Positions 1 to 64,000 of a DNA stretch of 64,000 bases are shown one piece after another. A model generated the notes under the pieces. The model was not told the origin of the DNA and searched no databases. It saw nothing but the letters and a program-made list of their open reading frames with translations. Both the position numbers and the translations under genes were made by a program. Location: assembly GCF_017086365.1 (NCBI RefSeq), contig NZ_CP070969.1:2604001-2668000 (forward strand), given 5' to 3'. The number at the start of each line of letters is the position of its first letter. Position 1 is the stretch's first letter. This DNA comes from Paenibacillus tianjinensis (lineage in GTDB: Bacteria > Bacillota > Bacilli > Paenibacillales > Paenibacillaceae).

Positions 1-2
1 AT

Positions 3-1082
3 GCGGCCCTTGCTGCTATTTATGACGAGACAGGAACGGGCGGCGTCTCAGGAACGGCCGCAGGGAGTGCTAAGGGCAAGGGCTCAAGCACCGGGCACGG
101 TGCACTGCACCTGTCCAAATGGCTGGGGGATGTGCGCAGCTTCTTCCCGGAGGATGTGGTATCGATCATTCAGAGCGATGCCATGGAGCGCCGGGGCTGG
201 AAGCAGCTGCTGTTTGAGCCGGAGCTGCTGGCTGCAGTCAAACCGGATATTCAGCTCGTTGGAACGCTGCTTTCGCTGAAGGGCAAGATTCCGGAGAAGA
301 CCAAGGATACCGCAAGAATGCTTGTTCAGGCGCTGGTAGACGATTTGGTCAAGCTGCTGGAGACGGACATCCGGCGGGCAATCACCGGAGCGCTGAACAA
401 GCGGCAGCACTCACCGCTGCCATCGCTCAGCGGGCTGGACTGGAAGCTGACGATTCAGCGGAATCTGAAGCATTATGACCAGGAACGTCGGATCATCATC
501 CCCGAGCGTTTCTATTATTTTGACCGCGCCCGGCGAAGTAAGGAGTGGACGGTAATTGTGGATATTGATCAAAGCGGCTCCATGGCCGATTCGGTCATTT
601 GGGCATCGGTCATCGGCTCGATCTTTGCCAGCATCCCTGCCCTCAATACCCGCGTGGTCGTATTTGATACGGAAGTGGTGGATCTAACGGAGCAGTGTGC
701 CAATGATCCGGTTGATATGCTGTTCGGCATTCAGCTGGGCGGCGGAACAGACATCCATAAATCAGTGAAATACTGTGAGCAGTTTATTGAAGAGCCGAAG
801 AAGACGCTGTTTATTATCGTTTCAGACCTTTATGAAAACGGTAACCAGGCCGGACTGGTGCGGCGGATGCGTGAACTCCGGGAGTCCGGCGTTCGGACAA
901 TGACCTTACTGGCATTATCGGACTCAGGGAAACCCTCCTATGATGAGCATCTGGCCAGGCAGCTGACGCGGGACGGAACGCCTTGTTTTGCCTGTACCCC
1001 GGCTCTGCTTCCGGCGCTTGTTGAAGGTGCGCTGAAAGGACAGGATCTTGGAGAACTGGCGAAACGGCTCGGAACCGCATAG
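3..1082 (+). CDS. VWA domain-containing protein (CoxE-like), 5' truncated by window
   Basis: The reading frame is open from base 3, so the true start lies upstream of the window. A GTG at 132 is only an internal codon. The C-terminal half is a von Willebrand factor A domain with a clear MIDAS motif (DIDQSGSM, about bases 560-585) followed by the GGGTD and SDLYENG segments. The upstream part is charged and helical. Proteins of this build usually sit beside MoxR-type AAA+ ATPases and are thought to act as metal-dependent adaptor or chaperone partners. That partner would be outside the window, so the role is inferred. The next gene, asd, has its own promoter, so this looks like the last gene of its operon. 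Confidence 0.8.
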   Translation, partial: AALAAIYDETGTGGVSGTAAGSAKGKGSSTGHGALHLSKWLGDVRSFFPEDVVSIIQSDAMERRGWKQLLFEPELLAAVKPDIQLVGTLLSLKGKIPEKTKDTARMLVQALVDDLVKLLETDIRRAITGALNKRQHSPLPSLSGLDWKLTIQRNLKHYDQERRIIIPERFYYFDRARRSKEWTVIVDIDQSGSMADSVIWASVIGSIFASIPALNTRVVVFDTEVVDLTEQCANDPVDMLFGIQLGGGTDIHKSVKYCEQFIEEPKKTLFIIVSDLYENGNQAGLVRRMRELRESGVRTMTLLALSDSGKPSYDEHLARQLTRDGTPCFACTPALLPALVEGALKGQDLGELAKRLGTA

Positions 1083-1144
1083 CTTTTGAGCTTGTGGAAA
1101 GCGGGGAATTATACAAAAGGAAAGAGTTACTTTTCATTCACATA

Positions 1145-1173
1145 TTGTGTAAGCTGCGTATATCATTTATAAT
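1145..1173 (+). promoter_or_regulatory. Sigma-A-type promoter for asd
   Basis: TTGTGT at 1145-1150 and TATAAT at 1168-1173 are separated by 17 bp, ending 55 bp before the asd start. This is a good match to the housekeeping consensus. No riboswitch or T-box signature was seen in the short leader. Confidence 0.6.
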
Positions 1174-1228
1174 CGGTTATTAAAAAGCACCTATCCATAG
1201 GAGCGGCTTGAAAGGAAATGAATTTCTT

Positions 1229-2314
1229 ATGTCAAGTAAGTTGAGAGCGGGTATTGTTGGCGGTACCGGGATGGTGGGTCAACGTTTTATTGCACTCCTT
1301 GAGAATCATCCCTGGTTTCAAGTGACCGCAATTGCTGCAAGCCGGAATTCGGCAGGCAAAACGTATGAAGAATCAGTGAAGGGCAGATGGAAGCTGTCCA
1401 CACCTATGCCTGACGCGGTTAAGGGGATTATGGTTCAGGATGCTTCCAATGTGGAAGAAGTGGCTGCGGATGTGGATCTGATCTTCTGCGCTGTTGATAT
1501 GAAGAAAGAAGAGATTAAGGCATTGGAAGAAGCTTATGCGAAGACCGGAACACCAGTTATTTCCAACAACTCGGCACACCGCTGGACTCCAGATGTTCCG
1601 ATGGTTATTCCTGAGATCAATCCGGAGCATCTGGAAGTGATTGCCCAGCAGCGCAAACGTCTGGGGACAGAAACCGGATTTATCGCCGTGAAGCCGAACT
1701 GCTCGATTCAGAGCTACATGCCTGCACTAAATGCACTGAATGATTTCAAGCCTTCCAAGGTCGTAGTAACGACTTACCAGGCGATTTCCGGGGCCGGCAA
1801 AACCTTTGGCGATTGGCCGGAGATGCTTGACAACGTCATCCCATACATTGGCGGCGAAGAAGAGAAGAGTGAGCAAGAGCCGCTGCGGATCTGGGGCGAA
1901 GTGACCGATGCAGGGATCGTTAAAAGCGAGCAGCCTGTAATCACCAGCCAGTGTATCCGTGTACCGGTCGCTGACGGCCATTTGGCTGCGGTATTTGCCT
2001 CTTTTGAACAAAAACCGTCCAAGGAAGAAATTCTGGAACGCTGGAACAGCTTTAAGGGACGTCCTCAGGAGCTGGGGCTTCCAAGCGCACCGAAACAATT
2101 CATCACCTATTTTGAGGAAGAGAACCGCCCGCAGACCAAGCTTGACCGGGACATCGAGAACGGAATGGGGGTTTCCGCAGGCAGACTGCGTGAAGATTCT
2201 CTGTATGATTACAAATTCGTCAGCCTCTCCCACAATACGGTACGCGGCGCAGCAGGCGGAGCTGTGCTGATCGCAGAATTGCTGAAAGCGGAAGGTTATA
2301 TCCAGCCGAAATAA
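1229..2314 (+). CDS. asd: Aspartate-semialdehyde dehydrogenase
   Basis: This enzyme reduces aspartyl-4-phosphate to aspartate-4-semialdehyde, the branch point to lysine/diaminopimelate, threonine and methionine. The N-terminus has the dinucleotide-binding motif GGTGMVGQ (about residues 11-18), and VKPNCSIQ carries the catalytic Cys near residue 158. The protein is 361 aa and resembles the archaeal/fungal-type branch more than the shorter common bacterial enzyme. I chose ATG 1229 because AAAGGAA lies 11 bp upstream; a TTG at 1208 in the same frame has no ribosome binding site. It stands alone with its own promoter and a terminator at 2328-2365. Family assignment is firm; the subtype is inferred from length and wording of motifs. 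Confidence 0.9.
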   Translation: MSSKLRAGIVGGTGMVGQRFIALLENHPWFQVTAIAASRNSAGKTYEESVKGRWKLSTPMPDAVKGIMVQDASNVEEVAADVDLIFCAVDMKKEEIKALEEAYAKTGTPVISNNSAHRWTPDVPMVIPEINPEHLEVIAQQRKRLGTETGFIAVKPNCSIQSYMPALNALNDFKPSKVVVTTYQAISGAGKTFGDWPEMLDNVIPYIGGEEEKSEQEPLRIWGEVTDAGIVKSEQPVITSQCIRVPVADGHLAAVFASFEQKPSKEEILERWNSFKGRPQELGLPSAPKQFITYFEEENRPQTKLDRDIENGMGVSAGRLREDSLYDYKFVSLSHNTVRGAAGGAVLIAELLKAEGYIQPK

Positions 2315-2327
2315 TAGACCATCAATG

Positions 2328-2365
2328 CAGCCTTCCGGATCAGTTCCGGGGGGCTGTTTGTGTAT
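2328..2365 (+). terminator. Intrinsic terminator after asd
   Basis: A 12-bp stem (CAGCCTTCCGGA paired with TCCGGGGGGCTG, including two G-T pairs) with a 5-nt loop is followed by a short T-rich stretch (TTTGTGTATTT). Confidence 0.7.
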
Positions 2366-2440
2366 TTACCTGACATTCTGCCCATAGTAATGGTAAGATA
2401 GATGAAGTCTACGAAAACTGAATACTGACGGAGTGATATT

Positions 2441-2611
2441 GTGGCAAAAAGTAAAGGCGGCGGCACAGGCAGAGGGACAGGCAGCAAGGGCTGGACCCGC
2501 TGGAATAAAACGGCGAAGCCGGTGAAGCCAAAAGGCGGACCCGCCGGCGGCCAAGGGGCAAAGGGGGCTGCCAAAAGCGGCAGCGGAGCAAAGACGGGCG
2601 GCAGTAAATAA
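2441..2611 (+). CDS. Small basic Gly/Lys-rich protein (56 aa)
   Basis: GTG start with GGAG 7 nt upstream; 56 codons. The N-terminus reads AKSKGGGTGRGTGSKGW followed by TRWN; the rest is low-complexity Gly, Lys, Ala and Pro. It has no membrane segment or signal peptide and the charge is strongly positive. It resembles the short TGxKGW-type Bacillales proteins of unknown function (possibly DUF3934), but I am recalling that family without a search. It lies between two terminator-like hairpins (2328-2365 and 2646-2679), so it may be a single-gene unit. Basic composition suggests nucleic-acid or ribosome contact; that is speculation. Confidence 0.65.
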   Translation: MAKSKGGGTGRGTGSKGWTRWNKTAKPVKPKGGPAGGQGAKGAAKSGSGAKTGGSK

Positions 2612-2645
2612 TCTGGCCTTGTGACTATAGATTGGGGTACATGCG

Positions 2646-2679
2646 GCATCTGATTTGTACGATGAAATCAGGTGCTTTT
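2646..2679 (+). terminator. Terminator or attenuator hairpin just before rluF
   Basis: GCATCTGATTT pairs with AAATCAGGTGC around an 8-nt loop and is followed by TTTTGTATTTT. It ends the unit of the small basic protein but sits only 28 bp ahead of the rluF start, leaving little room for a separate rluF promoter. Confidence 0.65.
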
Positions 2680-2707
2680 GTATTTTCCAGCCGGAAGGAA
2701 AGAAACG

Positions 2708-3406
2708 ATGAAGATTGATAAATATATGAGCAGGACAGGAATCTACCCGCGCAGAGAGACCGGCAGGCTGATCCAAGCCGGAAGGATTACGATAAATGGT
2801 ACAGTCTGCGAAAAGGGCGCCGAGGTAGAAACAGGTGATCTGGTGGCTGTTGACGGCCAGCCCGTCAGTTTAAGCCAGGAAGAATTCGTCTACCTGGCAC
2901 TGAACAAGCCCGTCGGGATTACTTGTACAGCAGCACGCGAAGTGGAAGGCAACATTATTGATTATGTGAATTATCCTTCACGGATCTTTGCTGTGGGCCG
3001 GCTGGACAAACAATCGGAAGGCCTGATCCTGATGACGAATGATGGGGATATCGTAAACAAAATCATGCGTTCCGAGAACCGTCATGAAAAGGAATACCGC
3101 GTATCTGTCGACAAGCCGGTAACTCCCGAATTCCTGCAGGCGATGTCCGCCGGTGTACCCATTCTCGGAACCGTTACGAAACCCTGTGTTACTTACCCGG
3201 TTGACGAACAGGAATTCGGGATCATTCTGACCCAGGGACTTAACCTGCAGATCCGCCGGATGTGCAAAGAACTTGGCCAAAGAGTCCTGCGCCTGGAACG
3301 GACCCGGATCATGAATATCACGCTGGATGGCCTGGCACGCGGGGAGTGGCGGCATCTGACCCGGGAGGAGCTGGATGAGCTACTGGCTACACTCAACCGG
3401 CAATAG
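2708..3406 (+). CDS. rluF: 23S rRNA pseudouridine synthase, RluF-type
   Basis: An N-terminal S4 RNA-binding domain (about residues 1-55, MKIDKYMSRTGIYPRRE) is followed by the RsuA/RluB/E/F catalytic domain. The motif GRLDKQSEGL contains the catalytic Asp near residue 100. Wording such as ILGTVTK, GLNLQIRRMCKELG and ERTRIMNITL closely follows E. coli RluF, which modifies U2604 of 23S rRNA. I chose ATG 2708 (232 aa) because GGAAGGAAAG precedes it; the frame opens upstream at 2672 inside the hairpin stem. It converges with the ABC exporter gene, with only one base between the two stop codons. Confidence 0.85.
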   Translation: MKIDKYMSRTGIYPRRETGRLIQAGRITINGTVCEKGAEVETGDLVAVDGQPVSLSQEEFVYLALNKPVGITCTAAREVEGNIIDYVNYPSRIFAVGRLDKQSEGLILMTNDGDIVNKIMRSENRHEKEYRVSVDKPVTPEFLQAMSAGVPILGTVTKPCVTYPVDEQEFGIILTQGLNLQIRRMCKELGQRVLRLERTRIMNITLDGLARGEWRHLTREELDELLATLNRQ

Positions 3407-3407
3407 C

Positions 3408-5243
3408 CTAAGCGAAAACTTTTGGCTCAAACTGCTTGTCATACAGATCCTTATAAACCCCGCTTTGCTCCAGCAGCGCTTCATGCGTTCCTTCCTCAAC
3501 AATTGCCCCGTCCTTAACGACGAGGATTTGATCTGCCGCCATGATGGTCGATAGTCGGTGGGCAATGACGATGCTCGTCTTGTTCAGCAACAGAACATGC
3601 ATGGCCTGTTGAATATAAAATTCCGAGACGGTATCGAGCGAGGACGTGGCTTCATCCATAATAATAACGGGCGGATTCTTCAGCAGCACACGGGCGATCG
3701 AGATCCGCTGCTTTTCACCTCCGGACAGCTTGATACCGCGGTTTCCGACGACCGTATCATAACCTTCCGGCAGCCCCGTAATAAAATCATGAATATATGC
3801 GGAGCGGCAGGCCTCGATGATCTCCGCTTCGCTGGCCTCAGGGCACGCATAGAGCAGATTCTCCCTGATTGTGCCGTTGAACAAATAGGTATCCTGAGTA
3901 ACGAGTCCGATCTGGGAACGCAGCGACTCCAGTGTAAAGTCACGGATATTTCTTCCGCCGATGGTAATTTTCCCTGAAGTGACCTCATACAGACGTGGGA
4001 TCAGGTTCGTAATCGTTGTTTTCCCTGCTCCGCTGGGTCCGACGAGTGCAGTCAGCGTTCCCGCAGCTGCTGTGAAGCAGATATCCTGTAGAGCAGGTTT
4101 ATCCGGCTGATAGGCGAAACCCACATTCTCGAATGCAATGCTTTTCCCGGCAGCGCTGATCGGCTCTGCCTGTGGTTCATCGGCGATGAGCGGCTTCATA
4201 TCAAAATAATCAAAGATCCGTTCAAACAAGGCCACCGAGCGCTTAATATCCACATACAGATTGGTCATCTGCATCACAGGTCCGTACAGTCTGCCGAGCA
4301 GTGCGACGAAGGTAATGATGGTGCCTACCGAAAGCTCACCCTGAATAAAAAGAAATCCGCCATACAGGTAGATCAGCATCGGGCCGATACTCGTAAAGGT
4401 GGAGAGAACCATCATGAACCAGCGGCCGGCCATCGATTCCCGGATTTGCAGTGAGGTAGCCTCCGCATTGATGGCAGCGAAGCTTTTATATTCTGCATTC
4501 TCCTTGGTGAACAGCTTCATTAGCATGTACCCGCTGATACTAAGCGTCTCCTGGATAACCTGATTCTGCTCCGATACTTTCTCCTGTGTCTGCTTGGCGA
4601 GCTTCCAGCGCACGTTGCCCATTTTGCGGGTAGGGATAATGAACAGGGGGACAACCAGAATGCCAAGCAGAGCCAGCTTCCAGTTCATGATGAACAGGGT
4701 GGCTGCCGTCGATACGAGGATAAACAGATTGCTGGCAAAATTGACAATGGTGTTGTTGAATACGCCTTGGACCCCGGAGATGTCGCTTGTCATTCTCGTG
4801 ATGACTTCCCCTTGTTTGACTCCCGAGAAGAACTGCAAAGGCATCCGCTGGAGATGGCGGTACATCTGATTTTTCATATCATGAACGATATTTTGGGAGA
4901 TAAAGGAGTTCAGGTAATTCTGCAATACGCCGAGCAGTCCGGACATCACCGTGGTTCCCAGCGAAGCGAGCACCAGAAATAGGAGCAGCCGCAGATTTTT
5001 GTCCGGCAGCGCCACGTCGATAATCCGCTGAATCAGAATAGGCGGCAGCAGCCCCAAAATCGCCGACACAATCAGCACAAGCATGACCACCAGCGTCTGT
5101 TTCCAGTAAGGTGCAAAATATTTAGATATACGGAGCAGCAGCGCCTTGGAAATATTCGGTTTCCTTTCGTCATCGTCAAATTTTAGTTTCCCGTGCCCCG
5201 GGCCACCGCCGAAACCCCCGCCGGGACCAAACCCCCTAGACAT
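3408..5243 (-). CDS. ABC exporter half-transporter (fused membrane and ATPase domains)
   Basis: The 611-aa protein has a glycine-rich cytoplasmic leader, a six-helix type-1 exporter domain (about residues 35-330) and a nucleotide-binding domain. Visible motifs are Walker A GPSGAGKTT, signature LSGGEKQR and Walker B VIIMDEATSSLD followed by the H-loop AHRLST. It resembles the Bacillales YfiB/YfiC/BmrA-type multidrug or lipid exporters and probably works as a dimer. Its start lies 24 bp downstream of the MarR gene on the same strand, so a drug or metabolite efflux role under MarR control is likely. The substrate is unknown. Confidence 0.88.
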   Translation of the reverse strand: MSRGFGPGGGFGGGPGHGKLKFDDDERKPNISKALLLRISKYFAPYWKQTLVVMLVLIVSAILGLLPPILIQRIIDVALPDKNLRLLLFLVLASLGTTVMSGLLGVLQNYLNSFISQNIVHDMKNQMYRHLQRMPLQFFSGVKQGEVITRMTSDISGVQGVFNNTIVNFASNLFILVSTAATLFIMNWKLALLGILVVPLFIIPTRKMGNVRWKLAKQTQEKVSEQNQVIQETLSISGYMLMKLFTKENAEYKSFAAINAEATSLQIRESMAGRWFMMVLSTFTSIGPMLIYLYGGFLFIQGELSVGTIITFVALLGRLYGPVMQMTNLYVDIKRSVALFERIFDYFDMKPLIADEPQAEPISAAGKSIAFENVGFAYQPDKPALQDICFTAAAGTLTALVGPSGAGKTTITNLIPRLYEVTSGKITIGGRNIRDFTLESLRSQIGLVTQDTYLFNGTIRENLLYACPEASEAEIIEACRSAYIHDFITGLPEGYDTVVGNRGIKLSGGEKQRISIARVLLKNPPVIIMDEATSSLDTVSEFYIQQAMHVLLLNKTSIVIAHRLSTIMAADQILVVKDGAIVEEGTHEALLEQSGVYKDLYDKQFEPKVFA

Positions 5244-5267
5244 TACTCATCACCTGCTTTATTTGGA

Positions 5268-5723
5268 TTAACATGATTGGTCCTGCACCTGCATCAAATG
5301 GGCGAGCAGCTGTTTGTTCATACGCAGCAGAGACTGGATGTCTTCCTCCGGAAACTGCTCCAGGGCTGAACTCAGCATTTTATAGGAAAAAGCTTCTTCG
5401 TTATACCGCCTGCACAGCGTTTCTCCCTCGGAGGTAATGAACAGCTTCGTTTCTCTGCGGTCCTGCTCTGAGGTTATCCGGGATACTAAGCCTTTCTCGG
5501 CAAGTGAATCGATATGGAGGCTGACTCGACTTTTGGCAAAAACAAGCCGTTCCGTCACCTCTTTCTGCGTCTGTCCCGGATTCTCATGGATGGAGTTCAG
5601 GACGCCAATCTGATGTACGGTCAGCCCGAGGCTGGCTGCACCCTGATGGGCAAGCCGTTTGAGCTGGCGAGCCACTTTGAAATAAGAATGATAGATCTCC
5701 ATCGTGTGTTCCGGATCAACCAT
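5268..5723 (-). CDS. MarR-family transcriptional regulator
   Basis: The 151-aa protein has a winged helix at about residues 35-100, with a recognition helix AKSRVSLHIDSLAEKGLV and a wing containing the family hallmark SEQDRRETKLFIT. It is the first gene of a two-gene operon with the ABC exporter. MarR proteins usually repress such operons and release DNA on binding a phenolic or drug-like ligand. A 19-bp inverted repeat at 5755-5773 overlaps the likely promoter and is the candidate operator. AGGG precedes the ATG. Confidence 0.85.
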   Translation of the reverse strand: MVDPEHTMEIYHSYFKVARQLKRLAHQGAASLGLTVHQIGVLNSIHENPGQTQKEVTERLVFAKSRVSLHIDSLAEKGLVSRITSEQDRRETKLFITSEGETLCRRYNEEAFSYKMLSSALEQFPEEDIQSLLRMNKQLLAHLMQVQDQSC

Positions 5724-5754
5724 CGATAACCCTGCCCTTCTGAATATAGTTATG

Positions 5755-5773
5755 CTTGTAAACCGTTAACAAG
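5755..5773. promoter_or_regulatory. Candidate MarR operator
   Basis: CTTGTAAAC-C-GTTAACAAG is an inverted repeat with one mismatch in 9-bp arms, 32 bp upstream of the marR start. It overlaps the TTGTTA of a reverse-strand promoter (TTGTTA-N18-TATATT). It also lies just upstream of the forward promoter of the acetyltransferase gene, so both could be repressed from one site. Confidence 0.5.
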
Positions 5774-5810
5774 GTAAACTGATTTTACTCCTGTACGCCG
5801 GGAAAGTAAA

Positions 5811-5819
5811 TGCTATAAT
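5811..5819 (+). promoter_or_regulatory. Extended -10 promoter for acetyltransferase gene
   Basis: TGCTATAAT is a perfect extended -10 element (TGn plus TATAAT), 32 bp before the start codon. The -35 position is weak, as is usual for extended -10 promoters. Confidence 0.5.
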
Positions 5820-5850
5820 TTAACAACTGATACAATGGAGGGTACGAAGG

Positions 5851-6393
5851 ATGTACATAGACAGTCTGGAATTTCATAGGAACGGGTTACGATATATCAT
5901 CAGGTCAGCGGCCGAGCAGGATGCAGCGGAGTTATCCGGGTTAAGATGGCAGATCGACGGAGAGACGGAGAATTTAGAGCGGCGGCAGGGTGAGGGATTC
6001 ATTGATGCGCAGGGGTTTGCCGGGATAATCCGGGCAGATACAGAGGCGAGCCGAAATTTATTTTTGGTTGCCGAGGTGGAAGGGAGGCTAGTCGGATTCG
6101 CCAGATGCGAAGGAAATTCCTTATCGCGAAATGCCCACAAAGTTGAATTTGGCATATGCATTCTGCAGGAGTTCTGGGGGTATGGGATCGGATACAGTCT
6201 GCTGCAGCAAGCGACTGCCTGGGCTGATGCGAACGGAGTTGTCAAAATATCTTTAACGGTTCTGGAGACGAACGAGCCGGCGATCTCGCTGTACCGCAAA
6301 TTTGGTTTCGAAACCGAAGGTATTCTTAAAAAAGACAAGCTTTTGGCTGACGGTACATACTACAGTACGCTCATAATGAGTAGATTTAATTAA
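5851..6393 (+). CDS. GNAT-family N-acetyltransferase
   Basis: The 180-aa protein has the acetyl-CoA fold: LFLVAEVEGRLVGFARCE (beta4), then VEFGICILQEFWGYGIGYSLL with the motif A pyrophosphate loop (usual Q/RxxGxG/A, here EFWGYGIG), and the C-terminal ETNEPAISLYRKFGFETEG typical of RimI/SpeG-like members. The ATG is preceded by GGAGGG. It is transcribed divergently from the MarR/ABC pair and shares its upstream region. The acceptor substrate cannot be told from the sequence. Confidence 0.85.
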   Translation: MYIDSLEFHRNGLRYIIRSAAEQDAAELSGLRWQIDGETENLERRQGEGFIDAQGFAGIIRADTEASRNLFLVAEVEGRLVGFARCEGNSLSRNAHKVEFGICILQEFWGYGIGYSLLQQATAWADANGVVKISLTVLETNEPAISLYRKFGFETEGILKKDKLLADGTYYSTLIMSRFN

Positions 6394-6395
6394 AC

Positions 6396-6435
6396 AAGAA
6401 CGGGTGCCGTCTCCTCAAGGAGGGCACCCGTTCTT
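6396..6435. terminator. Bidirectional terminator between acetyltransferase and thiE
   Basis: A perfect 13-bp stem (AAGAACGGGTGCC with its complement) and a 14-nt loop lie between two convergent genes. A/T tracts flank both sides, so it can serve both strands. Confidence 0.85.
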
Positions 6436-6455
6436 TGTAATTGAAATATTGCTGC

Positions 6456-7112
6456 TTACATTAAGGTGGCCTGCAGCAATTGCTGTGCTGCTGCGCGGAT
6501 GTCCCCGGCTGCGGCAATTGCAGAGATCACTGAGACACCGTCAGCACCAGCCTGGATGACCGCGGGGACATTAACCGTTGTAATGCCGCCAATTCCGACC
6601 AGCGGGATGGTAAGTCTGCTGCTCCGTAATTGCTCTATGACCTGAGTACCCTGCACAGCCCGTGCATCGTCTTTGGAGGAGGTGGGATAGACCGGACCGA
6701 TTCCCAGATAGTCCGCTCCATCCGCAATCGCCTGCTGCGCCTCGGCCAGACTGTGGGCCGATACGCCAACGATTTTATGGGCTCCGATCCTTTGACGGAT
6801 CGAACCAGCCGGTTCATCCTCCTGGCCGACATGAACCCCGTCGGCGTCCAGTGCAATCGCCAGCTCTACATCATCGTTCACGATGAAGGGAATTCCGTGT
6901 TCACGGCAAATGTCCTGGAGCTGCCTGGCCAGATCGTAAGCCGCGTTACCGCGCAGCGCACCAGGACCCTTTTCACGAAACTGGAATATTGTAATTCCTC
7001 CGGCAATTGCCTGGGTCAGTGTCTCTTCAGGGGACAGGCGGCAGTTAACGCTGCCCATGATAAAATACAGCTTCAGCATCCTCCGCATATCCTCGGTGGT
7101 GATCTGTTTCAT
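6456..7112 (-). CDS. thiE: Thiamine-phosphate synthase
   Basis: It joins HMP diphosphate and thiazole phosphate to give thiamine phosphate. The 218-aa TIM-barrel protein shows the expected motifs: FQFREKG (residues about 44-50), PFIVNDDVELA, DGVHVGQED, GVSAHSLAEAQ and the phosphate-binding GIGPVYPTSSK and GIGGI loops. It is the last gene of thiM-thiD-thiE and overlaps the end of thiD by 4 bp (ATGA type), which points to translational coupling. Confidence 0.95.
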   Translation of the reverse strand: MKQITTEDMRRMLKLYFIMGSVNCRLSPEETLTQAIAGGITIFQFREKGPGALRGNAAYDLARQLQDICREHGIPFIVNDDVELAIALDADGVHVGQEDEPAGSIRQRIGAHKIVGVSAHSLAEAQQAIADGADYLGIGPVYPTSSKDDARAVQGTQVIEQLRSSRLTIPLVGIGGITTVNVPAVIQAGADGVSVISAIAAAGDIRAAAQQLLQATLM

Positions 7113-7927
7113 GGCAGTATCCCCCTGTGTCTGTTCCCGTAGGCAAAATGGTTGGTCGGCCCGTGACCGGCACCAAACCCCAGACTGTCCTCTATCGCCG
7201 CCTGGATGAAGGCCTTCGCCGTTGAAATGGCCTCCGTTACCGTATTCCCTTTGGCAAGTCCGGATGCAATTGCCGCTGAGTAGGTGCAGCCTGTCCCATG
7301 AGTATGCCGGGTAGCAATCCGCGGACCGTCCATGTATATGAACTCCTGGCCGTCATAGAGCAAATCAAGTACTCCGGAAGTCCCATCATCGTGGCCGCCT
7401 TTGAGGACCACATACTGCGGGCCCATGGCATGAAGAAGCCGTGCGGCTCTTTCACGGTCCGGGAGTCCAGAAATGGTCATTCCTGTTAATATTTCCGCCT
7501 CGGGAATATTTGGGGTCACGACAAGGGCAAGCGGGAGCAGCTCTGCAATTAGTGCTCTAACAGCTTCCTGCTGCAGCAGCGGGGAGCCGCCTTTGGCGAC
7601 CATCACGGGATCAACGACCAGTGAGTTCCAGCCATATTGCCTGATCTTCCCGGCCACGATCCGGATAATTTCACTGCTGAACAGCATGCCGGTTTTTACA
7701 GCATCCGGCTGCAGATCGGCCCCGATCGAATCCAGCTGGGCGGTAACGGCTTCAGATTCCAGCGGATAGACCGCCTGAACGCCGAGCGTATTCTGTGCAG
7801 TCACAGCCGTAAGTGCCGACATGCCATATACGCCCAGCTCCTGGAATGTTTTGAGATCAGCCTGGATACCCGCTCCGCCGCCGCTGTCCGATCCGGCGAT
7901 AGTAAGTGCTTTAACTACTCTAGTCAT
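7109..7927 (-). CDS. thiD: Hydroxymethylpyrimidine/phosphomethylpyrimidine kinase
   Basis: This ribokinase-family enzyme phosphorylates HMP twice to HMP diphosphate. The 272-aa protein begins with [21 protein letters not shown], the substrate- and Mg-binding signature. DPVMVAKGG lies mid-protein and [20 protein letters not shown] is the ATP/anion-hole motif with the catalytic Cys/Asp region near residue 210-225. It is the middle gene of the salvage operon, 27 bp downstream of thiM and overlapping thiE. Confidence 0.95.
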
Positions 7928-7954
7928 GTGGAATCTCCTTCTGTACGCAGACGG

Positions 7955-8752
7955 TTATTGATTAACTAGTTCGATCCGTGATTTCGCGTTATAGATTTGT
8001 GGTGTGACCATAGCCAGCTGGTTCAGGAATTCGATTTGGAAGTCTCCCGGACCTTTGTGTGCGGTCAGCTCTGCAGCAATCTCTGCGGCTACGCCATAGA
8101 AGGAAATAGCTTCCGCTGCGGCTTCCAGCCAGTCGCCTTCACTGACAGCGAGAAAGGCCCCGACGACAGCGCTCAGCAGGCAGCCGGTACCTGTCACTTT
8201 GGTTAAGACCGGGTGGCCGTTGCTGACAATGAAAGTGCGGCTGCCATCGGTAATAATATCTTCTTTACCGGTAATGATGACCACAGAGCCGAGCTTGAGC
8301 GCTGCCTTGTTGGCAAGAGCAATGACGTCTCCGTCGCCTGCTCCGGCATCTACGCCTTTGCTGGCCCAGCTCTCTCCGGCAACATTGGCTACTTCGGCGA
8401 CATTTCCGCGCAGTGCGGTAATCTGCATCTCATTCAGCAGTCTTTGTGTGACCTCGCTGCGGTAAGCTGTGGCTCCGGCTCCCACCGGATCAAGCACCAG
8501 CGGTACATTATGAGTGTTGGCAGATTGTCCGGCCAGCACCATCGAAGCGATTAACTGCTCGTTCAGTGTGCCGATATTCAGCACCACAGCCCCCGACATA
8601 GCGGCTACATCCGCTACCTCTTCAGGGGCATCGGCCATAAACGGGGATGCGCCCAGTGCGAGCAGGCCGTTTGCCGAGAAATTGGCAACTACAATATTCG
8701 TAATGTTATGAACGAGCGGATTCAGTTCACGTACTTTGGCTAAATAAGACAT
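7955..8752 (-). CDS. thiM: Hydroxyethylthiazole kinase
   Basis: It phosphorylates the salvaged thiazole alcohol. The N-terminus ([22 protein letters not shown]) and the segments [22 protein letters not shown] and [15 protein letters not shown] match ThiM. I chose ATG 8752 (265 aa) because AGGAGG lies immediately upstream. The frame stays open 13 codons further to an ATG at 8791, which would place the ribosome binding site inside the coding sequence. It is the first gene of the thiM-thiD-thiE operon. No TPP riboswitch was found in front of it; instead a tandemly repeated leader is present. Confidence 0.95.
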
Positions 8753-8767
8753 GATTAGTCCTCCTAA

Positions 8768-8907
8768 AAGTTTTGTTAGCGTAATCTTCATTGAGTGGCT
8801 CCGGCAAAACTGGCATCGGAAGCAATACTTAAGTTTTGTTAGCTTATGTTTTCTTGAATTTCTCCGACAGAACTTGCTTCGTAAGGTTAGGCTTAAGTTT
8901 TGTTAAC
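8768..8907 (-). repeat. Tandem ~63-bp imperfect leader repeat upstream of thiM
   Basis: On the thiM strand the block CTAACAAAACTT(AAG) occurs three times, at 8768-8780, 8831-8843 and 8895-8907, with spacings of 63 and 64 bp. Between blocks the copies share a GCTTCC/GCTTCG..CAGTTTTG/AAGTTCTG..CGGAG pattern. The copy nearest thiM runs straight into the AGGAGG of thiM. The last repeat also contains an in-frame ATG at 8791. This looks like a repeated 5' leader rather than coding DNA. Confidence 0.7.
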
Positions 8908-9040
8908 GAATGCTCATTTGTTTCGATAAACCTGAGCGCCTTTGTAAATAGTTGTAACTTGTACAATTAAAAATCGTTTTCTAGCTATTCCAGTCCTGTA
9001 ATTGCACTTTGTACAATTAGAATAAGAGATAGGAGGGAAT

Positions 9041-9133
9041 ATGGTGATTTTGCTGGATTTTAAGTGTATGAAGTGCAATAAAAGCTTAATAAGACGCAAA
9101 TTTTCCGAAAATAACTGTACGAAATGCAGTTAG
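9041..9133 (+). CDS. Tiny CxxC...CxxC zinc-ribbon peptide (30 aa)
   Basis: ATG 9041 is preceded by AGGAGGG (9031-9037), a strong but closely spaced ribosome binding site; a GTG at the next codon would have better spacing. The peptide has CMKC (Cys 9 and 12) and CTKC (Cys 26 and 29) separated by a basic 13-residue linker. That is the arrangement of a minimal zinc ribbon. It has no signal peptide. It lies on the opposite strand from both flanking thi operons, so it would be transcribed alone. I do not recognise a family. It could be a genuine small metal-binding protein or the start of a decayed longer gene. Confidence 0.5.
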   Translation: MVILLDFKCMKCNKSLIRRKFSENNCTKCS

Positions 9134-9152
9134 CGAAGGAGATGCCGTCAAA

Positions 9153-9278
9153 CCACAAATCCACAAATCTGCAAATCCGCAAATCCACAAATCCGTAAAT
9201 CTGCAAACCCACATATCCCCAAATCTAATAATCTATAATCTATAATCTACTAATCTATAAGTCTACAAATCTACGAAA
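9153..9278. repeat. 8-bp minisatellite (CYRCAAAT-like)
   Basis: About sixteen consecutive units, mostly 8 bp and two of 7 bp, vary around CCACAAAT, CTGCAAAT, CCGCAAAT, then CTATAAT and CTACAAAT. The array runs into the 3' end of thiY, so its last codons (VDL and stop) are spelled by repeat units. Such arrays can expand or contract by slippage. Confidence 0.8.
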
Positions 9279-10321
9279 GCCCCGCTGCTCCCGGTCTCTC
9301 CCGTCAGCAGCCCGTTTTCGGCCAGCCAGTCCGCAACCTTGCTCCAGAATTCCGGGTCCTGATACCCGAAGGGACGGGTACCTGCATCCATCAGCGGCAG
9401 CAGAATTCTGAGACTTTGCCGCTCGATCTCCGGATCGAGCGGAGCCGTGCTGTCCTCATGGGCCAGCAGGATATCCAGCGCCTTTTCCGGTTGATCCTGC
9501 ACAAACTGCTGCCCCTTGCGGGCTGCATTCATGAATTTGCTGAAATATTCCTGTGAATCCTTGAGACCCTGCTCACTTGCAACCAGCACAAGCTCATAAT
9601 AGTCGGGCACGCCATACTTAGTCGGGTCGATGGAGACGACGGGATGCTTCTCTTTGTCTAAAATCAGCTGCTCATGATTAATGAAACCGCCAATGATTCC
9701 GTCAACCCGTCCCGTACTAATAGCGGGAATCAGATCGAAACCCACATCGATCATATTCAGCTTTTGCGGATCGCCGCCGTCATGTTTGACCATCGTCCGG
9801 AGCATGGCTTCATAGAGCGGAATGGAGGAGTAACCGGCTGTTTTACCGGAGAGATCCTTAGGGCTTACGATACCGCTGTCCGCCGGAACAAGCAGATGAT
9901 TCAGCGGATGCCTTACGAGTGCAGCGATCGATTTCACGGGAATCTGTTCCGCACGTGCCATCAGCATCTGGGGCTGATAGCTGAGTGCCAGATCTACTTT
10001 ACCTGCAGCAACCAGCTTCAGGGCGTCATTGCTGTCTGCCGGCATCTGAATCTCTACATCCAGCCCTTCCTCGGCAAAATATCCGTTCTGCTGCGCAGCA
10101 TAGAGAAAGGTATGGACCGCATTTGGATACCAGTCCAGCATAACCTTCAACTTATGCGGCTGCCCGCCGCCACTTTCGGGAACAGCAGACGGCGCGGAAT
10201 CAGCAGAGTCAGAACCGCTGCAGCCGCTGACTGCAGTGAGCAGAATGATCAGCAAGAACATAGGAGTATAACGGTGCAGGATACTTTTTCGTGAATGCTT
10301 AGGACTTAAGGAGTTGCTCAT
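9263..10321 (-). CDS. thiY: ABC substrate-binding lipoprotein for thiamine pyrimidine precursor (ThiY-like)
   Basis: The 352-aa protein has an N-terminal lipobox (TAVSGC, Cys about residue 34) and an NMT1/THI5-type domain. The segment DWYPNAVHTFLYAAQQNGYF is the THI5 hallmark region, and GYSSIPLYEAM and GFDLIPAISTGRVDG follow. Family members bind formylaminopyrimidine or HMP-like precursors. It is the last gene of thiZ-thiX-thiY and overlaps thiX by 4 bp. The TPP riboswitch upstream of the operon supports a thiamine role. Its exact ligand is inferred. Confidence 0.88.
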   Translation of the reverse strand: MSNSLSPKHSRKSILHRYTPMFLLIILLTAVSGCSGSDSADSAPSAVPESGGGQPHKLKVMLDWYPNAVHTFLYAAQQNGYFAEEGLDVEIQMPADSNDALKLVAAGKVDLALSYQPQMLMARAEQIPVKSIAALVRHPLNHLLVPADSGIVSPKDLSGKTAGYSSIPLYEAMLRTMVKHDGGDPQKLNMIDVGFDLIPAISTGRVDGIIGGFINHEQLILDKEKHPVVSIDPTKYGVPDYYELVLVASEQGLKDSQEYFSKFMNAARKGQQFVQDQPEKALDILLAHEDSTAPLDPEIERQSLRILLPLMDAGTRPFGYQDPEFWSKVADWLAENGLLTGETGSSGAFVDL

Positions 10322-11094
10322 CGGTGGAAGCCTCTTTTCTTCAACAATATTTTTTCAATGACAATAATACATAGAAACAGCACGATTCCGAGAACAGAGA
10401 GCAGGCAGACTGCGGCGAACATTTCAGCGCTCTGCAGGTTGCCGGCCATACGCCGGCTGTAATAGCCAAGGCCCATGCTGCCTCCAAGCCATTCGCCGAT
10501 TGTGGCGCCAATGACACAGTAGACGATGGATAGCTTAAGCCCGGAGAAGAATGCAGGCATAGCCAGCGGGATTTGTATCTTGACTAGCAGCTGGCGGCGG
10601 TTCGCACCGAGTGTAAGCAGCAGCTCCCGGTATTGCTCACCGCTTTTATGCAGGCCATCGTATGTACCGACAACGACCGGAAAGAAAGCTGTTAAGAAGA
10701 CGACCGCCACCTTGCCACCGAGTGTGTAGCCGAACCACATAATAAAAATAGGTGAAAGGGCGATCAGCGGAATCGTCTGGCTGACAATAAGCAAAGGATA
10801 AACCGCTTTTGCCAACGGCCGGGACAGGTGCATCGAGATTCCAAGCAGAGTTCCGCAGACCACAGATGCTGCGAATCCAAGCAGCGTTTCCTGGAGTGTT
10901 ACCGGCAAATGCAGACCGAACAGCAGGGAGCGCTGCTCCACTAGCGCGGTCCAGACCGAGGACGGGGCAGGAAGGATGAAGGGAGGGAAATGGCCCAAAC
11001 GCACGGCCGCTTCCCAGACCAGGAGCACCAATAGGACTAGCAGGGCGGCAGGGCCATAATTCCTGAGCAGCCTGTTAATGGTGGACACTCTCAT
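10318..11094 (-). CDS. thiX: ABC transporter permease, thiamine precursor (ThiX-like)
   Basis: The 258-aa inner-membrane protein has six predicted hydrophobic segments and the SsuC/TauC-type permease fold. The EAA-type cytoplasmic loop is seen as [27 protein letters not shown]. It sits between the ATPase and binding-protein genes with overlaps at both ends (20 bp with thiZ, 4 bp with thiY), so the three are translated as a unit. SsuC-type permeases also serve sulfonates; the riboswitch and the ThiY partner decide the assignment here. Confidence 0.87.
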
Positions 11095-11845
11095 GCAGTC
11101 TCCGCTCCAGTTCTTCCCGCAGGACTATGAACTGCGGTTGATAGTTTAGTTGATAATGTCTGGGTCTCGGCAGATCAACGGTCATTTCGTGCAGTCCTTC
11201 ACCGCTGCCGCCAGACATCAGATAGATCCGGTCGCTAAGCAGCAGCGCTTCTTCCAGATCGTGCGTGATGAACAGCACGGTTTTACCAAGCCCGCCCCAC
11301 AGCTCCAGCAGCCAGCGGTGCAGCTCGCGTTTGGTGATGGCATCCAAAGCGCCAAAGGGCTCATCCAGCAGCAGCAGGTCATTTCCTGCGGCCAGTGTCC
11401 GCAGCAGCGCAACCCGCTGCCGCATTCCGCCGGACAGCTCCTGCGGGTAGGCCGCTTCCGTACCGGCGAGGCCGAAGCGGTGCAGCAGACCGCGGATCTG
11501 CTGCACCGCATCCTCTTTGCTGCTGTTTCGCCTCAGCTCCCAGGGAAGCAGACAATTGTCCAAAACTGTTCTCCAGGGCAGCAGCAGATCCTGCTGCGGC
11601 ATATAGCCGATCTTACCCAGGCGCGTAGCGGCGTTTAAGGGCGGCAGGCCGCTGATCCGGATATCTCCGGCTGCGGGTTCCAGCAGGCCGGCGATGATTT
11701 TGAACAGGGTGCTTTTGCCGCAGCCGCTCGCGCCGACTACCGAGATGAACTCCCCCTGATATACTTCCATAGAGAGCTTTGAGAATATCGGCTGGCCATG
11801 GGCAGCGGCAAAAGAAAATTGAAGATCAGTAATGGAGAGCAGCAC
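11075..11845 (-). CDS. thiZ: ABC transporter ATPase, thiamine precursor (ThiZ-like)
   Basis: The 256-aa ATPase has Walker [12 protein letters not shown], a Q-loop [11 protein letters not shown], signature [15 protein letters not shown] and Walker [13 protein letters not shown] with [13 protein letters not shown], which is typical of the nitrate/sulfonate/thiamine-precursor subfamily. It is the first gene after the TPP riboswitch and its terminator. No tenA or ylmB gene is linked, unlike the classical thiXYZ loci that process formylaminopyrimidine. Confidence 0.88.
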
Positions 11846-11889
11846 TGCTTGTATACCTCCTTAAATTACGAAGTGCAGTAAACGCAAGA

Positions 11890-11924
11890 AGACCCATACA
11901 TTTCCGGAGGAAATGTATGGGTCT
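11890..11924 (-). terminator. Riboswitch-controlled terminator in thiZXY leader
   Basis: A perfect 16-bp stem (AGACCCATACATTTCC with its complement) and a 3-nt loop is followed on the minus strand by TCTTGCGTTT. It sits between the TPP aptamer and thiZ, 45 bp before the start codon. That is the expected place for an expression platform that stops transcription when TPP is bound. The T-tract is imperfect. Confidence 0.75.
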
Positions 11925-11973
11925 GAAAGTTTCAAATCGTTGGCAGGGATAACGCAACGCTGATCATTTCTGC

Positions 11974-12060
11974 TCCACTTCCCTCCGCTGGTATGATCCA
12001 GATCAGGTTCCAAGGGTCCGGAGCATAAACTCCGTCTCAGTCGGCCGACTCCCCTAGTGA
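11974..12060 (-). ncRNA. TPP riboswitch aptamer (THI element)
   Basis: Read on the minus strand, the sequence contains the conserved blocks CTAGGGG, CTGAGA, ACCCTTGGAACCTGATCTGG and ATCATACCAGCGGAGGGAAGTG. These are the J3-2/P2-P3 and P4-P5 elements of the THI box. CACT at the 5' edge pairs with AGTG at the 3' edge to close P1. It is followed by the terminator hairpin and then thiZ-thiX-thiY, so TPP should switch the importer off. Confidence 0.95.
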
Positions 12061-12135
12061 AAAAACAGGTCAATATTCAATTCGTAATTGCTAATTAATA
12101 TACCATAACTTAGCGGATTGTAAAGATAGTCTTCC

Positions 12136-12762
12136 TTAAAGCGGTTGAAGACCGCCCACGAACAACGCCAGGATTCCCGCTGTAATTTGCTCTTTGGTAG
12201 AGCCGTATTGCTTTTGTTGAAAAAGATACAAATCGGGGCTGAGCACGGCAATCAGTGCTGTTGCGGTGAACTGGGGATCAATTGCAGGGATCTCACCGGA
12301 AGCAGCGGCACGCCTTAACAGCTCCTTCAGAAAATCGTTCAGCCGCCGGAAGAAAGGATGCTCAAACTGGGTAAGCTGTTTTTTACCGGTGAACTCCGAT
12401 TTGATCAGCTGAAGCAGCTCAGCATGCTGCTCAATGAAATCGACAATCCGGCCTATGCTGCTCCTTAAGTGGCCAAGTGCATCAGAACCGGATTCCGGGA
12501 ACGCTAGCTCATGCTCCAGGCCGGTCAGAAACCGCTCCGTACTGTCCCGCAGCAGCATAGAACAAATTTCACCTTTGTCCGAAAAACGGCGGTAGAGGGA
12601 GCCTTGCCCGATGCCAGCCCGCTTGGCGATGGCGTGCATGCTGACGGCTTCCAGACCGCTGGCTATAAACAGCTCCCGTGCTGCCTCCAGGATACGCTGG
12701 ACATAAGGATCTTGACTATTTTTTTCCGTGTTTGAAACGGGATTCGGATCTAAAGGTTTCAT
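12136..12762 (-). CDS. TetR-family repressor
   Basis: The 208-aa protein has a TetR helix-turn-helix at about residues 22-66 (RILEAARELFIASGLEAVSMHAIAKRAGIGQGSLYRRFSDKGE) shown here only by its ends: it begins RILEAARELF and ends YRRFSDKGE. A helical ligand-binding domain follows. It is divergent from an MFS exporter gene, and two identical 14-bp palindromes lie in the shared intergenic region, so it probably represses the exporter and itself. The inducer is unknown. Confidence 0.88.
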   Translation of the reverse strand: MKPLDPNPVSNTEKNSQDPYVQRILEAARELFIASGLEAVSMHAIAKRAGIGQGSLYRRFSDKGEICSMLLRDSTERFLTGLEHELAFPESGSDALGHLRSSIGRIVDFIEQHAELLQLIKSEFTGKKQLTQFEHPFFRRLNDFLKELLRRAAASGEIPAIDPQFTATALIAVLSPDLYLFQQKQYGSTKEQITAGILALFVGGLQPL

Positions 12763-12813
12763 AATCTTTCCTTTCAGGGAACACTAATTTATTTGTAGTG
12801 CCGAAAGATTCAT

Positions 12814-12869
12814 TTGACACAGCGGACAATTGTCCGTAGACTAATTGTGGATCAACGGACAATTGTCCG
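12814..12869. promoter_or_regulatory. MFS promoter with two perfect TetR operators
   Basis: TTGACA at 12814-12819 and TAGACT at 12837-12842 are 17 bp apart. The palindrome CGGACAATTGTCCG occurs at 12823-12836, filling the promoter spacer, and again at 12856-12869 just downstream of the expected transcription start. The two centres are 33 bp apart, about three helical turns, so two repressor dimers would sit on one DNA face. Confidence 0.85.
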
Positions 12870-12944
12870 CTTAGCAATTATATAGATAAAGCTGTGCCGC
12901 GGTCAATGATCTCGCCGCAGCACAACATTAGGAGGAGAAGAAGC

Positions 12945-14459
12945 ATGGAAGGTGCACTAAAGCAGGATGCTGAGTTTCGGTTAACCAGTATTCTGGTTCC
13001 GCTGCTGGCCATTATAGCCGGTGTTTTTATGGTTGTACTCGACAGTACAGCGATGAATGTGGCGCTGTCCACCCTGGTTAAGGATTTTCATACGAATTTA
13101 ACGACGCTGCAATGGATCGTGACCGGGTATATGCTGGCACAGGCTTCGGTCATCCCGCTTTCGGGCTGGTTGTCCGACCGTTTCGGGGCCAAAACTGTTT
13201 TTTTGACGGCAGTGGTTGTATTTACGATAGGATCGATTCTGTGTGCAACCCCCAGCAGTGCGGAATGGCTGATTGCCTTCCGGGTGCTGCAGGGACTCGG
13301 CGGGGGCTGTGTTCTCCCGGTGGGGATGGCTTATGTATACAGACTGGCTCCGAAGAGCAAAGTAGGCATTGTAATGGGGATTATGGGGATTCCGGTGCTG
13401 TTCGCTCCGGCAATCGGGCCTGTATTGTCCGGCTGGCTGGTGCAGTATCATTCCTGGCGCTGGATCTTTCTGATTAATATTCCGATCGGCATCATCTGCG
13501 TGCTGATCGGCCTGCGGAAGCTGCCGAATTCGCAGCGCGGGCAAGTTCCTGGCATGGATAAGCTGGGGATGCTGCTTGGACCGCTGGCGTTTGCTTCACT
13601 GACTTACGGGGTCAGCCAAGGTGCTGAGAGCTGGACTTCAGACAAAACCCTCATCGGCTTGGCGCTGGGTGCGGTGGCTCTGATTGCTTTTGTAATTACG
13701 GAGCTGCGCTCGACAACTCCGCTGCTGGAGCTGCGCATTCTTCGCTCCATTGATTTCAGTACAGGGATTCTTGTCCAGTGGATTGCCCAATTCGGTCTGT
13801 ACGGGGCATTGTTTCTGCTTCCGCAATTTCTGCAGCAGGCCCGGGGCTTCGGCGCTTTTGACACAGGACTGACCTTGCTCCCCCAGGCGATTGCTTCAGG
13901 TCTAATGATGCCTATTGCCGGGATTTTATTTGATAAAATCGGGGTACGATGGCTGGTGGTCTGCGGACTCACTCTAGTGTCAGGTGCGCTGTTCCAATAT
14001 TCCCATGTAGATCTGACTACACAGCGCCATGATCTGATAATTCCGCTGATCATGTGCGGTGCCGGAATGGGCATGATGATGATGCCGATGAATACCCATC
14101 TGCTGAACAAAGCCCCGAGCCAGCTCGTTAACCGGGTGACGTCACTGACCAATTCGATGCAGCAGGTCATCAATTCACTGGCCGTATCCACTCTGGTCAC
14201 CATTCTTACCTCCAGGGCAGCATCGCGCGGAGCTGAAATGAAGGCTGCCGCCGCGGCTTCGGGAGTTGACGCTGCCTCTGCCTCACCGGAAATGCTGAAG
14301 CAGGCTACACAGAAGGTACACGCCCAGGGATTTGCCGATACGTTCCACATTATGATTTATGTCGCGCTTGGCGGTGCAGTACTTGGTCTACTGCTGCGCA
14401 GAGGGCGTAAAAGCGCAGAAGGTGAAAGTAAGCGGCAACCTGAAATCATGCACGGATAA
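12945..14459 (+). CDS. MFS drug:H+ antiporter, DHA2 (EmrB/QacA) family
   Basis: The 504-aa protein has about 14 hydrophobic helices. Family motifs are LDSTAMNVAL in helix 1 (motif D1), GWLSDRFGAKTVF after helix 2 (motif A) and the antiporter motif C region PAIGPVLSGWLV in helix 5. ATG 12945 follows AGGAGGAG; an upstream in-frame extension from 12894 lacks a ribosome binding site. It faces a TetR gene and is followed by a strong terminator. It likely exports a toxic organic compound that is also the TetR ligand. Confidence 0.9.
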   Translation: MEGALKQDAEFRLTSILVPLLAIIAGVFMVVLDSTAMNVALSTLVKDFHTNLTTLQWIVTGYMLAQASVIPLSGWLSDRFGAKTVFLTAVVVFTIGSILCATPSSAEWLIAFRVLQGLGGGCVLPVGMAYVYRLAPKSKVGIVMGIMGIPVLFAPAIGPVLSGWLVQYHSWRWIFLINIPIGIICVLIGLRKLPNSQRGQVPGMDKLGMLLGPLAFASLTYGVSQGAESWTSDKTLIGLALGAVALIAFVITELRSTTPLLELRILRSIDFSTGILVQWIAQFGLYGALFLLPQFLQQARGFGAFDTGLTLLPQAIASGLMMPIAGILFDKIGVRWLVVCGLTLVSGALFQYSHVDLTTQRHDLIIPLIMCGAGMGMMMMPMNTHLLNKAPSQLVNRVTSLTNSMQQVINSLAVSTLVTILTSRAASRGAEMKAAAAASGVDAASASPEMLKQATQKVHAQGFADTFHIMIYVALGGAVLGLLLRRGRKSAEGESKRQPEIMHG

Positions 14460-14480
14460 AAGAAAATGGTTTGCCGAATG

Positions 14481-14518
14481 TCCCCGCTGCACCAGTTTGG
14501 TGCGGCGGGGATTTTTTT
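14481..14518 (+). terminator. Intrinsic terminator after MFS gene
   Basis: TCCCCGCTGCACC pairs with GGTGCGGCGGGGA (13 bp, one G-T) around AGTTT and is followed by seven T residues. Confidence 0.9.
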
Positions 14519-14619
14519 GTCATCTGCTGCGAAATGCGAGGAAAAAATTCCGTTTATTTGGGCATGATAACTTCATTCTATGTGAAAGAAACTATTTAGA
14601 GCTGAAGGAGGAATAGTCG

Positions 14620-15459
14620 ATGAAAAAATGGAGCCTGACGACGCTGTTACTGCTTAGCGTGCTTTTGACAGCATGCGGAAACAATACGAACAATGCAAAC
14701 GGCGGAGGGACTGCAGGCAATGGAGGCACGGAAGCAACGGCTGCGCCGGCCGGGCAGAACAGTCTTGAAGCAGTAAAAGCGGCCGGAAAGCTGCGGATCG
14801 GGACAGAGGGGACATACTCTCCCTTTACGTATCATGATGCAAACGGGACACTCACCGGTTTTGACGTAGATATTGCCAAAGAGATAGCCAAACGCCTTGG
14901 GGTGGAAGCGGAATTTATTGAAACCCAGTGGGACGGCCTGTTTGCCGGAATGGATGCGAAGCGGTTCGACACCATTTTTAACGAGGTCTCGATCACCGAG
15001 GAGCGCAAAGTGAAATACGACTTCTCCGATCCATATGTAGTCTCCAAAGCAGTGCTGATCGTGGATCGGGACAATGATGAAATTAAGAAATTCTCTGATC
15101 TCAAAGGCAAAAAAGCCGGCCAGTCGCTGACCAGTAATCTGTCAGACATTGCGCGTGAGAACGGTGCGGAGATTGTTGCAGTGGAGGGCTTCAATCAGGC
15201 GATTGACCTGTTGGTTTCCGGCCGGATTGATGCGACGATTAACGACGGTTTGTCCTTTCTGGATTTGAAGAAGCAGAAACCGGATGTAAAAATCAAGCAG
15301 GTGGATGAAATCGCAGAAGGCTCCCACAGCGGCGCTGTTTTCCTCAAAGGAAATGAGGAGCTGGTGCAGGCAGTGAATGAGGCGCTAACCGCAATGAAGG
15401 CAGATGGAACGTATCTAGGCATTTCCGAGAAATATTTTGGGGCAGACGTGTCTAAATAA
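14620..15459 (+). CDS. Polar amino acid (probably cystine) ABC binding lipoprotein
   Basis: The 279-aa protein has a lipoprotein signal (LLTAC, Cys about 19), a Gly/Asn/Thr-rich linker and an SBP_bac_3 domain. RIGTEGTYSPFTYHDANG, GFDVDIAKEIAKRLGV, ETQWDGLFAGMDAKRFD and the end EKYFGADVSK follow the TcyA (YckK) L-cystine-binding protein of Bacillus closely, as far as I can recall it. It opens a three-gene operon with permease and ATPase. A TcyA role is likely; another polar amino acid cannot be excluded. AAGGAGGA precedes the ATG. Confidence 0.82.
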   Translation: MKKWSLTTLLLLSVLLTACGNNTNNANGGGTAGNGGTEATAAPAGQNSLEAVKAAGKLRIGTEGTYSPFTYHDANGTLTGFDVDIAKEIAKRLGVEAEFIETQWDGLFAGMDAKRFDTIFNEVSITEERKVKYDFSDPYVVSKAVLIVDRDNDEIKKFSDLKGKKAGQSLTSNLSDIARENGAEIVAVEGFNQAIDLLVSGRIDATINDGLSFLDLKKQKPDVKIKQVDEIAEGSHSGAVFLKGNEELVQAVNEALTAMKADGTYLGISEKYFGADVSK

Positions 15460-15481
15460 TGGATGAAGGAGTTTCTTAGCG

Positions 15482-16150
15482 ATGGATGACCGCAAGCTGC
15501 AAATTTTCCTGGATTCGCTGCTGCCCCTGTTTAAGGCAGGCGTGGCTTATACTATCCCGCTGGCCCTGGTTTCATTTGCACTGGGGCTGCTGCTTGCGGT
15601 GGTTACAGCGCTCGTGCGGCTTTCATCCTGGAGGATTCCGCAGCTAATCGCCAGATTCTATGTGTGGGTCATCCGGGGGACTCCGCTTCTGGTACAGCTT
15701 TTTATTATCTTCTATGGCCTGCCGTCAGCTGGCATAGTGCTCGATCCATTTATCGCCGCAGTGATCGGTTTTACGCTCAGTGTCGGAGCCTATTCCTCCG
15801 AGGTTGTCCGCGCTGCCATACTATCGATACATAAAGGCCAATGGGAGGCTGCATTTTCAGTCGGAATGACCCGGGTGCAGGCGCTGCGCAGAATTATTCT
15901 GCCTCAGGCAGCGCGCGTGTCCGTTCCGCCGTTATCGAATTCTTTTATCAGTCTCGTAAAAGACACCTCGCTTGCGGCCAGCATTACCTATGTGGAAATG
16001 TTCAGGACAGCGCAGCAGATTACGGCAACGACCTACGAACCGCTGCTGCTCTACTGTGAAGCCGCGCTATTCTACCTGCTGTTCTGCTCAGTGCTGTCCG
16101 TACTGCAAAATAGGCTGGAGAGACGGTTTGACCGTTACTCGGCAAGATAA
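15482..16150 (+). CDS. Amino acid ABC transporter permease (TcyB-like)
   Basis: This 222-aa HisM/GlnP-type permease has about five membrane helices and the conserved PLLVQLFIIFYGLPSAG segment. The EAA loop is EAAFSVGMTRVQALRRIILPQA. AAGGAG lies upstream of the ATG, 22 bp after the binding-protein gene. It probably forms a homodimer, since no second permease gene is present. Confidence 0.87.
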   Translation: MDDRKLQIFLDSLLPLFKAGVAYTIPLALVSFALGLLLAVVTALVRLSSWRIPQLIARFYVWVIRGTPLLVQLFIIFYGLPSAGIVLDPFIAAVIGFTLSVGAYSSEVVRAAILSIHKGQWEAAFSVGMTRVQALRRIILPQAARVSVPPLSNSFISLVKDTSLAASITYVEMFRTAQQITATTYEPLLLYCEAALFYLLFCSVLSVLQNRLERRFDRYSAR

Positions 16151-16162
16151 GGAGGCGGCTTC

Positions 16163-16912
16163 GTGATTGAAATTCAAGACTTGCACAAATCCTTCGGACC
16201 GCTGCAGGTCCTGAAGGGTATTGATCTCCGTTTGGAGCACGGAAAGGTGCTGGTTATCATTGGCCCCTCGGGCTCCGGCAAAACCACGCTGCTCCGCTGC
16301 TTCAATCTGCTGGAGATCCCTGACCGGGGAACCCTGCAATTGGCCGGACTCCGGATCGATTTCACGGCTAATCGCCAAATTCCGCGGAAGACTGTACTCA
16401 GCCTGCGCCAAAAAACAGGCATGGTTTTTCAGTCATACAATCTGTTTCCGCATATGACCTCACTGGGCAATGTAATGGAGGGACAAGTTACGGTCCAGAA
16501 GCGTTCCAGAGAAGCTGCGAAAAAGCGGGGCTTAGAGCTTCTGGCGAAAGTAGGGCTGGCAGACAAGACGGAGTCCTATCCCCATCAGCTGTCCGGCGGC
16601 CAGCAGCAGCGGGTGGCTATTGCCAGGGCGATGGCGGTGGAGCCGGAGGTGCTGCTGTTCGATGAGCCGACCTCTGCGCTGGATCCCGAGCTGGTAGGTG
16701 AGGTGCTGAAGGTCATCCGGCAGCTGGCAGCTGAAGGAATGACCATGGTGATCGTAACGCATGAGATGAAGTTTGCCGCCGATGTTGCGGATACAATCAT
16801 CCTGATGGATCAGGGAGTGATTGTGGAGCAGGGTACTCCGCAGCAGGTACTCAGGCAGACAAAGAATCCGCGTGCCCTGCAGTTCCTGAACAGGCTCAGC
16901 GGGGAGGAGTAA
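16163..16912 (+). CDS. Amino acid ABC transporter ATPase (TcyC-like)
   Basis: The 249-aa ATPase of the GlnQ/TcyC type has Walker A GPSGSGKTTLLRC, Q-loop MVFQSYNLFPHMT, signature LSGGQQQRVAIARAMA and Walker B VLLFDEPTSALDPELV. It starts with GTG after AGGAGG, 12 bp downstream of the permease gene, and completes the importer operon, which ends in a strong hairpin. Confidence 0.88.
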   Translation: MIEIQDLHKSFGPLQVLKGIDLRLEHGKVLVIIGPSGSGKTTLLRCFNLLEIPDRGTLQLAGLRIDFTANRQIPRKTVLSLRQKTGMVFQSYNLFPHMTSLGNVMEGQVTVQKRSREAAKKRGLELLAKVGLADKTESYPHQLSGGQQQRVAIARAMAVEPEVLLFDEPTSALDPELVGEVLKVIRQLAAEGMTMVIVTHEMKFAADVADTIILMDQGVIVEQGTPQQVLRQTKNPRALQFLNRLSGEE

Positions 16913-16913
16913 A

Positions 16914-16950
16914 CATAAAGGCAGTCCGGGAGTTCCGGGCTGCCTTTATG
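16914..16950. terminator. Bidirectional terminator between importer operon and SLH gene
   Basis: A 16-bp stem starting CATAAAGGCAG and ending CTGCCTTTATG with a short loop lies between convergent genes; TTTAT and the complementary AAA tracts serve both strands. Confidence 0.75.
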
Positions 16951-16980
16951 CATGTGTATACAGTATTATAAGCTTCCTGA

Positions 16981-17655
16981 TTAATTACCGGATGTTGCAT
17001 TGCTGCGGGAATTCAGGTATTCGAGTGCATTGTAGAGCATGACAGCCGCTTCTGCACGGGTAAGCTCGCTTTTCGGATTGAATTTGCCGTTTGCATCCAG
17101 GGTATTGATGTTGTACTTCAGGGAGCGCTGGACACTGCCCTGATACGAGGGATCCAGTGAATCGCCGTCAGCGATCTCAACCGGGACAATATTGATCATT
17201 GGCAGATTGCCCGCTTTTTCTACGCCCTGAATCAGGAAGTTCGTGAACAGTTCCTTGGTCATCGGCTTGGCCGGATCGATATTTGCAGGAATTTCAATGC
17301 CATTATAGTAGGCGTTAATGAAGGCCTCTGTATACCAGACATTGTCTTTTACCTTACTGAAAATACTGCTGGCTACAGGAGCCTTGTTGAAATCAATCGC
17401 AGCCAGGCTCAATTGCAGACCCCCTGAGATGAACTGTACCCCTTGGGCTGTCGTCACTTTAGAACCTGGAAGGAACTGGGTATCGGATATCCCTTTGATC
17501 AGGCCTTGTGCTTTTAGCGCGTTAATCTTGTCTTTGCCGGTCACATTGCTAATATCTTTGAAGGTACCGCCTGCCGCAAACATAGGACTCCCGAGCGAAA
17601 AGGAGAGGAGCGAAACCGTTGTTATTACAGCAAAAGCACTCTTTTTCATGTTCAT
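16981..17655 (-). CDS. Secreted S-layer-homology (SLH)-type protein
   Basis: A 224-aa protein with a signal peptide (KKSAFAVITTVSLLSFSLG, cleavage near MFAA). It has one clear SLH-like repeat at the C-terminus (LDANGKFNPKSELTRAEAAVML) and a degenerate one near the N-terminus (FKDISNVTGKDKINALKAQG). SLH repeats normally bind pyruvylated cell-wall polymers. With only one or two units this is shorter than typical S-layer proteins. I chose the start at 17655 (MNMKKS) because GAGGTGG lies 8 bp upstream. It stands alone. Confidence 0.75.
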   Translation of the reverse strand: MNMKKSAFAVITTVSLLSFSLGSPMFAAGGTFKDISNVTGKDKINALKAQGLIKGISDTQFLPGSKVTTAQGVQFISGGLQLSLAAIDFNKAPVASSIFSKVKDNVWYTEAFINAYYNGIEIPANIDPAKPMTKELFTNFLIQGVEKAGNLPMINIVPVEIADGDSLDPSYQGSVQRSLKYNINTLDANGKFNPKSELTRAEAAVMLYNALEYLNSRSNATSGN

Positions 17656-17768
17656 CACCCATTCCACCTCTGGCTTTAGTTGGGCCGCTTGGCCATGTTC
17701 AACTCCTTAAACGCAGCAGAATGTGGAAAAGTTGCATGCCAGCTATAATTTTGTCTTTACTAAACGGC

Positions 17769-18347
17769 TTACATATTCTCTTGAAACAGCAGGTTGCGGT
17801 AGGGGTATTTACTGAACCGGGTTTTGAACAGCAGGGCTAGTCCGTGTTCTTCAATTGTTACAGACTTAAGGGTTTGGGTCTTGATGAATCTGCGGACCAT
17901 GCCATTGACGGTTTTACTCTGCTTTCTATTGATTGCTGCAGCCAGATCCTCGGCATAGCTTTGGGATACAGCAAGCTTCTTGTAAAAAGGCAGAACTGCC
18001 CGGGCAACGGCACGGTGTACCGTGGTATTAAAGGTGAATTGCACTGAGCCTGGCGGGATTGTCGTCCCATTCGTGTAGAAGGCAACAGGCAGCGGGAAAG
18101 GAAAAGAGATAAAATATCCGATGCCGTTCGTTCCATAATTCTTCAGACCGGCAAGAGTGGGTATACCGGATAGCAGCCGGCCCATCAGACTTAGATCTGC
18201 TTTGACTACAGCGGCCGACCATTGCCCGGCAAAGCTGCGGTTTCCGGCAATTTTCCGGTAAAAGGGCAGCATGGCCTTGGCTACCCGGCGCAGAACACGG
18301 GCTGTTACGAGAGGCTGGACTTGCTGTCTTCGGTTTGGTTGTGCCAT
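17769..18347 (-). CDS. Uncharacterised protein with internal duplication
   Basis: The 192-aa protein contains two related segments, about residues 18-60 and 111-155. Both have the pattern R-x-VA(K/R)A-(M/V)-LPFY(K/R)K(I/L)A-x(3)-S(F/Y)A and an arm ending in (R)R(L/F). The linker between them is hydrophobic and Pro/Gly/Asn-rich (SFPFPLPVAFYTNG). There is no signal peptide. The start at 18347 (MAQPNRR) follows GAGG by 9 bp; GTG 18362 is an alternative. I do not recognise the family. The repeated helical unit suggests a binding or assembly module. Confidence 0.65.
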   Translation of the reverse strand: MAQPNRRQQVQPLVTARVLRRVAKAMLPFYRKIAGNRSFAGQWSAAVVKADLSLMGRLLSGIPTLAGLKNYGTNGIGYFISFPFPLPVAFYTNGTTIPPGSVQFTFNTTVHRAVARAVLPFYKKLAVSQSYAEDLAAAINRKQSKTVNGMVRRFIKTQTLKSVTIEEHGLALLFKTRFSKYPYRNLLFQENM

Positions 18348-18491
18348 CCGGACCATCCTCACATGTTGGAATTAACTCTCTATAAGGTATGGATTCTTGC
18401 CACTTCGCGGATGGGCGGTTGCATAGTCTCTGGATATTTTTGATTCATTGTGCGGAATTTGGGGCATTAATGGTATAATGAGTGTAGATAC

Positions 18492-18539
18492 TTTTCATAT
18501 TCCGGTAATTTTGCTATGATTATATCGTAATGATTACTA
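18492..18539 (+). promoter_or_regulatory. fur promoter with candidate Fur/Zur-type box
   Basis: TTTTCA at 18492-18497 and an extended -10 TGCTATGAT ending at 18520 are 17 bp apart. TCGTAATGATTACTA at 18525-18539 covers the expected start site. This near-palindrome matches the Zur/Fur-type consensus TCGTAATnATTACGA with one mismatch, suggesting autoregulation. Confidence 0.6.
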
Positions 18540-18631
18540 TTTAGTGTGGACCTTAACTTGTCGACGTGAATTTGTTTCAGAGTCAGAGTCTATGAATGAT
18601 GGAAATGCTTCCGGAAAGGTGGGAGACCTGA

Positions 18632-19105
18632 GTGAACCCAATTACGAATATCAGCCAGTTATTTGCCGCGCAAAACTATAAATTAACACCGCAGCGTGAA
18701 GCCATCGTGAAGGTGCTGCTCGATAATGAAGAAGAGCATCTAAGCGTAGAAGAAGTTTATATGAGAGTAAAAAGCAGCTATCCGCATCTTGGCCTGGCGA
18801 CGGTTTACAGGACCTTGGAACTGTTGTGTGAGCTGCATATTGTGGAGAAAATGAATTTCGGCGACGGCGTGGCCCGTTACGATTTGCGGGACTACGACCA
18901 TGCCCATATGCATCATCATCTGATCTGCAATGTCTGCGGCAGACTGGAGGAAATCAAGGATGACTGGCTTCTGGAGCTGGAGCAGCGCCTGGAGGCGGAA
19001 TACGGCTTCAGTGTGACGGATCACCGGCTTGATTTCAAGGGAACCTACAATACCTGTAAGCGGTCCGGCTGCAAGGGAGAAAAGGAACGCAAAGCGGTAT
19101 CCTGA
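18632..19105 (+). CDS. fur: Ferric uptake regulator Fur
   Basis: The 157-aa protein has a winged helix (YKLTPQREAIVKVLL, GLATVYRTLELLCEL) and a metal-binding dimerisation domain (HAHMHHHLICNVCG, with a second Cys pair in CKRSGC). The string LATVYRTLELL and the INFGDG/MNFGDG plus RYDLR pattern follow Bacillus Fur rather than PerR or Zur. GTG start after AAAGGTGGGAG. It is monocistronic, with a candidate metal box over its promoter and a Fur box before a heme monooxygenase gene at 45.5 kb. Confidence 0.85.
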   Translation: MNPITNISQLFAAQNYKLTPQREAIVKVLLDNEEEHLSVEEVYMRVKSSYPHLGLATVYRTLELLCELHIVEKMNFGDGVARYDLRDYDHAHMHHHLICNVCGRLEEIKDDWLLELEQRLEAEYGFSVTDHRLDFKGTYNTCKRSGCKGEKERKAVS

Positions 19106-19140
19106 TTTAAGCGGTCTATTCTGATCAAGGTCCAGATCAA

Positions 19141-19188
19141 ACACACAAAAAAGCAAGGCTGCCAGAGCAGTCTTGCTTTTTTGTGTGT
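19141..19188. terminator. Bidirectional terminator after fur
   Basis: A 17-bp stem whose arms are ACACACAAAAAAGCAAG and its complement carries its own A and T tracts, so it acts on both fur and the convergent gene. Confidence 0.85.
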
Positions 19189-19189
19189 A

Positions 19190-19870
19190 TTAAGGTCTGG
19201 AAGGTACAAACGACTTGATCCAGTTGCCGAAGCTGCCCGGATTACGGGTCTGGACCAGTACAACACCTTCGCCGCGGAAACGGCAGACGAGAGCTTCCCC
19301 GCTGGTCAAGCTGTTCAGCCAGCCTGTGGCTGCTTTTTCAATCTTATAATCCATATAGTCCGGCCAGGCTACCAGGTGACCGTTGTCGATAATCATTTCC
19401 TCGCCAGGTTCCAGGTTGATCGCATGAATTGCCCCGAAAGAGGAGAGGAAGACCGTTCCGCTGCCGCTGATTTCGACAATGAAGAAGCCTTCACCGGAGA
19501 ACAGGCCGCGGGTCAGATTCTGCATCTTGGTATTCACCTGAATACCGTGGGTGCCTGCAAGAAAGCCGTCTTTCTGCACGTACAGCTTGTACGATCCATC
19601 CAGCTCAATGGCTTGAATATCACCGATCGCGCCCGGAGACAGCAGCACTTCACATTGCCCCCGCGTGGCTGCCAGCTCCTGGAAGAAAAATTTCTCTCCG
19701 CTCAGCATCCGGCCCAGCCCCCGCATGAGACCGCCGTCTACCGTGCCTCTTAATTCAACACCGGGAGACATGGCCACCATCGCACCCATCTCTGCCTTTA
19801 CGCTTTCGCCGGGATTCATCTGCACCTTTAGCATTGCAAAGGCACCATCGTATAATACCTCGTATTTCAT
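19190..19870 (-). CDS. AIM24/TIGR00266-family protein
   Basis: The 226-aa protein is built of repeated beta-helix turns with the family pattern: LKVQMNPGESVKAEMGAMVAM, GLMRGLGRMLSGEKFFFQ, LSPGAIGDIQAIEL, FSGEGFFIVEISGSGTVFLSSFGAIH. Homologues are widespread, and the founding eukaryotic member is a mitochondrial inner-membrane protein; the bacterial function is unknown. No signal peptide or membrane segment. It is monocistronic and converges on fur. Confidence 0.8.
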   Translation of the reverse strand: MKYEVLYDGAFAMLKVQMNPGESVKAEMGAMVAMSPGVELRGTVDGGLMRGLGRMLSGEKFFFQELAATRGQCEVLLSPGAIGDIQAIELDGSYKLYVQKDGFLAGTHGIQVNTKMQNLTRGLFSGEGFFIVEISGSGTVFLSSFGAIHAINLEPGEEMIIDNGHLVAWPDYMDYKIEKAATGWLNSLTSGEALVCRFRGEGVVLVQTRNPGSFGNWIKSFVPSRP

Positions 19871-20010
19871 CTAATTCCTCCGATTCCGCCTTTTTTTATA
19901 GGCTCCGCTGCTAAATTCACTTCTATCATATCATTTTCTGATTCTGCAAGCTGCCAGCCCGGTAACAGTTAATTAATACTCAAGGATTACAGGTAAAGCC
20001 GTGAGAATTA

Positions 20011-20019
20011 TGTTAAAAT
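20011..20019 (+). promoter_or_regulatory. Extended -10 promoter for small basic protein
   Basis: TGTTAAAAT fits an extended -10 element 58 bp before the ATG at 20077. The -35 region is weak. Confidence 0.35.
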
Positions 20020-20076
20020 TAAAGTACTGTCAGCCAACCGGCAGACAGATTTCACAACTAAAGGAGTGTTGCCTGA

Positions 20077-20343
20077 ATGGCACGCACAAAAACGCAAAAA
20101 GCCCTGCAAAAAGCAGCACGCAGCGGAACCTGGGTAGCGGAGAAAAACCGGAGAACAGGACTGGATTACAGCGCAATCTCTCAGCACGTGAGAGTCACCC
20201 CGAGCAAACAGCAAAAAATGCATAAGGTCAAACACAAGGAGCGGATCTTCCAGGATGGCGCTCCTTTTCATTTGCCCTTCTGCAGGACAGGCGGTTTCAA
20301 CCGGCCTACATCTGTTCCCTGCTGTATACGCGGTACTGTCTAG
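20077..20343 (+). CDS. Small basic protein, 3' end reads through a terminator hairpin
   Basis: ATG with AAAGGAG 10 nt upstream; 88 codons. Residues 1-55 are Lys/Arg/Thr-rich (ARTKTQKALQKAARSGTW, HVRVTPSKQQKMHKVKHK), a layout common to short Bacillales proteins of unknown function. From about residue 55 on, the frame runs through the hairpin at 20236-20268 and 38 bp into the 3' end of the convergent AraC gene, where composition changes. The original stop may have been lost by mutation, leaving a 30-residue tail of unlikely function. I do not know the role. Confidence 0.6.
   Translation: MARTKTQKALQKAARSGTWVAEKNRRTGLDYSAISQHVRVTPSKQQKMHKVKHKERIFQDGAPFHLPFCRTGGFNRPTSVPCCIRGTV
20236..20268 (+). 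terminator. Hairpin terminator inside the 3' part of the small basic gene
   Basis: AAGGAGCG pairs with CGCTCCTT around a 15-nt loop and is followed by TTTTCATTT. It lies inside the reading frame of the small basic protein and about 40 bp before the end of the AraC gene, so it likely terminates the forward gene. Confidence 0.6.
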
Positions 20344-21124
20344 GCGACATTCCGAAACGGCCGCGGAACAGGCGGTGGAAGTAAGTATAGTTGGCAAAAC
20401 CGCAGGTTTCAGACACATGCTCCAGCGGCATCGGACTAAAGGTGATCCGCTCACGCGCCATCTCCAGCCGCACATCATTTACATACTTTACAATGCTGGT
20501 TCCAAAAGCCTCCTTAAACAAATGGACCGCACGCGAGACGGAAATATCCACATAGCCTGCTACATCCTCCAGGCGGAACGGAATGGCGGCATGCTCCTCC
20601 ACATACTGCTTCATCCGGTATGCGAGGTAGCCTTTGGGTGAAATCGCCGGCTGCTCGGTCATCAGCCTGTCAATCTCCATACATAAAATCTGCAGATAAC
20701 AAGCTGTAATCTCCGGTGAAGAATCGGATAACCGGCGCTGTTCCAGGACGAGCTGGCGGAACAGGCCGAGGAAATGATCACTAAGCGGCAGACGAAGCAC
20801 AGCAGGGCGGTGCTTACGGTTCCACCATTCCTCGATCCAGGGCCCGCCGCAAAAAATGTGATAATCACCGCTTTCGACCCGCGGTTTGCCCGCGGAATAG
20901 ATCTCTTTGTCAATGCTTAAATAATAAGGGTCATTAGGTGCAAACAGCATCAAATCTCCAGCTTCTACCGAAGAAAGGACGCCATCGATGCGGGTTCGGC
21001 TACGGCCTTCCGTCTGCAGCCGCAGCAGATAATTCTGTACGCCGTCTGCCCGTGACATGTGGAAGGGCTTGCGGTGGAATGAGAATCCGGCAGTATAAAC
21101 GTGGCATGGTGCGGTGTAGGTCAT
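20306..21124 (-). CDS. AraC-family transcriptional regulator
   Basis: The 272-aa protein has an N-terminal cupin-like sensor (GVLSSVEAGDLMLFAPNDPYY, about residues 47-68) and a C-terminal double helix-turn-helix. The end follows the AraC signature: FSPMPLEHVSETCGFANYTY, then FHRLFRGRFGMSPRQYR. It is divergent from the sugar cassette at 21.4 kb with 306 bp between the starts. It is the obvious candidate regulator of that cassette, with a sugar or sugar acid as effector. The link rests on position only. Confidence 0.85.
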   Translation of the reverse strand: MTYTAPCHVYTAGFSFHRKPFHMSRADGVQNYLLRLQTEGRSRTRIDGVLSSVEAGDLMLFAPNDPYYLSIDKEIYSAGKPRVESGDYHIFCGGPWIEEWWNRKHRPAVLRLPLSDHFLGLFRQLVLEQRRLSDSSPEITACYLQILCMEIDRLMTEQPAISPKGYLAYRMKQYVEEHAAIPFRLEDVAGYVDISVSRAVHLFKEAFGTSIVKYVNDVRLEMARERITFSPMPLEHVSETCGFANYTYFHRLFRGRFGMSPRQYRVYSREQM

Positions 21125-21430
21125 GGGTCCTCCTGAGTGGCAGAAATAATAGCTGAATTGTTCATGTTTAAATCATATTATTCATTTTATTATATACGCT
21201 TTCATATTACCATGTAGCTATGCAAAAACATATAAACCATGAAAAGGGGGCTGTGCTGCGGCTCTGAGAGCTACATAGTCAGTTTAGGATAAGTAATTGT
21301 ACTGATACGGGATATATAGGACAGCTTAGCTTAGCAGCCCTTTTGTTCAGGTGACTAACCAGGTGTGTCTGATATAAGACAACAACAGTGTTTATGTACA
21401 TTAACTCTATACCAAATAGGAGTGGGAGCA
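21125..21430. other. Regulatory gap between AraC gene and sugar cassette
   Basis: An AT-rich region without a coding sequence. It contains a weak cre-like site on the minus strand (21191-21205, two mismatches to the core) and a long-range inverted repeat: AAAAGGG..CTG near 21242 pairs with CAGCCCTTTT near 21334-21343. The repeat encloses about 80 nt and lies 90 bp before the first gene, so it could be a structured leader or attenuator. No known riboswitch motif was recognised. Confidence 0.4.
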
Positions 21431-22198
21431 ATGTTAAAACTTGGCCTTCAGCTGTATACACTTAGAGAAGAATTGGAACAGGATTTCGAAGGAACGCTGC
21501 GAAAAGTAGCTGAGCTGGGCTATGCCGGTGTGGAATTTTATCACTTTTTTGGCCGGACAGCAGAGGAAATAAAGGGGCTGCTTCAGGAAACTGGACTGGT
21601 CGCTCTTGGGGCACATCGTCCGTATGATGCCATGCTGAATGATACGGAACAGGAAATCAGCTTCAATCTGGAGATTGGCAACCGCAACCTGATCATTCCT
21701 TATCTGACCGAAGAGCAGCGCAACTGGGAAGAGGTCGTTGCAAATTTCAGCATCATCGGAGAAAAATGCAAGGAACGTGGCGCGGTTTTTTCCTATCATA
21801 ATCATGATTTTGAATTCACGCAGTCCTTTGGAGAGCGTACCGCCTTCGACGGAATCTTCGAAGAGGTGCCGGCTGAGCTGCTTCAAGTGGAAATGGACAC
21901 CTGCTGGGTCTATTACGGAGGCTATGATCCTGTAGCTTACATTCAAAAGTATGCCGGACGCCTGCCGATCATCCATCTGAAGGATATGAAGAAACTCGAA
22001 GACGGATCAGCTGAAACCGTAGTACTGGGAGAAGGGGAAGTGAATCTTCCGGCAATCCTGGAAGCTGCGGATATGGCTGGTGTTGAATGGGCAGTGGTGG
22101 AGCAGGATTTCTGCAGCCGCTCGCCGCTTGCAAGTGTAGAAGACAGTATGAAATGGGTTAAAGCCTATGCCAATCAAGGAGGAAAAATTCATGTCTAA
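21431..22198 (+). CDS. Sugar phosphate isomerase/epimerase (AP-endonuclease-2 fold)
   Basis: The 255-aa TIM-barrel enzyme is of the xylose-isomerase-like superfamily. Metal-ligand segments typical of the fold are visible: FSYHNHDFEF (His and Glu region), LQVEMDTCWVYYGG, IIHLKDMKK and WAVVEQDF. Members include inosose dehydratases, hexulose epimerases and 3-keto-sugar epimerases. AGGAGTGGGA precedes ATG 21431. It opens a cassette with two dehydrogenases, and its last codons overlap the next start by 8 bp. Substrate unknown. Confidence 0.82.
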   Translation: MLKLGLQLYTLREELEQDFEGTLRKVAELGYAGVEFYHFFGRTAEEIKGLLQETGLVALGAHRPYDAMLNDTEQEISFNLEIGNRNLIIPYLTEEQRNWEEVVANFSIIGEKCKERGAVFSYHNHDFEFTQSFGERTAFDGIFEEVPAELLQVEMDTCWVYYGGYDPVAYIQKYAGRLPIIHLKDMKKLEDGSAETVVLGEGEVNLPAILEAADMAGVEWAVVEQDFCSRSPLASVEDSMKWVKAYANQGGKIHV

Positions 22199-23291
22199 CA
22201 AACTCAAAATTGCTATTATCGGTTGCGGTGGAATCGCAAACGGCAAACATATGCCAAGCTTGTCCCGTCAGAGTGATGCTGAAATGGTAGCCTTCTGCGA
22301 TATTATTGAAGAACGCGCTCAGGAGGCTGCCGACAAGTATGGCGCCGAAGGTGCTGCAGTATATACTGATTTCCGCGAACTCCTGGCAGCAGGCGGATTT
22401 GATATCGTGCATGTATGTACACCGAATGACAGCCATTCAGAAATTACAGTTGCTGCACTTGAAGCGGGTAATCACGTCATGTGCGAGAAGCCGATGGCTA
22501 AGACTACTGCCCAGGCTCAGGAGATGCTGGATGCAGCACGCCGCACCGGCAAAAAATTGTCGATCGCCTATCAGAACCGCTTCCGGTCAGACAGCGAATA
22601 TTTGAAGGGAATGTGCGAAAGCGGAGAACTCGGTGACATCTATTATGGTAAGGCGATTGCGCTGCGCCGCCGTGCTGTTCCGACTTGGGGCGTATTCCTG
22701 GACGAAGAGAAGCAGGGCGGAGGCCCGCTGATCGATATCGGTACACATGCGCTTGATTTGACCCTGTGGCTGATGGATAATTACAAGCCGCGTATGGTTG
22801 TAGGATCGACCTTCCACAAGCTCGGCCAACGTAAAAATGCCGCCAATGCTTTTGGTCCGTGGGACCCGGAGCAATTCAAGGTGGAAGACTCGGCTTTCGG
22901 CTTTATCACCATGGAGAATGGGGCGACTATCTCGCTTGAATCCAGCTGGGCGCTGAATGTCTCCGAGTTTGGTGAAGCTAAAACACTGCTGGCAGGTACC
23001 GAAGGCGGTGCAGATATGAAGGACGGGCTACGGATTAACGGTGAACGTGCCGGACGGCTGTTCGAAACCAAAGTTGATCTCTCCTCTGGCGGTGTTGCCT
23101 TCTACAGCGGCTCTGCTGAGACTGAAGCAGACCGTGAAGCCCGCTTATGGCTTGAAGCGGTGAGAGAAGATAAGGATCCGGTTGTGTTACCGGAACAAGC
23201 TCTTGTCGTTACCCAGATTCTTGAGGCTGTGTATGAATCTGCCCGCACCGGCCGTGCTGTATATTTTGACGGAAGCTCGGACAACGAATAG
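22191..23291 (+). CDS. Gfo/Idh/MocA-family oxidoreductase
   Basis: The 366-aa protein has an N-terminal Rossmann domain (IIGCGGIANGKHMPSL, residues about 7-22; then CTPNDSHSEI and the family signature CEKPMAKT) and a C-terminal sugar-binding domain containing GGPLIDIGTHALDLTLWLM, where the catalytic Asp/His pair is expected. Enzymes of this family oxidise or reduce sugar hydroxyls using NAD(P). AGGAGG lies 10 bp upstream of the ATG, and the start overlaps the stop of the preceding isomerase gene. Confidence 0.88.
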   Translation: MSNKLKIAIIGCGGIANGKHMPSLSRQSDAEMVAFCDIIEERAQEAADKYGAEGAAVYTDFRELLAAGGFDIVHVCTPNDSHSEITVAALEAGNHVMCEKPMAKTTAQAQEMLDAARRTGKKLSIAYQNRFRSDSEYLKGMCESGELGDIYYGKAIALRRRAVPTWGVFLDEEKQGGGPLIDIGTHALDLTLWLMDNYKPRMVVGSTFHKLGQRKNAANAFGPWDPEQFKVEDSAFGFITMENGATISLESSWALNVSEFGEAKTLLAGTEGGADMKDGLRINGERAGRLFETKVDLSSGGVAFYSGSAETEADREARLWLEAVREDKDPVVLPEQALVVTQILEAVYESARTGRAVYFDGSSDNE

Positions 23292-23330
23292 AATTAAATT
23301 GGAAACATTAGACAAATAGGAGTGGAATTC

Positions 23331-24401
23331 ATGAGTTCAAACAAACATACTGTAGTCATCGTTGGATATGGCGGCATGGGCAGCTATCATGCCCAACTGA
23401 TCGGAGAAAATGAGCACCTGGAAGTAGCAGGCTCATTTGACCCGCTGCGGGCACGGCAGGAAGCATCGGAGGCAGCAGGCTACAAGGCTTATATGAGCTA
23501 TGAGGAAGTACTTGCAGATCCCGCTGTCGAAGTTGTACTGATTGCTACACCAAACGATGTGCATAAAGAAATTGCCGTCCGGGCGCTGCAAGCCGGCAAA
23601 CATGTCGTATGTGAGAAGCCCGTCGCTATGTCTTCGGATGAGTTTAAGGAAATGATTGCGGCAGCAGATAAAGCCGGCCGTGTGCTGATGGTCCATCAGA
23701 ACAGACGCTGGGATGAAGATTTCCGTGTGATCAAACAAATGTACGAGAAGGAAACGATTGGGTCATTGTTCCAGATCGAATCCCGCGTCCATGGGGCTAA
23801 CGGCATTCCGGGCGACTGGCGGCATGTCAAGGCGCAGGGCGGCGGAATGCTGCTGGACTGGGGTGTGCATTTGCTGGATCAGCTGCTGTTCATGATTGAC
23901 AGCAAGGTAGTCAGCGTGTCCAGCACCTTGAGTTATATTCTTGGTAACGATGTGGACGACGGATTTGAGGCGGTTCTGCAATTCGAAAATGGCATCAAAG
24001 CCATCGTAGAGGTTGGCACGACCAACTTTATCACTTTACCGAGATGGTATGTTAAGGGGATAGAAGGTTCGGCCGTAATCGAAGACTGGTCTCTGACCGG
24101 AAGAATCGTCACCCGCAACAGTGAAAGCGAGCACCGGGAGCCGACTCCGATCCGCGCCGGTGTAGGTCTCACAAAGACAATGGCTCCTCCTTCGGAAGGC
24201 TCAACGATTACTGGAACGCTGCCTCCGGCAGCCGAGCTGCCGGACGGATTCTATAATAATTTTGTTGCCGTAATTGAAGGTAATGCTGAACCTATCGTAA
24301 AGAATGCGGAAGTGCTGCGTGTCCAGAATCTGATCGAGGCGATTTTTGCAGCTGCCGAGAAGAACGAGGTTATTAAGGATTTTGACACTTACGAGGACTA
24401 G
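23331..24401 (+). CDS. Gfo/Idh/MocA-family oxidoreductase (second paralogue)
   Basis: The 356-aa protein has a Rossmann motif GYGGMGSYHAQLIG, CEKPVAMSS and the catalytic-domain segment GGGMLLDWGVHLLDQLLFM. The usual catalytic D-x-G-x-H pattern reads DWGVH, slightly different from the DIGTH of its neighbour, so the two likely act on different intermediates. It is preceded by AGGAGTGG, 39 bp after the first dehydrogenase gene. The next gene is separated by 250 bp containing a structured repeat. Confidence 0.88.
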   Translation: MSSNKHTVVIVGYGGMGSYHAQLIGENEHLEVAGSFDPLRARQEASEAAGYKAYMSYEEVLADPAVEVVLIATPNDVHKEIAVRALQAGKHVVCEKPVAMSSDEFKEMIAAADKAGRVLMVHQNRRWDEDFRVIKQMYEKETIGSLFQIESRVHGANGIPGDWRHVKAQGGGMLLDWGVHLLDQLLFMIDSKVVSVSSTLSYILGNDVDDGFEAVLQFENGIKAIVEVGTTNFITLPRWYVKGIEGSAVIEDWSLTGRIVTRNSESEHREPTPIRAGVGLTKTMAPPSEGSTITGTLPPAAELPDGFYNNFVAVIEGNAEPIVKNAEVLRVQNLIEAIFAAAEKNEVIKDFDTYED

Positions 24402-24444
24402 TAGTTATATCAATTGAACTTGATTTAATACTTTTAGAGAAATA

Positions 24445-24580
24445 GTGGCGGATGGGAATTTTGGAACTGCAGGAGCGGAAGCGTCCGCCTTGTCTGCGGA
24501 TTTCAACCGCGAACAGCGGTATACAATCAAGAAATCTGCAGACACCAGCGGCCGGAAGTCCAAATATTCTCTGTAGTCAC
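24445..24580 (+). repeat. Structured dispersed repeat, copy A
   Basis: This 136-nt element is closely related to 48782-48920. The outer GTG pairs with CAC; 24456-24468 pairs with 24557-24569 (one bulge on each side); a small hairpin lies at 24472-24486; and a 13-bp stem pairs 24492-24504 with 24531-24543 and encloses CCGC/GCGG. It sits in the gap of a five-gene sugar cassette in the same orientation. It could be a small RNA, a processing or attenuation element, or a non-autonomous mobile repeat. Confidence 0.75.
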
Positions 24581-24651
24581 GGCCAAGCTCTAAAATGGTA
24601 CTATCCCAAGTTTAATTTTGATTTATATTTATGATGAGAGGCGGCAGGTCA

Positions 24652-25620
24652 ATGAAACTTGGAGTATTTATGGTACTTTTCGGCGGTCGCAAGCTGGAGG
24701 ACGCGCTGGATTATGTGGTTTCCAAGGGACTCAAAGCGGTTGAGATCGGAACTGGAGGCTATCCGGGCAACAGTCACTGCGATCCTAAGTTGCTGCTGGA
24801 GGATGAAGCGCTACTTGGAGAATTCAAACAAAGCATCGAATCACGCGGTCTGATCATCAGTGCGCTAAGCTGTCACGGCAATCCGCTGCACCCGCAGAAG
24901 GAGCTTGCGCTTAAGGATCATGAAGATTTGGTCAATTCCATTAAACTGGCCCAGAAGCTTGGAGTTCCGGTGGTCAATACTTTCTCCGGCTGCCCGGGTG
25001 ACCATGAAGGTGCAAAATACCCGAACTGGCCGGTTGCTCCTTGGCCGAACGATTATCAGGAGATTCTGACTTGGCAGTGGGAGAATAAAGTCATCCCATA
25101 TTGGAAGGAAATGGGCGAGTTTGCTACACAGCATGGCGTGAAGATCGGACTTGAGCTGCACGGTGGCTTCTCGGTGCACACACCAGCTACTCTATTGCGC
25201 CTCAGAGAAGCAGCAGGGGATGCTATCGGCGCAAACCTTGATCCGAGCCATATGTGGTGGCAGGGAATTGATCCGGTGCAGGCGATTCATATTCTCGGAC
25301 GCCGCGGAGCGATTCACCACTTCCATGCCAAGGATACCGTCATTGATCCGGTGAATGTCAATATGTACGGATTAACCGACATGCAGTCCTATGGCAATAT
25401 GCTGGACCGCGCCTGGCAATTCCGCTCTGTGGGCTATGGACATGATGTGAAGACTTGGGCTGATATTATCAGTGCCCTCCGTCTGGTCGGTTATGATTAT
25501 GTAGTCAGCATTGAGCATGAGGACGGCCTGATGTCCATTGAAGAGGGCTTCTCCAAAGCTGTCGATAATCTCCGGCAGGTGCTGATTGAGGAACCACTCG
25601 GCGAAATGTGGTGGGTGTAG
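24652..25620 (+). CDS. Sugar phosphate isomerase/epimerase (TIM barrel, second)
   Basis: The 322-aa xylose-isomerase-like protein begins LGVFMVLFGGRKLEDAL and has the metal-site segments GLELHGGFSVHT, GANLDPSHMWWQG, HHFHAKDT and SIEHEDG. These match the longer epimerase/isomerase branch often found with Gfo/Idh/MocA dehydrogenases. I chose ATG 24652 since GGCGGCAGG precedes it; an ATG at 24631 has no ribosome binding site. The next gene follows after 6 bp. Confidence 0.83.
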   Translation: MKLGVFMVLFGGRKLEDALDYVVSKGLKAVEIGTGGYPGNSHCDPKLLLEDEALLGEFKQSIESRGLIISALSCHGNPLHPQKELALKDHEDLVNSIKLAQKLGVPVVNTFSGCPGDHEGAKYPNWPVAPWPNDYQEILTWQWENKVIPYWKEMGEFATQHGVKIGLELHGGFSVHTPATLLRLREAAGDAIGANLDPSHMWWQGIDPVQAIHILGRRGAIHHFHAKDTVIDPVNVNMYGLTDMQSYGNMLDRAWQFRSVGYGHDVKTWADIISALRLVGYDYVVSIEHEDGLMSIEEGFSKAVDNLRQVLIEEPLGEMWWV

Positions 25621-25626
25621 TCATTT

Positions 25627-26607
25627 ATGGAGAGCTTCACCAAGGTCAAACTGGATGAACGGCAGCTGGAAATGCTGGTTCACACCGCTTTTGCTGCGGA
25701 TCTAACCATCGTCTCCTGTACGGAGCTGACGGGCGGATTTTATAATACCGCTTATGATCTGCTGCTCAGTGACGGAAGGTCTGTCATTCTGAAGGTCGCT
25801 CCTTCGGAGGAAACGCAGACGTTGAGTTATGAGAAGGACATAATGCGGGCTGAAGTGGAAGCTCTGCGGCTCGTCGCGGCAGGGGGCAATGTTCCGGTCC
25901 CTGCTGTCTACAGCTTTGATGAGAGCCGGAGCTTAATCCCCTGTCCTTATTTTTTCATGGAGAAGGTTGGAGGCCAGCCATATAGTGAGGTCAAAGACAG
26001 TTATTCGGCCGGACAAAGAGCCGCGGTTGAGGCTGAGCTTGGCCGGTATCAGCGGCTGATTAATGAAATCACAGGACCGGAGTTCGGCCTGTTCAAACAG
26101 GATATTGTGGTAGCCTCGGCTTCATGGCGGGACACGTTTACTGCTATGATGTCCACGCTTCTTGCAGATGCACGGAATCTGGATGCAGACTTGCCGGCAA
26201 CGGAAGAGGAAATCAGACAGGAGCTGGAGCATTATCTGCCTGCGCTGGATGAGGTGACAGAACCGCGCCTGATTCACTGGGATCTGTGGAATGGCAATCT
26301 GTTTGTTAAAGACGGTGTAATTGTCTCCATTATTGACTGGGAGAGGGCGCTGTGGGGGGATGTGCTGATGGAGTATTACTTCCGGCACTTCGAGAATTCA
26401 CAGGCTTTCTTTCAGGGGTATGGGCAGATTTTTGACAGTCCGAACGAACTTCTCCGTAAGAAACTCTATGATTTCTATCTTGATCTGATCCTGGTTATTG
26501 AATGTTATTCCAGGCAGTATAAAGATGACAATCATGTGCGGTGGGCCGCAGAGAATCTGGCGGAGAGCTGGAAGTCCTTCAAGCATATTAATGCTTCCAA
26601 AGTGTAA
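25627..26607 (+). CDS. Aminoglycoside phosphotransferase-family kinase
   Basis: The 326-aa protein has an APH/choline-kinase fold: GGFYNTAYDLLLSDGRSVILKVAP holds the nucleotide loop and Lys, HWDLWNGN (His about 217) is the catalytic Brenner motif, and IIDWERALWGD is the metal-binding DxE/D region. Such kinases phosphorylate small molecules including sugars. It sits 6 bp after the epimerase gene, so in this context a sugar kinase is more likely than drug resistance. The cassette ends with a hairpin at 26613-26649. Confidence 0.8.
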   Translation: MESFTKVKLDERQLEMLVHTAFAADLTIVSCTELTGGFYNTAYDLLLSDGRSVILKVAPSEETQTLSYEKDIMRAEVEALRLVAAGGNVPVPAVYSFDESRSLIPCPYFFMEKVGGQPYSEVKDSYSAGQRAAVEAELGRYQRLINEITGPEFGLFKQDIVVASASWRDTFTAMMSTLLADARNLDADLPATEEEIRQELEHYLPALDEVTEPRLIHWDLWNGNLFVKDGVIVSIIDWERALWGDVLMEYYFRHFENSQAFFQGYGQIFDSPNELLRKKLYDFYLDLILVIECYSRQYKDDNHVRWAAENLAESWKSFKHINASKV

Positions 26608-26612
26608 TACAA

Positions 26613-26649
26613 GAAGGCCGGAGCTCGCTCATTGCGGGTTCCGGTCTTC
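26613..26649 (+). terminator. Terminator of sugar cassette
   Basis: A 16-bp stem with three wobble pairs (GAAGGCCGG..CTCGC with GCGGG..CCGGTCTTC) and a 5-nt loop. The following T tract is interrupted (ATTGTTAATTT). Confidence 0.6.
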
Positions 26650-26836
26650 ATTGTTAATTTAGTATGACATAACGCAAGACTATATTATAGTTAACAGCAT
26701 TCGAGGATCCAGCTTTGTTATAGTTATATTTATGGAGTTTACAACAGTTGACCTGCCGGATGATCGACTCAGCTCATGAAGGACTAAGAAGAGCAGATCT
26801 GATATGAATTTGAGATGATTCATTTTCAGAAAGCTC

Positions 26837-26905
26837 TTGACTAAGAGGCATAAAAATAGATAAAATAATACTTATTGCCTATCTATATACTGAGAATCAT
26901 TATCG
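26837..26905 (+). promoter_or_regulatory. oppD-like promoter and Fur-like box
   Basis: TTGACT (26837-26842) and TAAAAT (26861-26866) are 18 bp apart. TGAGAATCATTATCG at 26891-26905 differs at two positions from the 7-1-7 Fur box TGATAATnATTATCA and lies about 20 bp downstream of the expected start. The rest of the 26608-26936 gap is AT-rich and shows nothing else. Confidence 0.4.
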
Positions 26906-26936
26906 TACTTTTGAAAAGAGCAGAGAGGGTGACAGG

Positions 26937-28007
26937 ATGGAGCGCCTTTTAGAGGTAAAAGACTTAGCAATTTCATTCAAAACACGCGGCGGAGAGGTTC
27001 AAGCGATCCGTGGTGTTAACTTTCATGTGAATAAAGGTGAAACACTGGCGATTGTAGGCGAATCCGGTTCCGGTAAAAGCGTAACTTCCCAAGCGGTCAT
27101 GAAACTTGTTCCTCAGCCGCAGGGTCAATACAAACGCGGTCAAATCTTGTTCGACGGACAAGACCTGATTCCGAAAACCGAAAAGCAGATGCAGAAAATC
27201 CGCGGTAAAGAAATCGGTATGATCTTCCAGGATCCAATGACTTCCCTGAATCCAATGATGAAGGTCGGCAAGCAAATTACCGAAGTACTGTTCAAACACG
27301 AAAAAATCTCCAAGGATGCTGCTTATAAACGTGGTATCGAACTGTTGGGCCTGGTAGGGATTCCTTCACCGGAACGCCGTTTCCAGCAGTATCCGCATGA
27401 GTTCAGCGGCGGTATGCGTCAGCGTGTGGTAATCGCTATGGCACTCGCGGCCAACCCTAAGCTGCTGATTGCCGATGAGCCTACAACTGCGCTCGACGTA
27501 ACCATTCAGGCACAAATTCTTGATCTGATGAAGGATCTGCAGAAGAAAATCGATACAGCGATTATCTTTATCACCCATGACCTTGGTGTAGTTGCCAGAA
27601 TGGCTGACCGTGTAGCGGTTATGTATGCCGGTCAGATTGTTGAAATGGGCACTGCTGAAGAGATTTTCTATGATCCTAGACATCCATACACTTGGGGCTT
27701 ACTTGCTTCCATGCCTAGTCTGGAGAGCAAAGGCTCCATGCTGACAGCTATTCCGGGAACACCTCCCGATCTGATCAAGCCGCCTAAGGGCGATGCATTT
27801 GCTCTGCGCAGCACTTATGCTATGGCTATCGACATGGAGAAGGAACCTCCGATGTATAAAGTGTCGGATTCCCACTTGGTGAAATCCTGGCTGATGCATC
27901 CGATGGCTCCGGCTGTCGAGCCGCCTGAAGTGGTGAAGAAGAGACAGCGTGTATTGCCGAATGCTTATCCTCAGCCCATTTTGGTAGAAGGCAGCGGCGT
28001 GTATTAA
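26937..28007 (+). CDS. Oligopeptide ABC transporter ATPase, OppD-like, orphan
   Basis: The 356-aa ATPase has Walker A GESGSGKSV, Q-loop MIFQDPMTSLNPMM, signature [16 protein letters not shown] and Walker B LLIADEPTTALDVTIQ, all classic OppD/DppD. The C-terminal oligopeptide extension (IPGTPPDLIKPPKGDAFALR) lacks the Cys cluster of the E. coli type, as I recall for other Bacillales OppD. No oppA, B, C or F gene is adjacent and the gene has its own promoter and terminator, so it must supply its ATPase to permeases encoded elsewhere. Confidence 0.85.
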   Translation: MERLLEVKDLAISFKTRGGEVQAIRGVNFHVNKGETLAIVGESGSGKSVTSQAVMKLVPQPQGQYKRGQILFDGQDLIPKTEKQMQKIRGKEIGMIFQDPMTSLNPMMKVGKQITEVLFKHEKISKDAAYKRGIELLGLVGIPSPERRFQQYPHEFSGGMRQRVVIAMALAANPKLLIADEPTTALDVTIQAQILDLMKDLQKKIDTAIIFITHDLGVVARMADRVAVMYAGQIVEMGTAEEIFYDPRHPYTWGLLASMPSLESKGSMLTAIPGTPPDLIKPPKGDAFALRSTYAMAIDMEKEPPMYKVSDSHLVKSWLMHPMAPAVEPPEVVKKRQRVLPNAYPQPILVEGSGVY

Positions 28008-28037
28008 TATTTGGTTTAAGTCTATACTAATAAGATT

Positions 28038-28072
28038 AGCGTCAGTCCGTTATACGGATTGGCGCTTTTTTT
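28038..28072 (+). terminator. Terminator of oppD-like gene
   Basis: AGCGTCAGTCCG pairs with CGGATTGGCGCT around TTATA, followed by seven T residues. Confidence 0.88.
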
Positions 28073-28160
28073 GTGCTAGAGAGCTGTAACTCAAAAGGAT
28101 TTAGGACTCATTATGTTTCATGAAAGTATGAACTAATATTAATAAGTATAAATAAAAGTA

Positions 28161-28189
28161 TTGACTATTTTTATTTTACACAGCACAAT
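28161..28189 (+). promoter_or_regulatory. Promoter of GH43 gene
   Basis: TTGACT and CACAAT are 17 bp apart, 28 bp upstream of the start codon. The leader is short and AGGAGG follows. Confidence 0.5.
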
Positions 28190-28216
28190 GTAAGGGTATA
28201 CATAGGAGGTATTCTC

Positions 28217-29647
28217 ATGAAAAAACGTGCTATAACCACATTATTATCTTTATCCTTGTTATCAGGCTGCAGCGGTGGCGGCGGGGCGCCTGAGTTCAAG
28301 AATGTTTCGGTGCATGATCCTTCCGTCATCAAGGTGGAAAATACGTATTATGTATTCGGTTCCCATCTGGCTTCGGCCAAAACCAAGGACCTAATGTCAT
28401 GGGAGCAGATTTCGTCCATCGTAGAAGAAGGTAATGTACTTATTCCGAATGTTACCGAGGAACTCAGCGAAACCTTTAATTGGGCACAGTCTAATACGCT
28501 TTGGGCGCCGGATGTCATTCAGCTCGCTGACGGCAAATTCTATATGTATTATGATGCCTGCAAGGGAGATTCACCTCTATCAGCAATGGGGATTGCAGTA
28601 TCTGATAAGATTGAAGGGCCCTATAAGGATCTGGGAATTATTCTGAAGTCTGGTATGACCGGGGTAGGTGATGACGGTGAATTGTATGACGCTACCGAGA
28701 AGCCAAATGTGGTAGACCCGGATGTGTTCTTTGATAAGGAAGGCAAGCTGTGGATGGTATATGGTTCCTATTCAGGCGGGATCTTTATCCTGGAGCTCGA
28801 CCCGGCTACGGGCTTCCCGCTTCCGGATCAGGGTTACGGCAAGAAGCTTCTGGGTGCAAATCATGCCCGGATTGAAGGGCCTTATATGCTATATAGTCCT
28901 GAAACCGATTATTATTATCTGTTCCTCTCGTTCGGAGGGCTGGATGCTAATGGAGGTTATAATATCCGTGTAGCCCGCTCCAAGAATCCTGACGGACCTT
29001 TTGAAGATTCCCAGGGTCAAGCCATGATCGATGCTAAAGGTAATCCGGACAAGTTATTCGATGATCCAGTGTATTCACCTTACGGTGCGAAGCTAATGGG
29101 TAATTTTGAATTTATGAACAGTGATTCAGAACCGGCCGTAAGCGGGGAAGGCTATGTATCGCCTGGACATAATTCGGCGTATTATGATGAGAAGAGCGGT
29201 CAATACTATCTCATTTTCCATACGCGGTTCCCCAACCGGGGGGAAGAGCATGAAGTACGGGTCCATCAGATGTTCATGAATGAGAATGGGTGGCCGGTGG
29301 TAGCCCCACACCGCTATGGAGGCGAAAAGATTGGAACTTATACTTCCTCAGATATCACCGGTGAGTACAAATTCGTAAACCACGGGAAAGACATTACTCC
29401 AGAGATTGTCGAGTCGCAATTGATAGAGCTGACTGCTGACGGTAAGATCACTGGAGCGGTAACAGGCACGTGGAGCTTAAGCGGGGAACATACTGCTAAT
29501 TTAACGGTGGAAGGAAAAGAATACAGCGGCGTCTTCCTGAAGGAATGGAATGAAGCAGTGAACGGCAATGTGATGACATTTACCGCTCTTTCCAAAGAAG
29601 GTATCGCTGTTTGGGGAAGTCATGTATTGACAGAAGCTAAGAAATAG
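28217..29647 (+). CDS. GH43 endo-arabinanase-like lipoprotein (Abn2-type)
   Basis: The 476-aa protein has a lipoprotein signal (LSLLSGC, Cys about 18) and a five-bladed beta-propeller GH43 domain. Visible catalytic regions are VHDPSVIKVENTYYVFGSH (Asp base), VVDPDVFFDKEGKLWMVYGS (pKa-modulating Asp) and ARIEGPYMLY (acid Glu). A C-terminal beta-sandwich domain of the Abn2 type starts near residue 385. It probably cleaves alpha-1,5-arabinan at the cell surface. It is monocistronic; no arabinose genes are nearby. Confidence 0.85.
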   Translation: MKKRAITTLLSLSLLSGCSGGGGAPEFKNVSVHDPSVIKVENTYYVFGSHLASAKTKDLMSWEQISSIVEEGNVLIPNVTEELSETFNWAQSNTLWAPDVIQLADGKFYMYYDACKGDSPLSAMGIAVSDKIEGPYKDLGIILKSGMTGVGDDGELYDATEKPNVVDPDVFFDKEGKLWMVYGSYSGGIFILELDPATGFPLPDQGYGKKLLGANHARIEGPYMLYSPETDYYYLFLSFGGLDANGGYNIRVARSKNPDGPFEDSQGQAMIDAKGNPDKLFDDPVYSPYGAKLMGNFEFMNSDSEPAVSGEGYVSPGHNSAYYDEKSGQYYLIFHTRFPNRGEEHEVRVHQMFMNENGWPVVAPHRYGGEKIGTYTSSDITGEYKFVNHGKDITPEIVESQLIELTADGKITGAVTGTWSLSGEHTANLTVEGKEYSGVFLKEWNEAVNGNVMTFTALSKEGIAVWGSHVLTEAKK

Positions 29648-29668
29648 TTGAGAAAACACTGTAACAGC

Positions 29669-29706
29669 AACCTCCGGATAACGTATTGACGTTGTCCGGA
29701 GGTTTT
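29669..29706. terminator. Bidirectional terminator between GH43 and fabF
   Basis: A 16-bp stem (AACCTCCGGATAACGT with ACGTTGTCCGGAGGTT) and a 4-nt loop, with TTTT on the plus side. Confidence 0.85.
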
Positions 29707-29711
29707 ATGTG

Positions 29712-30947
29712 TTACTGATACTTCTTAACCACGATTACTGCATTGTGTCCGCCGAAGCCAAAAGAATTAGATATCCCGATATTCACTTCTGCAGTACGTG
29801 AGTGGTTTGGCACATAATCGAGGTCACAGATTTCGTCAGGCGCCTCCTGGTTGATTGTAGGCGGTATCAGACCTTCCTGTATACTCTTGATCATAGCAAT
29901 AGCTTCCAGTCCGCCAGCCGCACCGAGGGTGTGTCCGGTCATTGATTTATTCGCGGTTACAGGAATACGGTAGGCAGCTTCGCCGAACAGCTTTTTAATA
30001 GCGGTTGTCTCTGAACGGTCGCCGATCAAGGTACTGGTCGCATGTGCACTGATCAGGTCAACTTCTTGCGGTTGTACCCCGGCCTCCTGCAGCGCCAGCT
30101 TCATCGCCTGGTAGGCGCCAATTCCTTCGGGATGGGTTGCAACCATGTGGTAAGCATCTGAGCTGGCCCCGTAGCCTATAACCTCAGCATGAATAACGAC
30201 ATTTCTGCGCAGGGCATGCGAGAGCGACTCCAGAATCAGGATAGCGCCGCCTTCACCGATCACAAATCCGTCCCGGTTACCGTCAAACGGCCGGCTGGCT
30301 TTCTCCGGCTCCTCATTGCGGGTCGACAAGGAAGTCGCATTGCCGAAGCTGGCCAGTGCAATTTCTGAAATCGCCGCCTCAGCGCCCCCGGCAATAACAC
30401 AATCTGCACCGCCATAGCGTATCAGCCGGAATGCTTCTCCGATCGCGGTATTCCCGATCGAGCAGGCGGTCACCGGTGACAGCGTAGGGCCAAGCGCCCC
30501 GAACCTGATACTGATCGATGCTGCAGCCATATTGGAGATCAGCATAGGAATTAGAGTCGGGCTGACCCTTTCAGGTCCGCGCGTCTTGAGCAGCTCTGCC
30601 TGCTCCATCAGTGTATTTATACCTCCAACACCTGAACCGACATACACACCGAGCCGCTCCCGGTCAAGCTTCTCCAGCTGCAGGCCGGAATCGGCCCAGG
30701 CTTCCTCAGTCGCTGCCAGCGCGAACTGGGTAAACCTGTCCATCCGGCGGGCTTCCTTGCGGCCGAATCTGGCTTCAGGATCAAAGTCCCGAACCTCTCC
30801 GGCGATTTTGCTTTTGAAATGTGATGTATCAAATGAAGTGATCGGGGAGATCCCCGATTCACCGGCGCTTAAACGGTTCCAGAATGGTTCTACCGCGTTA
30901 CCGAGCGGTGAAATTACGCCCATGCCTGTAATGACTACCCGTTCCAT
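29712..30947 (-). CDS. fabF: Beta-ketoacyl-ACP synthase II, orphan copy
   Basis: This condensing enzyme of fatty-acid elongation is 411 aa. The catalytic triad is visible: Cys 162 in TACSIGNTAIG, His 302 in SAHATST and His 339 in KSMTGHTLGAAGG. The first His motif reads HATST where most FabF have HGTST. No acpP, fabD, fabG or fabH is adjacent, so this is probably a second copy used for a special acyl chain or stress response. It is divergent from an XRE-family regulator gene, which may control it. Confidence 0.9.
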   Translation of the reverse strand: MERVVITGMGVISPLGNAVEPFWNRLSAGESGISPITSFDTSHFKSKIAGEVRDFDPEARFGRKEARRMDRFTQFALAATEEAWADSGLQLEKLDRERLGVYVGSGVGGINTLMEQAELLKTRGPERVSPTLIPMLISNMAAASISIRFGALGPTLSPVTACSIGNTAIGEAFRLIRYGGADCVIAGGAEAAISEIALASFGNATSLSTRNEEPEKASRPFDGNRDGFVIGEGGAILILESLSHALRRNVVIHAEVIGYGASSDAYHMVATHPEGIGAYQAMKLALQEAGVQPQEVDLISAHATSTLIGDRSETTAIKKLFGEAAYRIPVTANKSMTGHTLGAAGGLEAIAMIKSIQEGLIPPTINQEAPDEICDLDYVPNHSRTAEVNIGISNSFGFGGHNAVIVVKKYQ

Positions 30948-31021
30948 ATGAATCCTCCTCGAGTCTTTTGAATACTTCCCTGTACGGGGTATAACTGTAT
31001 TTTTCCACTTTACTTATCCTA

Positions 31022-31050
31022 TTACAAGTTGTGGTTTATACTAGTATAAT
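31022..31050 (+). promoter_or_regulatory. XRE regulator promoter with overlapping palindrome
   Basis: TTACAA and TATAAT are 17 bp apart. The perfect 12-bp palindrome TATACTAGTATA (31037-31048) overlaps the -10 element and lies between the divergent XRE and fabF genes. It is a candidate operator. Confidence 0.5.
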
Positions 31051-31093
31051 TACTACTATTGTAGAATCATTAATTTGAAGGGCGGGATAGAAC

Positions 31094-31948
31094 ATGTCCA
31101 ATCAGACCAGACTGCAGGCCTTGTCCAATTTCCTGAAATCGCGCCGGGCAGCGATAACGCCAGCTTCTGCGGGACTCGCGGAAGGAACCCGAAGAAGGAC
31201 TCCGGGACTAAGAAGAGAGGAAGTTGCACAGTTAGCCGGAGTAAGTAATACGTGGTACACCTGGCTGGAGCAAGGGAGAGATATTAAAGTCTCGCCTTCT
31301 GTGCTGGAATGTATCGCAGGTGCGCTCAGATTGACCAAGGATGAACGGAATTATCTGTTCGCTCTGGCGCTGGAGAATGGCCCAGGCATGGCCGCGTTTC
31401 AGCAGGAGGAGGCCTCTGTGATCAGTCCGTCTCTGCAGAAAATTCTGCAGGAGCTTACGACCTGCCCGACAATTATTTCGGACCGCCGCTGCGGGATTGT
31501 CGGCTGGAATGAGGCGGCGGCGCATGTCTTTCTGGATTTTGCCCAACTTCTGCCGGAAGAGCGCAATATGATCCGCCTATTGTTCGTGCGCAAGGAATTC
31601 CAGCGGCTGGCCGTGAATTGGGAGCAATTCGTCCGTGGTTTTTTGTCTATTTTCCGGGCGTATTACGGTCAGTATATGGAAGACAGCTGGTATGACAATT
31701 TTATCGCGGAAATGAAGGCTCAGCACCCTGCTTTTCATGCGCTGTGGGAGGAGAGCCGGGTCAGCAGTGCACCGGATGTGGTGCTGGAATTCCGTCATGC
31801 CAAGGCAGGGAAAATGCTGTTTCACCTTACCTCACTTCAGGTGCATGGAAGTACGGATTTACGCTGCAGCATTTATACTCCAGCCAAGGATTCCAATACG
31901 GAAGCCAAGCTGGAACAGTTAATGAAATTGCATAGGTATAACGATTGA
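31094..31948 (+). CDS. XRE-family regulator with MmyB-like ligand-binding domain
   Basis: The 284-aa protein has an N-terminal HTH of the MmyB group (RRRTPGLRREEVAQLAGVS, WYTWLEQGRDIKVS) and a PAS-like C-terminal domain starting around residue 105 (TIISDRRCGIVGWNEAA). In actinobacterial relatives this domain binds fatty acids. The divergent neighbour here is fabF, which fits lipid sensing. The regulatory link is inferred from position and family knowledge. AGGGCGGG precedes the start. Confidence 0.85.
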   Translation: MSNQTRLQALSNFLKSRRAAITPASAGLAEGTRRRTPGLRREEVAQLAGVSNTWYTWLEQGRDIKVSPSVLECIAGALRLTKDERNYLFALALENGPGMAAFQQEEASVISPSLQKILQELTTCPTIISDRRCGIVGWNEAAAHVFLDFAQLLPEERNMIRLLFVRKEFQRLAVNWEQFVRGFLSIFRAYYGQYMEDSWYDNFIAEMKAQHPAFHALWEESRVSSAPDVVLEFRHAKAGKMLFHLTSLQVHGSTDLRCSIYTPAKDSNTEAKLEQLMKLHRYND

Positions 31949-32056
31949 TAAAAAAAATTTATGCATTCATAAAAAACAATAAATATGCAATATCGAGTTT
32001 CCGGCATATACTTTTAATGTGATGTTAACTTTCAGATGAGCGGAAAAGGAGCTAGT

Positions 32057-33163
32057 ATGATGGCAAAGGTTACCGGATTAGAAGGCGTAGTTGCAGGAGA
32101 AACAGATATTGGATTAGTGGATGGCGAGAAGGGGCATCTGGTCTACCGGGGGTACTGGGCGAAAGAGCTTGCAGTCAGCAGAAGTTATGAGGAAGTGGCT
32201 TATTTGCTGTGGAACGGGCATTTGCCGGATTCCGAAGAATTGGAGAAACTTAAGCAGGATATGGCTGGAGCGAGAATAATCCCGGATTATTTGCGCGGAA
32301 TGATAGATTTGCTACCTCCATCCGTTCCTATGATGCTGGTACTGCAAAGCGCTGTAGCAGCCTTAGGTGAACCGGTGAATGCGACCTGGCCGCCGACACT
32401 TCCCCAAGCGCTCCGGTTAACCTCGGTGTTGCCGACAATCATTGCTTACAGATACCGCAAATTGAATAACCTGCCGGTTATTGAGCCGCTTGCTGAGCTG
32501 GGTCATGCCGCGAATTATTTGTATATGCTGAAAGGGCAAATACCTGAAGAAGCCCATGTACGGGCACTAAGCGCCTATCTAATTCTTTGCATGGAACATG
32601 GTATGAATGCTTCGACTTTTGCATCCCGGGTTGTCCTCTCCACAGAGTCAGATATGTGTGCGGCTGTGTGCGGGGCTATCGGAGCGATGAAGGGCCCGCT
32701 GCATGGCGGAGCACCTTCGGAAGTCATTGCTATGCTTGAGGACATTGGAACCATGGACCGGGCTGAGCCGTGGATCCGCGCGGTACTTGATAACAGAGGC
32801 AAGATTATGGGCTTTGGACACCGGATATATAAAACAAAGGATCCGCGCGCTGAAGCGCTGATGATTGCGACCGTAGAGATGAACGGTAAAGACCCGTCTT
32901 TTGATTTGGCCATTCATGTAGAGCATACCGCTATCCGCCTGCTCGAGGAATACAAACCGGGCCGCCGCTTATTCACCAATGTAGAGTTTTACGCTGCGGC
33001 AATTCTGCGTGCTTTGCAGCTTGACCCGGAGATCTTCACTCCAACCTTTACGGCTGGAAGAATTGTCGGCTGGACTTCGCACATTCTTGAGCAGGCGGCG
33101 AACAACAGAATATTCCGACCTCAATCCGTATACACAGGGCCGATGCCTGATCTCGAAGCTTAA
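32057..33163 (+). CDS. Citrate synthase / 2-methylcitrate synthase (CitA-like)
   Basis: The 368-aa protein has the family catalytic residues: His in MKGPLHGGAPSEV, His in MGFGHRIYKTKDPRA and an Asp beyond it. Length and motifs fit Bacillus CitA, the minor citrate synthase, better than the longer hexameric enzyme. ATG 32057 (or the adjacent 32060) follows AAAGGAG. It stands alone between an XRE regulator and a terminator, without icd or mdh. Methylcitrate activity is possible but no prp genes are near. Confidence 0.85.
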   Translation: MMAKVTGLEGVVAGETDIGLVDGEKGHLVYRGYWAKELAVSRSYEEVAYLLWNGHLPDSEELEKLKQDMAGARIIPDYLRGMIDLLPPSVPMMLVLQSAVAALGEPVNATWPPTLPQALRLTSVLPTIIAYRYRKLNNLPVIEPLAELGHAANYLYMLKGQIPEEAHVRALSAYLILCMEHGMNASTFASRVVLSTESDMCAAVCGAIGAMKGPLHGGAPSEVIAMLEDIGTMDRAEPWIRAVLDNRGKIMGFGHRIYKTKDPRAEALMIATVEMNGKDPSFDLAIHVEHTAIRLLEEYKPGRRLFTNVEFYAAAILRALQLDPEIFTPTFTAGRIVGWTSHILEQAANNRIFRPQSVYTGPMPDLEA

Positions 33164-33208
33164 TAGGTTTGAAGAACTCATGTGATAGAGCCGTGTAAGA
33201 TAGCCAAA

Positions 33209-33243
33209 AAACACCCCTGACCGCTTTGCGGCCAGGGGTGTTT
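33209..33243. terminator. Terminator after citrate synthase gene
   Basis: AAACACCCCTG..CCGC pairs with GCGG..CAGGGGTGTTT around TTT, with one internal mismatch. A and T tracts at both ends allow bidirectional use. Confidence 0.85.
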
Positions 33244-33292
33244 GATAGAGGGAACGCTCATGAGTGAGTATGGCGGATACTCTGGTATTACA

Positions 33293-33580
33293 TTAGAAGT
33301 CTGATGTTGCGATTTCAATGGTGCCGAAAACTGCGCCGGCAGCTGTGCTTAACAGCGCGGCAACCAGCAGCAAGTTTACTGACAGCGTAAGGCTATTCAG
33401 TGCAGGAATAGTGTAAGTGACTACTGGGGCATTTACCCGATAGATAACGAGATCGACGGGAAATGCCGAGCCGTTGTTAACAGTAACAGCAGCGTTAATG
33501 CCTCCGGCAAGATTCTCGTAATAGGATTTACCTACCGATGGAGCCAGATTGAAGTATTGAATCGGTAATAAGATAGCCAT
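33293..33580 (-). CDS. Small uncharacterised protein (95 aa), hydrophobic C-terminus
   Basis: The start at 33580 follows AAAGGAGG. The N-terminal half (ILLPIQYFNLAPSVGKSYYENLAGG) is followed by short beta-rich stretches (AAVTVNNGSAFPVDLVIY, VVTYTIPALNSLTLSV) and a C-terminal Ala/Leu/Gly-rich segment that could be buried or membrane-associated. It has no cleavable signal. The beta pattern resembles spore-surface or assembly proteins of Bacillales, but I do not recognise a family. It is monocistronic. Confidence 0.65.
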   Translation of the reverse strand: MAILLPIQYFNLAPSVGKSYYENLAGGINAAVTVNNGSAFPVDLVIYRVNAPVVTYTIPALNSLTLSVNLLLVAALLSTAAGAVFGTIEIATSDF

Positions 33581-33746
33581 CTTGATGACCTCCTTTGTGT
33601 TTGATAGAATATCATATTCAGTAAATCTATGAGTGTTATAACGGATGTCTTGGGAGATTCGCACATTTTAATAGGCTGCTGCGACTATAAAAGAAGAGCC
33701 CCTATCCGTAATGGATAGAGGCTGCAGAGGAAGAGGGATTATCGCC

Positions 33747-34943
33747 CTATGAAGAGACCTTCGGTTCTTTTCCCTTAGAACGATTACCATAAGTCCGGTA
33801 CAGGGCCAGTCCGAAGACTGTTCCGGCAAATGACATCGCTGACACGTACAGATAAAAGCTTCTTCCTCCGAAGGAACCATACAGCGCCCCTCCCGCATAG
33901 GAAGCCAGAATTCCTGACACTCCGAAGAACAGAAGAGCCAGCACCGTTTGACCTGTTGCCCGCCATTCTTCCGGCACAATGTGGTACAAATACTGGATGG
34001 CCGCCGAGTAGAAGACAGGGAAAGTGAAGAGCTGCATAACCTGAAGGTATGCCAGCAGGTGCGGGTCTGTGATCCAGGCGGAGAGAAAGAAGCGGACAAA
34101 ATAACATGCACCCGCAAAGCTGATAATGATCAGTTCCTTACCTTGACGAAGCCACCAGAAGCTCAGAGCGAAGACCAGAATTTCGCTGATTGCCGCCAGA
34201 AAAAAAGACTGGCCTATTAGTGCTGCACTGCCGCCAAGATCGAGTAGGGTCACCCCTAAAAAGGTATCGTTCATTCTTGCCGGCACAGAGATAATGAACA
34301 CCAGCAGCAGGAACAGCAGGGTCTCCTTATTGCTGAAAAAATGCCTGAGGCTGTTCAGCGTGACCGGTTTTCCCGATACCGGCGCATCTGGCATCTTCCA
34401 GCTGACTAGAAAGGCTAGCAGACAGCAGCCGGCAAACAGCAGGCCTAAACCGCGCGCCCCCAAATAATACATTACATAGCCGGTAAGCAGAGCCATGATG
34501 CCATATCCAAGTGCTCCATAAGTTCGGATAGAGCCATAGCTGATGCCACTAGCCTCAGCAATCCGGAAATTGAGGCTCTCTGTCAACGGATCGATCGGCA
34601 TTAGAAAGAAATAGAGCAGCATCGCGAGCAGAACAAGCTGTATATAGCTGCTGGAGTCATACAGGAAGTAGCCGGTGATAGCTGAACATAGTAATAGCAG
34701 AAGAAGTACTTTGCGGATCGTCTTTGTCCGGTCACTGATCATCCCCCATAAAGGCTGGGCGATAATAGTGATGAACCCGCCTGTCCCGATGACCAGTCCA
34801 ATCTGCGCCGGGGTCAGGCCCTGGTCATCTAAATAGACCGGCAGAAAGGGGATAAACATGGCCAGTAAGGCAAAATACAGAAAGTTAAAGCTTCGGAGCA
34901 GAATGGATGTGTTCATAGATTTAGGAACCCTCGCGTTTTTCAT
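33747..34943 (-). CDS. MFS transporter, MFS_1-like (HcaT/PPP-type)
   Basis: The 398-aa protein has about 12 hydrophobic helices. The beginning NFLYFALLAMFIPFLPVYL and PLWGMISDRTKTIRK (loop 2-3, motif A variant) and SYGSIRTYGALGYG match the HcaT/nucleoside-like branch. It is monocistronic. The substrate is unknown; the family includes aromatic-acid and nucleoside carriers. Confidence 0.8.
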   Translation of the reverse strand: MKNARVPKSMNTSILLRSFNFLYFALLAMFIPFLPVYLDDQGLTPAQIGLVIGTGGFITIIAQPLWGMISDRTKTIRKVLLLLLLCSAITGYFLYDSSSYIQLVLLAMLLYFFLMPIDPLTESLNFRIAEASGISYGSIRTYGALGYGIMALLTGYVMYYLGARGLGLLFAGCCLLAFLVSWKMPDAPVSGKPVTLNSLRHFFSNKETLLFLLLVFIISVPARMNDTFLGVTLLDLGGSAALIGQSFFLAAISEILVFALSFWWLRQGKELIIISFAGACYFVRFFLSAWITDPHLLAYLQVMQLFTFPVFYSAAIQYLYHIVPEEWRATGQTVLALLFFGVSGILASYAGGALYGSFGGRSFYLYVSAMSFAGTVFGLALYRTYGNRSKGKEPKVSS

Positions 34944-35056
34944 AGAATAATTTAATTAGAGGCAAGCCCAGTTATTGTATCATGCCTAAGAACTCCAAAC
35001 AGCTTAGAATATGTTACACTTGGAATAATTCTAGTGAAAATGTAAGGAGAATGACG

Positions 35057-35824
35057 ATGATCAAACTGGTGTCCTGGAATGTAAATGGTCTTCGAGCCTG
35101 TGTGGGCAAGGGTTTTAACGAGTACTTCAAAGAAAGTGCTGCAGATATCTTTTGTGTGCAGGAAACGAAGCTGCAGGAAGGCCAAATTGTCTTGGAGCAG
35201 GGCGAAGAGTATTACCAGTATTGGAATTATGCCCAGAAGAAAGGCTACTCCGGAACAGCCGTGTTTACGAGAATCAAGCCCATCTCTGTAAGATATGGTC
35301 TGGAAGAAGATTCCGAACCTGAGGGCCGGACGATCACTTTGGAATTTGACAGCTTCTATCTCGTAAATGTCTATACTCCGAATGCCAAAAGGGATCTGAC
35401 ACGGCTGGATTACAGAATGGAATGGGAGGACCGTTTCCGTACCTATCTGCTGGAGCTGGATAAACGCAAACCGGTCATCGTTTGCGGCGACCTTAATGTT
35501 GCCCACGCCGATATTGATCTGAAGAATGCCAAGTCTAACCGGGGGAACTCAGGCTTCACCGATGAAGAGCGTGGACGGATGACTATCCTGCTGGAATCGG
35601 GTTTTATCGATACCTTCCGCTATTTTTATCCGGATACAGAAGGAGCTTATACCTGGTGGTCCTATATGCCAAAAATTAGAGAGCGGAATGTCGGCTGGCG
35701 GATCGACTATTTCCTGGCCTCTTCACGGCTTGCGCCACAGCTGATAGATGCAGCCATAGATTGCAATGTACTGGGAAGTGACCATTGTCCGGTAGTGCTC
35801 ACAATGAAGGGTCTGGAAGCTTAA
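35057..35824 (+). CDS. exoA: Exodeoxyribonuclease III / AP endonuclease
   Basis: The 255-aa protein has the exonuclease-endonuclease-phosphatase fold with all expected motifs: LVSWNVNGLRA, FCVQETKLQEGQ (metal Glu), VNVYTPNAKRDL (Tyr), VVCGDLNVAH-like VIVCGDLNVAH (Asp, Asn), IDYFLASS and LGSDHCPV (catalytic His). It repairs abasic sites in DNA. AAGGAG lies 7 bp before ATG 35057. It is divergent from the MFS gene and ends in a hairpin. Confidence 0.93.
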   Translation: MIKLVSWNVNGLRACVGKGFNEYFKESAADIFCVQETKLQEGQIVLEQGEEYYQYWNYAQKKGYSGTAVFTRIKPISVRYGLEEDSEPEGRTITLEFDSFYLVNVYTPNAKRDLTRLDYRMEWEDRFRTYLLELDKRKPVIVCGDLNVAHADIDLKNAKSNRGNSGFTDEERGRMTILLESGFIDTFRYFYPDTEGAYTWWSYMPKIRERNVGWRIDYFLASSRLAPQLIDAAIDCNVLGSDHCPVVLTMKGLEA

Positions 35825-35848
35825 TAGATATCCAGTAAGGTATTATTA

Positions 35849-35895
35849 CAAGAGGCCATGCATCCCTGTTAAGGAATGTCATAGCCTCTTGTTTG
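35849..35895 (+). terminator. Terminator after exoA
   Basis: ACAAGAGGC pairs with GCCTCTTGT around a 26-nt imperfect inner loop, followed by TTGG. The stem is good but the T tract is short. Confidence 0.55.
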
Positions 35896-35920
35896 GTGAG
35901 AAGGTTTAAAAAGCTGCAAT

Positions 35921-37384
35921 TTACTCTATGAGATAGCCTGCTAATGTAACCGGTTCGTTGGGGCCCATTGTCACATTGAAGGAATGGGTGAGTTGGATCG
36001 ATTTCTCTTTCACGGTTATTTCTTCTGTGATGCAAAAAGGCGTTTCCACAAGCTGCATCGTCATTTGAAGTTTGTCCTCTGCCGCCCAGGTGAAACTGGC
36101 CATGATGGCATTGGCCCCCGAAGGGTTTGGAATAATATTTGCGGTGTTTGCTGTCCACTTTTCCCGTCCAAAAACTAGACTCTGCCGACCTGACTTTTCT
36201 TGAATAGTCAGGACTGCTTCATCCCCGCTAAAGGAAACTTCAAGTGTGTCGATGTCCAGCTCATTAGCTTCCAGTTTATAGACTTGAGCGCTCATGGAGC
36301 TTTCCAGGCTTGAAGACTGGATACATCGAGGCGGTTCAATCTGCAGTGTACTGAGCTGAGCAGCCAAGTCTGCGACTGCAGAAGGCTCCTCTTGAAGTAA
36401 GGGGGCAGATTTCATAGCCGGAAGCAGAAGCTCCCAGACAGCATCCATCACCTGCTGCGTATCATTCGTACCGCTCGTAATCACTACAACTGCATCCTGT
36501 TCCGGCATAACGATACAGAGCTGGCAAAAGGCGCCGTCTGCACGGAAGGCACCATGCCGGCAATTCCAGAACTGATACCCGTATCCTTGTGACCATTCTC
36601 CGCTGTCCGGGCTCCCATCACCATTCGCAATTTGCTTGGAGCTTGCAGCAGCGACCCATTCCCTGGAGAGAATCTGCCGATTATTCCACTGTCCCTGCTG
36701 TAAGTACAGCTGCCCGAATTTAGCGATATCTTCTGTAGTGAGATTTAACCCGTACCCTCCGATATTGATCCCGCGCGGACAGCTTTCCCAGGTAGGATCC
36801 TTAATGCCCAGCGGAGTGAACAGCCTTGGACCGAGATACTCCAAGAGTGTCTGGTTGGTTACCTTTTGCAGAATGGCAGAGAGCATATAGGTAGCTCCGG
36901 TATTATAGAGGAAATATGTACCGGGTACCTCCTCAACCGGAAGCTGAAGAAAGGCTCTGACCCAATTGCCTTCATGGGACTGCAGCATGTCGGTCATTGT
37001 ATCCATGGTGTGGCCGGTACCCATCATCAGCAAATGGCTGATGTTCATCTGTGACAGGTTATCACCAGGCTCTGCGGGGGATTCGTCAGGAAAAAAGGAA
37101 ACCACCTTATCTTCCAGAGATAAGAGCTGTTCTGAAACTGCCAGTCCGATGGCCGTAGCGGTGAAGCTTTTGCTGAGTGAAAACAGCATGTGAGGAAGTT
37201 CAGGTCTGTACGGAGACCACCAGCCTTCTGCAACAACATGGCCATGCCTTAGTAACATCAGGCTATGCAGCTCGATGTTCAGGTTCTTAATCCGGTCCAG
37301 AAATGCAGATACAGCGGTTGAGCGGATACCTTGTTCCTCGGGAAGACTTCTTGGCAATGGAGATAAAGTTCCGGTAATGTTCAT
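35921..37384 (-). CDS. Serine hydrolase, beta-lactamase class C / PBP family
   Basis: The 487-aa protein has SLSK (in HMLFSLSKSFTATAIG) as the SxxK catalytic motif and YNT (FLYNTGATYML) in the place of YxN. After the hydrolase domain (about residues 20-350) comes a beta-rich C-terminal domain. There is no signal peptide, so it is probably cytoplasmic, an esterase or peptidase rather than a lactam-resistance enzyme. The start at 37384 follows AGGAG. It is the last gene of an operon with an amidase and a VanZ/RDD membrane protein. Confidence 0.8.
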   Translation of the reverse strand: MNITGTLSPLPRSLPEEQGIRSTAVSAFLDRIKNLNIELHSLMLLRHGHVVAEGWWSPYRPELPHMLFSLSKSFTATAIGLAVSEQLLSLEDKVVSFFPDESPAEPGDNLSQMNISHLLMMGTGHTMDTMTDMLQSHEGNWVRAFLQLPVEEVPGTYFLYNTGATYMLSAILQKVTNQTLLEYLGPRLFTPLGIKDPTWESCPRGINIGGYGLNLTTEDIAKFGQLYLQQGQWNNRQILSREWVAAASSKQIANGDGSPDSGEWSQGYGYQFWNCRHGAFRADGAFCQLCIVMPEQDAVVVITSGTNDTQQVMDAVWELLLPAMKSAPLLQEEPSAVADLAAQLSTLQIEPPRCIQSSSLESSMSAQVYKLEANELDIDTLEVSFSGDEAVLTIQEKSGRQSLVFGREKWTANTANIIPNPSGANAIMASFTWAAEDKLQMTMQLVETPFCITEEITVKEKSIQLTHSFNVTMGPNEPVTLAGYLIE

Positions 37385-37424
37385 GTTCACAGCTCCTCGT
37401 GGGATGAATGAATAAAGTGCTTGT

Positions 37425-38945
37425 TTATTTAGACAGGCGGGGCGGGAAGCGCCGCTTTGACGCCTGTTCAAATCCATATGCGATCGAGATCAACGTCGGC
37501 TCACAAAAGGCCGTGCCGGAGAAGGTGACGCCATGGGGGCCTTTGGTAAGATATCCTCCTGGTGTAACGATTCCATTGGCTGCAAAGCCAGCAGGAACTG
37601 TGATGAGCGGATAGCCTGCTCTGGCAGCCAGATCTGTTCCGTGAAATCCGGGGAACATCAGGGCATCCAGCCGGTATTCCTTTATGGCGTAATCTATTCC
37701 ATGATCACGTGCCTGACCGCGGGATAGGCGAAGCTGTTCAAGGTACATTTCTTCCGTTATACCTTCTCCGGACTGTTCCAGCCATTCTAGCGTGCCTTGC
37801 CCGTATTTCAGAGCTTTTTCACTATGGAGTTTATTATAGGCGATAAGCTCGCTTAAACTATGTACGGGTATGGACTCGGCAAGTCCGGCCAGATATTGAT
37901 TCAGGCCTCTTTTAAACTCATATTGCAGCATGACCGGGCTCCATTCACTGTTAAGACAGGGAAGCTCAATGGGATCAACAATCACAGCGCCTTGTTGTTC
38001 AAGAAGCTTAATCGCTTCTGCCATAATAGCCAAAACCTCTTCATCGAGCTCCTGATAGATAGCCCTAGGGATACCGATCCGTACCCCTTGTATATACGCT
38101 GCATCCAAAAAAACCGTGTAATCTGCTATTCTTCCCTCCCGGGCTGTTCCGGACACTTGAGTGTCTACTTCATCCAGTCCGGTCATCGCTCCCAGCAGGA
38201 CCGCTGCATCAGAGACTGTCCTGGCCAGTGGTCCTGCGGTATCCTGGCTGCCGATGCCGGGAATGATTCCAGCCATGCTGACAAGTCCCGCGGTTGGTTT
38301 AATCCCTACGATACAGTTCTGGCTGGCCGGACCGATAATCGAGCCGGAAGTTTCCGTCCCTACAGCCGCGGCAATGAGATTAGCAGCAACGGAAGCCGCA
38401 CTTCCGGAGCTTGAACCCCCTACAAACAGCTCACCTGGTCCGTATGGGTTGAGGACGAGCCCGCCGCGTGAACTGTACCCGGCCCACATCCCGGGAGCCA
38501 TAAAATTAGCCCATTCTGTCATATTGGCTTTCCCGAGAATAATGGCACCTGCTGCGCGCAGCCGGCTGATGACCGCAGCGTCCTTAGCTGCCGTTGACTC
38601 TGCCAACGCTATAGACCCTGCACTAGTGTACAGTTTATCTGCTGTGTCTATATTGTCCTTGATTAGCAGCGGAATGCCGTGCAGGCTGCTGCGGACTCCC
38701 GATAGTACCCGCTCTTTATCAAGCTGGCGGGCAATATCCAGTGCATCGGGATTGAGCTCCAGCACGGAGTTAATGACAGAATCATACCTGTTGATCCTGT
38801 CCAGATAAAGACTCACCAGTTGTTCAGCAGTTAACGAGCCTTTGTTCATTTCATCCTGCATGGCAGCGATATCTGCTTCAATAATCCATTCCTGCCAATC
38901 CAGGCTGCCGTCCTTAGTGTTTAAGTTAGTCTTAAATTGGTTCAC
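37425..38945 (-). CDS. Amidase signature-family enzyme
   Basis: The 506-aa protein has the Ser-cisSer-Lys triad: Lys in PLLIKDNID, first Ser in VGGSSSGSAA and second Ser in GTETSGSIIGPA. It is related to GatA but lacks linked gatB and gatC, so it is a stand-alone amidase, perhaps peptide amidase-like. Its start overlaps the end of the VanZ/RDD gene by 4 bp, and the serine hydrolase follows after 40 bp. The native amide substrate is unknown. Confidence 0.85.
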   Translation of the reverse strand: MNQFKTNLNTKDGSLDWQEWIIEADIAAMQDEMNKGSLTAEQLVSLYLDRINRYDSVINSVLELNPDALDIARQLDKERVLSGVRSSLHGIPLLIKDNIDTADKLYTSAGSIALAESTAAKDAAVISRLRAAGAIILGKANMTEWANFMAPGMWAGYSSRGGLVLNPYGPGELFVGGSSSGSAASVAANLIAAAVGTETSGSIIGPASQNCIVGIKPTAGLVSMAGIIPGIGSQDTAGPLARTVSDAAVLLGAMTGLDEVDTQVSGTAREGRIADYTVFLDAAYIQGVRIGIPRAIYQELDEEVLAIMAEAIKLLEQQGAVIVDPIELPCLNSEWSPVMLQYEFKRGLNQYLAGLAESIPVHSLSELIAYNKLHSEKALKYGQGTLEWLEQSGEGITEEMYLEQLRLSRGQARDHGIDYAIKEYRLDALMFPGFHGTDLAARAGYPLITVPAGFAANGIVTPGGYLTKGPHGVTFSGTAFCEPTLISIAYGFEQASKRRFPPRLSK

Positions 38946-40096
38946 CTGATCGATTCTCCTTTTCCTGTAAGGGATAACGACAACTCTACTGTGTCTGCCT
39001 GCTGCTGTTTCTCAGGCCAGGTAATGATATTCCGGGTCCGGCTTAATCGTTCGTAGAACAGCGGCTCCTTCTTAAACATACTGATAATTAGATGAATGAG
39101 GAACAGCAGATCTGCCAGCAGCACTATCCCACGGGTCGGACCGGATATATCCGGACTAAGGGTGTTTACCCATGCCGAATTAAACAGCAGAATATTCATG
39201 CCGAGCGTAACTCCGTAGAGCAGACCGTATCTTAGGAAAATCATCCATGGCCGGAGGCTGCTGCTGCAGCCCTCTACCCGGATACGTACAATCCATTTCC
39301 CAAAGGTCTGTCCCCGAGTCCAGCAAGGAATCAGCAGGAAGTATACCCCAATTACGATCCATAAAGGGTAGGGAACCGGGAACAGGCTTAGTATACCGGC
39401 AGCGGTCAGCCATACACAGGTGTCCAGCATAAAAGCGATGCCCCTGCGGGTATAGGTGACACGTTTTGTACTAAGATTCGTCCTGCTGTCCAGTTGTTCG
39501 ATCCGGGGCAGCAGTCCCGAAATCCGGAGTGCAATTCTGAATCCGGCAATTCCGCCAAGTGTATTGGTAATCAGGTCATTGACATCAAAAATCCGGTACG
39601 GATTATCAAAGAAACCGTATACGCCGGTGATTTGCGTTATTTCAAACGATAATGAAAGCATAAAGGAGAGCAGAATACACACTACCCAGCGGGTGCGGAA
39701 ATAGTAGCCCAGGAATATGCCGAAAGGAACGGTCAAAAGGACATTGAATAAGGCTTGAAAAAAGGCGGGGTTGCGCAAAACCGTCAAATAGGTGGACGGC
39801 TGGTCAACCGATAAACTGCTGCTCTGCAGAATTTCTCCGATAAATTGCAGCGGCACAACCTGAATACTGCTTCCTGATAAAGGCAAATTGTGCCTGGACG
39901 AAGGAAAGGGCAGCATAATCAGATAAAAGGCATTCAGCAAATAGAGCAGCAGCAGATAAAGCGCTAACGCCCGAAGCTTGTGGATATAGCCGTGCCGCCG
40001 GTATTGGACGATCAGGAAGGGCAATGTAAAGAGCATTGCCGCGACCGGAAAAGACATAAAGGCATAGGAGATCGGAAACAGATACGAAGTAAACAT
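38942..40096 (-). CDS. VanZ-like plus RDD-domain membrane protein
   Basis: The 384-aa protein has an N-terminal VanZ-like region of four to five helices (about residues 1-190; LLTVPFGIFLGYYFRTR, FDVNDLITNTLGGIAGF) fused to an RDD domain (from about residue 210; RRGIAFMLDTCVWLTAAG, the Arg and Asp of the RDD name). VanZ confers low-level teicoplanin resistance in enterococci by an unknown mechanism; RDD proteins are possible transporters. It opens the amidase/serine-hydrolase operon, hinting at cell-envelope work. Confidence 0.82.
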   Translation of the reverse strand: MFTSYLFPISYAFMSFPVAAMLFTLPFLIVQYRRHGYIHKLRALALYLLLLYLLNAFYLIMLPFPSSRHNLPLSGSSIQVVPLQFIGEILQSSSLSVDQPSTYLTVLRNPAFFQALFNVLLTVPFGIFLGYYFRTRWVVCILLSFMLSLSFEITQITGVYGFFDNPYRIFDVNDLITNTLGGIAGFRIALRISGLLPRIEQLDSRTNLSTKRVTYTRRGIAFMLDTCVWLTAAGILSLFPVPYPLWIVIGVYFLLIPCWTRGQTFGKWIVRIRVEGCSSSLRPWMIFLRYGLLYGVTLGMNILLFNSAWVNTLSPDISGPTRGIVLLADLLFLIHLIISMFKKEPLFYERLSRTRNIITWPEKQQQADTVELSLSLTGKGESIR

Positions 40097-40323
40097 GGCC
40101 CACCTGCTGTCAACAAATTTGGCGGAGTATCCATCATTTTACCGGCAGCTTAGCTTAGGTAATCTGAATAAATGCTCTGCAGTCCGCTAGACGCTGATTA
40201 CATCCGGATTCACTGCAGGTAACCACTATTATTATAGGATTATCTGGAAACCGGCTCTATGTATTTAATCAATATATTTAATCTCTCCGGCATACATATG
40301 TCAGGAGAGGAGCGTGAGCAAGA

Positions 40324-40671
40324 ATGGAAAAGAAAGTGCAGCAATACTATAAACTGAAGTCCAAACAGAAGGATATCGAGAAGGAGCTGGCTGAACTTAG
40401 ACAGGAGATTCTGGCCTATTGTGCGGATCAGGGGGAGACGGAGAAGATAATCGGCAGCTATAGAGTGAAGCTCGTCACGCAGAACCGCAAAGAATATGAT
40501 GATGAAAAGCTCTACAACCGGCTTGCTGACCCGCAGGTGTGGCGGCTGCTCTCCAAGGCGGACCCGTCGAAGGTTGCAAGTCTGGTGAAGCTTAATGTGA
40601 TTGCTGAAGAGAAGCTGGCGGATACGTTCACGGTGAAGGAAGTTACTTTATTGCAGGTGGATAAACAGTAG
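40324..40671 (+). CDS. Uncharacterised coiled-coil protein (115 aa)
   Basis: ATG preceded by AGGAGAGGAGCG. Residues 1-35 form a charged coiled coil (KVQQYYKLKSKQKDIEKEL, LAELRQEILAY); the remainder (VKLVTQNRKEYDDEKLYNRL) is a mixed alpha/beta segment. It resembles small phage or Bacillales proteins of unknown function. It is monocistronic, with neither operon partners nor a signal peptide. Confidence 0.6.
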   Translation: MEKKVQQYYKLKSKQKDIEKELAELRQEILAYCADQGETEKIIGSYRVKLVTQNRKEYDDEKLYNRLADPQVWRLLSKADPSKVASLVKLNVIAEEKLADTFTVKEVTLLQVDKQ

Positions 40672-40852
40672 GGCAGAAATAGATTTTTAAGAGGCGGTTC
40701 TTAAGCAGAACTGCCTATTTCTTTTGTCTCATAAATTTCCGGTCAAAGTACAATTAATCGCCATAGCTCTCATTTTGCGTTAAAATAGCTACTGGAGCTT
40801 TTTTTGAGGATAGCAAGATACCAATAGATCAGTCAGAGATGGAGGAAATGAA

Positions 40853-42088
40853 ATGATCAAGGATTTTGAGTTGATGCTCGAGAAGTATGCGGATCTGGTA
40901 GTAAAGGTTGGAGTGAATGTGCAACCAGGGCAAGTGCTGATGATTCATTCGCCTTTGGAAACGGCCGAGCTTACGCGCCTGATCGTAGGAAAAGCCTATG
41001 AAGCCGGTGCAAAATATGTAATGGTGGACTGGGATGACGAGGCGGTTACGCGTATCCGTTACGAGAAGGCGCCAGAGGATTCTTTCGGTTATTACCCGCA
41101 GTGGCATGCCGACATGCTCGAAGGGTTCGCCGAAGAGGGCGGAGCCATTTTACATATTAAAGTACCTGATCCTGAGCTATTCCGCGGGATTGATTCCGCT
41201 AAGGTCTCCACAGCCGTCAAAGCAGCAGCCATAGCCCGCAAGAAATACCAGAATTATACGCGCAGCAATAAAATTAGCTGGTCGCTGATTAAAGCGCCGA
41301 CACGTGCCTGGGCGGATAAAGTATTTGCGGATCTTCCTCAGGAAGATCGTATTGATGCGATGTGGGAAGCTGTTTTCCAGATGAACCGTGTAGGAGCTGA
41401 GGACCCGGTAGCTGCGTGGCGTGAGCATATTGCCCAGCTGAAGCAGAGCCAGGACCGGATGAATGCCAAGCGGTACAAAGGTCTGCATTACCGTGCACCA
41501 GGCACGGACCTGCATGTGGAACTGCCAGAGGGCCATCTTTGGCGCGGCGGCGGCGGCGAGAATGGCAGTGGTGTGTATTTTGTAGCGAACATGCCTACAG
41601 AGGAAATTTATACTATGCCGCTGCGGACTGGGGTTAACGGCACTGTAACTAGCACACTTCCGCTGAATCTGAATGGCCGCCTTGTAGACGGGATTACGTT
41701 TACCTTTACTGATGGCAAGGTTACTGCCTATGATGCTGTTTCCGGACGTGAGCATCTGACCTCTCTGCTGGAGACCGATGAAGGAGCGTCTTATCTGGGT
41801 GAAGTGGCTTTAGTACAGCATGATTCACCCATTTCAAGACTGAACAGAGTGTTCTATAACACCGGTATTGATGAAAATGCCTCCTGCCATTTTGCGCTTG
41901 GCAGCGCGTATCCGGTAAATATTGAGGGCGGTGTAGGTTTAAGCAATGAAGAACTGCTGGAACGCGGCGCGAACGTCAGCCTGACCCATGTTGATTTCAT
42001 GATCGGCTCAGCTGAGCTGGATATCGACGGTGAGCTGGCTGATGGAACCATCGAGCCTGTGTTCCGCAAAGGGAACTGGGTGCTGTAA
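40853..42088 (+). CDS. M29-family aminopeptidase (AmpS/AmpT)
   Basis: The 411-aa thermophilic-type metallo-aminopeptidase has VYFVANMPTEEIYTMP (metal Glu residues), VSGREHLTSLLETDEGA, SCHFALGSAYP (metal His) and LTHVDFMIGSAELDIDG (metal His and Asp). These are the cobalt/zinc ligand regions of the family. It removes N-terminal residues from short peptides in the cytoplasm. It is monocistronic with a strong terminator at 42121-42153. Confidence 0.9.
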   Translation: MIKDFELMLEKYADLVVKVGVNVQPGQVLMIHSPLETAELTRLIVGKAYEAGAKYVMVDWDDEAVTRIRYEKAPEDSFGYYPQWHADMLEGFAEEGGAILHIKVPDPELFRGIDSAKVSTAVKAAAIARKKYQNYTRSNKISWSLIKAPTRAWADKVFADLPQEDRIDAMWEAVFQMNRVGAEDPVAAWREHIAQLKQSQDRMNAKRYKGLHYRAPGTDLHVELPEGHLWRGGGGENGSGVYFVANMPTEEIYTMPLRTGVNGTVTSTLPLNLNGRLVDGITFTFTDGKVTAYDAVSGREHLTSLLETDEGASYLGEVALVQHDSPISRLNRVFYNTGIDENASCHFALGSAYPVNIEGGVGLSNEELLERGANVSLTHVDFMIGSAELDIDGELADGTIEPVFRKGNWVL

Positions 42089-42120
42089 CGATTATCTGAC
42101 TAGTTAACTATTCATATGAT

Positions 42121-42153
42121 AGAGCCGTTCCCGATGGGAAGGGCTCTTTTTTT
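42121..42153 (+). terminator. Terminator of aminopeptidase gene
   Basis: AGAGCC..TTCCC pairs with GGGAA..GGCTCT (one internal mismatch) followed by seven T residues. Confidence 0.88.
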
Positions 42154-42187
42154 GCCAGGGGATTAATTAGTGAATTTACATAAAGGG

Positions 42188-42215
42188 AAAACCGTTTGTG
42201 GACACGCTCCGTCTT
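42188..42215 (+). promoter_or_regulatory. Candidate ECF-sigma autoregulatory promoter
   Basis: AAAACC (42188-42193) and CGTCTT (42210-42215) are 16 bp apart, matching the AAC and CGTC pattern of ECF promoters of the SigW/SigV class. They lie 34 bp upstream of an ECF sigma gene, which fits autoregulation. Confidence 0.45.
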
Positions 42216-42248
42216 ATACTTTGTAAGGATTGAGAGAGGAGGGGCAAG

Positions 42249-42782
42249 ATGACGATGTCGGGCGTGGAGATGAAAAGATTAACAGAGTCTTCATCCAATG
42301 CTGAGATGCAGTTGTATGAATCCGTAATGGAGCATAGTGATCAGCTCTATCAGATTGCCTACAGCTATTTGGGCAACCGGGCCGATGCGCTGGAAGCATT
42401 GCAGGAGACAACCTGCCGGGCATGGATCAAGCGGAAGACACTCAAGGAACCCAGGGCCTTTAAAGCCTGGATCATCCGGATTCTGATCTATGTCTGTATC
42501 GATGAGCAGCGGAGAAGGAAACGAAGTGTGCCTACACCTGACGAGTATATGCATGAATCCATTACTGAGACTGATACCGGCCGGATAGAAATGCTCTGGG
42601 CTCTCGAACAGGTTAAGCCGAAATACCGCCATGTACTGCTGCTCAAATATTATAATGATATGACGCTGGGGGACATTGCTGAATTGTTGAATAAGCCTGA
42701 GGGGACCATCAAAACCTGGCAGCACAAAGGATTGAAGCAATTAAGAGGCATTATGAAGGATCGGGGGGATTGGAATGATTAA
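42249..42782 (+). CDS. ECF-type RNA polymerase sigma factor
   Basis: The 177-aa protein has sigma region 2 (LYQIAYSYLGNRADALEALQ, then AFKAWIIRILIYVCID) and region 4 (PKYRHVLLLKYYNDMTLGDIAELLNKPEGTIKTW), separated by a short linker. It is followed by and overlaps (8 bp) a DUF4179 anti-sigma gene. It probably responds to envelope stress. AGGAGG-like GAGGAGGGG precedes the ATG. Confidence 0.88.
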   Translation: MTMSGVEMKRLTESSSNAEMQLYESVMEHSDQLYQIAYSYLGNRADALEALQETTCRAWIKRKTLKEPRAFKAWIIRILIYVCIDEQRRRKRSVPTPDEYMHESITETDTGRIEMLWALEQVKPKYRHVLLLKYYNDMTLGDIAELLNKPEGTIKTWQHKGLKQLRGIMKDRGDWND

Positions 42783-43905
42783 CAGCAGAGAAGAACAGGC
42801 CATGCTGTCGGATGCAGCCCGTCTTCAGCGGCACATTCAAGCGGAGCTAAGCAGCAGTGACTTAAGGATTGCTGTTCAGAGCGGAATGGAGCGGGGCATC
42901 CGGAATAGTAAACGGTCTGCGCTAACGAAAGGCTCTTTGTTCGGGTTGGCAGCTGCCGCAGTAATCGCTATTTTGCTGTTTATAATCCCTATCATACACG
43001 AAGAACCTCGGACAGCGGTGGTCCCGCAAACTGTCAATTGGGGAGAGCTGCAGGCCTTTAAGGAATTAAATTCTTATGATATTGATGCAGCAACTTTAGA
43101 ATCCGCAATCCGCAACGATTACATCCAGCTTATTAACAAAAGCGCAGAAACTCAGGGCTACAGGATAACACTGAACGCAGTAACGGCAGATGAGAATAGA
43201 ATCCTTATTCTGTATACTGCCATAACGGAAGCAGACCAGGAGGTATACAACGTCAGTAGCAGCAGGATTTTGAATACCCAGACCCGAAGTTACCTGACGT
43301 CAGCCGGTGGGATGGGCGCTCATGACAAAGTGTTAGGCCAGGACAATTATCATAAGTTTTACGGGAAGACCGAGATTGTACTGGACCGGAGCAAACCATT
43401 TCCTAAGGATTTACAGGCGGAGTTTCAGATTGCTTCGGTGAACCCCGGGAAGATGGATGATCCCAAGACAGGGACCATCATGGCAGATATGCATTACTCA
43501 CCAAGACTCAAGATTAGCTTCACACTGGATCCTAAGTTTAAAGCAACGTCCACAAAGATCCTTTATCCTAAAAAGTCATTTATCTTGAATGGGCATGAAG
43601 TCGAATTAAGCCGGGTTGAAATGTCTCCATTAATGATCCGCATCTATGTTGCTTTAAAGAACGCGGAGGAGAATCAGTGGGAAGTTAGGCAGAAGGTATT
43701 TGAAGCTGTCCTCAAAGCAGATATTAAGTCCAAGACTGAAAATGGCACACAGGATCTACCCATAGTCTCTGGAACCGGAACGGAGGACGGGTTTGAGAAG
43801 CTGTTTGCCAGTAATCTGTTGGATAATCCGGAATCTCTCCTACTGGAGCTTACGACAAAAACAAGTGATGAAGCAGTGAAAGTGAGGCTTGACCTTTCAA
43901 AATAG
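42775..43905 (+). CDS. DUF4179 membrane-anchored anti-sigma factor
   Basis: The 376-aa protein has a cytoplasmic N-terminus of about 57 residues, one transmembrane helix (LFGLAAAAVIAILLFIIPII) and a large extracellular domain with the DUF4179 fold and a C-terminal beta domain. This topology is that of anti-sigma factors partnering ECF sigmas. The overlap with the sigma gene supports stoichiometric synthesis. The signal it senses is unknown. Confidence 0.85.
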   Translation: MINSREEQAMLSDAARLQRHIQAELSSSDLRIAVQSGMERGIRNSKRSALTKGSLFGLAAAAVIAILLFIIPIIHEEPRTAVVPQTVNWGELQAFKELNSYDIDAATLESAIRNDYIQLINKSAETQGYRITLNAVTADENRILILYTAITEADQEVYNVSSSRILNTQTRSYLTSAGGMGAHDKVLGQDNYHKFYGKTEIVLDRSKPFPKDLQAEFQIASVNPGKMDDPKTGTIMADMHYSPRLKISFTLDPKFKATSTKILYPKKSFILNGHEVELSRVEMSPLMIRIYVALKNAEENQWEVRQKVFEAVLKADIKSKTENGTQDLPIVSGTGTEDGFEKLFASNLLDNPESLLLELTTKTSDEAVKVRLDLSK

Positions 43906-43914
43906 AAGGGAGGC

Positions 43915-43956
43915 CTTTTAGAGTCAGACTGATTCTCATCAGTCTGACTCTAAAAG
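43915..43956. terminator. Bidirectional terminator between anti-sigma and phzF genes
   Basis: A perfect 19-bp stem with a TCTC loop; its ends are CTTTTAGAG and CTCTAAAAG, so both strands carry T-rich tails. Confidence 0.88.
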
Positions 43957-43967
43957 AGGATATGATA

Positions 43968-44864
43968 TCATTGAATACCCATATACGGAATGGTTAGCTC
44001 CTCGGCAAAAACGGCGGTGCCTGTAATGGCAACCTCATTCCGGTTTGTGTTAACTGTTACCCTAACGCTGCCATTGCGTCCGATCTCCTGTCCTTGCTCA
44101 ATGAGCAGCTCCAGATGTTCCTGATCCGGACGGATGTATTTGCTATAATATGCTCCCATTACACCGGAGGCGGTTCCTGTTACCGGGTCTTCAATGGTGC
44201 CTGAGTAGGGGGAAGAGAAGTGCCGGCCATGCATGTCCGCCTCAGCAGCGTAGGTTTCCAGGCAAAACGGATGCACGGAAGCATGCGGCAATTCTTTTAA
44301 AATATCTGGGAAGCGGTTATTATCCGGGGACATTCGTTTGAAGGCCCCGAGAGAACGAATAGGGAGCAGAAGCGTCCATAACCCCGTGCTGCCATACAGG
44401 ATAGGAAAGCGTGGATCAATATCTTCCGCCCCCAGACCAAGACAAGCGGCCAAGTCGGCAGATGGGCCGTTGAAGGGCATGAATTCCGGTGCTGCCTGCT
44501 GCATGGTAATCAAAATTTGATTGGAGTGTTCCTCTTCGATACGAATGGGCAAAATGCCCGCTTTTGTTTCAATGGTTATTCCGGATTGTTCCCCAAGAAG
44601 TCCTTTGGTTTTCATAGCATAGATAGTGGCAATAGTGGCGTGACCGCAGAGGTTGACTTCATGGCCAGGTGTGAAATAACGGATTCTCATATCGGCCAGG
44701 CTGGAAGGCAGGAGAAAGGCTGTTTCATTAAATCCTACTTGTTTGGCTATGGACTGCATTTGTAACTCTGTGAGTTCAGAAGCGTTCAAAACGACCCCTG
44801 CCGGATTCCCCATACCCGCCTCTCTACTAAAAGCATCCACGTGATATACTGTTACCCTGCTCAT
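43968..44864 (-). CDS. PhzF-family isomerase
   Basis: The 298-aa two-domain protein has the hallmarks of PhzF/Ydd[28 protein letters not shown] (catalytic Glu, about 46), [16 protein letters not shown] and the second-half [16 protein letters not shown]. PhzF isomerises dihydro-hydroxyanthranilate in phenazine pathways, but single copies like this one have unknown substrates. It is downstream of a GNAT gene (9-bp gap), with no phenazine genes. Confidence 0.88.
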
Positions 44865-44873
44865 CAGAACCTC

Positions 44874-45425
44874 CTATTTACTCCCGTTGTTGAATCTGAA
44901 TACCAGCTTTGTTCCGTCAAAGGTTTCTTCAACAGCTTCGTGGTAATCTCCCTTTGTATAACCAGCTACAGTCTTGCGCCAAAATTTCTGTCCGGTTATA
45001 TTTTTTGTGGCCGGATTGGTGTACAGCTCCCACACCCCTGCAAAACGTTCAAATACCCGAAGCGCGGCTTGTGCTGCGAGTCCTGTCCCTCTAAACGGCA
45101 GAAGTACAAAAAATTCGTTTACGAAAAAATCCACACCTTTTGCACAATGAGGCGGGGTGGCTATAAGCGCGAATCCCGCCGGGACAGAGCCAGCCTTGAA
45201 CAAAAAAGGAAATAGGATTCCCGGCTTCTCCCACCATATATTTTGCACATCATATTGCTGTGCCAAAGTCCGGATCTCCGGTTCATCTTCAAAAATCCCA
45301 TGCGGGTTCATCACGGTTCCTTCAGTAAATCCATAATGGCCGGATAGGTCATGGAGATAGAGCGGATAAAGATTTTTAATGATATGCGCTTCATGCTGTT
45401 CAGCCGGTTCAACGGTCAGGTTCAT
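44874..45425 (-). CDS. GNAT-family N-acetyltransferase (second)
   Basis: The 183-aa protein is a GNAT of the less typical YitH/acyl-CoA type: GFALIATPP, VDFFVNEFFVLLPFRGTGLAAQAALRVF holds motif A (PFRGTGLA in place of QxxGxG), and YTNPATKNITGQKFWRKTVAGY is motif B. It shares an operon with phzF. The substrate is unknown. Confidence 0.82.
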   Translation of the reverse strand: MNLTVEPAEQHEAHIIKNLYPLYLHDLSGHYGFTEGTVMNPHGIFEDEPEIRTLAQQYDVQNIWWEKPGILFPFLFKAGSVPAGFALIATPPHCAKGVDFFVNEFFVLLPFRGTGLAAQAALRVFERFAGVWELYTNPATKNITGQKFWRKTVAGYTKGDYHEAVEETFDGTKLVFRFNNGSK

Positions 45426-45543
45426 GATTTTCCTGCTTTCTGTAGTAGTTAGTCTTTATTTCCAAGTGTATAGACGCTTAAATGCCTGAGCAAGTGATTG
45501 TTTATTTTTAATTAAGAAATACTTGGTGAAGCGGGAGTGACAT

Positions 45544-45558
45544 TGATAACAATTATCA
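45544..45558. promoter_or_regulatory. Fur box upstream of heme monooxygenase gene
   Basis: TGATAACAATTATCA matches the 7-1-7 Fur consensus TGATAATnATTATCA with one difference. It lies 90 bp upstream of the ATG of an antibiotic-biosynthesis-monooxygenase-fold gene. Confidence 0.75.
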
Positions 45559-45647
45559 ATTAGAATGAAACATAGATTGAATTTCACTATAATTGCCTAG
45601 GCGGAGAGAGACTCTCCCAGCTCATTAGCTCATTGGAAGCCTAAGCG

Positions 45648-45977
45648 ATGTTCATTCAGACCAGATCTATTGTTGTGGAGAAAGGAAACAGTGATAAGGT
45701 CATTGAGAAATTCAGTGCACCGGGTGCACTGGAAGAAATGCCGGGACTCATTGATATCAGCGTAATGCTCAATGAGAAAAGCAAAGACAATGAGGAGGTG
45801 CTGCTGCTGAACCGCTGGGAATCAGAAGACGCGTGGAAGAACTGGGAGAAAAGCGATGCGCATATCCAGGGCCACCGCAACAGCAGAGGACAGGAGAAAC
45901 CGGCTTTTATCCTCAGTACAACCGTAAATATGTATGAGGTGCAGAAGGTAAAAGAGGGTAAGGTTTTCGGCACATAG
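45648..45977 (+). CDS. Heme-degrading monooxygenase of the IsdG/HmoA family
   Basis: The 109-aa ABM-fold protein has the heme-pocket Asn/Trp/His pattern: IDISVMLN, LLLNRWESEDAWKNWEKSDAH and a His-rich loop, very like Bacillus HmoA. It breaks open heme to release iron. The Fur box at 45544-45558 supports iron regulation. No strong ribosome binding site is seen; GGAGAGAGACTCTCC and a TAGGC/GCCTA pair suggest a structured leader that may hide the start. Confidence 0.8.
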   Translation: MFIQTRSIVVEKGNSDKVIEKFSAPGALEEMPGLIDISVMLNEKSKDNEEVLLLNRWESEDAWKNWEKSDAHIQGHRNSRGQEKPAFILSTTVNMYEVQKVKEGKVFGT

Positions 45978-46252
45978 GTTTGTTTACAGGTGATGATGCA
46001 GCAGGTTTGAAGTATCATTTATTTATGGATCAAAACCAAAATTAGCGGTTGAAAAATGAAACGGAGATAAACCGTGGATAGAAATGGAAAAACATCTGTA
46101 AATTCAGTATTATTGTAAGTCCGACCTCAACAAGGTTATAACAGTCTGAAATTATTGATAATAGTTATAAAAAATGTTTCACACTTGTGAAATTGTATAA
46201 TTATATTAATGACTTTATAGTCTTATTGATTATTTTTTTGTCTGTATGACTA

Positions 46253-46294
46253 TAAAAATCAAGGCTCAGTTGTAGAGAGCTTCTGAGCCTTGAT
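46253..46294 (-). terminator. Minus-strand terminator of the IS-interrupted gene
   Basis: ATCAAGGCTCAG pairs with CTGAGCCTTGAT (12 bp) and on the minus strand is followed by TTTTT. It lies 13 bp beyond the stop codon that the interrupted secreted-protein gene would reach without the insertion. Confidence 0.75.
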
Positions 46295-46326
46295 ACATAA
46301 AGGTTATTAATATACTACTAGATGGA

Positions 46327-47682
46327 GTCTGTAAAATATATTGTGTAAACTCTCAAACCCATTAAAATGGAAGTAAGAGAAAGGTTGGGGAGAACACATG
46401 GGACTTTGGACAAAACAACAGTTACGGGAATTTATTAAGGAAAACAACTTGGTAAGCGCACAGGATGCGCAGAATGCTCTAAAAGAGCTATTTGCGGAGA
46501 CGATTCAGGAGATGCTGGAAGCCGAAATGGACACTCATTTAGGCTACGGAAAGCATGAAGTGAAGGCGAAGCTCACGCCAAACAGCCGTAACGGAAAGAG
46601 CCGTAAAACGGTTGTCAGTGAGTACGGGGAACAGGAAATCGCTATCCCTCGTGACCGTCTGGGTGAGTTTGAGCCACTTGTCGTCAAGAAGCATCAGTCG
46701 AACGTAACCGGCATCGAAGAGCAAATCATCGCTCTGTACGCCAAAGGGATTAGTACCCGAGAAATTCAGGATCACCTGGGGCAGATGTATGGCATTGAGG
46801 TGTCGCCTACGCTCATTTCCAATGTCACAAATAAGATTGTTCCTCTCATTAAAGAATGGCAGAATCGGCCTCTGCAAGGCGTTTACGCTGTTGTCTATCT
46901 GGATGCGATCCACTTCAAAGTCAAGCAAGACGGGGCCATTATCAACAAGGCTGCCTACATGGTCATTGGCATTGATCTGGACGGAAACAAAGACGTGCTG
47001 GGCATGTGGATTGGTGAGAACGAGTCCTCCAAGTTCTGGCTCAGCGTGCTGAATGAACTCAAGAATCGTGGAGTGGGGGACATTCTCATTATCTGCGTGG
47101 ATAACCTGTCCGGGTTCTCTCAAGCGATTGCGGCCTGCTATCCCCAAACTGAAATCCAGAAGTGTATTATTCACCAAATCCGCAGCTCTACACGGTACGT
47201 GTCTTACAAGGATATTAAGAAGGTGACCGCCGACTTAAAGCCTATATACAAGGCAGCTACCGAGGAAGGTGCCTTGCTTGAACTCGACCGTTTTGAGGAA
47301 GTCTGGGGGGCGAAATATCCCCTCATTATCCGTTCGTGGCGGACGAATTGGGACGAACTTGCTACTTTTTTCAAGTACCCGCCTGAGATACGTAAACTGA
47401 TTTACACCACCAATATGATTGAGAGTTACCACCGTCAGCTTCGTAAAGTAACCAAAGGAAAGAGCATCTTTCCTACCGATGAAGCTCTGCTAAAAATGCT
47501 CTATCTGGCCACCGTCGATGTCACTCGAAAATGGACTGGACGTGTCCAAAACTGGGGCCAAATGCTGCTCCAGCTTTCGGTATTTTTCCCAGACCGGGTC
47601 GGTCAACACTTGCGTTAGATTCGCGACTTCCCCCTCGGGGGAATCTGTGCTTAAAAGAGTTTACACAAAATTATTGACAGAC
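46327..47682 (+). mobile_element. IS256-family insertion sequence
   Basis: The 1356-bp element is bounded by 27-bp imperfect inverted repeats: left 46327-46353 starting GTCTGT and ending TTGTGTAAACTCT, right 47656-47682 its complement with the same terminal GTCTGT. One transposase gene fills it. No matching 8-bp target duplication is visible (TAGATGGA on the left, CCGACATT on the right), so the outer ends may have rearranged. It lies within a secreted-protein gene. Confidence 0.88.
46398..47618 (+). CDS. IS256-family transposase
   Basis: The 406-aa mutator-type transposase appears complete. The DDE catalytic residues are Asp 169 (VYLDAIHFK), Asp 235 (CVDNLSGF, where many relatives have DGLKGF) and Glu 342 (NMIESYHRQLRK, with the family K/R cluster). 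The start has AGGTTGGGGAG about 10 bp upstream. No frameshift or stop was found, so it may be active. Confidence 0.93.
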   Translation: MGLWTKQQLREFIKENNLVSAQDAQNALKELFAETIQEMLEAEMDTHLGYGKHEVKAKLTPNSRNGKSRKTVVSEYGEQEIAIPRDRLGEFEPLVVKKHQSNVTGIEEQIIALYAKGISTREIQDHLGQMYGIEVSPTLISNVTNKIVPLIKEWQNRPLQGVYAVVYLDAIHFKVKQDGAIINKAAYMVIGIDLDGNKDVLGMWIGENESSKFWLSVLNELKNRGVGDILIICVDNLSGFSQAIAACYPQTEIQKCIIHQIRSSTRYVSYKDIKKVTADLKPIYKAATEEGALLELDRFEEVWGAKYPLIIRSWRTNWDELATFFKYPPEIRKLIYTTNMIESYHRQLRKVTKGKSIFPTDEALLKMLYLATVDVTRKWTGRVQNWGQMLLQLSVFFPDRVGQHLR

Positions 47683-48415
47683 CCGACATTTTCCATTTTG
47701 CCCAGCCATATGCATATCCACCTGTAATATATCCAGGATTATATGTACCTGTCTCGGTAATAAAGTATGCTGGATTCCAATTATTATGTCCTTGACCAAT
47801 AGTTAAGTTCTTAGTTGCAACACTTCCATCATGTTCCCACTTCATATCAGTGATTAATCTAGAAGTTGTTATTCCAGCTATACCAATTTCCGCCTCTGAA
47901 TGTAAAGTTATTACTCCAGGCACTGCTAACAATTGTTGAGAGTTTGCATCTGTAATTGTTTCAAACTTGCTAATAGTTACAGGAAGAGTGATATCATCCA
48001 CTACAACGTTTTTTGTACGTACTCCATTTTCTTCTTGTTTGATAGCATTCGAAACAGTACTACCATATTCAGGTGAATATAAGAATTCAACAAATGCTTC
48101 TTGTTGCTCTGGAGCAAGATTATTGAATTGATCTAGAACCGTAGCAGCACCACTATCACCGCTATCAATTAACCCAGTCAAATATGAAGTGTAATTTTCC
48201 TTAGTATTCTGGATTTCTTCAGCGCTAACGGTGTTTTGAAACGGAAAGACCATAATTAAAGCAATGATGTAAATGAGAGAAATTTTAATACCTTTTCTTG
48301 TAATGTTTTGCATTTTTTTGCCTCCCTTGGTAGAATGGTTACAATAAAATAATACCAAATGTTCTATGGATGTAAATGGTATTTTTAGAAATATAATATA
48401 ATTGGAGGGATTTAT

Positions 48416-48532
48416 ATGAGTAAAAAAGTAAAAATGATCTTAACAATCATTATAGGTTTGTTACTAATCCTTGTATTACTTTATTTTCTTTCAACTGGTA
48501 GTCCTGGGAGTACCACAATAGAGAATCGCTGA
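48416..48532 (+). CDS. Small single-pass membrane peptide (38 aa)
   Basis: ATG with GGAGGG 6 nt upstream. The peptide is MSKKVKM followed by a hydrophobic helix (ILTIIIGLLLILVLLYFL) and a short polar tail. This is the layout of small stress or toxin-like membrane peptides. It lies divergently upstream of the IS-interrupted gene, in a decayed accessory region. Function unknown. Confidence 0.55.
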   Translation: MSKKVKMILTIIIGLLLILVLLYFLSTGSPGSTTIENR

Positions 48533-48564
48533 AATTAGGATGATTTTGTTTATTTCATCACTGT

Positions 48565-48702
48565 CGCTGGACGAATGCGATCGTAGAAGGACGGCATAAT
48601 CGTATTAAAGCGTATCAACGTCGACACTATTTCACGCGCAATCGTCGATGTTACAAAGCTGGGATTTTAATCGAATGCAATAGGCAACGTTTATTAGGGT
48701 GA
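48565..48702 (+). pseudogene. C-terminal remnant of a DDE transposase
   Basis: An open segment reads RWTNAIVEGRHNRIKAYQRR then HYFTRNRRCYKAGILIECN and stops. The N-x-VEG-x(2)-N-x-IK arrangement is the catalytic-Glu region of ISL3-like transposases. The rest of the gene is absent upstream, where a stop codon occurs at 48541. The family call is tentative. Confidence 0.55.
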
Positions 48703-48781
48703 AAATATCAACCGCCAATTATTAGGTTGAGCCTTATTTATACTATAAAAATTGAAAATGAAAATATACACTTGGAAAAAA

Positions 48782-48920
48782 GTGCGGAGGGGAATTTTGG
48801 AACTGTAAGAGCGGTAGCGTCCGCCTTTGTCTTCGGATTTCTACGCTAATAGCGTTTAAAATCAAATAAAGAAATCTGAAGACAACAGCGGCTGGAAGTC
48901 CAAACATTCTCTGTAGACAC
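48782..48920 (+). repeat. Structured dispersed repeat, copy B
   Basis: This 139-nt element aligns along its whole length with 24445-24580. It keeps the GTG/CAC closure and the GAATTTTGGAACT with AGTCCAAAxATTC stem. It also keeps the 13-bp stem (48829-48841 with 48871-48883) and an inner CGC/GCG hairpin. The long stem shows a compensatory change (G-C in copy A, T-A here at 48833 and 48879). It sits between the transposase remnant and a frameshifted lipoprotein gene. Confidence 0.75.
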
Positions 48921-48961
48921 TCTAATCCAAAATAGAAAGTACAAAATTTCAACTGAAATTG

Positions 48962-49597
48962 CTAATGAATATATTTGATATTTCTCGCTACCTCCAGAAA
49001 GAGCGGAAGAATGGTTTCTTTGTTACTGCTGAAATACGAAAAGTAGATCATCATTGCTGGAGCGCTGTCATGCCCCAATACAAAGCCATCCGTCCTTCGC
49101 CACTTGTTACCTTCACTCGCACTCCCAATGTATTCCTCATATTGCGTTAAGTCCTCGTCCATAAACAGAACATCACCGCCAAACGGAGTGATTCATGCGG
49201 ATTCTCCGGATCTGTGAGCCTTTCCACCTCAGTGAGGGAAATAAACTCCGATTTGTTCATTCCCACCTCGGAACCATCCTCATACATGAATTCTTTCATA
49301 CGATCAGGGATATAGAACCCGTAGGGGTGAAGATCTATTTTAACAAACGTTGCGGGATATTCCTTTCCGGCAATGCTCAATACCTTTTCCTCTCCTGAAT
49401 AGGAGAGATCATGAATCAGCTTTTATTTTGGGGGTCGCAGTTGCTGCAGGAGCATCGGTCGGCAGGATCACCTCATCATTGACTGGTACCTGTGCAGTAG
49501 AAGCAGATGGAGCAGTAAGCTTGGATTGACCGGAGTTGGAGCAGCTGATCAGGGCGATAAGAGAACAGATGCTGCAGAATTTTAAGAGCATGCGCAT
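48962..49597 (-). pseudogene. Lipoprotein gene with two frameshifts
   Basis: Three minus-strand frames join into one protein. First comes a lipoprotein signal (MRMLLKFCSICSLIALISC, lipobox ISCS, Cys about 19) with a Thr/Ala/Pro-rich linker to ATPKIKADS. An extra base, plausibly in the TTTT tract at 49421-49424, shifts the frame. Next is IHDLSYSGEEKVLSIAGKEY to NPHES, where a base is missing near 49190. Last is PFGGDVLFMDEDLTQYEEYIG to a stop at 48962. The reconstructed protein would be about 210 aa. Sequencing error is possible but would have to strike twice. Confidence 0.7.
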
Positions 49598-49821
49598 AAA
49601 AATGACCTCCGTGTTTAATTTTAATACATAGATAAAAATGTAAAAATATACACAAGGATTATATACCCTACAGTAGAGGGAAGAACAAAGCGGATCAGGA
49701 TCATTCCTGTGCTGTATAAATTCGATCCTATTAGTTACACTTTATCCTCCGGCTGGGATACGGGAAAAGTTTTTAGCTCAGCTACTTGAAATCGCTAACA
49801 CATAGAATTATAATGAGTTTA

Positions 49822-49835
49822 TCGAAACGATTCGA
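49822..49835. promoter_or_regulatory. LacI-type operator O1
   Basis: TCGAAACGATTCGA is a near-perfect palindrome (one mismatch) with the central CG typical of LacI-family sites, 255 bp upstream of the binding-protein gene. Distance to O2 is 179 bp, which would permit looping. Confidence 0.6.
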
Positions 49836-49999
49836 ATTAATTATTCGATGAATTAGTTATATGTTCAGCAGCGGCACTCATTCACGATTGAAAACGACTA
49901 AAATGTCGATTTATTTTCTGGGTAATTGGTTAATAGTATCTGTGATGAAGGTGTGAACGCGAAAAACAACGAATAGACTCGAATTTTTTTTCGATAATA

Positions 50000-50015
50000 A
50001 TCGAAACGTTTCGAT
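50000..50015. promoter_or_regulatory. LacI-type operator O2
   Basis: ATCGAAACGTTTCGAT is a perfect 16-bp palindrome, 62 bp upstream of the binding-protein start and adjacent to a possible -10 element (GATAAT). It is the best candidate for the main repressor site. Confidence 0.75.
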
Positions 50016-50076
50016 GTAAGGGCTTTAATCATAGTAATCTTACGTTTGGCTCACACTAAAACAGGGGTGAAAGAGA

Positions 50077-51318
50077 ATGAAAAAGAAAACTGGCTTTACC
50101 ATTGCTTCACTGCTACTCAGCTTCTCCTTGGTTGCAGCAGGCTGCGGCAACTCGAACAATTCCGCTTCCGGGGACAGCAAGACTTTGAAAGTATGGTTCA
50201 TGGGTACTTCGGATACCGTAAAGCCGATTGCCGAAATGTATGAAGCGAAGAATCCTGGAATTAAAGTAGATGTTCAAGCGATTCCTTGGGATACTGCCCA
50301 TGATAAATTACTGACAGCTGTAGCTTCCAAGAACGGTCCTGACGTTGTCCAGATGGGAACAACCTGGATTCCGGAATTTGCGGCTGCCGGAGCCCTCAAG
50401 GATATGTCTCCTTATATCGAGCAGTATCCAAGTATGAAAGCGGACAACTTCTTCGACGGGGCTGTTCAAACTACCCAGTACGAAGGTAAGACGGTCGCTG
50501 TTCCGTTTTATGTTGAAACCCGTGCAATGTTCTACCGGACCGATCTGCTCAGCGGTGTAGGCTATCCTGAAGGACCGAAAACCTGGGATGAGCTGAAGGA
50601 TGCCAGTAAGAAGCTGGTCGAAAAAGGCGGAGCCGGTCATTATGCCCTGCCTATTGAAGGAAAAGACTCCATCTACCCAGTCATTTTTGCCTGGCAGAAC
50701 GGAAGTGAAATCATTGACGAGAACCGTCAGCCACAGTTCAATCAGCCGGCATATGTAGAAACGGTTAACTTCCTGAAGAGCTTCTATGATGAAGGGTTGT
50801 CTCCAAAAGGGACGGACCTGGATACCGTTGCAGCATTTAAAGACGGCACGATGGGGATGTTCATCAGCGGTCCTTGGATGATCCAGACGGTGAAAGAGAA
50901 GGCTCCGGAGATTGACGGCAAATGGGCAGTAACTACGCTTCCGGCGAAAGTAACCAATACTTCGTCCATCGGCGGTGCCGATCTGTCGATCTTCAATTAC
51001 AGCAAAAACCCGGACGAAGCCGCTAAGTTCATAGCTTTCATGGCTGAACAGGAAGCACAGCTGAAATACTATGAAACTTCTAACTCCATGCCTGCTCTGA
51101 AGGCTGCCTGGACGAATGAAGCGCTTAGTGATCCGATGATTGCCGCTTTCGGCAAGCAGCTGGAAAATTCACGTCCTGCTCCAACGGTGAAGGAATATGA
51201 GGAAATTGCCCAGGCGGCAATGGCTGCTTTTGAACAGATTACTATTGGCGGCGCCGATACACAAACCGAACTGGATAAACTGAATGATAAGGCCAACGAG
51301 CTCCTTGGCAATAAATAA
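50077..51318 (+). CDS. Sugar ABC transporter substrate-binding lipoprotein
   Basis: The 413-aa protein has a lipobox (LVAAGC, Cys about 23), a Ser/Asn linker and a SBP_bac_1 domain (LKVWFMGTSDTVKPIAEMYE, GPDVVQMGTTWIPEFAAAG). It opens the transporter operon and is followed by two permease genes and LacI. No ATPase is encoded here, so a shared MsmX-type ATPase elsewhere is likely. By locus context it probably binds 1,2-beta-oligoglucans (sophorooligosaccharides). AGGGGTGAAAG precedes the ATG. Confidence 0.88.
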   Translation: MKKKTGFTIASLLLSFSLVAAGCGNSNNSASGDSKTLKVWFMGTSDTVKPIAEMYEAKNPGIKVDVQAIPWDTAHDKLLTAVASKNGPDVVQMGTTWIPEFAAAGALKDMSPYIEQYPSMKADNFFDGAVQTTQYEGKTVAVPFYVETRAMFYRTDLLSGVGYPEGPKTWDELKDASKKLVEKGGAGHYALPIEGKDSIYPVIFAWQNGSEIIDENRQPQFNQPAYVETVNFLKSFYDEGLSPKGTDLDTVAAFKDGTMGMFISGPWMIQTVKEKAPEIDGKWAVTTLPAKVTNTSSIGGADLSIFNYSKNPDEAAKFIAFMAEQEAQLKYYETSNSMPALKAAWTNEALSDPMIAAFGKQLENSRPAPTVKEYEEIAQAAMAAFEQITIGGADTQTELDKLNDKANELLGNK

Positions 51319-51422
51319 TATCTGATTTTCCTTCAGGCGGACTGCCGGGATCTCCATCTGAGGTTCCGGCAGTAGGCTTGTTTCTCTTCCCGAAGGACGA
51401 AAGTGAAAGAACGTGAAAGGGT

Positions 51423-52331
51423 GTGAGGCAAGAGAGTTCATTTGTGAAGCAATGGAACAAGCATAAGTATCCTTATATGTTTATCGCTCCGGCAGTTCTT
51501 CTGCTGACGCTTTTCTCCATTATTCCGATTATTATTGCACTGGTAATCAGCTTTACGGATATGGATCTGGTGGGGCTTGCGGATTATTCGAACATTCGTG
51601 GCGTTGGATTCAGCAACTATATTGATATTTTCAAGGATCCGATTTTCCTCAAATCAATGTACAATACGCTAATTTATGTGGTGATTGGAGTTCCGCTTGT
51701 TGTGATGGCCTCGATGGGTGTTGCCCTGCTGCTCAATTACGGCTCCGGCTGGCTGTTCAAAAGCTTCCGGGTCATCTATTATATGCCATCCATCACCAAC
51801 ATTGTGGCGGTAGCAGTGGTGTGGGGTTATTTGTACAACGGCTGTTACGGCTTATTTAACTATGTACTCTCCTGGTTTGGTTTGCCGGCGCAGCAGTGGC
51901 TTCAGGACCCTGTTCTGGCTAAATTATCTCTGATTCTGCTGGCGTTCTGGAAATCCATCGGACTCAATATGATCATTTTCCTTGCTGCACTGCAGGGGAT
52001 TCCGCGCTCTTATTACGAAGCGGCTGAAATCGACGGTGCGACCGGCTGGAAAAAGCTGCGCTATATTACCGTTCCTTTGCTTGGATTCGCTACTTTCTTT
52101 GTGACCATTACGACTTTGATCGGCTGGATTCAATTCTTCGAAGAACCGCTGGTAATGACCAAGGGCGGCCCGCTGAACGCGACCATGTCTATGGCGCTTT
52201 TCATTTACAACAACGGGTTCCAGCTGAGCAAATTCGGCTACGCAGCCTCGGGTTCGTTCGTGCTGTTCATTATCATCATTATCGTGACACTGATTCAATT
52301 CGCGGTCAAAAAGAAAGAAGTAGAATATTAA
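51423..52331 (+). CDS. Sugar ABC transporter permease (MalF-type)
   Basis: The 302-aa protein has six membrane helices (first is PYMFIAPAVLLLTLFSIIPI) and the EAA loop SYYEAAEIDGATGWKKLRYITVPLL. GTG 51423 follows GAAAGGGT; a later in-frame GTG at 51444 is an alternative. It pairs with the MalG-type permease 42 bp downstream. Confidence 0.88.
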   Translation: MRQESSFVKQWNKHKYPYMFIAPAVLLLTLFSIIPIIIALVISFTDMDLVGLADYSNIRGVGFSNYIDIFKDPIFLKSMYNTLIYVVIGVPLVVMASMGVALLLNYGSGWLFKSFRVIYYMPSITNIVAVAVVWGYLYNGCYGLFNYVLSWFGLPAQQWLQDPVLAKLSLILLAFWKSIGLNMIIFLAALQGIPRSYYEAAEIDGATGWKKLRYITVPLLGFATFFVTITTLIGWIQFFEEPLVMTKGGPLNATMSMALFIYNNGFQLSKFGYAASGSFVLFIIIIIVTLIQFAVKKKEVEY

Positions 52332-52372
52332 GCTTCCGCTAGTGCTGAAGGCTTAAGAAGGAGGGAACTGGC

Positions 52373-53197
52373 ATGGCACTCAGAATGAAAAAACTGGAAA
52401 AAGGAATCATGATCGCGCTGCTTGTTATCGGAGGACTGCTGATGATGGTGCCGTTCATTTGGATGATTGGGTCATCCTTTAAGCCTGAGAATGAATTTAC
52501 GGTCATTCCGCCGTCACTATTTCCGAATCACCCAACGTTTAACAACTACCGTGATTTGTTTGTGAAAATGGACTTTCTGATTTATTTGAAGAACACGCTG
52601 ATTATCGTGCTCTGTTCATTTGTTGGACTGTTCCTGAATGCGATGGCAGGTTATGCCTTTGCTAAATTTGATTTTCCAGGTAAAAACAAATTCTTTTATG
52701 TGATACTTGCGACGATGATGATTCCGGGTCAGGTTACCATGATTCCGACCTACCTGATTATCAATCAGATGCATCTGGTGAATACGATGGCGGGGATTGT
52801 ACTTCCGGGTCTCGTAGGCGCGTTTGCGATCTTCCTGTTCCGCCAGTTTATGACCACGATCCCGATGGATCTGCTGGAGGCGGCAAGATTGGATGGAGCG
52901 GGCGAGCTGCGGATCTTTTTCCAGCTGATGGTGCCGATTGTGAAGCCGGTATTTGCTGTTCAGGGGATATTAACCTTTATCGGGGCATGGAACAGTTTCC
53001 TGTGGCCGCTGATTATTGCCAATGACGAGAAACTGTACACCTTATCGGTCGGCTTGTCGCTTTTGAAAGGCCAATATGGTACAGCTTTTGGTCTGCAAAT
53101 GGCGGGTGCTGCATTTATGGTTGTTCCGATCATAATTATATTTATCTTCTTCCAGAAGCACATCATAGAAGGATATACGATCTCTGGCATAAAATAG
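52373..53197 (+). CDS. Sugar ABC transporter permease (MalG-type)
   Basis: The 274-aa protein has six membrane helices and the EAA loop LLEAARLDGAGELRIFFQLMVPIVKP. It ends GYTISGIK, a common end for this subfamily. AAGGAGGGAAC precedes the ATG. It forms the membrane channel with the MalF-type partner. A LacI gene follows after 43 bp. Confidence 0.88.
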   Translation: MALRMKKLEKGIMIALLVIGGLLMMVPFIWMIGSSFKPENEFTVIPPSLFPNHPTFNNYRDLFVKMDFLIYLKNTLIIVLCSFVGLFLNAMAGYAFAKFDFPGKNKFFYVILATMMIPGQVTMIPTYLIINQMHLVNTMAGIVLPGLVGAFAIFLFRQFMTTIPMDLLEAARLDGAGELRIFFQLMVPIVKPVFAVQGILTFIGAWNSFLWPLIIANDEKLYTLSVGLSLLKGQYGTAFGLQMAGAAFMVVPIIIIFIFFQKHIIEGYTISGIK

Positions 53198-53239
53198 TAT
53201 ATAGAAGCATATTGCAGTGCTGAGGAAGGATTGAACAGG

Positions 53240-54232
53240 ATGGCAACGATCAAGGATGTGGCAAAGCTGGCAGGGGTGGCATTGTCGACGGCCTCCTATG
53301 CGATGAGCGGGGACAGTAAAGTCAGCGCAAAAACAAGAGAAAAGGTGCTGGAAGCGGCACGGCAGCTCAATTATCAAAAAAATGGTTTTGCCATGGATTT
53401 GAAACGTAGCCGCACCAACACAATCGCACTTATTCTAAGGGACCTGTCAGGTCCATATTATTCGGAATTAATCCGCAGCATTCAAGATGTGGCCTTGTCC
53501 AACGCCTATGATCTGATTGCCTGCAGTTCAATGGGCGGAAAAGAATCAACCGCAGTCAGATACATGCTGGAGAAACGCGTAGACGGGGCAATCGTGCTGG
53601 CCCATAACATTACAGATGAAATCCTGCATGCTGCGGCGGGACCGCGTTTTCCAATCGTGGCGATGGACCGTCTGATTAGCGGCGAAGGCCTCATTAACGT
53701 GGTGGTAGATGGTGAACAGGGGGGCTATAGTGCAACCCGGCACCTGATCGAAAAAGGGCATAGCTCCATCGCTTACATCAGCGGACCTGTCGATTCCTAT
53801 GACAATGCACTGCGTTATCAGGGATTCTCCCGGGCGATGCGCGAAGCCGGACTGACCGAGAAGGCAAAATGGAAGCTAAGCGGGAACTTTGTGCGTGAAG
53901 GCGGTTATAAAGCGACCAAAATGATGCTGATGCAGGGCGAAATGCCCTCAGCGGTATTTTATGCCAATGATGAAATGGCGGTCGGGGGATTGAAAGCACT
54001 GGAGGAAGCAAAAGTTTCGGTGCCGGGTGACATTTCGGTTATCGGATTCGACGATATACAGCTGGCTGAATACATTCAGCCTTCGCTGACCACCATCCGC
54101 CAGCCGATGTACGAGTCCGGTTCTCTGGCGGGACATCTGCTCTTTCAGATGCTTAACGGAGACCTGGTCAATGATTTCTATAAGCTTAAGATTGAGCTGA
54201 TTGAACGGAAGTCGGTTAAAACCTACAACTAG
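53240..54232 (+). CDS. LacI-family transcriptional regulator
   Basis: The 330-aa protein begins MATIKDVAKLAGVALSTASY, the LacI helix-turn-helix, followed by the hinge helix and a periplasmic-binding-type effector domain (ALILRDLSGPYYSELIRSIQ; DISVIGFDDIQLAEYIQPSLTT). I chose ATG 53240 since GAGGAAGGA lies 9 bp upstream. It lies inside the transport operon and probably represses it and the GH3/GH94 genes through the AAACGATT/AAACGTTT palindromes. Confidence 0.9.
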   Translation: MATIKDVAKLAGVALSTASYAMSGDSKVSAKTREKVLEAARQLNYQKNGFAMDLKRSRTNTIALILRDLSGPYYSELIRSIQDVALSNAYDLIACSSMGGKESTAVRYMLEKRVDGAIVLAHNITDEILHAAAGPRFPIVAMDRLISGEGLINVVVDGEQGGYSATRHLIEKGHSSIAYISGPVDSYDNALRYQGFSRAMREAGLTEKAKWKLSGNFVREGGYKATKMMLMQGEMPSAVFYANDEMAVGGLKALEEAKVSVPGDISVIGFDDIQLAEYIQPSLTTIRQPMYESGSLAGHLLFQMLNGDLVNDFYKLKIELIERKSVKTYN

Positions 54233-54420
54233 TCGGTGATGACATGGCTTGGCTTATAGCTGATGTCTTGAGGCTCCAGCTGAATGCTCCGCTCTGGGAG
54301 AGCGGGGCAGCGGTACCGGACTAGTCTGTATAAGCAGTGATTTATCGAAAATAAGTGAAACGTTTATGAAATTAACACAATTAACATTAATAACAACTTA
54401 TAAATAAAGGGATATGGAGA

Positions 54421-54434
54421 AAGAAACGATTCGA
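54421..54434. promoter_or_regulatory. LacI-type operator O3 before GH3 gene
   Basis: AAGAAACGATTCGA matches O1 except for its first two bases. It lies 31 bp before the GH3 start. A weaker half-site with the centre GAAACGTTT occurs at 54357-54365. The GH3/GH94 unit is thus likely under the same repressor. Confidence 0.5.
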
Positions 54435-54465
54435 TATTGTTCGACTCGGTGGAGGGATTACAACT

Positions 54466-56634
54466 ATGACTGAGCATCTGTATAACAAATATGTAAAGAA
54501 CATGACATTGGAAGAGAAAATAGCCCAGCTGCTGCAGCTTGCAGCTCCCTTTTATGACGAGCCGGGTGATCATTCGGAGATTACCGGCCCCATGGAAGAG
54601 CTCGGCATTCAAAGCGAAACAGTACGTAATGCGGGTTCTGTACTCGGGGTAGCCGGAGCAGCCAAAATGATGGCTGTACAGAAAGCTCATCTGGCGAATA
54701 ACCGCCTGGGAATTCCGCTGCTGTTCATGGCAGACATTGTCCACGGTTTCAAGACGATTTTCCCCATCCCGCTGGCCATTGGCAGTTCATGGAATCCGGA
54801 ACTGGCTAAGCAAAGTGCGGAGATCGCAGCACGTGAAGCGGCTGTATCCGGCCTGCATGTGACGTTTGCACCGATGGTCGATCTGATCCGTGATCCGCGC
54901 TGGGGACGGGTGATGGAATCTACCGGTGAAGATCCTTATTTAAATGGCGTCTTTGCCAAGGCGTTCGTGCAAGGCTTCCAGGGTGATGACCTGGCAGGTG
55001 ACACCAGCCGTGTGGCGGCCTGCGTCAAGCACTTTGCAGCCTATGGTGCTGCAGAAGGCGGGCGGGACTATAATACGGTCGATTTATCTGAGCGCCAGCT
55101 GCGTGAGTATTATCTACCCGCCTATAAGAAAGCCCTCGATGCCGGCGCCGAAATGGTTATGACCTCGTTCAATATTGTAGATGGTGTTCCGGCTACAGGA
55201 AACCGCAAATTGCTCCGTGACTTACTGCGCGGGGAATGGGGCTTTGAAGGGGTTATCATTTCTGATTGGGCCTCCATTAAGGAAATGGTTGCCCATGGTG
55301 CAGCTGAAGATGATAAAGAAGCGGCGTTCAAGGCGATACGGGCAGGCGTCGACATCGATATGATGACCACCAGCTATCTTCATCATCTGCCTGAGCTGGT
55401 TGATGAAGGACTTGTCGATGAAGCTTGGATTGACGAAGCAGTACTGCGCATTCTGCGGCTTAAAGAGAAGCTTGGACTGTTTGATAATCCGATGCGCGGC
55501 GCAGATCCGGTACGGGAGAAAGAAATTGTCTATTCCGCTGAGCACCGTCAGGCAGCGCGGAAGCTTGCCGAGAAATCATGCGTGCTGCTCAAAAACGAAG
55601 GCGTACTGCCGCTTCGTGGAGAGCAGCGGGTGGCGCTGATCGGGCCGTTTGCAGACAGCGGAGATATTCTGGGCTGGTGGTCCTGGACCGGCTCCAAAGA
55701 AACAGCAGTCAAGTTAAGTGATGCGATGCGGGCTGTAACAGACAATCCAGACCAGCTAATGGTTGCCGCAGGCTCAGGGGTTGATTCCATTACGGATACT
55801 CAGAAGGAGGAAGCCCTAATAGCCGCAGCAGGAGCAGATGTAATTGTACTGGCTGTCGGCGAATCGTCCCATATGAGCGGGGAAGGCGGGAGCCGCACCA
55901 ATATCAGGCTTCCGGATGCGCAGCTGGAATTGATCCGGCTTATGAAAGGGCTCGGTAAGCCTGTAGCCATCGTGTTGTTTAACGGACGGCCGCTGGATCT
56001 GCATGGGGTATATGATCAGGCGGATGCTGTACTTGAAGCCTGGTTCCCCGGCAGTGAAGGCGGAGCCGCTCTGGCGGATCTGTTATACGGCAAGGTCAAT
56101 CCTTCCGGACGCCTGACGATGTCGTTCCCTAATTCTGTGGGCCAGGTTCCAGTGTATTATAATTCATTCAGCACCGGACGGCCGAAACCGGCTGTGGAAG
56201 ATGAGAACCGATATGTTTCAAAGTATATCGACAGTCCGAATGAACCGCTTCTGCCTTTCGGTTATGGACTTAGCTATACGACCTTTGCTTATGAAGGGCT
56301 CACGCTCTCGTCCGATACCATAAAAGAGGATCAGCCGCTTGAAGTGAAGGTGAGAGTCACCAATACGGGCAGGATGTCCGGAACAGAAACAGTACAGCTG
56401 TATGTGCGCGACATTTCCGGTGAGGTCGTCCGTCCGGTCAAAGAGCTTAAAGACTTCCGGCAGCTTGAATTGGCTCCGGGAGAGAGCAGTGAGGTAATCT
56501 TCTTCCTAGAAGAAAAGCAGCTTCGTTATCATCATAGCGACTTGAGCCTATCCAGTGACCGCGGACAGTTCCAAGTCTATGCAGGCGGCAACAGCCGTGA
56601 TGTGCAGACAGCCGGATTCCGGCTGCTTAAATAA
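54466..56634 (+). CDS. GH3 beta-glucosidase, probably acting on 1,2-beta-linked glucans
   Basis: The 722-aa protein has the (beta/alpha)8 domain, the alpha/beta sandwich and a C-terminal fibronectin III-like domain (from about residue 610). KHFAAYGAAEGGRDYNTVDLS is the substrate-binding loop and GVIISDWASI carries the nucleophile Asp 267. The acid/base Glu lies in the second domain (GEGGSRTNI region). No signal peptide, so it acts in the cytoplasm. Next to GH94 and a binding protein it matches the L. innocua Lin1840-type enzyme; specificity is inferred. Confidence 0.88.
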   Translation: MTEHLYNKYVKNMTLEEKIAQLLQLAAPFYDEPGDHSEITGPMEELGIQSETVRNAGSVLGVAGAAKMMAVQKAHLANNRLGIPLLFMADIVHGFKTIFPIPLAIGSSWNPELAKQSAEIAAREAAVSGLHVTFAPMVDLIRDPRWGRVMESTGEDPYLNGVFAKAFVQGFQGDDLAGDTSRVAACVKHFAAYGAAEGGRDYNTVDLSERQLREYYLPAYKKALDAGAEMVMTSFNIVDGVPATGNRKLLRDLLRGEWGFEGVIISDWASIKEMVAHGAAEDDKEAAFKAIRAGVDIDMMTTSYLHHLPELVDEGLVDEAWIDEAVLRILRLKEKLGLFDNPMRGADPVREKEIVYSAEHRQAARKLAEKSCVLLKNEGVLPLRGEQRVALIGPFADSGDILGWWSWTGSKETAVKLSDAMRAVTDNPDQLMVAAGSGVDSITDTQKEEALIAAAGADVIVLAVGESSHMSGEGGSRTNIRLPDAQLELIRLMKGLGKPVAIVLFNGRPLDLHGVYDQADAVLEAWFPGSEGGAALADLLYGKVNPSGRLTMSFPNSVGQVPVYYNSFSTGRPKPAVEDENRYVSKYIDSPNEPLLPFGYGLSYTTFAYEGLTLSSDTIKEDQPLEVKVRVTNTGRMSGTETVQLYVRDISGEVVRPVKELKDFRQLELAPGESSEVIFFLEEKQLRYHHSDLSLSSDRGQFQVYAGGNSRDVQTAGFRLLK

Positions 56635-56695
56635 CAGAAATGTGACTACCCATAATAGCGGTGCGAAGCCGTAATAGATAAGGAAGTGAATAGAA

Positions 56696-59600
56696 ATGAC
56701 AATCACAACGAATTCCAAGGTGTCACTTCAAAAGGGCGGGCTGAAATTTACGTTCCTGAACAGCGGCGATCTCTACCAGGCAACCGGCGGTACAACGATG
56801 ATTAATCAGTTGTTGTCTAACAGTGTGGACGGTGCACCGGGAAATATTTATGCGCGCCTGCACCTTCCAGGCGGTATTCAAGCGTTTCCGCTGCTTGGTG
56901 TGAAATCGGGCAGCCGTTTCCGCCAGGATGGTGAGCGGCTTGTATGGCAGGGGGAGATCCCTGTTAGCTCTGAGGTTCAGGGCCTTCAAGAGGCACTCCG
57001 CTATCAGGTTGTCTTTACATTAGCTGAAGATGATGTATGGTTCTGGGATGTGAAGATTGAAGGCAGCGGTGTAGAGCTGGATGTCATCTACACACAGGAT
57101 GTAGGGATTGCTTCTCCAGGCGCGGTTACCAGCAATGAAGCTTATCTGTCCCAGTATATCGACCATGCTGTATTCCGGGACTCAGCGGACGGCTACGTAG
57201 TCTGTTCCCGTCAGAATCAGCCGCAAGGCGGAGAATTCCCATATCTGCAGCAGGGGCTCATTGGTGGATCAGCCGGTTACTCTACAGACGGTTTCCAATT
57301 CTTCGGGCTGTCCTATAAAGAAACGGACAGACCGGAAGCTTTGTACCAGGAGAATCTGGCGAATGAAATCTATCAATATGAATTTGCCTATACTGCGCTG
57401 CAATCTGCTAAGCTTCAATTGAACGGCGAAGCCTCCTTTACGTTCTACGGATTGTTCCGGGCGGATCACCCTGCGGCCATTACTGCGCTGGAATTTGCCG
57501 ATGCTGTGCGGGCTGCCTGGAATAACACTCAGAGTGAAGGCGATGTAAAAGTAGAGGGCAGCTGGCTTGAACGCACGGTTACTGCTCCTAAAATAGGAGC
57601 TCCTCTGCAGACGGAGACGATCTCTGAAGCAGAACTGGATGCATTGTATCCGCAGCGGTTTCAGGAGGAACGGGTAGACGGGAAATTACTGGCCTTCTTT
57701 ACTGAAACCTATGAGCATGTTGTCCTTAAGCGCAAAGAGCTGCTGGTGGAGCGTCCGCACGGACATATTCTGATGAGCGGGAACAATTCGCAGTTGAATG
57801 CTGAGGTTATGACGACTACCTCGTATATGTACGGAATATTCAATTCCCAGGTAGTTGTCGGGAATACCAATTTCAATAAAATGATGTCGAATGCCCGGAA
57901 TTCACTTAATGTCTATAAGACATCCGGCCAGCGTATCTATGTGGAGATTGACGGGAAGTATCGCTTGCTGACAATGCCGTCACTGTATGAGATCGGCTTT
58001 AATTATGTACGTTGGCACTATAAGACAGCAGATGATACTTTGGTGATTACCAACTATACAGCAGTCCATTCCCCGGAGATCAGACTGCATGTTCGTTCCG
58101 TCTCCGGAAAGGCATATCGTTTCCTTGTCAGCAACCAGATTACGATGAACGTAGCGGAATATGAAATACCTTACCACCTGTCTGAGGATGCGGACGGCGG
58201 ACTAACCTTCCGTGCAGACAAGGCTGGAATGAGTGCTTCGGTGTATCCGGAGCTGGCTTACAAGCTAATTCTAGAGGGAGCCGCCTATCAGCTGGGCGAT
58301 GAAACCCTGTTGGCAGCTGGGGCTGTTCCAGGCAGTGCTTCGCTGGTTGTTCTTGAACTTAGTGCGAGCAGCGAGTGGGCATTAACCTTCCAAGGGCGGC
58401 TTGATGGACAGACCCGTTCTTCAGGTATTGCGCCGTTTGAAACCGAGAAAGCTGCGTATCGTGAGTTTTTTGCCGGAGTCATGAATGGCTTCAAGCTTAC
58501 TAAGGAAAGCGGAGCTGATGGTGAGCTGTTCAAGGTAAACGCTCTGGCCTGGTGGTACACCCATAATATGCTTGTTCACTATTCTGTGCCTCACGGCCTT
58601 GAACAGTATGGCGGCGCTGCCTGGGGAACACGGGATGTATGCCAGGGTCCGGTGGAATATTTCCTCGCGACCCACAAATATGAGCAGGTCCGGGAGATTC
58701 TCCTGACGGTCTTCGCCCATCAATATGAAGATGACGGGAACTGGCCGCAGTGGTTCATGTTCGACAAATACACGGCGATCCAGCAGGAAGAAAGCCACGG
58801 CGATATTATTGTCTGGCCGCTTAAGGTACTGGGCGATTACCTGCGGGCAACACGTGATTATGCTGTGCTCGATGAGCAGCTTCCTTATACGCGCAAACAC
58901 AGCTTTGACTTCACGGAGCAGACATACACGCTCAGAGAACATGCAGAGAAGGAACTGGACTACATTAAGTCACACTTCCTCCATAATACGTTCCTTTCCT
59001 CCTATGGGGATGGGGACTGGGATGACACCCTGCAGCCGGCGAATGCCCAGCTGAAGCAGTATATGGTCAGCAGTTGGACGGTAGCGCTAACTTATCAGAC
59101 CGTTCTTGGCCTGTCTGCAGTTATGAAGGAAACGGATGCAGGCTGGTCCGATGAGCTGCGCGGAATGGCGGAAGGGATCAAAGGCGACTTCAACCGCTAT
59201 ATGCTCGGGACGAAGGTTATTCCGGGCTTCCTCTACTTCGAGGATCCGGAGCAAGCCAAGCTATTGCTCCATCCAGAGGATCAAGAGACCGGCATCCAAT
59301 ACCGCCTGCTGCCGATGACCCGCAGTATGATCGGGGAACTGCTTACCCCTGAACAGATGGAGGAGCATTATAAGCTGATCCAGGAGCAGTTCCTCTGCCC
59401 GGATGGCGTCCGTCTGATGAATCATCCGGCCCAATACGCCGGCGGGGTCAGCACTCACTTTAAACGTGCAGAGCAGGCAGCCAATTTCGGACGTGAAATC
59501 GGGCTGCAATATGTACATGCACACATCCGCTTCGTCGAAGCGATGGCCAAGATCGGTAAACGGGATCAGGTATGGAAAGGGCTGGCCACCATTAACCCGA

Positions 59601-60079
59601 TCGGAATCCAGGATGCCGTTCCAAATGCCGAGCTGCGCCAAAGCAACGCCTATTTCAGCAGCTCAGACGGTAAGTTTGCCAACCGCTATGAAGCACAGGA
59701 ACGTTTCGGAGAGCTGCGTGACGGATCGGTTCCTGTAAAAGGCGGCTGGAGAATCTATTCCAGCGGCCCAGGAATTTATATGAACCAGCTGATATCGAAT
59801 GTCCTGGGCATCCGCGTGGATGGCGGCGACCTGGTCATAGATCCTGTATTACCTCCTGAGCTTGACGGCACACGCTTTGATTTTGAATACGGCGGTGCCC
59901 CGGTATCCTTTATTTATCATTTGAAGGAGGGGAATCTCCGCTCTATCTCTGTAAATGGACAGGAAATACAGGCTGAGCGCCTGCCCAATCCTTACCGCCT
60001 TGGCGGACTGCGGATTAGCCGTGAAGAGGTTCAGCGCCTCGGCAGCATAGAAAAAACGACAGTAGATATTTATCTGTAA
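56696..60079 (+). CDS. GH94-family glycoside phosphorylase, probable 1,2-beta-oligoglucan phosphorylase
   Basis: The 1127-aa protein has an N-terminal beta-sandwich region (to about residue 560), a helical linker and an (alpha/alpha)6 catalytic barrel with WGTRDVCQGPVEYFLATH and SSYGDGDWDDTLQP, the latter holding the expected acid Asp (about residues 774-777). Cellobiose and chitobiose phosphorylases are about 800 aa; this size fits the sophorooligosaccharide type. It would phosphorolyse 1,2-beta-glucan chains to glucose 1-phosphate. It follows the GH3 gene by 61 bp. No ribosome binding site stronger than AAGGAAGTG is seen. Confidence 0.85.
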   Translation: MTITTNSKVSLQKGGLKFTFLNSGDLYQATGGTTMINQLLSNSVDGAPGNIYARLHLPGGIQAFPLLGVKSGSRFRQDGERLVWQGEIPVSSEVQGLQEALRYQVVFTLAEDDVWFWDVKIEGSGVELDVIYTQDVGIASPGAVTSNEAYLSQYIDHAVFRDSADGYVVCSRQNQPQGGEFPYLQQGLIGGSAGYSTDGFQFFGLSYKETDRPEALYQENLANEIYQYEFAYTALQSAKLQLNGEASFTFYGLFRADHPAAITALEFADAVRAAWNNTQSEGDVKVEGSWLERTVTAPKIGAPLQTETISEAELDALYPQRFQEERVDGKLLAFFTETYEHVVLKRKELLVERPHGHILMSGNNSQLNAEVMTTTSYMYGIFNSQVVVGNTNFNKMMSNARNSLNVYKTSGQRIYVEIDGKYRLLTMPSLYEIGFNYVRWHYKTADDTLVITNYTAVHSPEIRLHVRSVSGKAYRFLVSNQITMNVAEYEIPYHLSEDADGGLTFRADKAGMSASVYPELAYKLILEGAAYQLGDETLLAAGAVPGSASLVVLELSASSEWALTFQGRLDGQTRSSGIAPFETEKAAYREFFAGVMNGFKLTKESGADGELFKVNALAWWYTHNMLVHYSVPHGLEQYGGAAWGTRDVCQGPVEYFLATHKYEQVREILLTVFAHQYEDDGNWPQWFMFDKYTAIQQEESHGDIIVWPLKVLGDYLRATRDYAVLDEQLPYTRKHSFDFTEQTYTLREHAEKELDYIKSHFLHNTFLSSYGDGDWDDTLQPANAQLKQYMVSSWTVALTYQTVLGLSAVMKETDAGWSDELRGMAEGIKGDFNRYMLGTKVIPGFLYFEDPEQAKLLLHPEDQETGIQYRLLPMTRSMIGELLTPEQMEEHYKLIQEQFLCPDGVRLMNHPAQYAGGVSTHFKRAEQAANFGREIGLQYVHAHIRFVEAMAKIGKRDQVWKGLATINPIGIQDAVPNAELRQSNAYFSSSDGKFANRYEAQERFGELRDGSVPVKGGWRIYSSGPGIYMNQLISNVLGIRVDGGDLVIDPVLPPELDGTRFDFEYGGAPVSFIYHLKEGNLRSISVNGQEIQAERLPNPYRLGGLRISREEVQRLGSIEKTTVDIYL

Positions 60080-60086
60080 CAACAGC

Positions 60087-60146
60087 AGCGGCATGGGATT
60101 AGCTTGTATCCGGATTACGGACCAAGCAGCCCATGCCGCTTTTTTA
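60087..60146. terminator. Terminator of GH3/GH94 unit
   Basis: AGCGGCATGGG pairs with CCCATGCCGCT; inside it GCTTG/CAAGC and TCCG/CGGA pairs extend a long hairpin. Six T residues follow on the plus strand. Confidence 0.85.
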
Positions 60147-60177
60147 ACTCCTCTTCATTTTTACTTGAATACGGCTT

Positions 60178-60627
60178 CTACTCCAGAAAAGAGATCACAG
60201 TGTTAAGCCGGATGACGTCAGTCGGCACTATCTTCAAGGTATGCAGCTCATCGCCGGACCCTCCATAAATGTAATCCAGGGCAAGCAGGTTAGTGTCAAA
60301 GATGCATGGCAACCCGTGTCCGATCAAAGGAATAGCACCGGGAGAGTATCCCGTCCTCTCCACAACAGCCTTTTTATCCGCCATTTTTAGTTTGGTATAG
60401 CCGAAGGCTTCTTTCAAGTAACCAAAATCAAGCCGTCCCCTCTGAGAGCTGGCAATAAGTGCGGTTAAACCCAGATTCGTCTGCAAAATGAGCGTCGGCG
60501 CAGCTTTCTTAATATCGAAATACTGTTCAGCATCCCGTGTCGAGCGAATAGGCGTTTGATGGGCAATAATCTCGAAGTTACTCTCATTCTGCAGCAGATA
60601 ATGTTCCAACTCCTCAAGCGCCAGCAT
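60178..60627 (-). CDS. YbaK/EbsC-family aminoacyl-tRNA deacylase-like protein
   Basis: The 149-aa YbaK/ProX-type domain has ADKKAVVERTGYSPGAIPLIGH, the substrate-pocket loop with a conserved Lys-like region and GxxPG element, and a C-terminal hydrophobic strand. Such proteins hydrolyse mischarged tRNA (Cys-tRNAPro or Ala-tRNAPro). ATG 60627 lies directly after a short upstream reading frame and follows GAGGGGGTG. Role inferred from family. Confidence 0.8.
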   Translation of the reverse strand: MLALEELEHYLLQNESNFEIIAHQTPIRSTRDAEQYFDIKKAAPTLILQTNLGLTALIASSQRGRLDFGYLKEAFGYTKLKMADKKAVVERTGYSPGAIPLIGHGLPCIFDTNLLALDYIYGGSGDELHTLKIVPTDVIRLNTVISFLE

Positions 60628-60705
60628 CTAATTCACCCCCTCAAGATAAGGCTTCATGGGTAAGTCGAAGTAGTTCAGACTCATTGCCTCCCGTACCTCC
60701 ATCAT
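60628..60705 (-). CDS. Possible 25-aa peptide between carbamoyltransferase and ybaK-like genes
   Basis: A short frame (MMEVREAMSLNYFDLPMKPY onward) begins with two ATG codons after GGGAG and ends with a stop immediately before the start of the YbaK-like gene. It is also in frame with, and continues past, the stop codon of the upstream carbamoyltransferase gene (44 codons open). It might be a coupled leader peptide, or a lost C-terminus of that enzyme. Evidence is weak. Confidence 0.3.
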   Translation of the reverse strand: MMEVREAMSLNYFDLPMKPYLEGVN

Positions 60706-60759
60706 GGTCTCCCGGGCTATGCAAAATAAACAGTCAATCAATGCGGATGACTTAGCCCA

Positions 60760-61605
60760 TTAATTCGATAAGCAATATAAAAGTACCGCCTGATGCATGT
60801 ACAACAAATTCTTTTTGAACTGGAATCCGGCAAAATAAGGCGAGTCAATGACATCTGCGCTGACCTCTTCGTTCCGGTAGAAGGGAGGACAGGGGTTAAG
60901 TAAGGCGCCGGGACGGGTACGCTTCATCCGTTCCAGTGTAATTTGATAGAGTTTCAAGTACTCAGCAGTCTTAAATTCTTTAGGTAAGGAGTCGGTCAGA
61001 ATGATATCACTTTCCGGCAGAATATCATCCAGACTGGTTATGTATTTATAGTTATCTGTATCCGGCCCCAGTGCATTTCCAGCCGTACACACATGGTTAA
61101 AGGTAAGGTTCATAACCTTGGCTATTTCGAACCAGGTTCTTGAAATGTTGCTAGCTGGTCCTACGAAGGTATAGGCCAGTTCCCGGTAATTTTCTCTGAT
61201 TTGGCTGATCGAAAATAAATCACTTAAAATTTCGCAGGGGTGGTTACGGGCAGTCATTGCATTAATGATTGGTATAGAGGAGTGTACAGACATTTCAACC
61301 AGTTTGGTGAAGCTGGAATGCCTGGCAACAACACCATCGGCCCAGTTTTCGAGGTAATGGATTACATCGCTTGATTGCTCCCGCTTATCCAGTGTTTCCG
61401 GAGGGAACATCATATATTTGCCTCCTAAATCCTGAATACCCTTTTCAAACGTAATGCGTGTCCTCAGACTGGATTCCGGAAAGAACAGGACGAAGGTTTT
61501 ATCCTTCAAAAGCTGTGGCGGCTTTTCCGAGCTTAAATGGCGGGCCAATTGAAAAAGCTCAATAATTTGCTGTGAACTCAGGCTTTCAAGATCGAGTAGA
61601 TGCAT
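60760..61605 (-). CDS. Aspartate/ornithine carbamoyltransferase-family enzyme
   Basis: The 281-aa protein has the carbamoyl-phosphate motif SLRTR (in PESSLRTRITFEKG), second-domain motif NHPCEILSDLF where HPCQ is expected and an amino-acid-side motif NPCPPFYRNEEVS like the HCLP loop of ornithine transcarbamylases. SLRTR in place of STRTR is what I recall in acetyl- and succinyl-ornithine transcarbamylases. It is short for the family and the HPC-Glu change is unusual. ATG 61605 follows AAAGGAGGGG. No arg genes are adjacent. Substrate uncertain. Confidence 0.7.
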   Translation of the reverse strand: MHLLDLESLSSQQIIELFQLARHLSSEKPPQLLKDKTFVLFFPESSLRTRITFEKGIQDLGGKYMMFPPETLDKREQSSDVIHYLENWADGVVARHSSFTKLVEMSVHSSIPIINAMTARNHPCEILSDLFSISQIRENYRELAYTFVGPASNISRTWFEIAKVMNLTFNHVCTAGNALGPDTDNYKYITSLDDILPESDIILTDSLPKEFKTAEYLKLYQITLERMKRTRPGALLNPCPPFYRNEEVSADVIDSPYFAGFQFKKNLLYMHQAVLLYCLSN

Positions 61606-61654
61606 TAAGTCCCCTCCTTTAGTATTCACCGGTACCAGCATATTGCCAATCACA

Positions 61655-61687
61655 CAGGGCACCGGCGGATAATCCCGCCAGGCCCTG
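61655..61687. other. Stable hairpin between telA and carbamoyltransferase genes
   Basis: CAGGGC..GGCGG pairs with CCGCC..GCCCTG with one bulge and one mismatch. There is no T tract, so it may be an RNA stability or processing element rather than a terminator. Confidence 0.4.
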
Positions 61688-61710
61688 CGATAGCATGTGG
61701 TTAATCACCA

Positions 61711-62850
61711 TTATAGTCCGAGGGTAGAACCTTTTTCCAGACGCAGAATCTGCTTCTCGCCGGTATCGGCCAATTCGCGGAACTGGCTGATGGTTTCACG
61801 CATTTTGGGAAGGGCCTCCTGCTTGTAAGTGCTGATGGAGTCCAGCGCAGACAACACATCGGAGAACGCCTGTTTAAGCGTATCGGCAGAAATACTGGTT
61901 TCAAGCGACTGCTTATGGATTGCAGCTCCTTGCTCTTTAAGCATTCTTGAAGTGCCGCTGATCAGATTGTCTGTTGTCTGATTCAGCAGCTCGATTTTTT
62001 TCAGCACAATCCTCTGGTTATATAATGCGCTGGCAACCGTAACCGAAATCTTAAGGGCCGAGACGGTTACGTTTCTGGCTCTGTCCACACCCCGGATCAG
62101 CTCTTTGTTATTTCGGATGACGACCTCGATGGCCATGATTCCCTGCTGGTTGACGACCAGCATCTGCTGCAGATCCATCACCCGCTGGCGGAGCGGGAAA
62201 AGAACCTCCTCTGTAATAAAGCGGATTTTGTCCTCGGACTCGCCGCGCACCTTGGCAGCCTCAATCTGCGTCTCAATTTCCTGATCCATCAGGAGTCCGA
62301 GCTGAATTTCCTTTTGCAGCTTTTTAGTCAGTTCACGAAGGGTCTGCTGTTCAATTTCGAGTGTTGTATTATCATTTTTAAGAATGGTTTTGCCTTTATC
62401 CAAAGATTGAATGATGTCAGAGATAACAGCGTCAGCTTTCTGGTATTTAGCGAAATAAGTGCGCAGCGGGTTAAAAAATTTGCCTAACAGCCCGCTTTTG
62501 GCAAAGTCGACGGCACTCGGGTCTAAATCTTTCAGCTGCAGATGCAGCTCTGTTAAACCTTTAGCGACCTGGCCGCCTTCATCACCGGTTTTGGAGAGAT
62601 TGCCCACGGACACCTGAAGGAGGGAGTTCTTCTCCGAGGAAGAGCGCATGGTGCCCATTCCGAAGCTGTCAATGGATTGCAATACTGCTTTACGTTTCTC
62701 CAGGGACTCCAGATCTAACTCAAGGATGCTCGAAACATTGCTAATCGCAAGCTCTTTCAACACTGTAATCTCTTCAGGCTCGGGCTTTACCTCCTCGGCA
62801 ATCGCAGACCTCAGCTTCTCAGCGTTTGGAATTTCCATCGTAAATGTCAT
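61711..62850 (-). CDS. TelA/KlaA-family tellurite-resistance-type protein
   Basis: The 379-aa helical protein of the TelA family shows long amphipathic segments and GVDRARNVTVSALKISVTVASAL, a conserved central stretch. Members occur in tellurium- and toxic-anion-resistance and phage-defence contexts; the biochemical role is unknown. It starts 23 bp after the VWA/SBP gene on the same strand, forming an operon that matches known TelA-VWA pairs in Firmicutes. No TerD genes are in the window. Confidence 0.85.
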   Translation of the reverse strand: MTFTMEIPNAEKLRSAIAEEVKPEPEEITVLKELAISNVSSILELDLESLEKRKAVLQSIDSFGMGTMRSSSEKNSLLQVSVGNLSKTGDEGGQVAKGLTELHLQLKDLDPSAVDFAKSGLLGKFFNPLRTYFAKYQKADAVISDIIQSLDKGKTILKNDNTTLEIEQQTLRELTKKLQKEIQLGLLMDQEIETQIEAAKVRGESEDKIRFITEEVLFPLRQRVMDLQQMLVVNQQGIMAIEVVIRNNKELIRGVDRARNVTVSALKISVTVASALYNQRIVLKKIELLNQTTDNLISGTSRMLKEQGAAIHKQSLETSISADTLKQAFSDVLSALDSISTYKQEALPKMRETISQFRELADTGEKQILRLEKGSTLGL

Positions 62851-62873
62851 GACAGGCCTCCTAAGTAAGTATT

Positions 62874-64000
62874 TTACATTTGGACATTCAGCAGATTGCC
62901 GATTTTGTAGACGACGTCATCTGTATCGGCATTGATATTAGCTGCTTCGTTGATGCTTGAAATGCTCTCCAGTGCTTTGATGTTGGCGTTATAGCCAATT
63001 GTATAAACCGGGATTTTGTAGGTTTCGATCAAGCCCCTAATATCATTGAGGGAATGACCCTCGTTGGTTTCTCCGTCACTGAGCAGGAAAATCACAGGTT
63101 TTACCCCGGTGTTCAGGGCGAGTTCATCCTGCAGCATTTTCATGGCCACCACCAAGCCGTCAAAAGTAGCCGTACCCCCTGTAGCCTGCAGGCTGTTAAC
63201 CGCACCGACAAACATCGATTGCTGGTTGGTATCGTATTTGGCGATGGGGAGGTTGATGGTTACGTCACTGGAGTACGAGACAAAGCCGATGCTGTTGTCT
63301 TTTCCCAGATTCTTCTGGCCTTTGAGCAGCGATTCCTTGAGACGGTTCAGCGGTTCACCGGCCATGCTGCCGGAGACGTCAGCCACGAATACCGCTGCGA
63401 CCTTAGTGCTGCCGTTTTTCTTTTCTTTCCACAGCTTCTGCGCAGAGGAGAGGAGATTACCGTCCAACGGTGGCAGTTCGGAGACGTAGTCATTCAGGCC
63501 GTTGAACCCTTTGGCCTCTGCTAACTTCTGATACTTATCCTGCGCGGTAAATTTAGCGAACTTTTGGATAATCTCCTTTTTGGCCTGCGGCAGATCCCCT
63601 AGAGCATAGAGCGGACTGTCATGCCGTACCCCAAACGGAGTGAAGACATAACCGCTTTTCAGGTCGGATGCATTGACAAAGGTCTGATATTCCAGGACAA
63701 ATGCATCCAGCATTCCCGACTTGGCTGCATCCCGCATCTGCAGGGTAGTGGAGGCGATAAACGGTACATTAGCCTGGAATTTCTCGAACCCCTGAACCGC
63801 TTCCTCACTCAGCAGATCCGAGCTGTCAAAAGTACTTAAAGCAGTTACCAGAAAATTAAGGCCGGTTGAACTGGCAAAAGGATCGGTATATCCCATGGCA
63901 AGCTCGTTAGCAGCAATCGCATCGGTAATCGTTTTGACGTTTATAGCGCCGTATTTCTCTACCAGCTCGTCATATTTTTTCTTTCCTGTTACTACACCTG
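62874..64000 (-). CDS. Solute-binding-like plus VWA domain protein, 5' truncated by window
   Basis: The frame is open at the window edge; the ATG at 63896 is internal. The visible part has a substrate-binding-protein-like domain (MGYTDPFASSTGLNFLVTAL, up to about base 63450) and then a C-terminal VWA domain with MIDAS motif DVSGSMAG, a conserved TGGTAT loop and LLSDGETNEG. The combination suggests an extracytoplasmic or membrane-bound protein partnering the TelA product. It is likely the first or second gene of the operon. Confidence 0.8.
   Translation of the reverse strand, partial: GVVTGKKKYDELVEKYGAINVKTITDAIAANELAMGYTDPFASSTGLNFLVTALSTFDSSDLLSEEAVQGFEKFQANVPFIASTTLQMRDAAKSGMLDAFVLEYQTFVNASDLKSGYVFTPFGVRHDSPLYALGDLPQAKKEIIQKFAKFTAQDKYQKLAEAKGFNGLNDYVSELPPLDGNLLSSAQKLWKEKKNGSTKVAAVFVADVSGSMAGEPLNRLKESLLKGQKNLGKDNSIGFVSYSSDVTINLPIAKYDTNQQSMFVGAVNSLQATGGTATFDGLVVAMKMLQDELALNTGVKPVIFLLSDGETNEGHSLNDIRGLIETYKIPVYTIGYNANIKALESISSINEAANINADTDDVVYKIGNLLNVQM

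Follow-up and report, generated by a model that had tools for sequence, protein, structure and literature searches.

The two related sequences in the window, by which we mean the whole 64,000-nucleotide stretch of Paenibacillus tianjinensis DNA that was analysed, are best read as copies of a mobile, non-autonomous, high-copy foldback repeat of Paenibacillus and its relatives. One type of this repeat (type A) would be an IS630-type MITE, and the fold of its core would be selected in single-stranded form; we give this reading as a whole a probability of about 0.7. Both window copies belong to type A, and their parts are as follows.

24406..24627, + strand: copy 1, whole type A element of 222 bp, with degenerate inverted ends (TATATCAATTGAAC and its partner)
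24445..24580, + strand: copy 1, conserved folded core comprising P1, P2, P3 and P4, 147.9 bits with the R1 covariance model
24487..24547, + strand: copy 1, P3-P4 hairpin, from the sequence and the predicted fold
48744..48963, + strand: copy 2, approximate extent, both ends within 4 mismatches, the end remnants being weak
48782..48920, + strand: copy 2, conserved folded core, 137.8 bits with the R1 covariance model

An earlier note on this DNA had aligned the two ~137-nt cores end to end and in the same orientation. BLAST inside the genome itself confirmed the alignment (83% identity, row 2652784-2652920), and its E-value of 2.5e-33 excludes chance as the source of the likeness. The ~137-nt unit stands as the folded core, not as the whole element, since copy 1 extends over 222 bp. 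The + strands of both copies fold alike, as had been proposed, with z-scores against shuffles of -4.16 (copy 1) and -6.39 (copy 2) for RNA folding and of -3.88 and -5.36, respectively, for DNA folding. The stem pair cited as compensatory was also correct on recounting, with G24496 and C24539 in copy 1 and T48833 and A48879 in copy 2. Below, G000 denotes the own genome (6.27 Mb), other G numbers the compared genomes, and L numbers the loci that we read. Between copy 1 and its orthologue in G083, the P3-P4 hairpin differed only at the 3' foot of P3; in copies other than copy 1, this hairpin is the part replaced between orthologues.

Two further features of the window lie outside the repeat. A TPP riboswitch at 11963-12065 on the - strand (82.5 bits) was the window's only Rfam match at the gathering threshold. 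On the + strand, 46398-47618 encodes an intact-looking 406-aa transposase of the Mutator family (PF00872), about 1.1 kb before copy 2, for which we found no link to the foldback repeat.

The predicted fold of the core is strongly supported. Its parts are the outer stem P1, a three-way junction that has conserved bases, P2 (a mini-hairpin of 2 bp) and the long stem P3 with P4 as its cap. RNAalifold on 26 own copies, the same number from which R1 was built, gave 44 pairs, 16 of which had changes on both sides. The covariation itself was observed in a larger set of 97 matches from 79 loci in several genomes, aligned to R1, which gave 94 distinct rows. In these rows, 94.1% of the 3986 cells were paired, against 73.7% in shuffles; changes on both sides occurred at 40 of the 44 pairs, and the covariation score was 0.556, compared to 0.191 in shuffles. 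None of the 500 shuffles matched the real alignment on any of five measures, and when the partners were slid by 1-3 columns as a control, 31.9-50.2% of the cells paired. The size of the effect is inflated, because the rows are related to each other and R1 supplied the structure to which the alignment was fitted. It is the architecture that is kept, rather than the stem sequence. The stems GGGAATTTTGGAACTG/AAGTCCAAACATTC and GTGACGGAATTGTACTG/AAGTACAATCCGTCAC are widely different, and both pair; the conserved part is the junction, roughly CTGnAGRAGCGnnAGCGTYCGCCTTTG and CAACAGCGRYCGGAAG. Moreover, subfamilies with unrelated stems and different carriers have one common fold.

The family is large. 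With copy 1 as query, BLAST matched the own genome at 50 or more places, 40 of the 85 candidates being scored, and R1 gave 83 matches there at E ≤ 0.001, which disposes of the possibility, raised in the earlier note, that only two copies exist. Two of the 83 (~30 bits) are partial, opposite-strand shadows of strong copies, and at least ten are located within an insertion sequence. R1 matched 43 of 60 genomes, the own genome included, namely all 37 from the same genus, with 5 to at least 54 matches each, and 6 of the 23 from other families of the order. A second model, R2, built from 97 matches, found the element in 39 of 398 genomes of the class at E ≤ 1e-5; these comprised 12 of the same genus, 25 from other genera of the family, one from a different family within the order, and one distant genome whose only hit, a putative match, is weak (E = 3.1e-6). 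In an exact-pattern scan of named genomes, the 80 matches listed were all from Paenibacillus. G083 carries 88 element matches and G011 carries 65 at E ≤ 1e-12. The covariance search suggested in the earlier note has thus yielded, with more copies, many matches and strong covariation across Paenibacillus genomes.

The remark that no Rfam family fits the core likewise held: none was found for it in the window (gathering thresholds), in the copy 1 region (E up to 10) or at five other loci (E up to 1). At L089, positions 1943-2014 on the + strand match the Enterococcus sRNA Ref64 with 32.5 bits, below its threshold of 44.3; this match lies beside the core, not in it, and overlaps the start of an insertion sequence (IS) transposase gene. 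The copy 1 core had no match in phage and plasmid collections at blastn sensitivity, and the accessible portion of a study that counts Paenibacillus repeats (PMC3012674) describes none like this one. Clusters of matches spaced by 170-400 nt suggested an integron-like array. Of six clusters noted, we read L171 (G006:C1:5211000-5216500) and scanned the other five with the model only. L171 is a local tandem duplication of a ~400-bp unit that holds the element and a terminator-like hairpin, and an integron-like array was rejected for this cluster. G002 and G041 contain match clusters similar to that at L171.

Many copies are bounded, beyond the core, by inverted ends that resemble TATATAGATTGAACT...AGTTCAATCTATATA. 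Allowing 4 mismatches, we observed both ends in 27 of 56 own copies, one end in 8 and neither in 21, with a chance rate of an end match of 0.13 per flank. For type A, which is about 220-235 bp long, and for no other type, we found terminal inverted repeats together with short length and no coding capacity. Insertion was observed at orthologous sites. The copy 1 site is empty in G011, G009 and G032 and occupied in the sister genome G083, and the site of L118, also type A, is empty in G083, G009 and G025 and occupied in G011. These occupied and empty sites show that insertion took place; they do not thereby identify the enzyme. At L012, L018 and L016, a whole element is nested within the P3/P4 apex of an older copy. 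Excising the nested element of L018 in silico leaves ACCGC-TA-ACAGCGGT, with an intact apex hairpin and one TA. The TA duplication is clean in this nested case, whereas the copy 1 and L118 sites are compatible with it and blurred by divergence. The element is therefore a non-autonomous, MITE-like foldback repeat, and with its inverted ends, empty sites in relatives and nested insertions, the spread non-autonomous element envisaged in the earlier note has been found.

The ends also resemble those of IS630 elements, as observed at two loci. L125 in the own genome is an IS630-family element of 1134 bp whose transposase match contains one stop, and L126 in G009 is a 1137-bp element of the same family with two overlapping frames. 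The ends of both, TATATAAGTTGAACT, are the same 15 letters as one end of the own copy L046. The IS630 transposase family (PF13358) was matched in 12 of 37 genomes searched, and the only match in the own genome is the one interrupted by a stop. This IS630 copy was found through its protein family and not through the exact type A end, which occurs at 57 places in the own genome, where no inverted pair 1-3 kb apart was seen by eye. Taken together, the inverted ends, the near-identical IS630 ends and the empty and occupied sites identify type A as a mobile IS630-type MITE. Judging from the sequences, type A is probably moved in trans by IS630.

The 21 of 56 own copies with neither end speak against our main reading, as does the stop in the own genome's only PF13358 match. 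These 21 copies also show that not every copy carries terminal repeats; their presence in all copies had been named in the earlier note as the mark of a simple mobile repeat. Nine equal-scoring R1 matches in the own genome lie in a ~2-kb repeated element with at least nine near-identical copies there (L089:50-2262, approximately, and eight further places). The genes of one copy, at L089, encode the transposase domains DDE_Tnp_1_6, DUF772 and DDE_Tnp_1, a set that we take to be IS1182-type. In L089 the core lies immediately upstream of where the transposase begins, and its orientation points away from the transposase. The outer end of this IS is a long hairpin, GGGGCTATCCCAAGC...GGGACAGCCCC, followed by a T-rich flank in most copies read. 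In other genomes, copies are flanked by a motif of about ATTAGTGCTTGAAA, in part with an inverted partner, both as read by eye, and L164 by AGAGCGTGTTCAAAAAGG, a variant of which occurs at L149; the type C ends and those of L149 and L164 were read by eye and without a control. As the same fold is found on IS1182-type IS and with other end types, IS630 cannot be the full explanation. Outside the core, long inverted arms of locus-specific sequence surround several of the copies that lack type A ends, and L045, L112, L114, L026, L108 and L023 sit at the apex of such arms. At the L045 site, both outer arms differ between G000 and G011/G009.

Stems and arms are replaced rapidly, and we observed this at orthologous loci. 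The L114 site holds one element common to five genomes, with the outer stem and junction nearly the same; its P3-P4 type is GTCTCCAGATTTA/TAAATCTGGAGAC in G000, G083 and G025, and ATGTTTGGATTTC/GAAATCCAAACAT in G009 and G011. The P3-P4 type differs likewise at the L045 site between G000 and G009/G011, where the outer arms changed too. We compared 32 orthologous pairs from G000 and G083, with a mean flank identity of 95.2% (range 87.2-99.7). An extra arm of 38-39 nt, consisting of two hairpins, distinguishes 9 of the 32 pairs; in L027/L313 the extra arm differs and the remaining frame is identical. By script, 8 of the 32 have at least three P3 pairs with both sides changed, and of these we accepted six, as a minimum (L115, L107, L108, L104, L110 and L054). 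The other two were left out, as the nine changes in L001/L270 reflect a register shift and L014/L325 is doubtful, with 9 of 15 pairs in one arm. Both sides had changed at 47 positions, where 22.9 would be expected from independent arms, or at 38 positions against 14.9 without the artefactual L001/L270. We must also note that 15 of the 32 pairs show neither event (17 show either by script) and that most unchanged stems are nearly identical, which speaks against a simple reading.

The source of the new stems was examined among the collected copies, which for G083 are 61, fewer than its 88 matches. In L122, one P3 arm belongs to each of two types and 11 of 15 positions pair; this chimera is likely the end of a conversion or template switch, a recombination end. 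The own-genome hairpins of L115, L108, L054 and L110 have no close match among the collected copies (0.75-0.82), which favours rewriting in place. With several changed stems lacking a close donor among these collected copies, direct conversion from a present-day copy is unlikely to be the sole cause of stem change. That template switching can produce such changes has been published, and the part of that work available to us describes the process as able to create and maintain hairpins (PMC8794818).

The two strands are not equivalent. G-T pairs outnumber A-C pairs by 146 to 50, which indicates that one strand matters. Of 93 copies, 87 fold more stably on the + strand under RNA parameters and 83 under DNA parameters, so stability does not separate RNA from DNA. 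The P2 loops of the 93 copies are GNNA in 64, GNA in 21 and of other sequence in 8. In 51 of the 64 tetraloops the third place is a pyrimidine, and these are therefore not GNRA loops. According to the accessible text of PMC4686876, DNA mini-hairpins with a GNA or GNNA loop are extraordinarily stable when they have two or more G-C pairs.

Taking dnaA of the own genome, at position 328, as reference, 49 of 58 copies there point with the replication fork, as do 70 of 87 in G083 and, among the matches listed, 24 of 30 in G028, 21 of 27 in G014, 14 of 16 in G010 and 6 of 9 in G034; the origin was checked by dnaA for G000 only and elsewhere assumed at position 0, with the terminus at half. In the copies that point with the fork, the + strand is the lagging-strand template. 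The same 58 own copies, a set that leaves out the IS1182-borne and most other low-scoring matches among the 83, are sense to both neighbour genes in 37 cases and antisense to both in 4, with genes called by a codon-usage script, not taken from annotation. Among 18 copies from six genomes, picked because they run against the fork, the downstream gene is antisense in 14 of 17, and the upstream gene is split 8:6. Lagging-strand gene pairs are split 2:2 in G000 and 2:2 in G083. Replication is the better single predictor of orientation than transcription, and given the against-fork copies, transcription is not favoured as the sole cause. From orientation and loop type, two indirect indications, single-stranded DNA may be the selected form of the fold, and DNA of the lagging-strand template is more likely to be that form than RNA. 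The earlier note had seen selection on RNA structure in the two copies. The strong covariation stands, now in many copies; RNA as the selected form is not established, because replication accounts for the orientation no less well than transcription does, because the P2 loop obeys the DNA and not the RNA stability rule, and because template switching or conversion, through fast concerted stem changes, can make part of the covariation.

A functional structured RNA riding on mobile elements, such as a UTR or intercistronic element or an sRNA, for example an RNase cleavage or mRNA-stability site, would account for the very strong covariation, the conserved junction bases, a + strand that folds better and tolerates G-T pairs, and the 37 own copies that are sense to both neighbours, against 4 antisense to both. 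Transcripts of Correia and ERIC repeats are known to affect mRNA, according to the portion of PMC2229807 available. We nevertheless consider this explanation unlikely: the against-fork copies are antisense to the downstream gene in 14 of 17 cases, the P2 GNNA loops with a third-place pyrimidine (51 of 64) are not GNRA, the concerted stem changes are faster than point mutation would allow, and several orthologous copies differ by a whole arm. Doubtful, and a little less so than a functional RNA, is a plain MITE in which the fold is passive and has no function, one arm being copied onto the other by template switching or conversion. The ordinary MITE features, the concerted changes at orthologous sites, the hairpins of L115, L108, L054 and L110 that have no close match, the mismatched arms of chimeric L122 and the reported capacity of template switching to create and maintain hairpins (PMC8794818, as far as accessible) agree with it. 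However, copying of arms does not explain the conserved unpaired bases of the junction and loops, nor the same fold in subfamilies with other ends and in IS1182-type IS; it gives perfect pairs and thus leaves unexplained why G-T pairs exceed A-C pairs (146 to 50).

It is very improbable that the repeat is REP-like and travels as single-stranded DNA through a Y1 transposase of the IS200/RAYT type. The hairpin structure, the intergenic dispersion, the replication-biased orientation and one Y1_Tnp match in the own genome recall such elements, but 25 of 40 genomes have no Y1_Tnp match, including the copy-rich G011 (65 element matches, E ≤ 1e-12), G012 (at least 53) and G018 (at least 52). On these missing Y1 genes, we rejected a REP/RAYT identity. 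Moreover, type A ends are inverted, and the element is 140-235 bp long, compared to 20-40 bp for REPs in the consulted part of PMC3733652. We also entertain, as a tentative and rather unlikely proposal, that the core is a structure-coded single-stranded DNA element which a host or transposon factor recognises by shape and which unrelated transposons carry. The + strand, which in roughly four out of five copies belongs to the lagging-strand template, would then present a branched foldback with a d(GNA) or d(GNNA) mini-hairpin. Recognition of shape and not sequence would explain why IS630-type MITEs, IS1182-type IS and elements with other ends each came to carry the core, and why the stems are free to be rewritten.

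Under the reading that we prefer, the mobile foldback repeat with type A as an IS630-type MITE, a type A copy would insert at TA and consist of a structured core flanked by inverted ends TATATAGATTGAAC, and an IS630-family transposase would move such copies in trans. The core would have a fixed single-strand architecture, with the fold selected in single-stranded form. The P1 and P3 stems would be rewritten on both sides together and the two-hairpin arm of 38-39 nt gained or lost, in both cases probably as a result of template switching or inter-copy conversion in the course of replication. The repeat thus represents a large family unrecognised by the Rfam scans made here. Because a single fold recurs naturally at many known loci, and the divergence of the orthologues is known, the origin of compensatory change, be it selection, template switching or conversion, becomes directly measurable. 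If the fold acts as single-stranded DNA, covariation can also be the sign of a DNA structure, although it is usually taken to prove a functional RNA; this would be a warning for covariation-based screens for new RNAs.

Several known repeats share features with this family; the likenesses below are taken from the accessible parts of the cited sources. Type A is of a familiar kind, an IS630-type MITE like RUP of Streptococcus pneumoniae, which is short and non-autonomous, has ends like those of IS630-Spn1 and inserts at TA (PMC2229807, PMC3049150). RUP is 107 bp long, whereas type A has 220-235 bp, and the branched core described here also occurs outside IS630-type ends. The Correia/NEMIS repeats of Neisseria likewise have inverted ends, TA at the termini and a structured transcript, and they form two size classes differing by an internal segment of about 50 bp (PMC2229807). 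In our family, by contrast, the segment that may be present or absent is the arm of 38-39 nt with its two hairpins, which orthologous loci have gained or lost, and the stems are rewritten. ERIC and BOX are structured interspersed repeats as well; BOX is modular, with boxA, boxB and boxC units, and ERIC effects depend on orientation (PMC3049150, PMC2229807). Both differ from our repeat in sequence and architecture, as set apart by the Rfam scans and not by direct alignment. The bcr1 repeat of the Bacillus cereus group, which PMC3733652 counts as a bacterial MITE, is also a mobile repeat of a Gram-positive genus, a likeness that concerns its description and not its sequence. What is new, compared to these systems, is a shape-conserved, stem-swapping core on several carriers.
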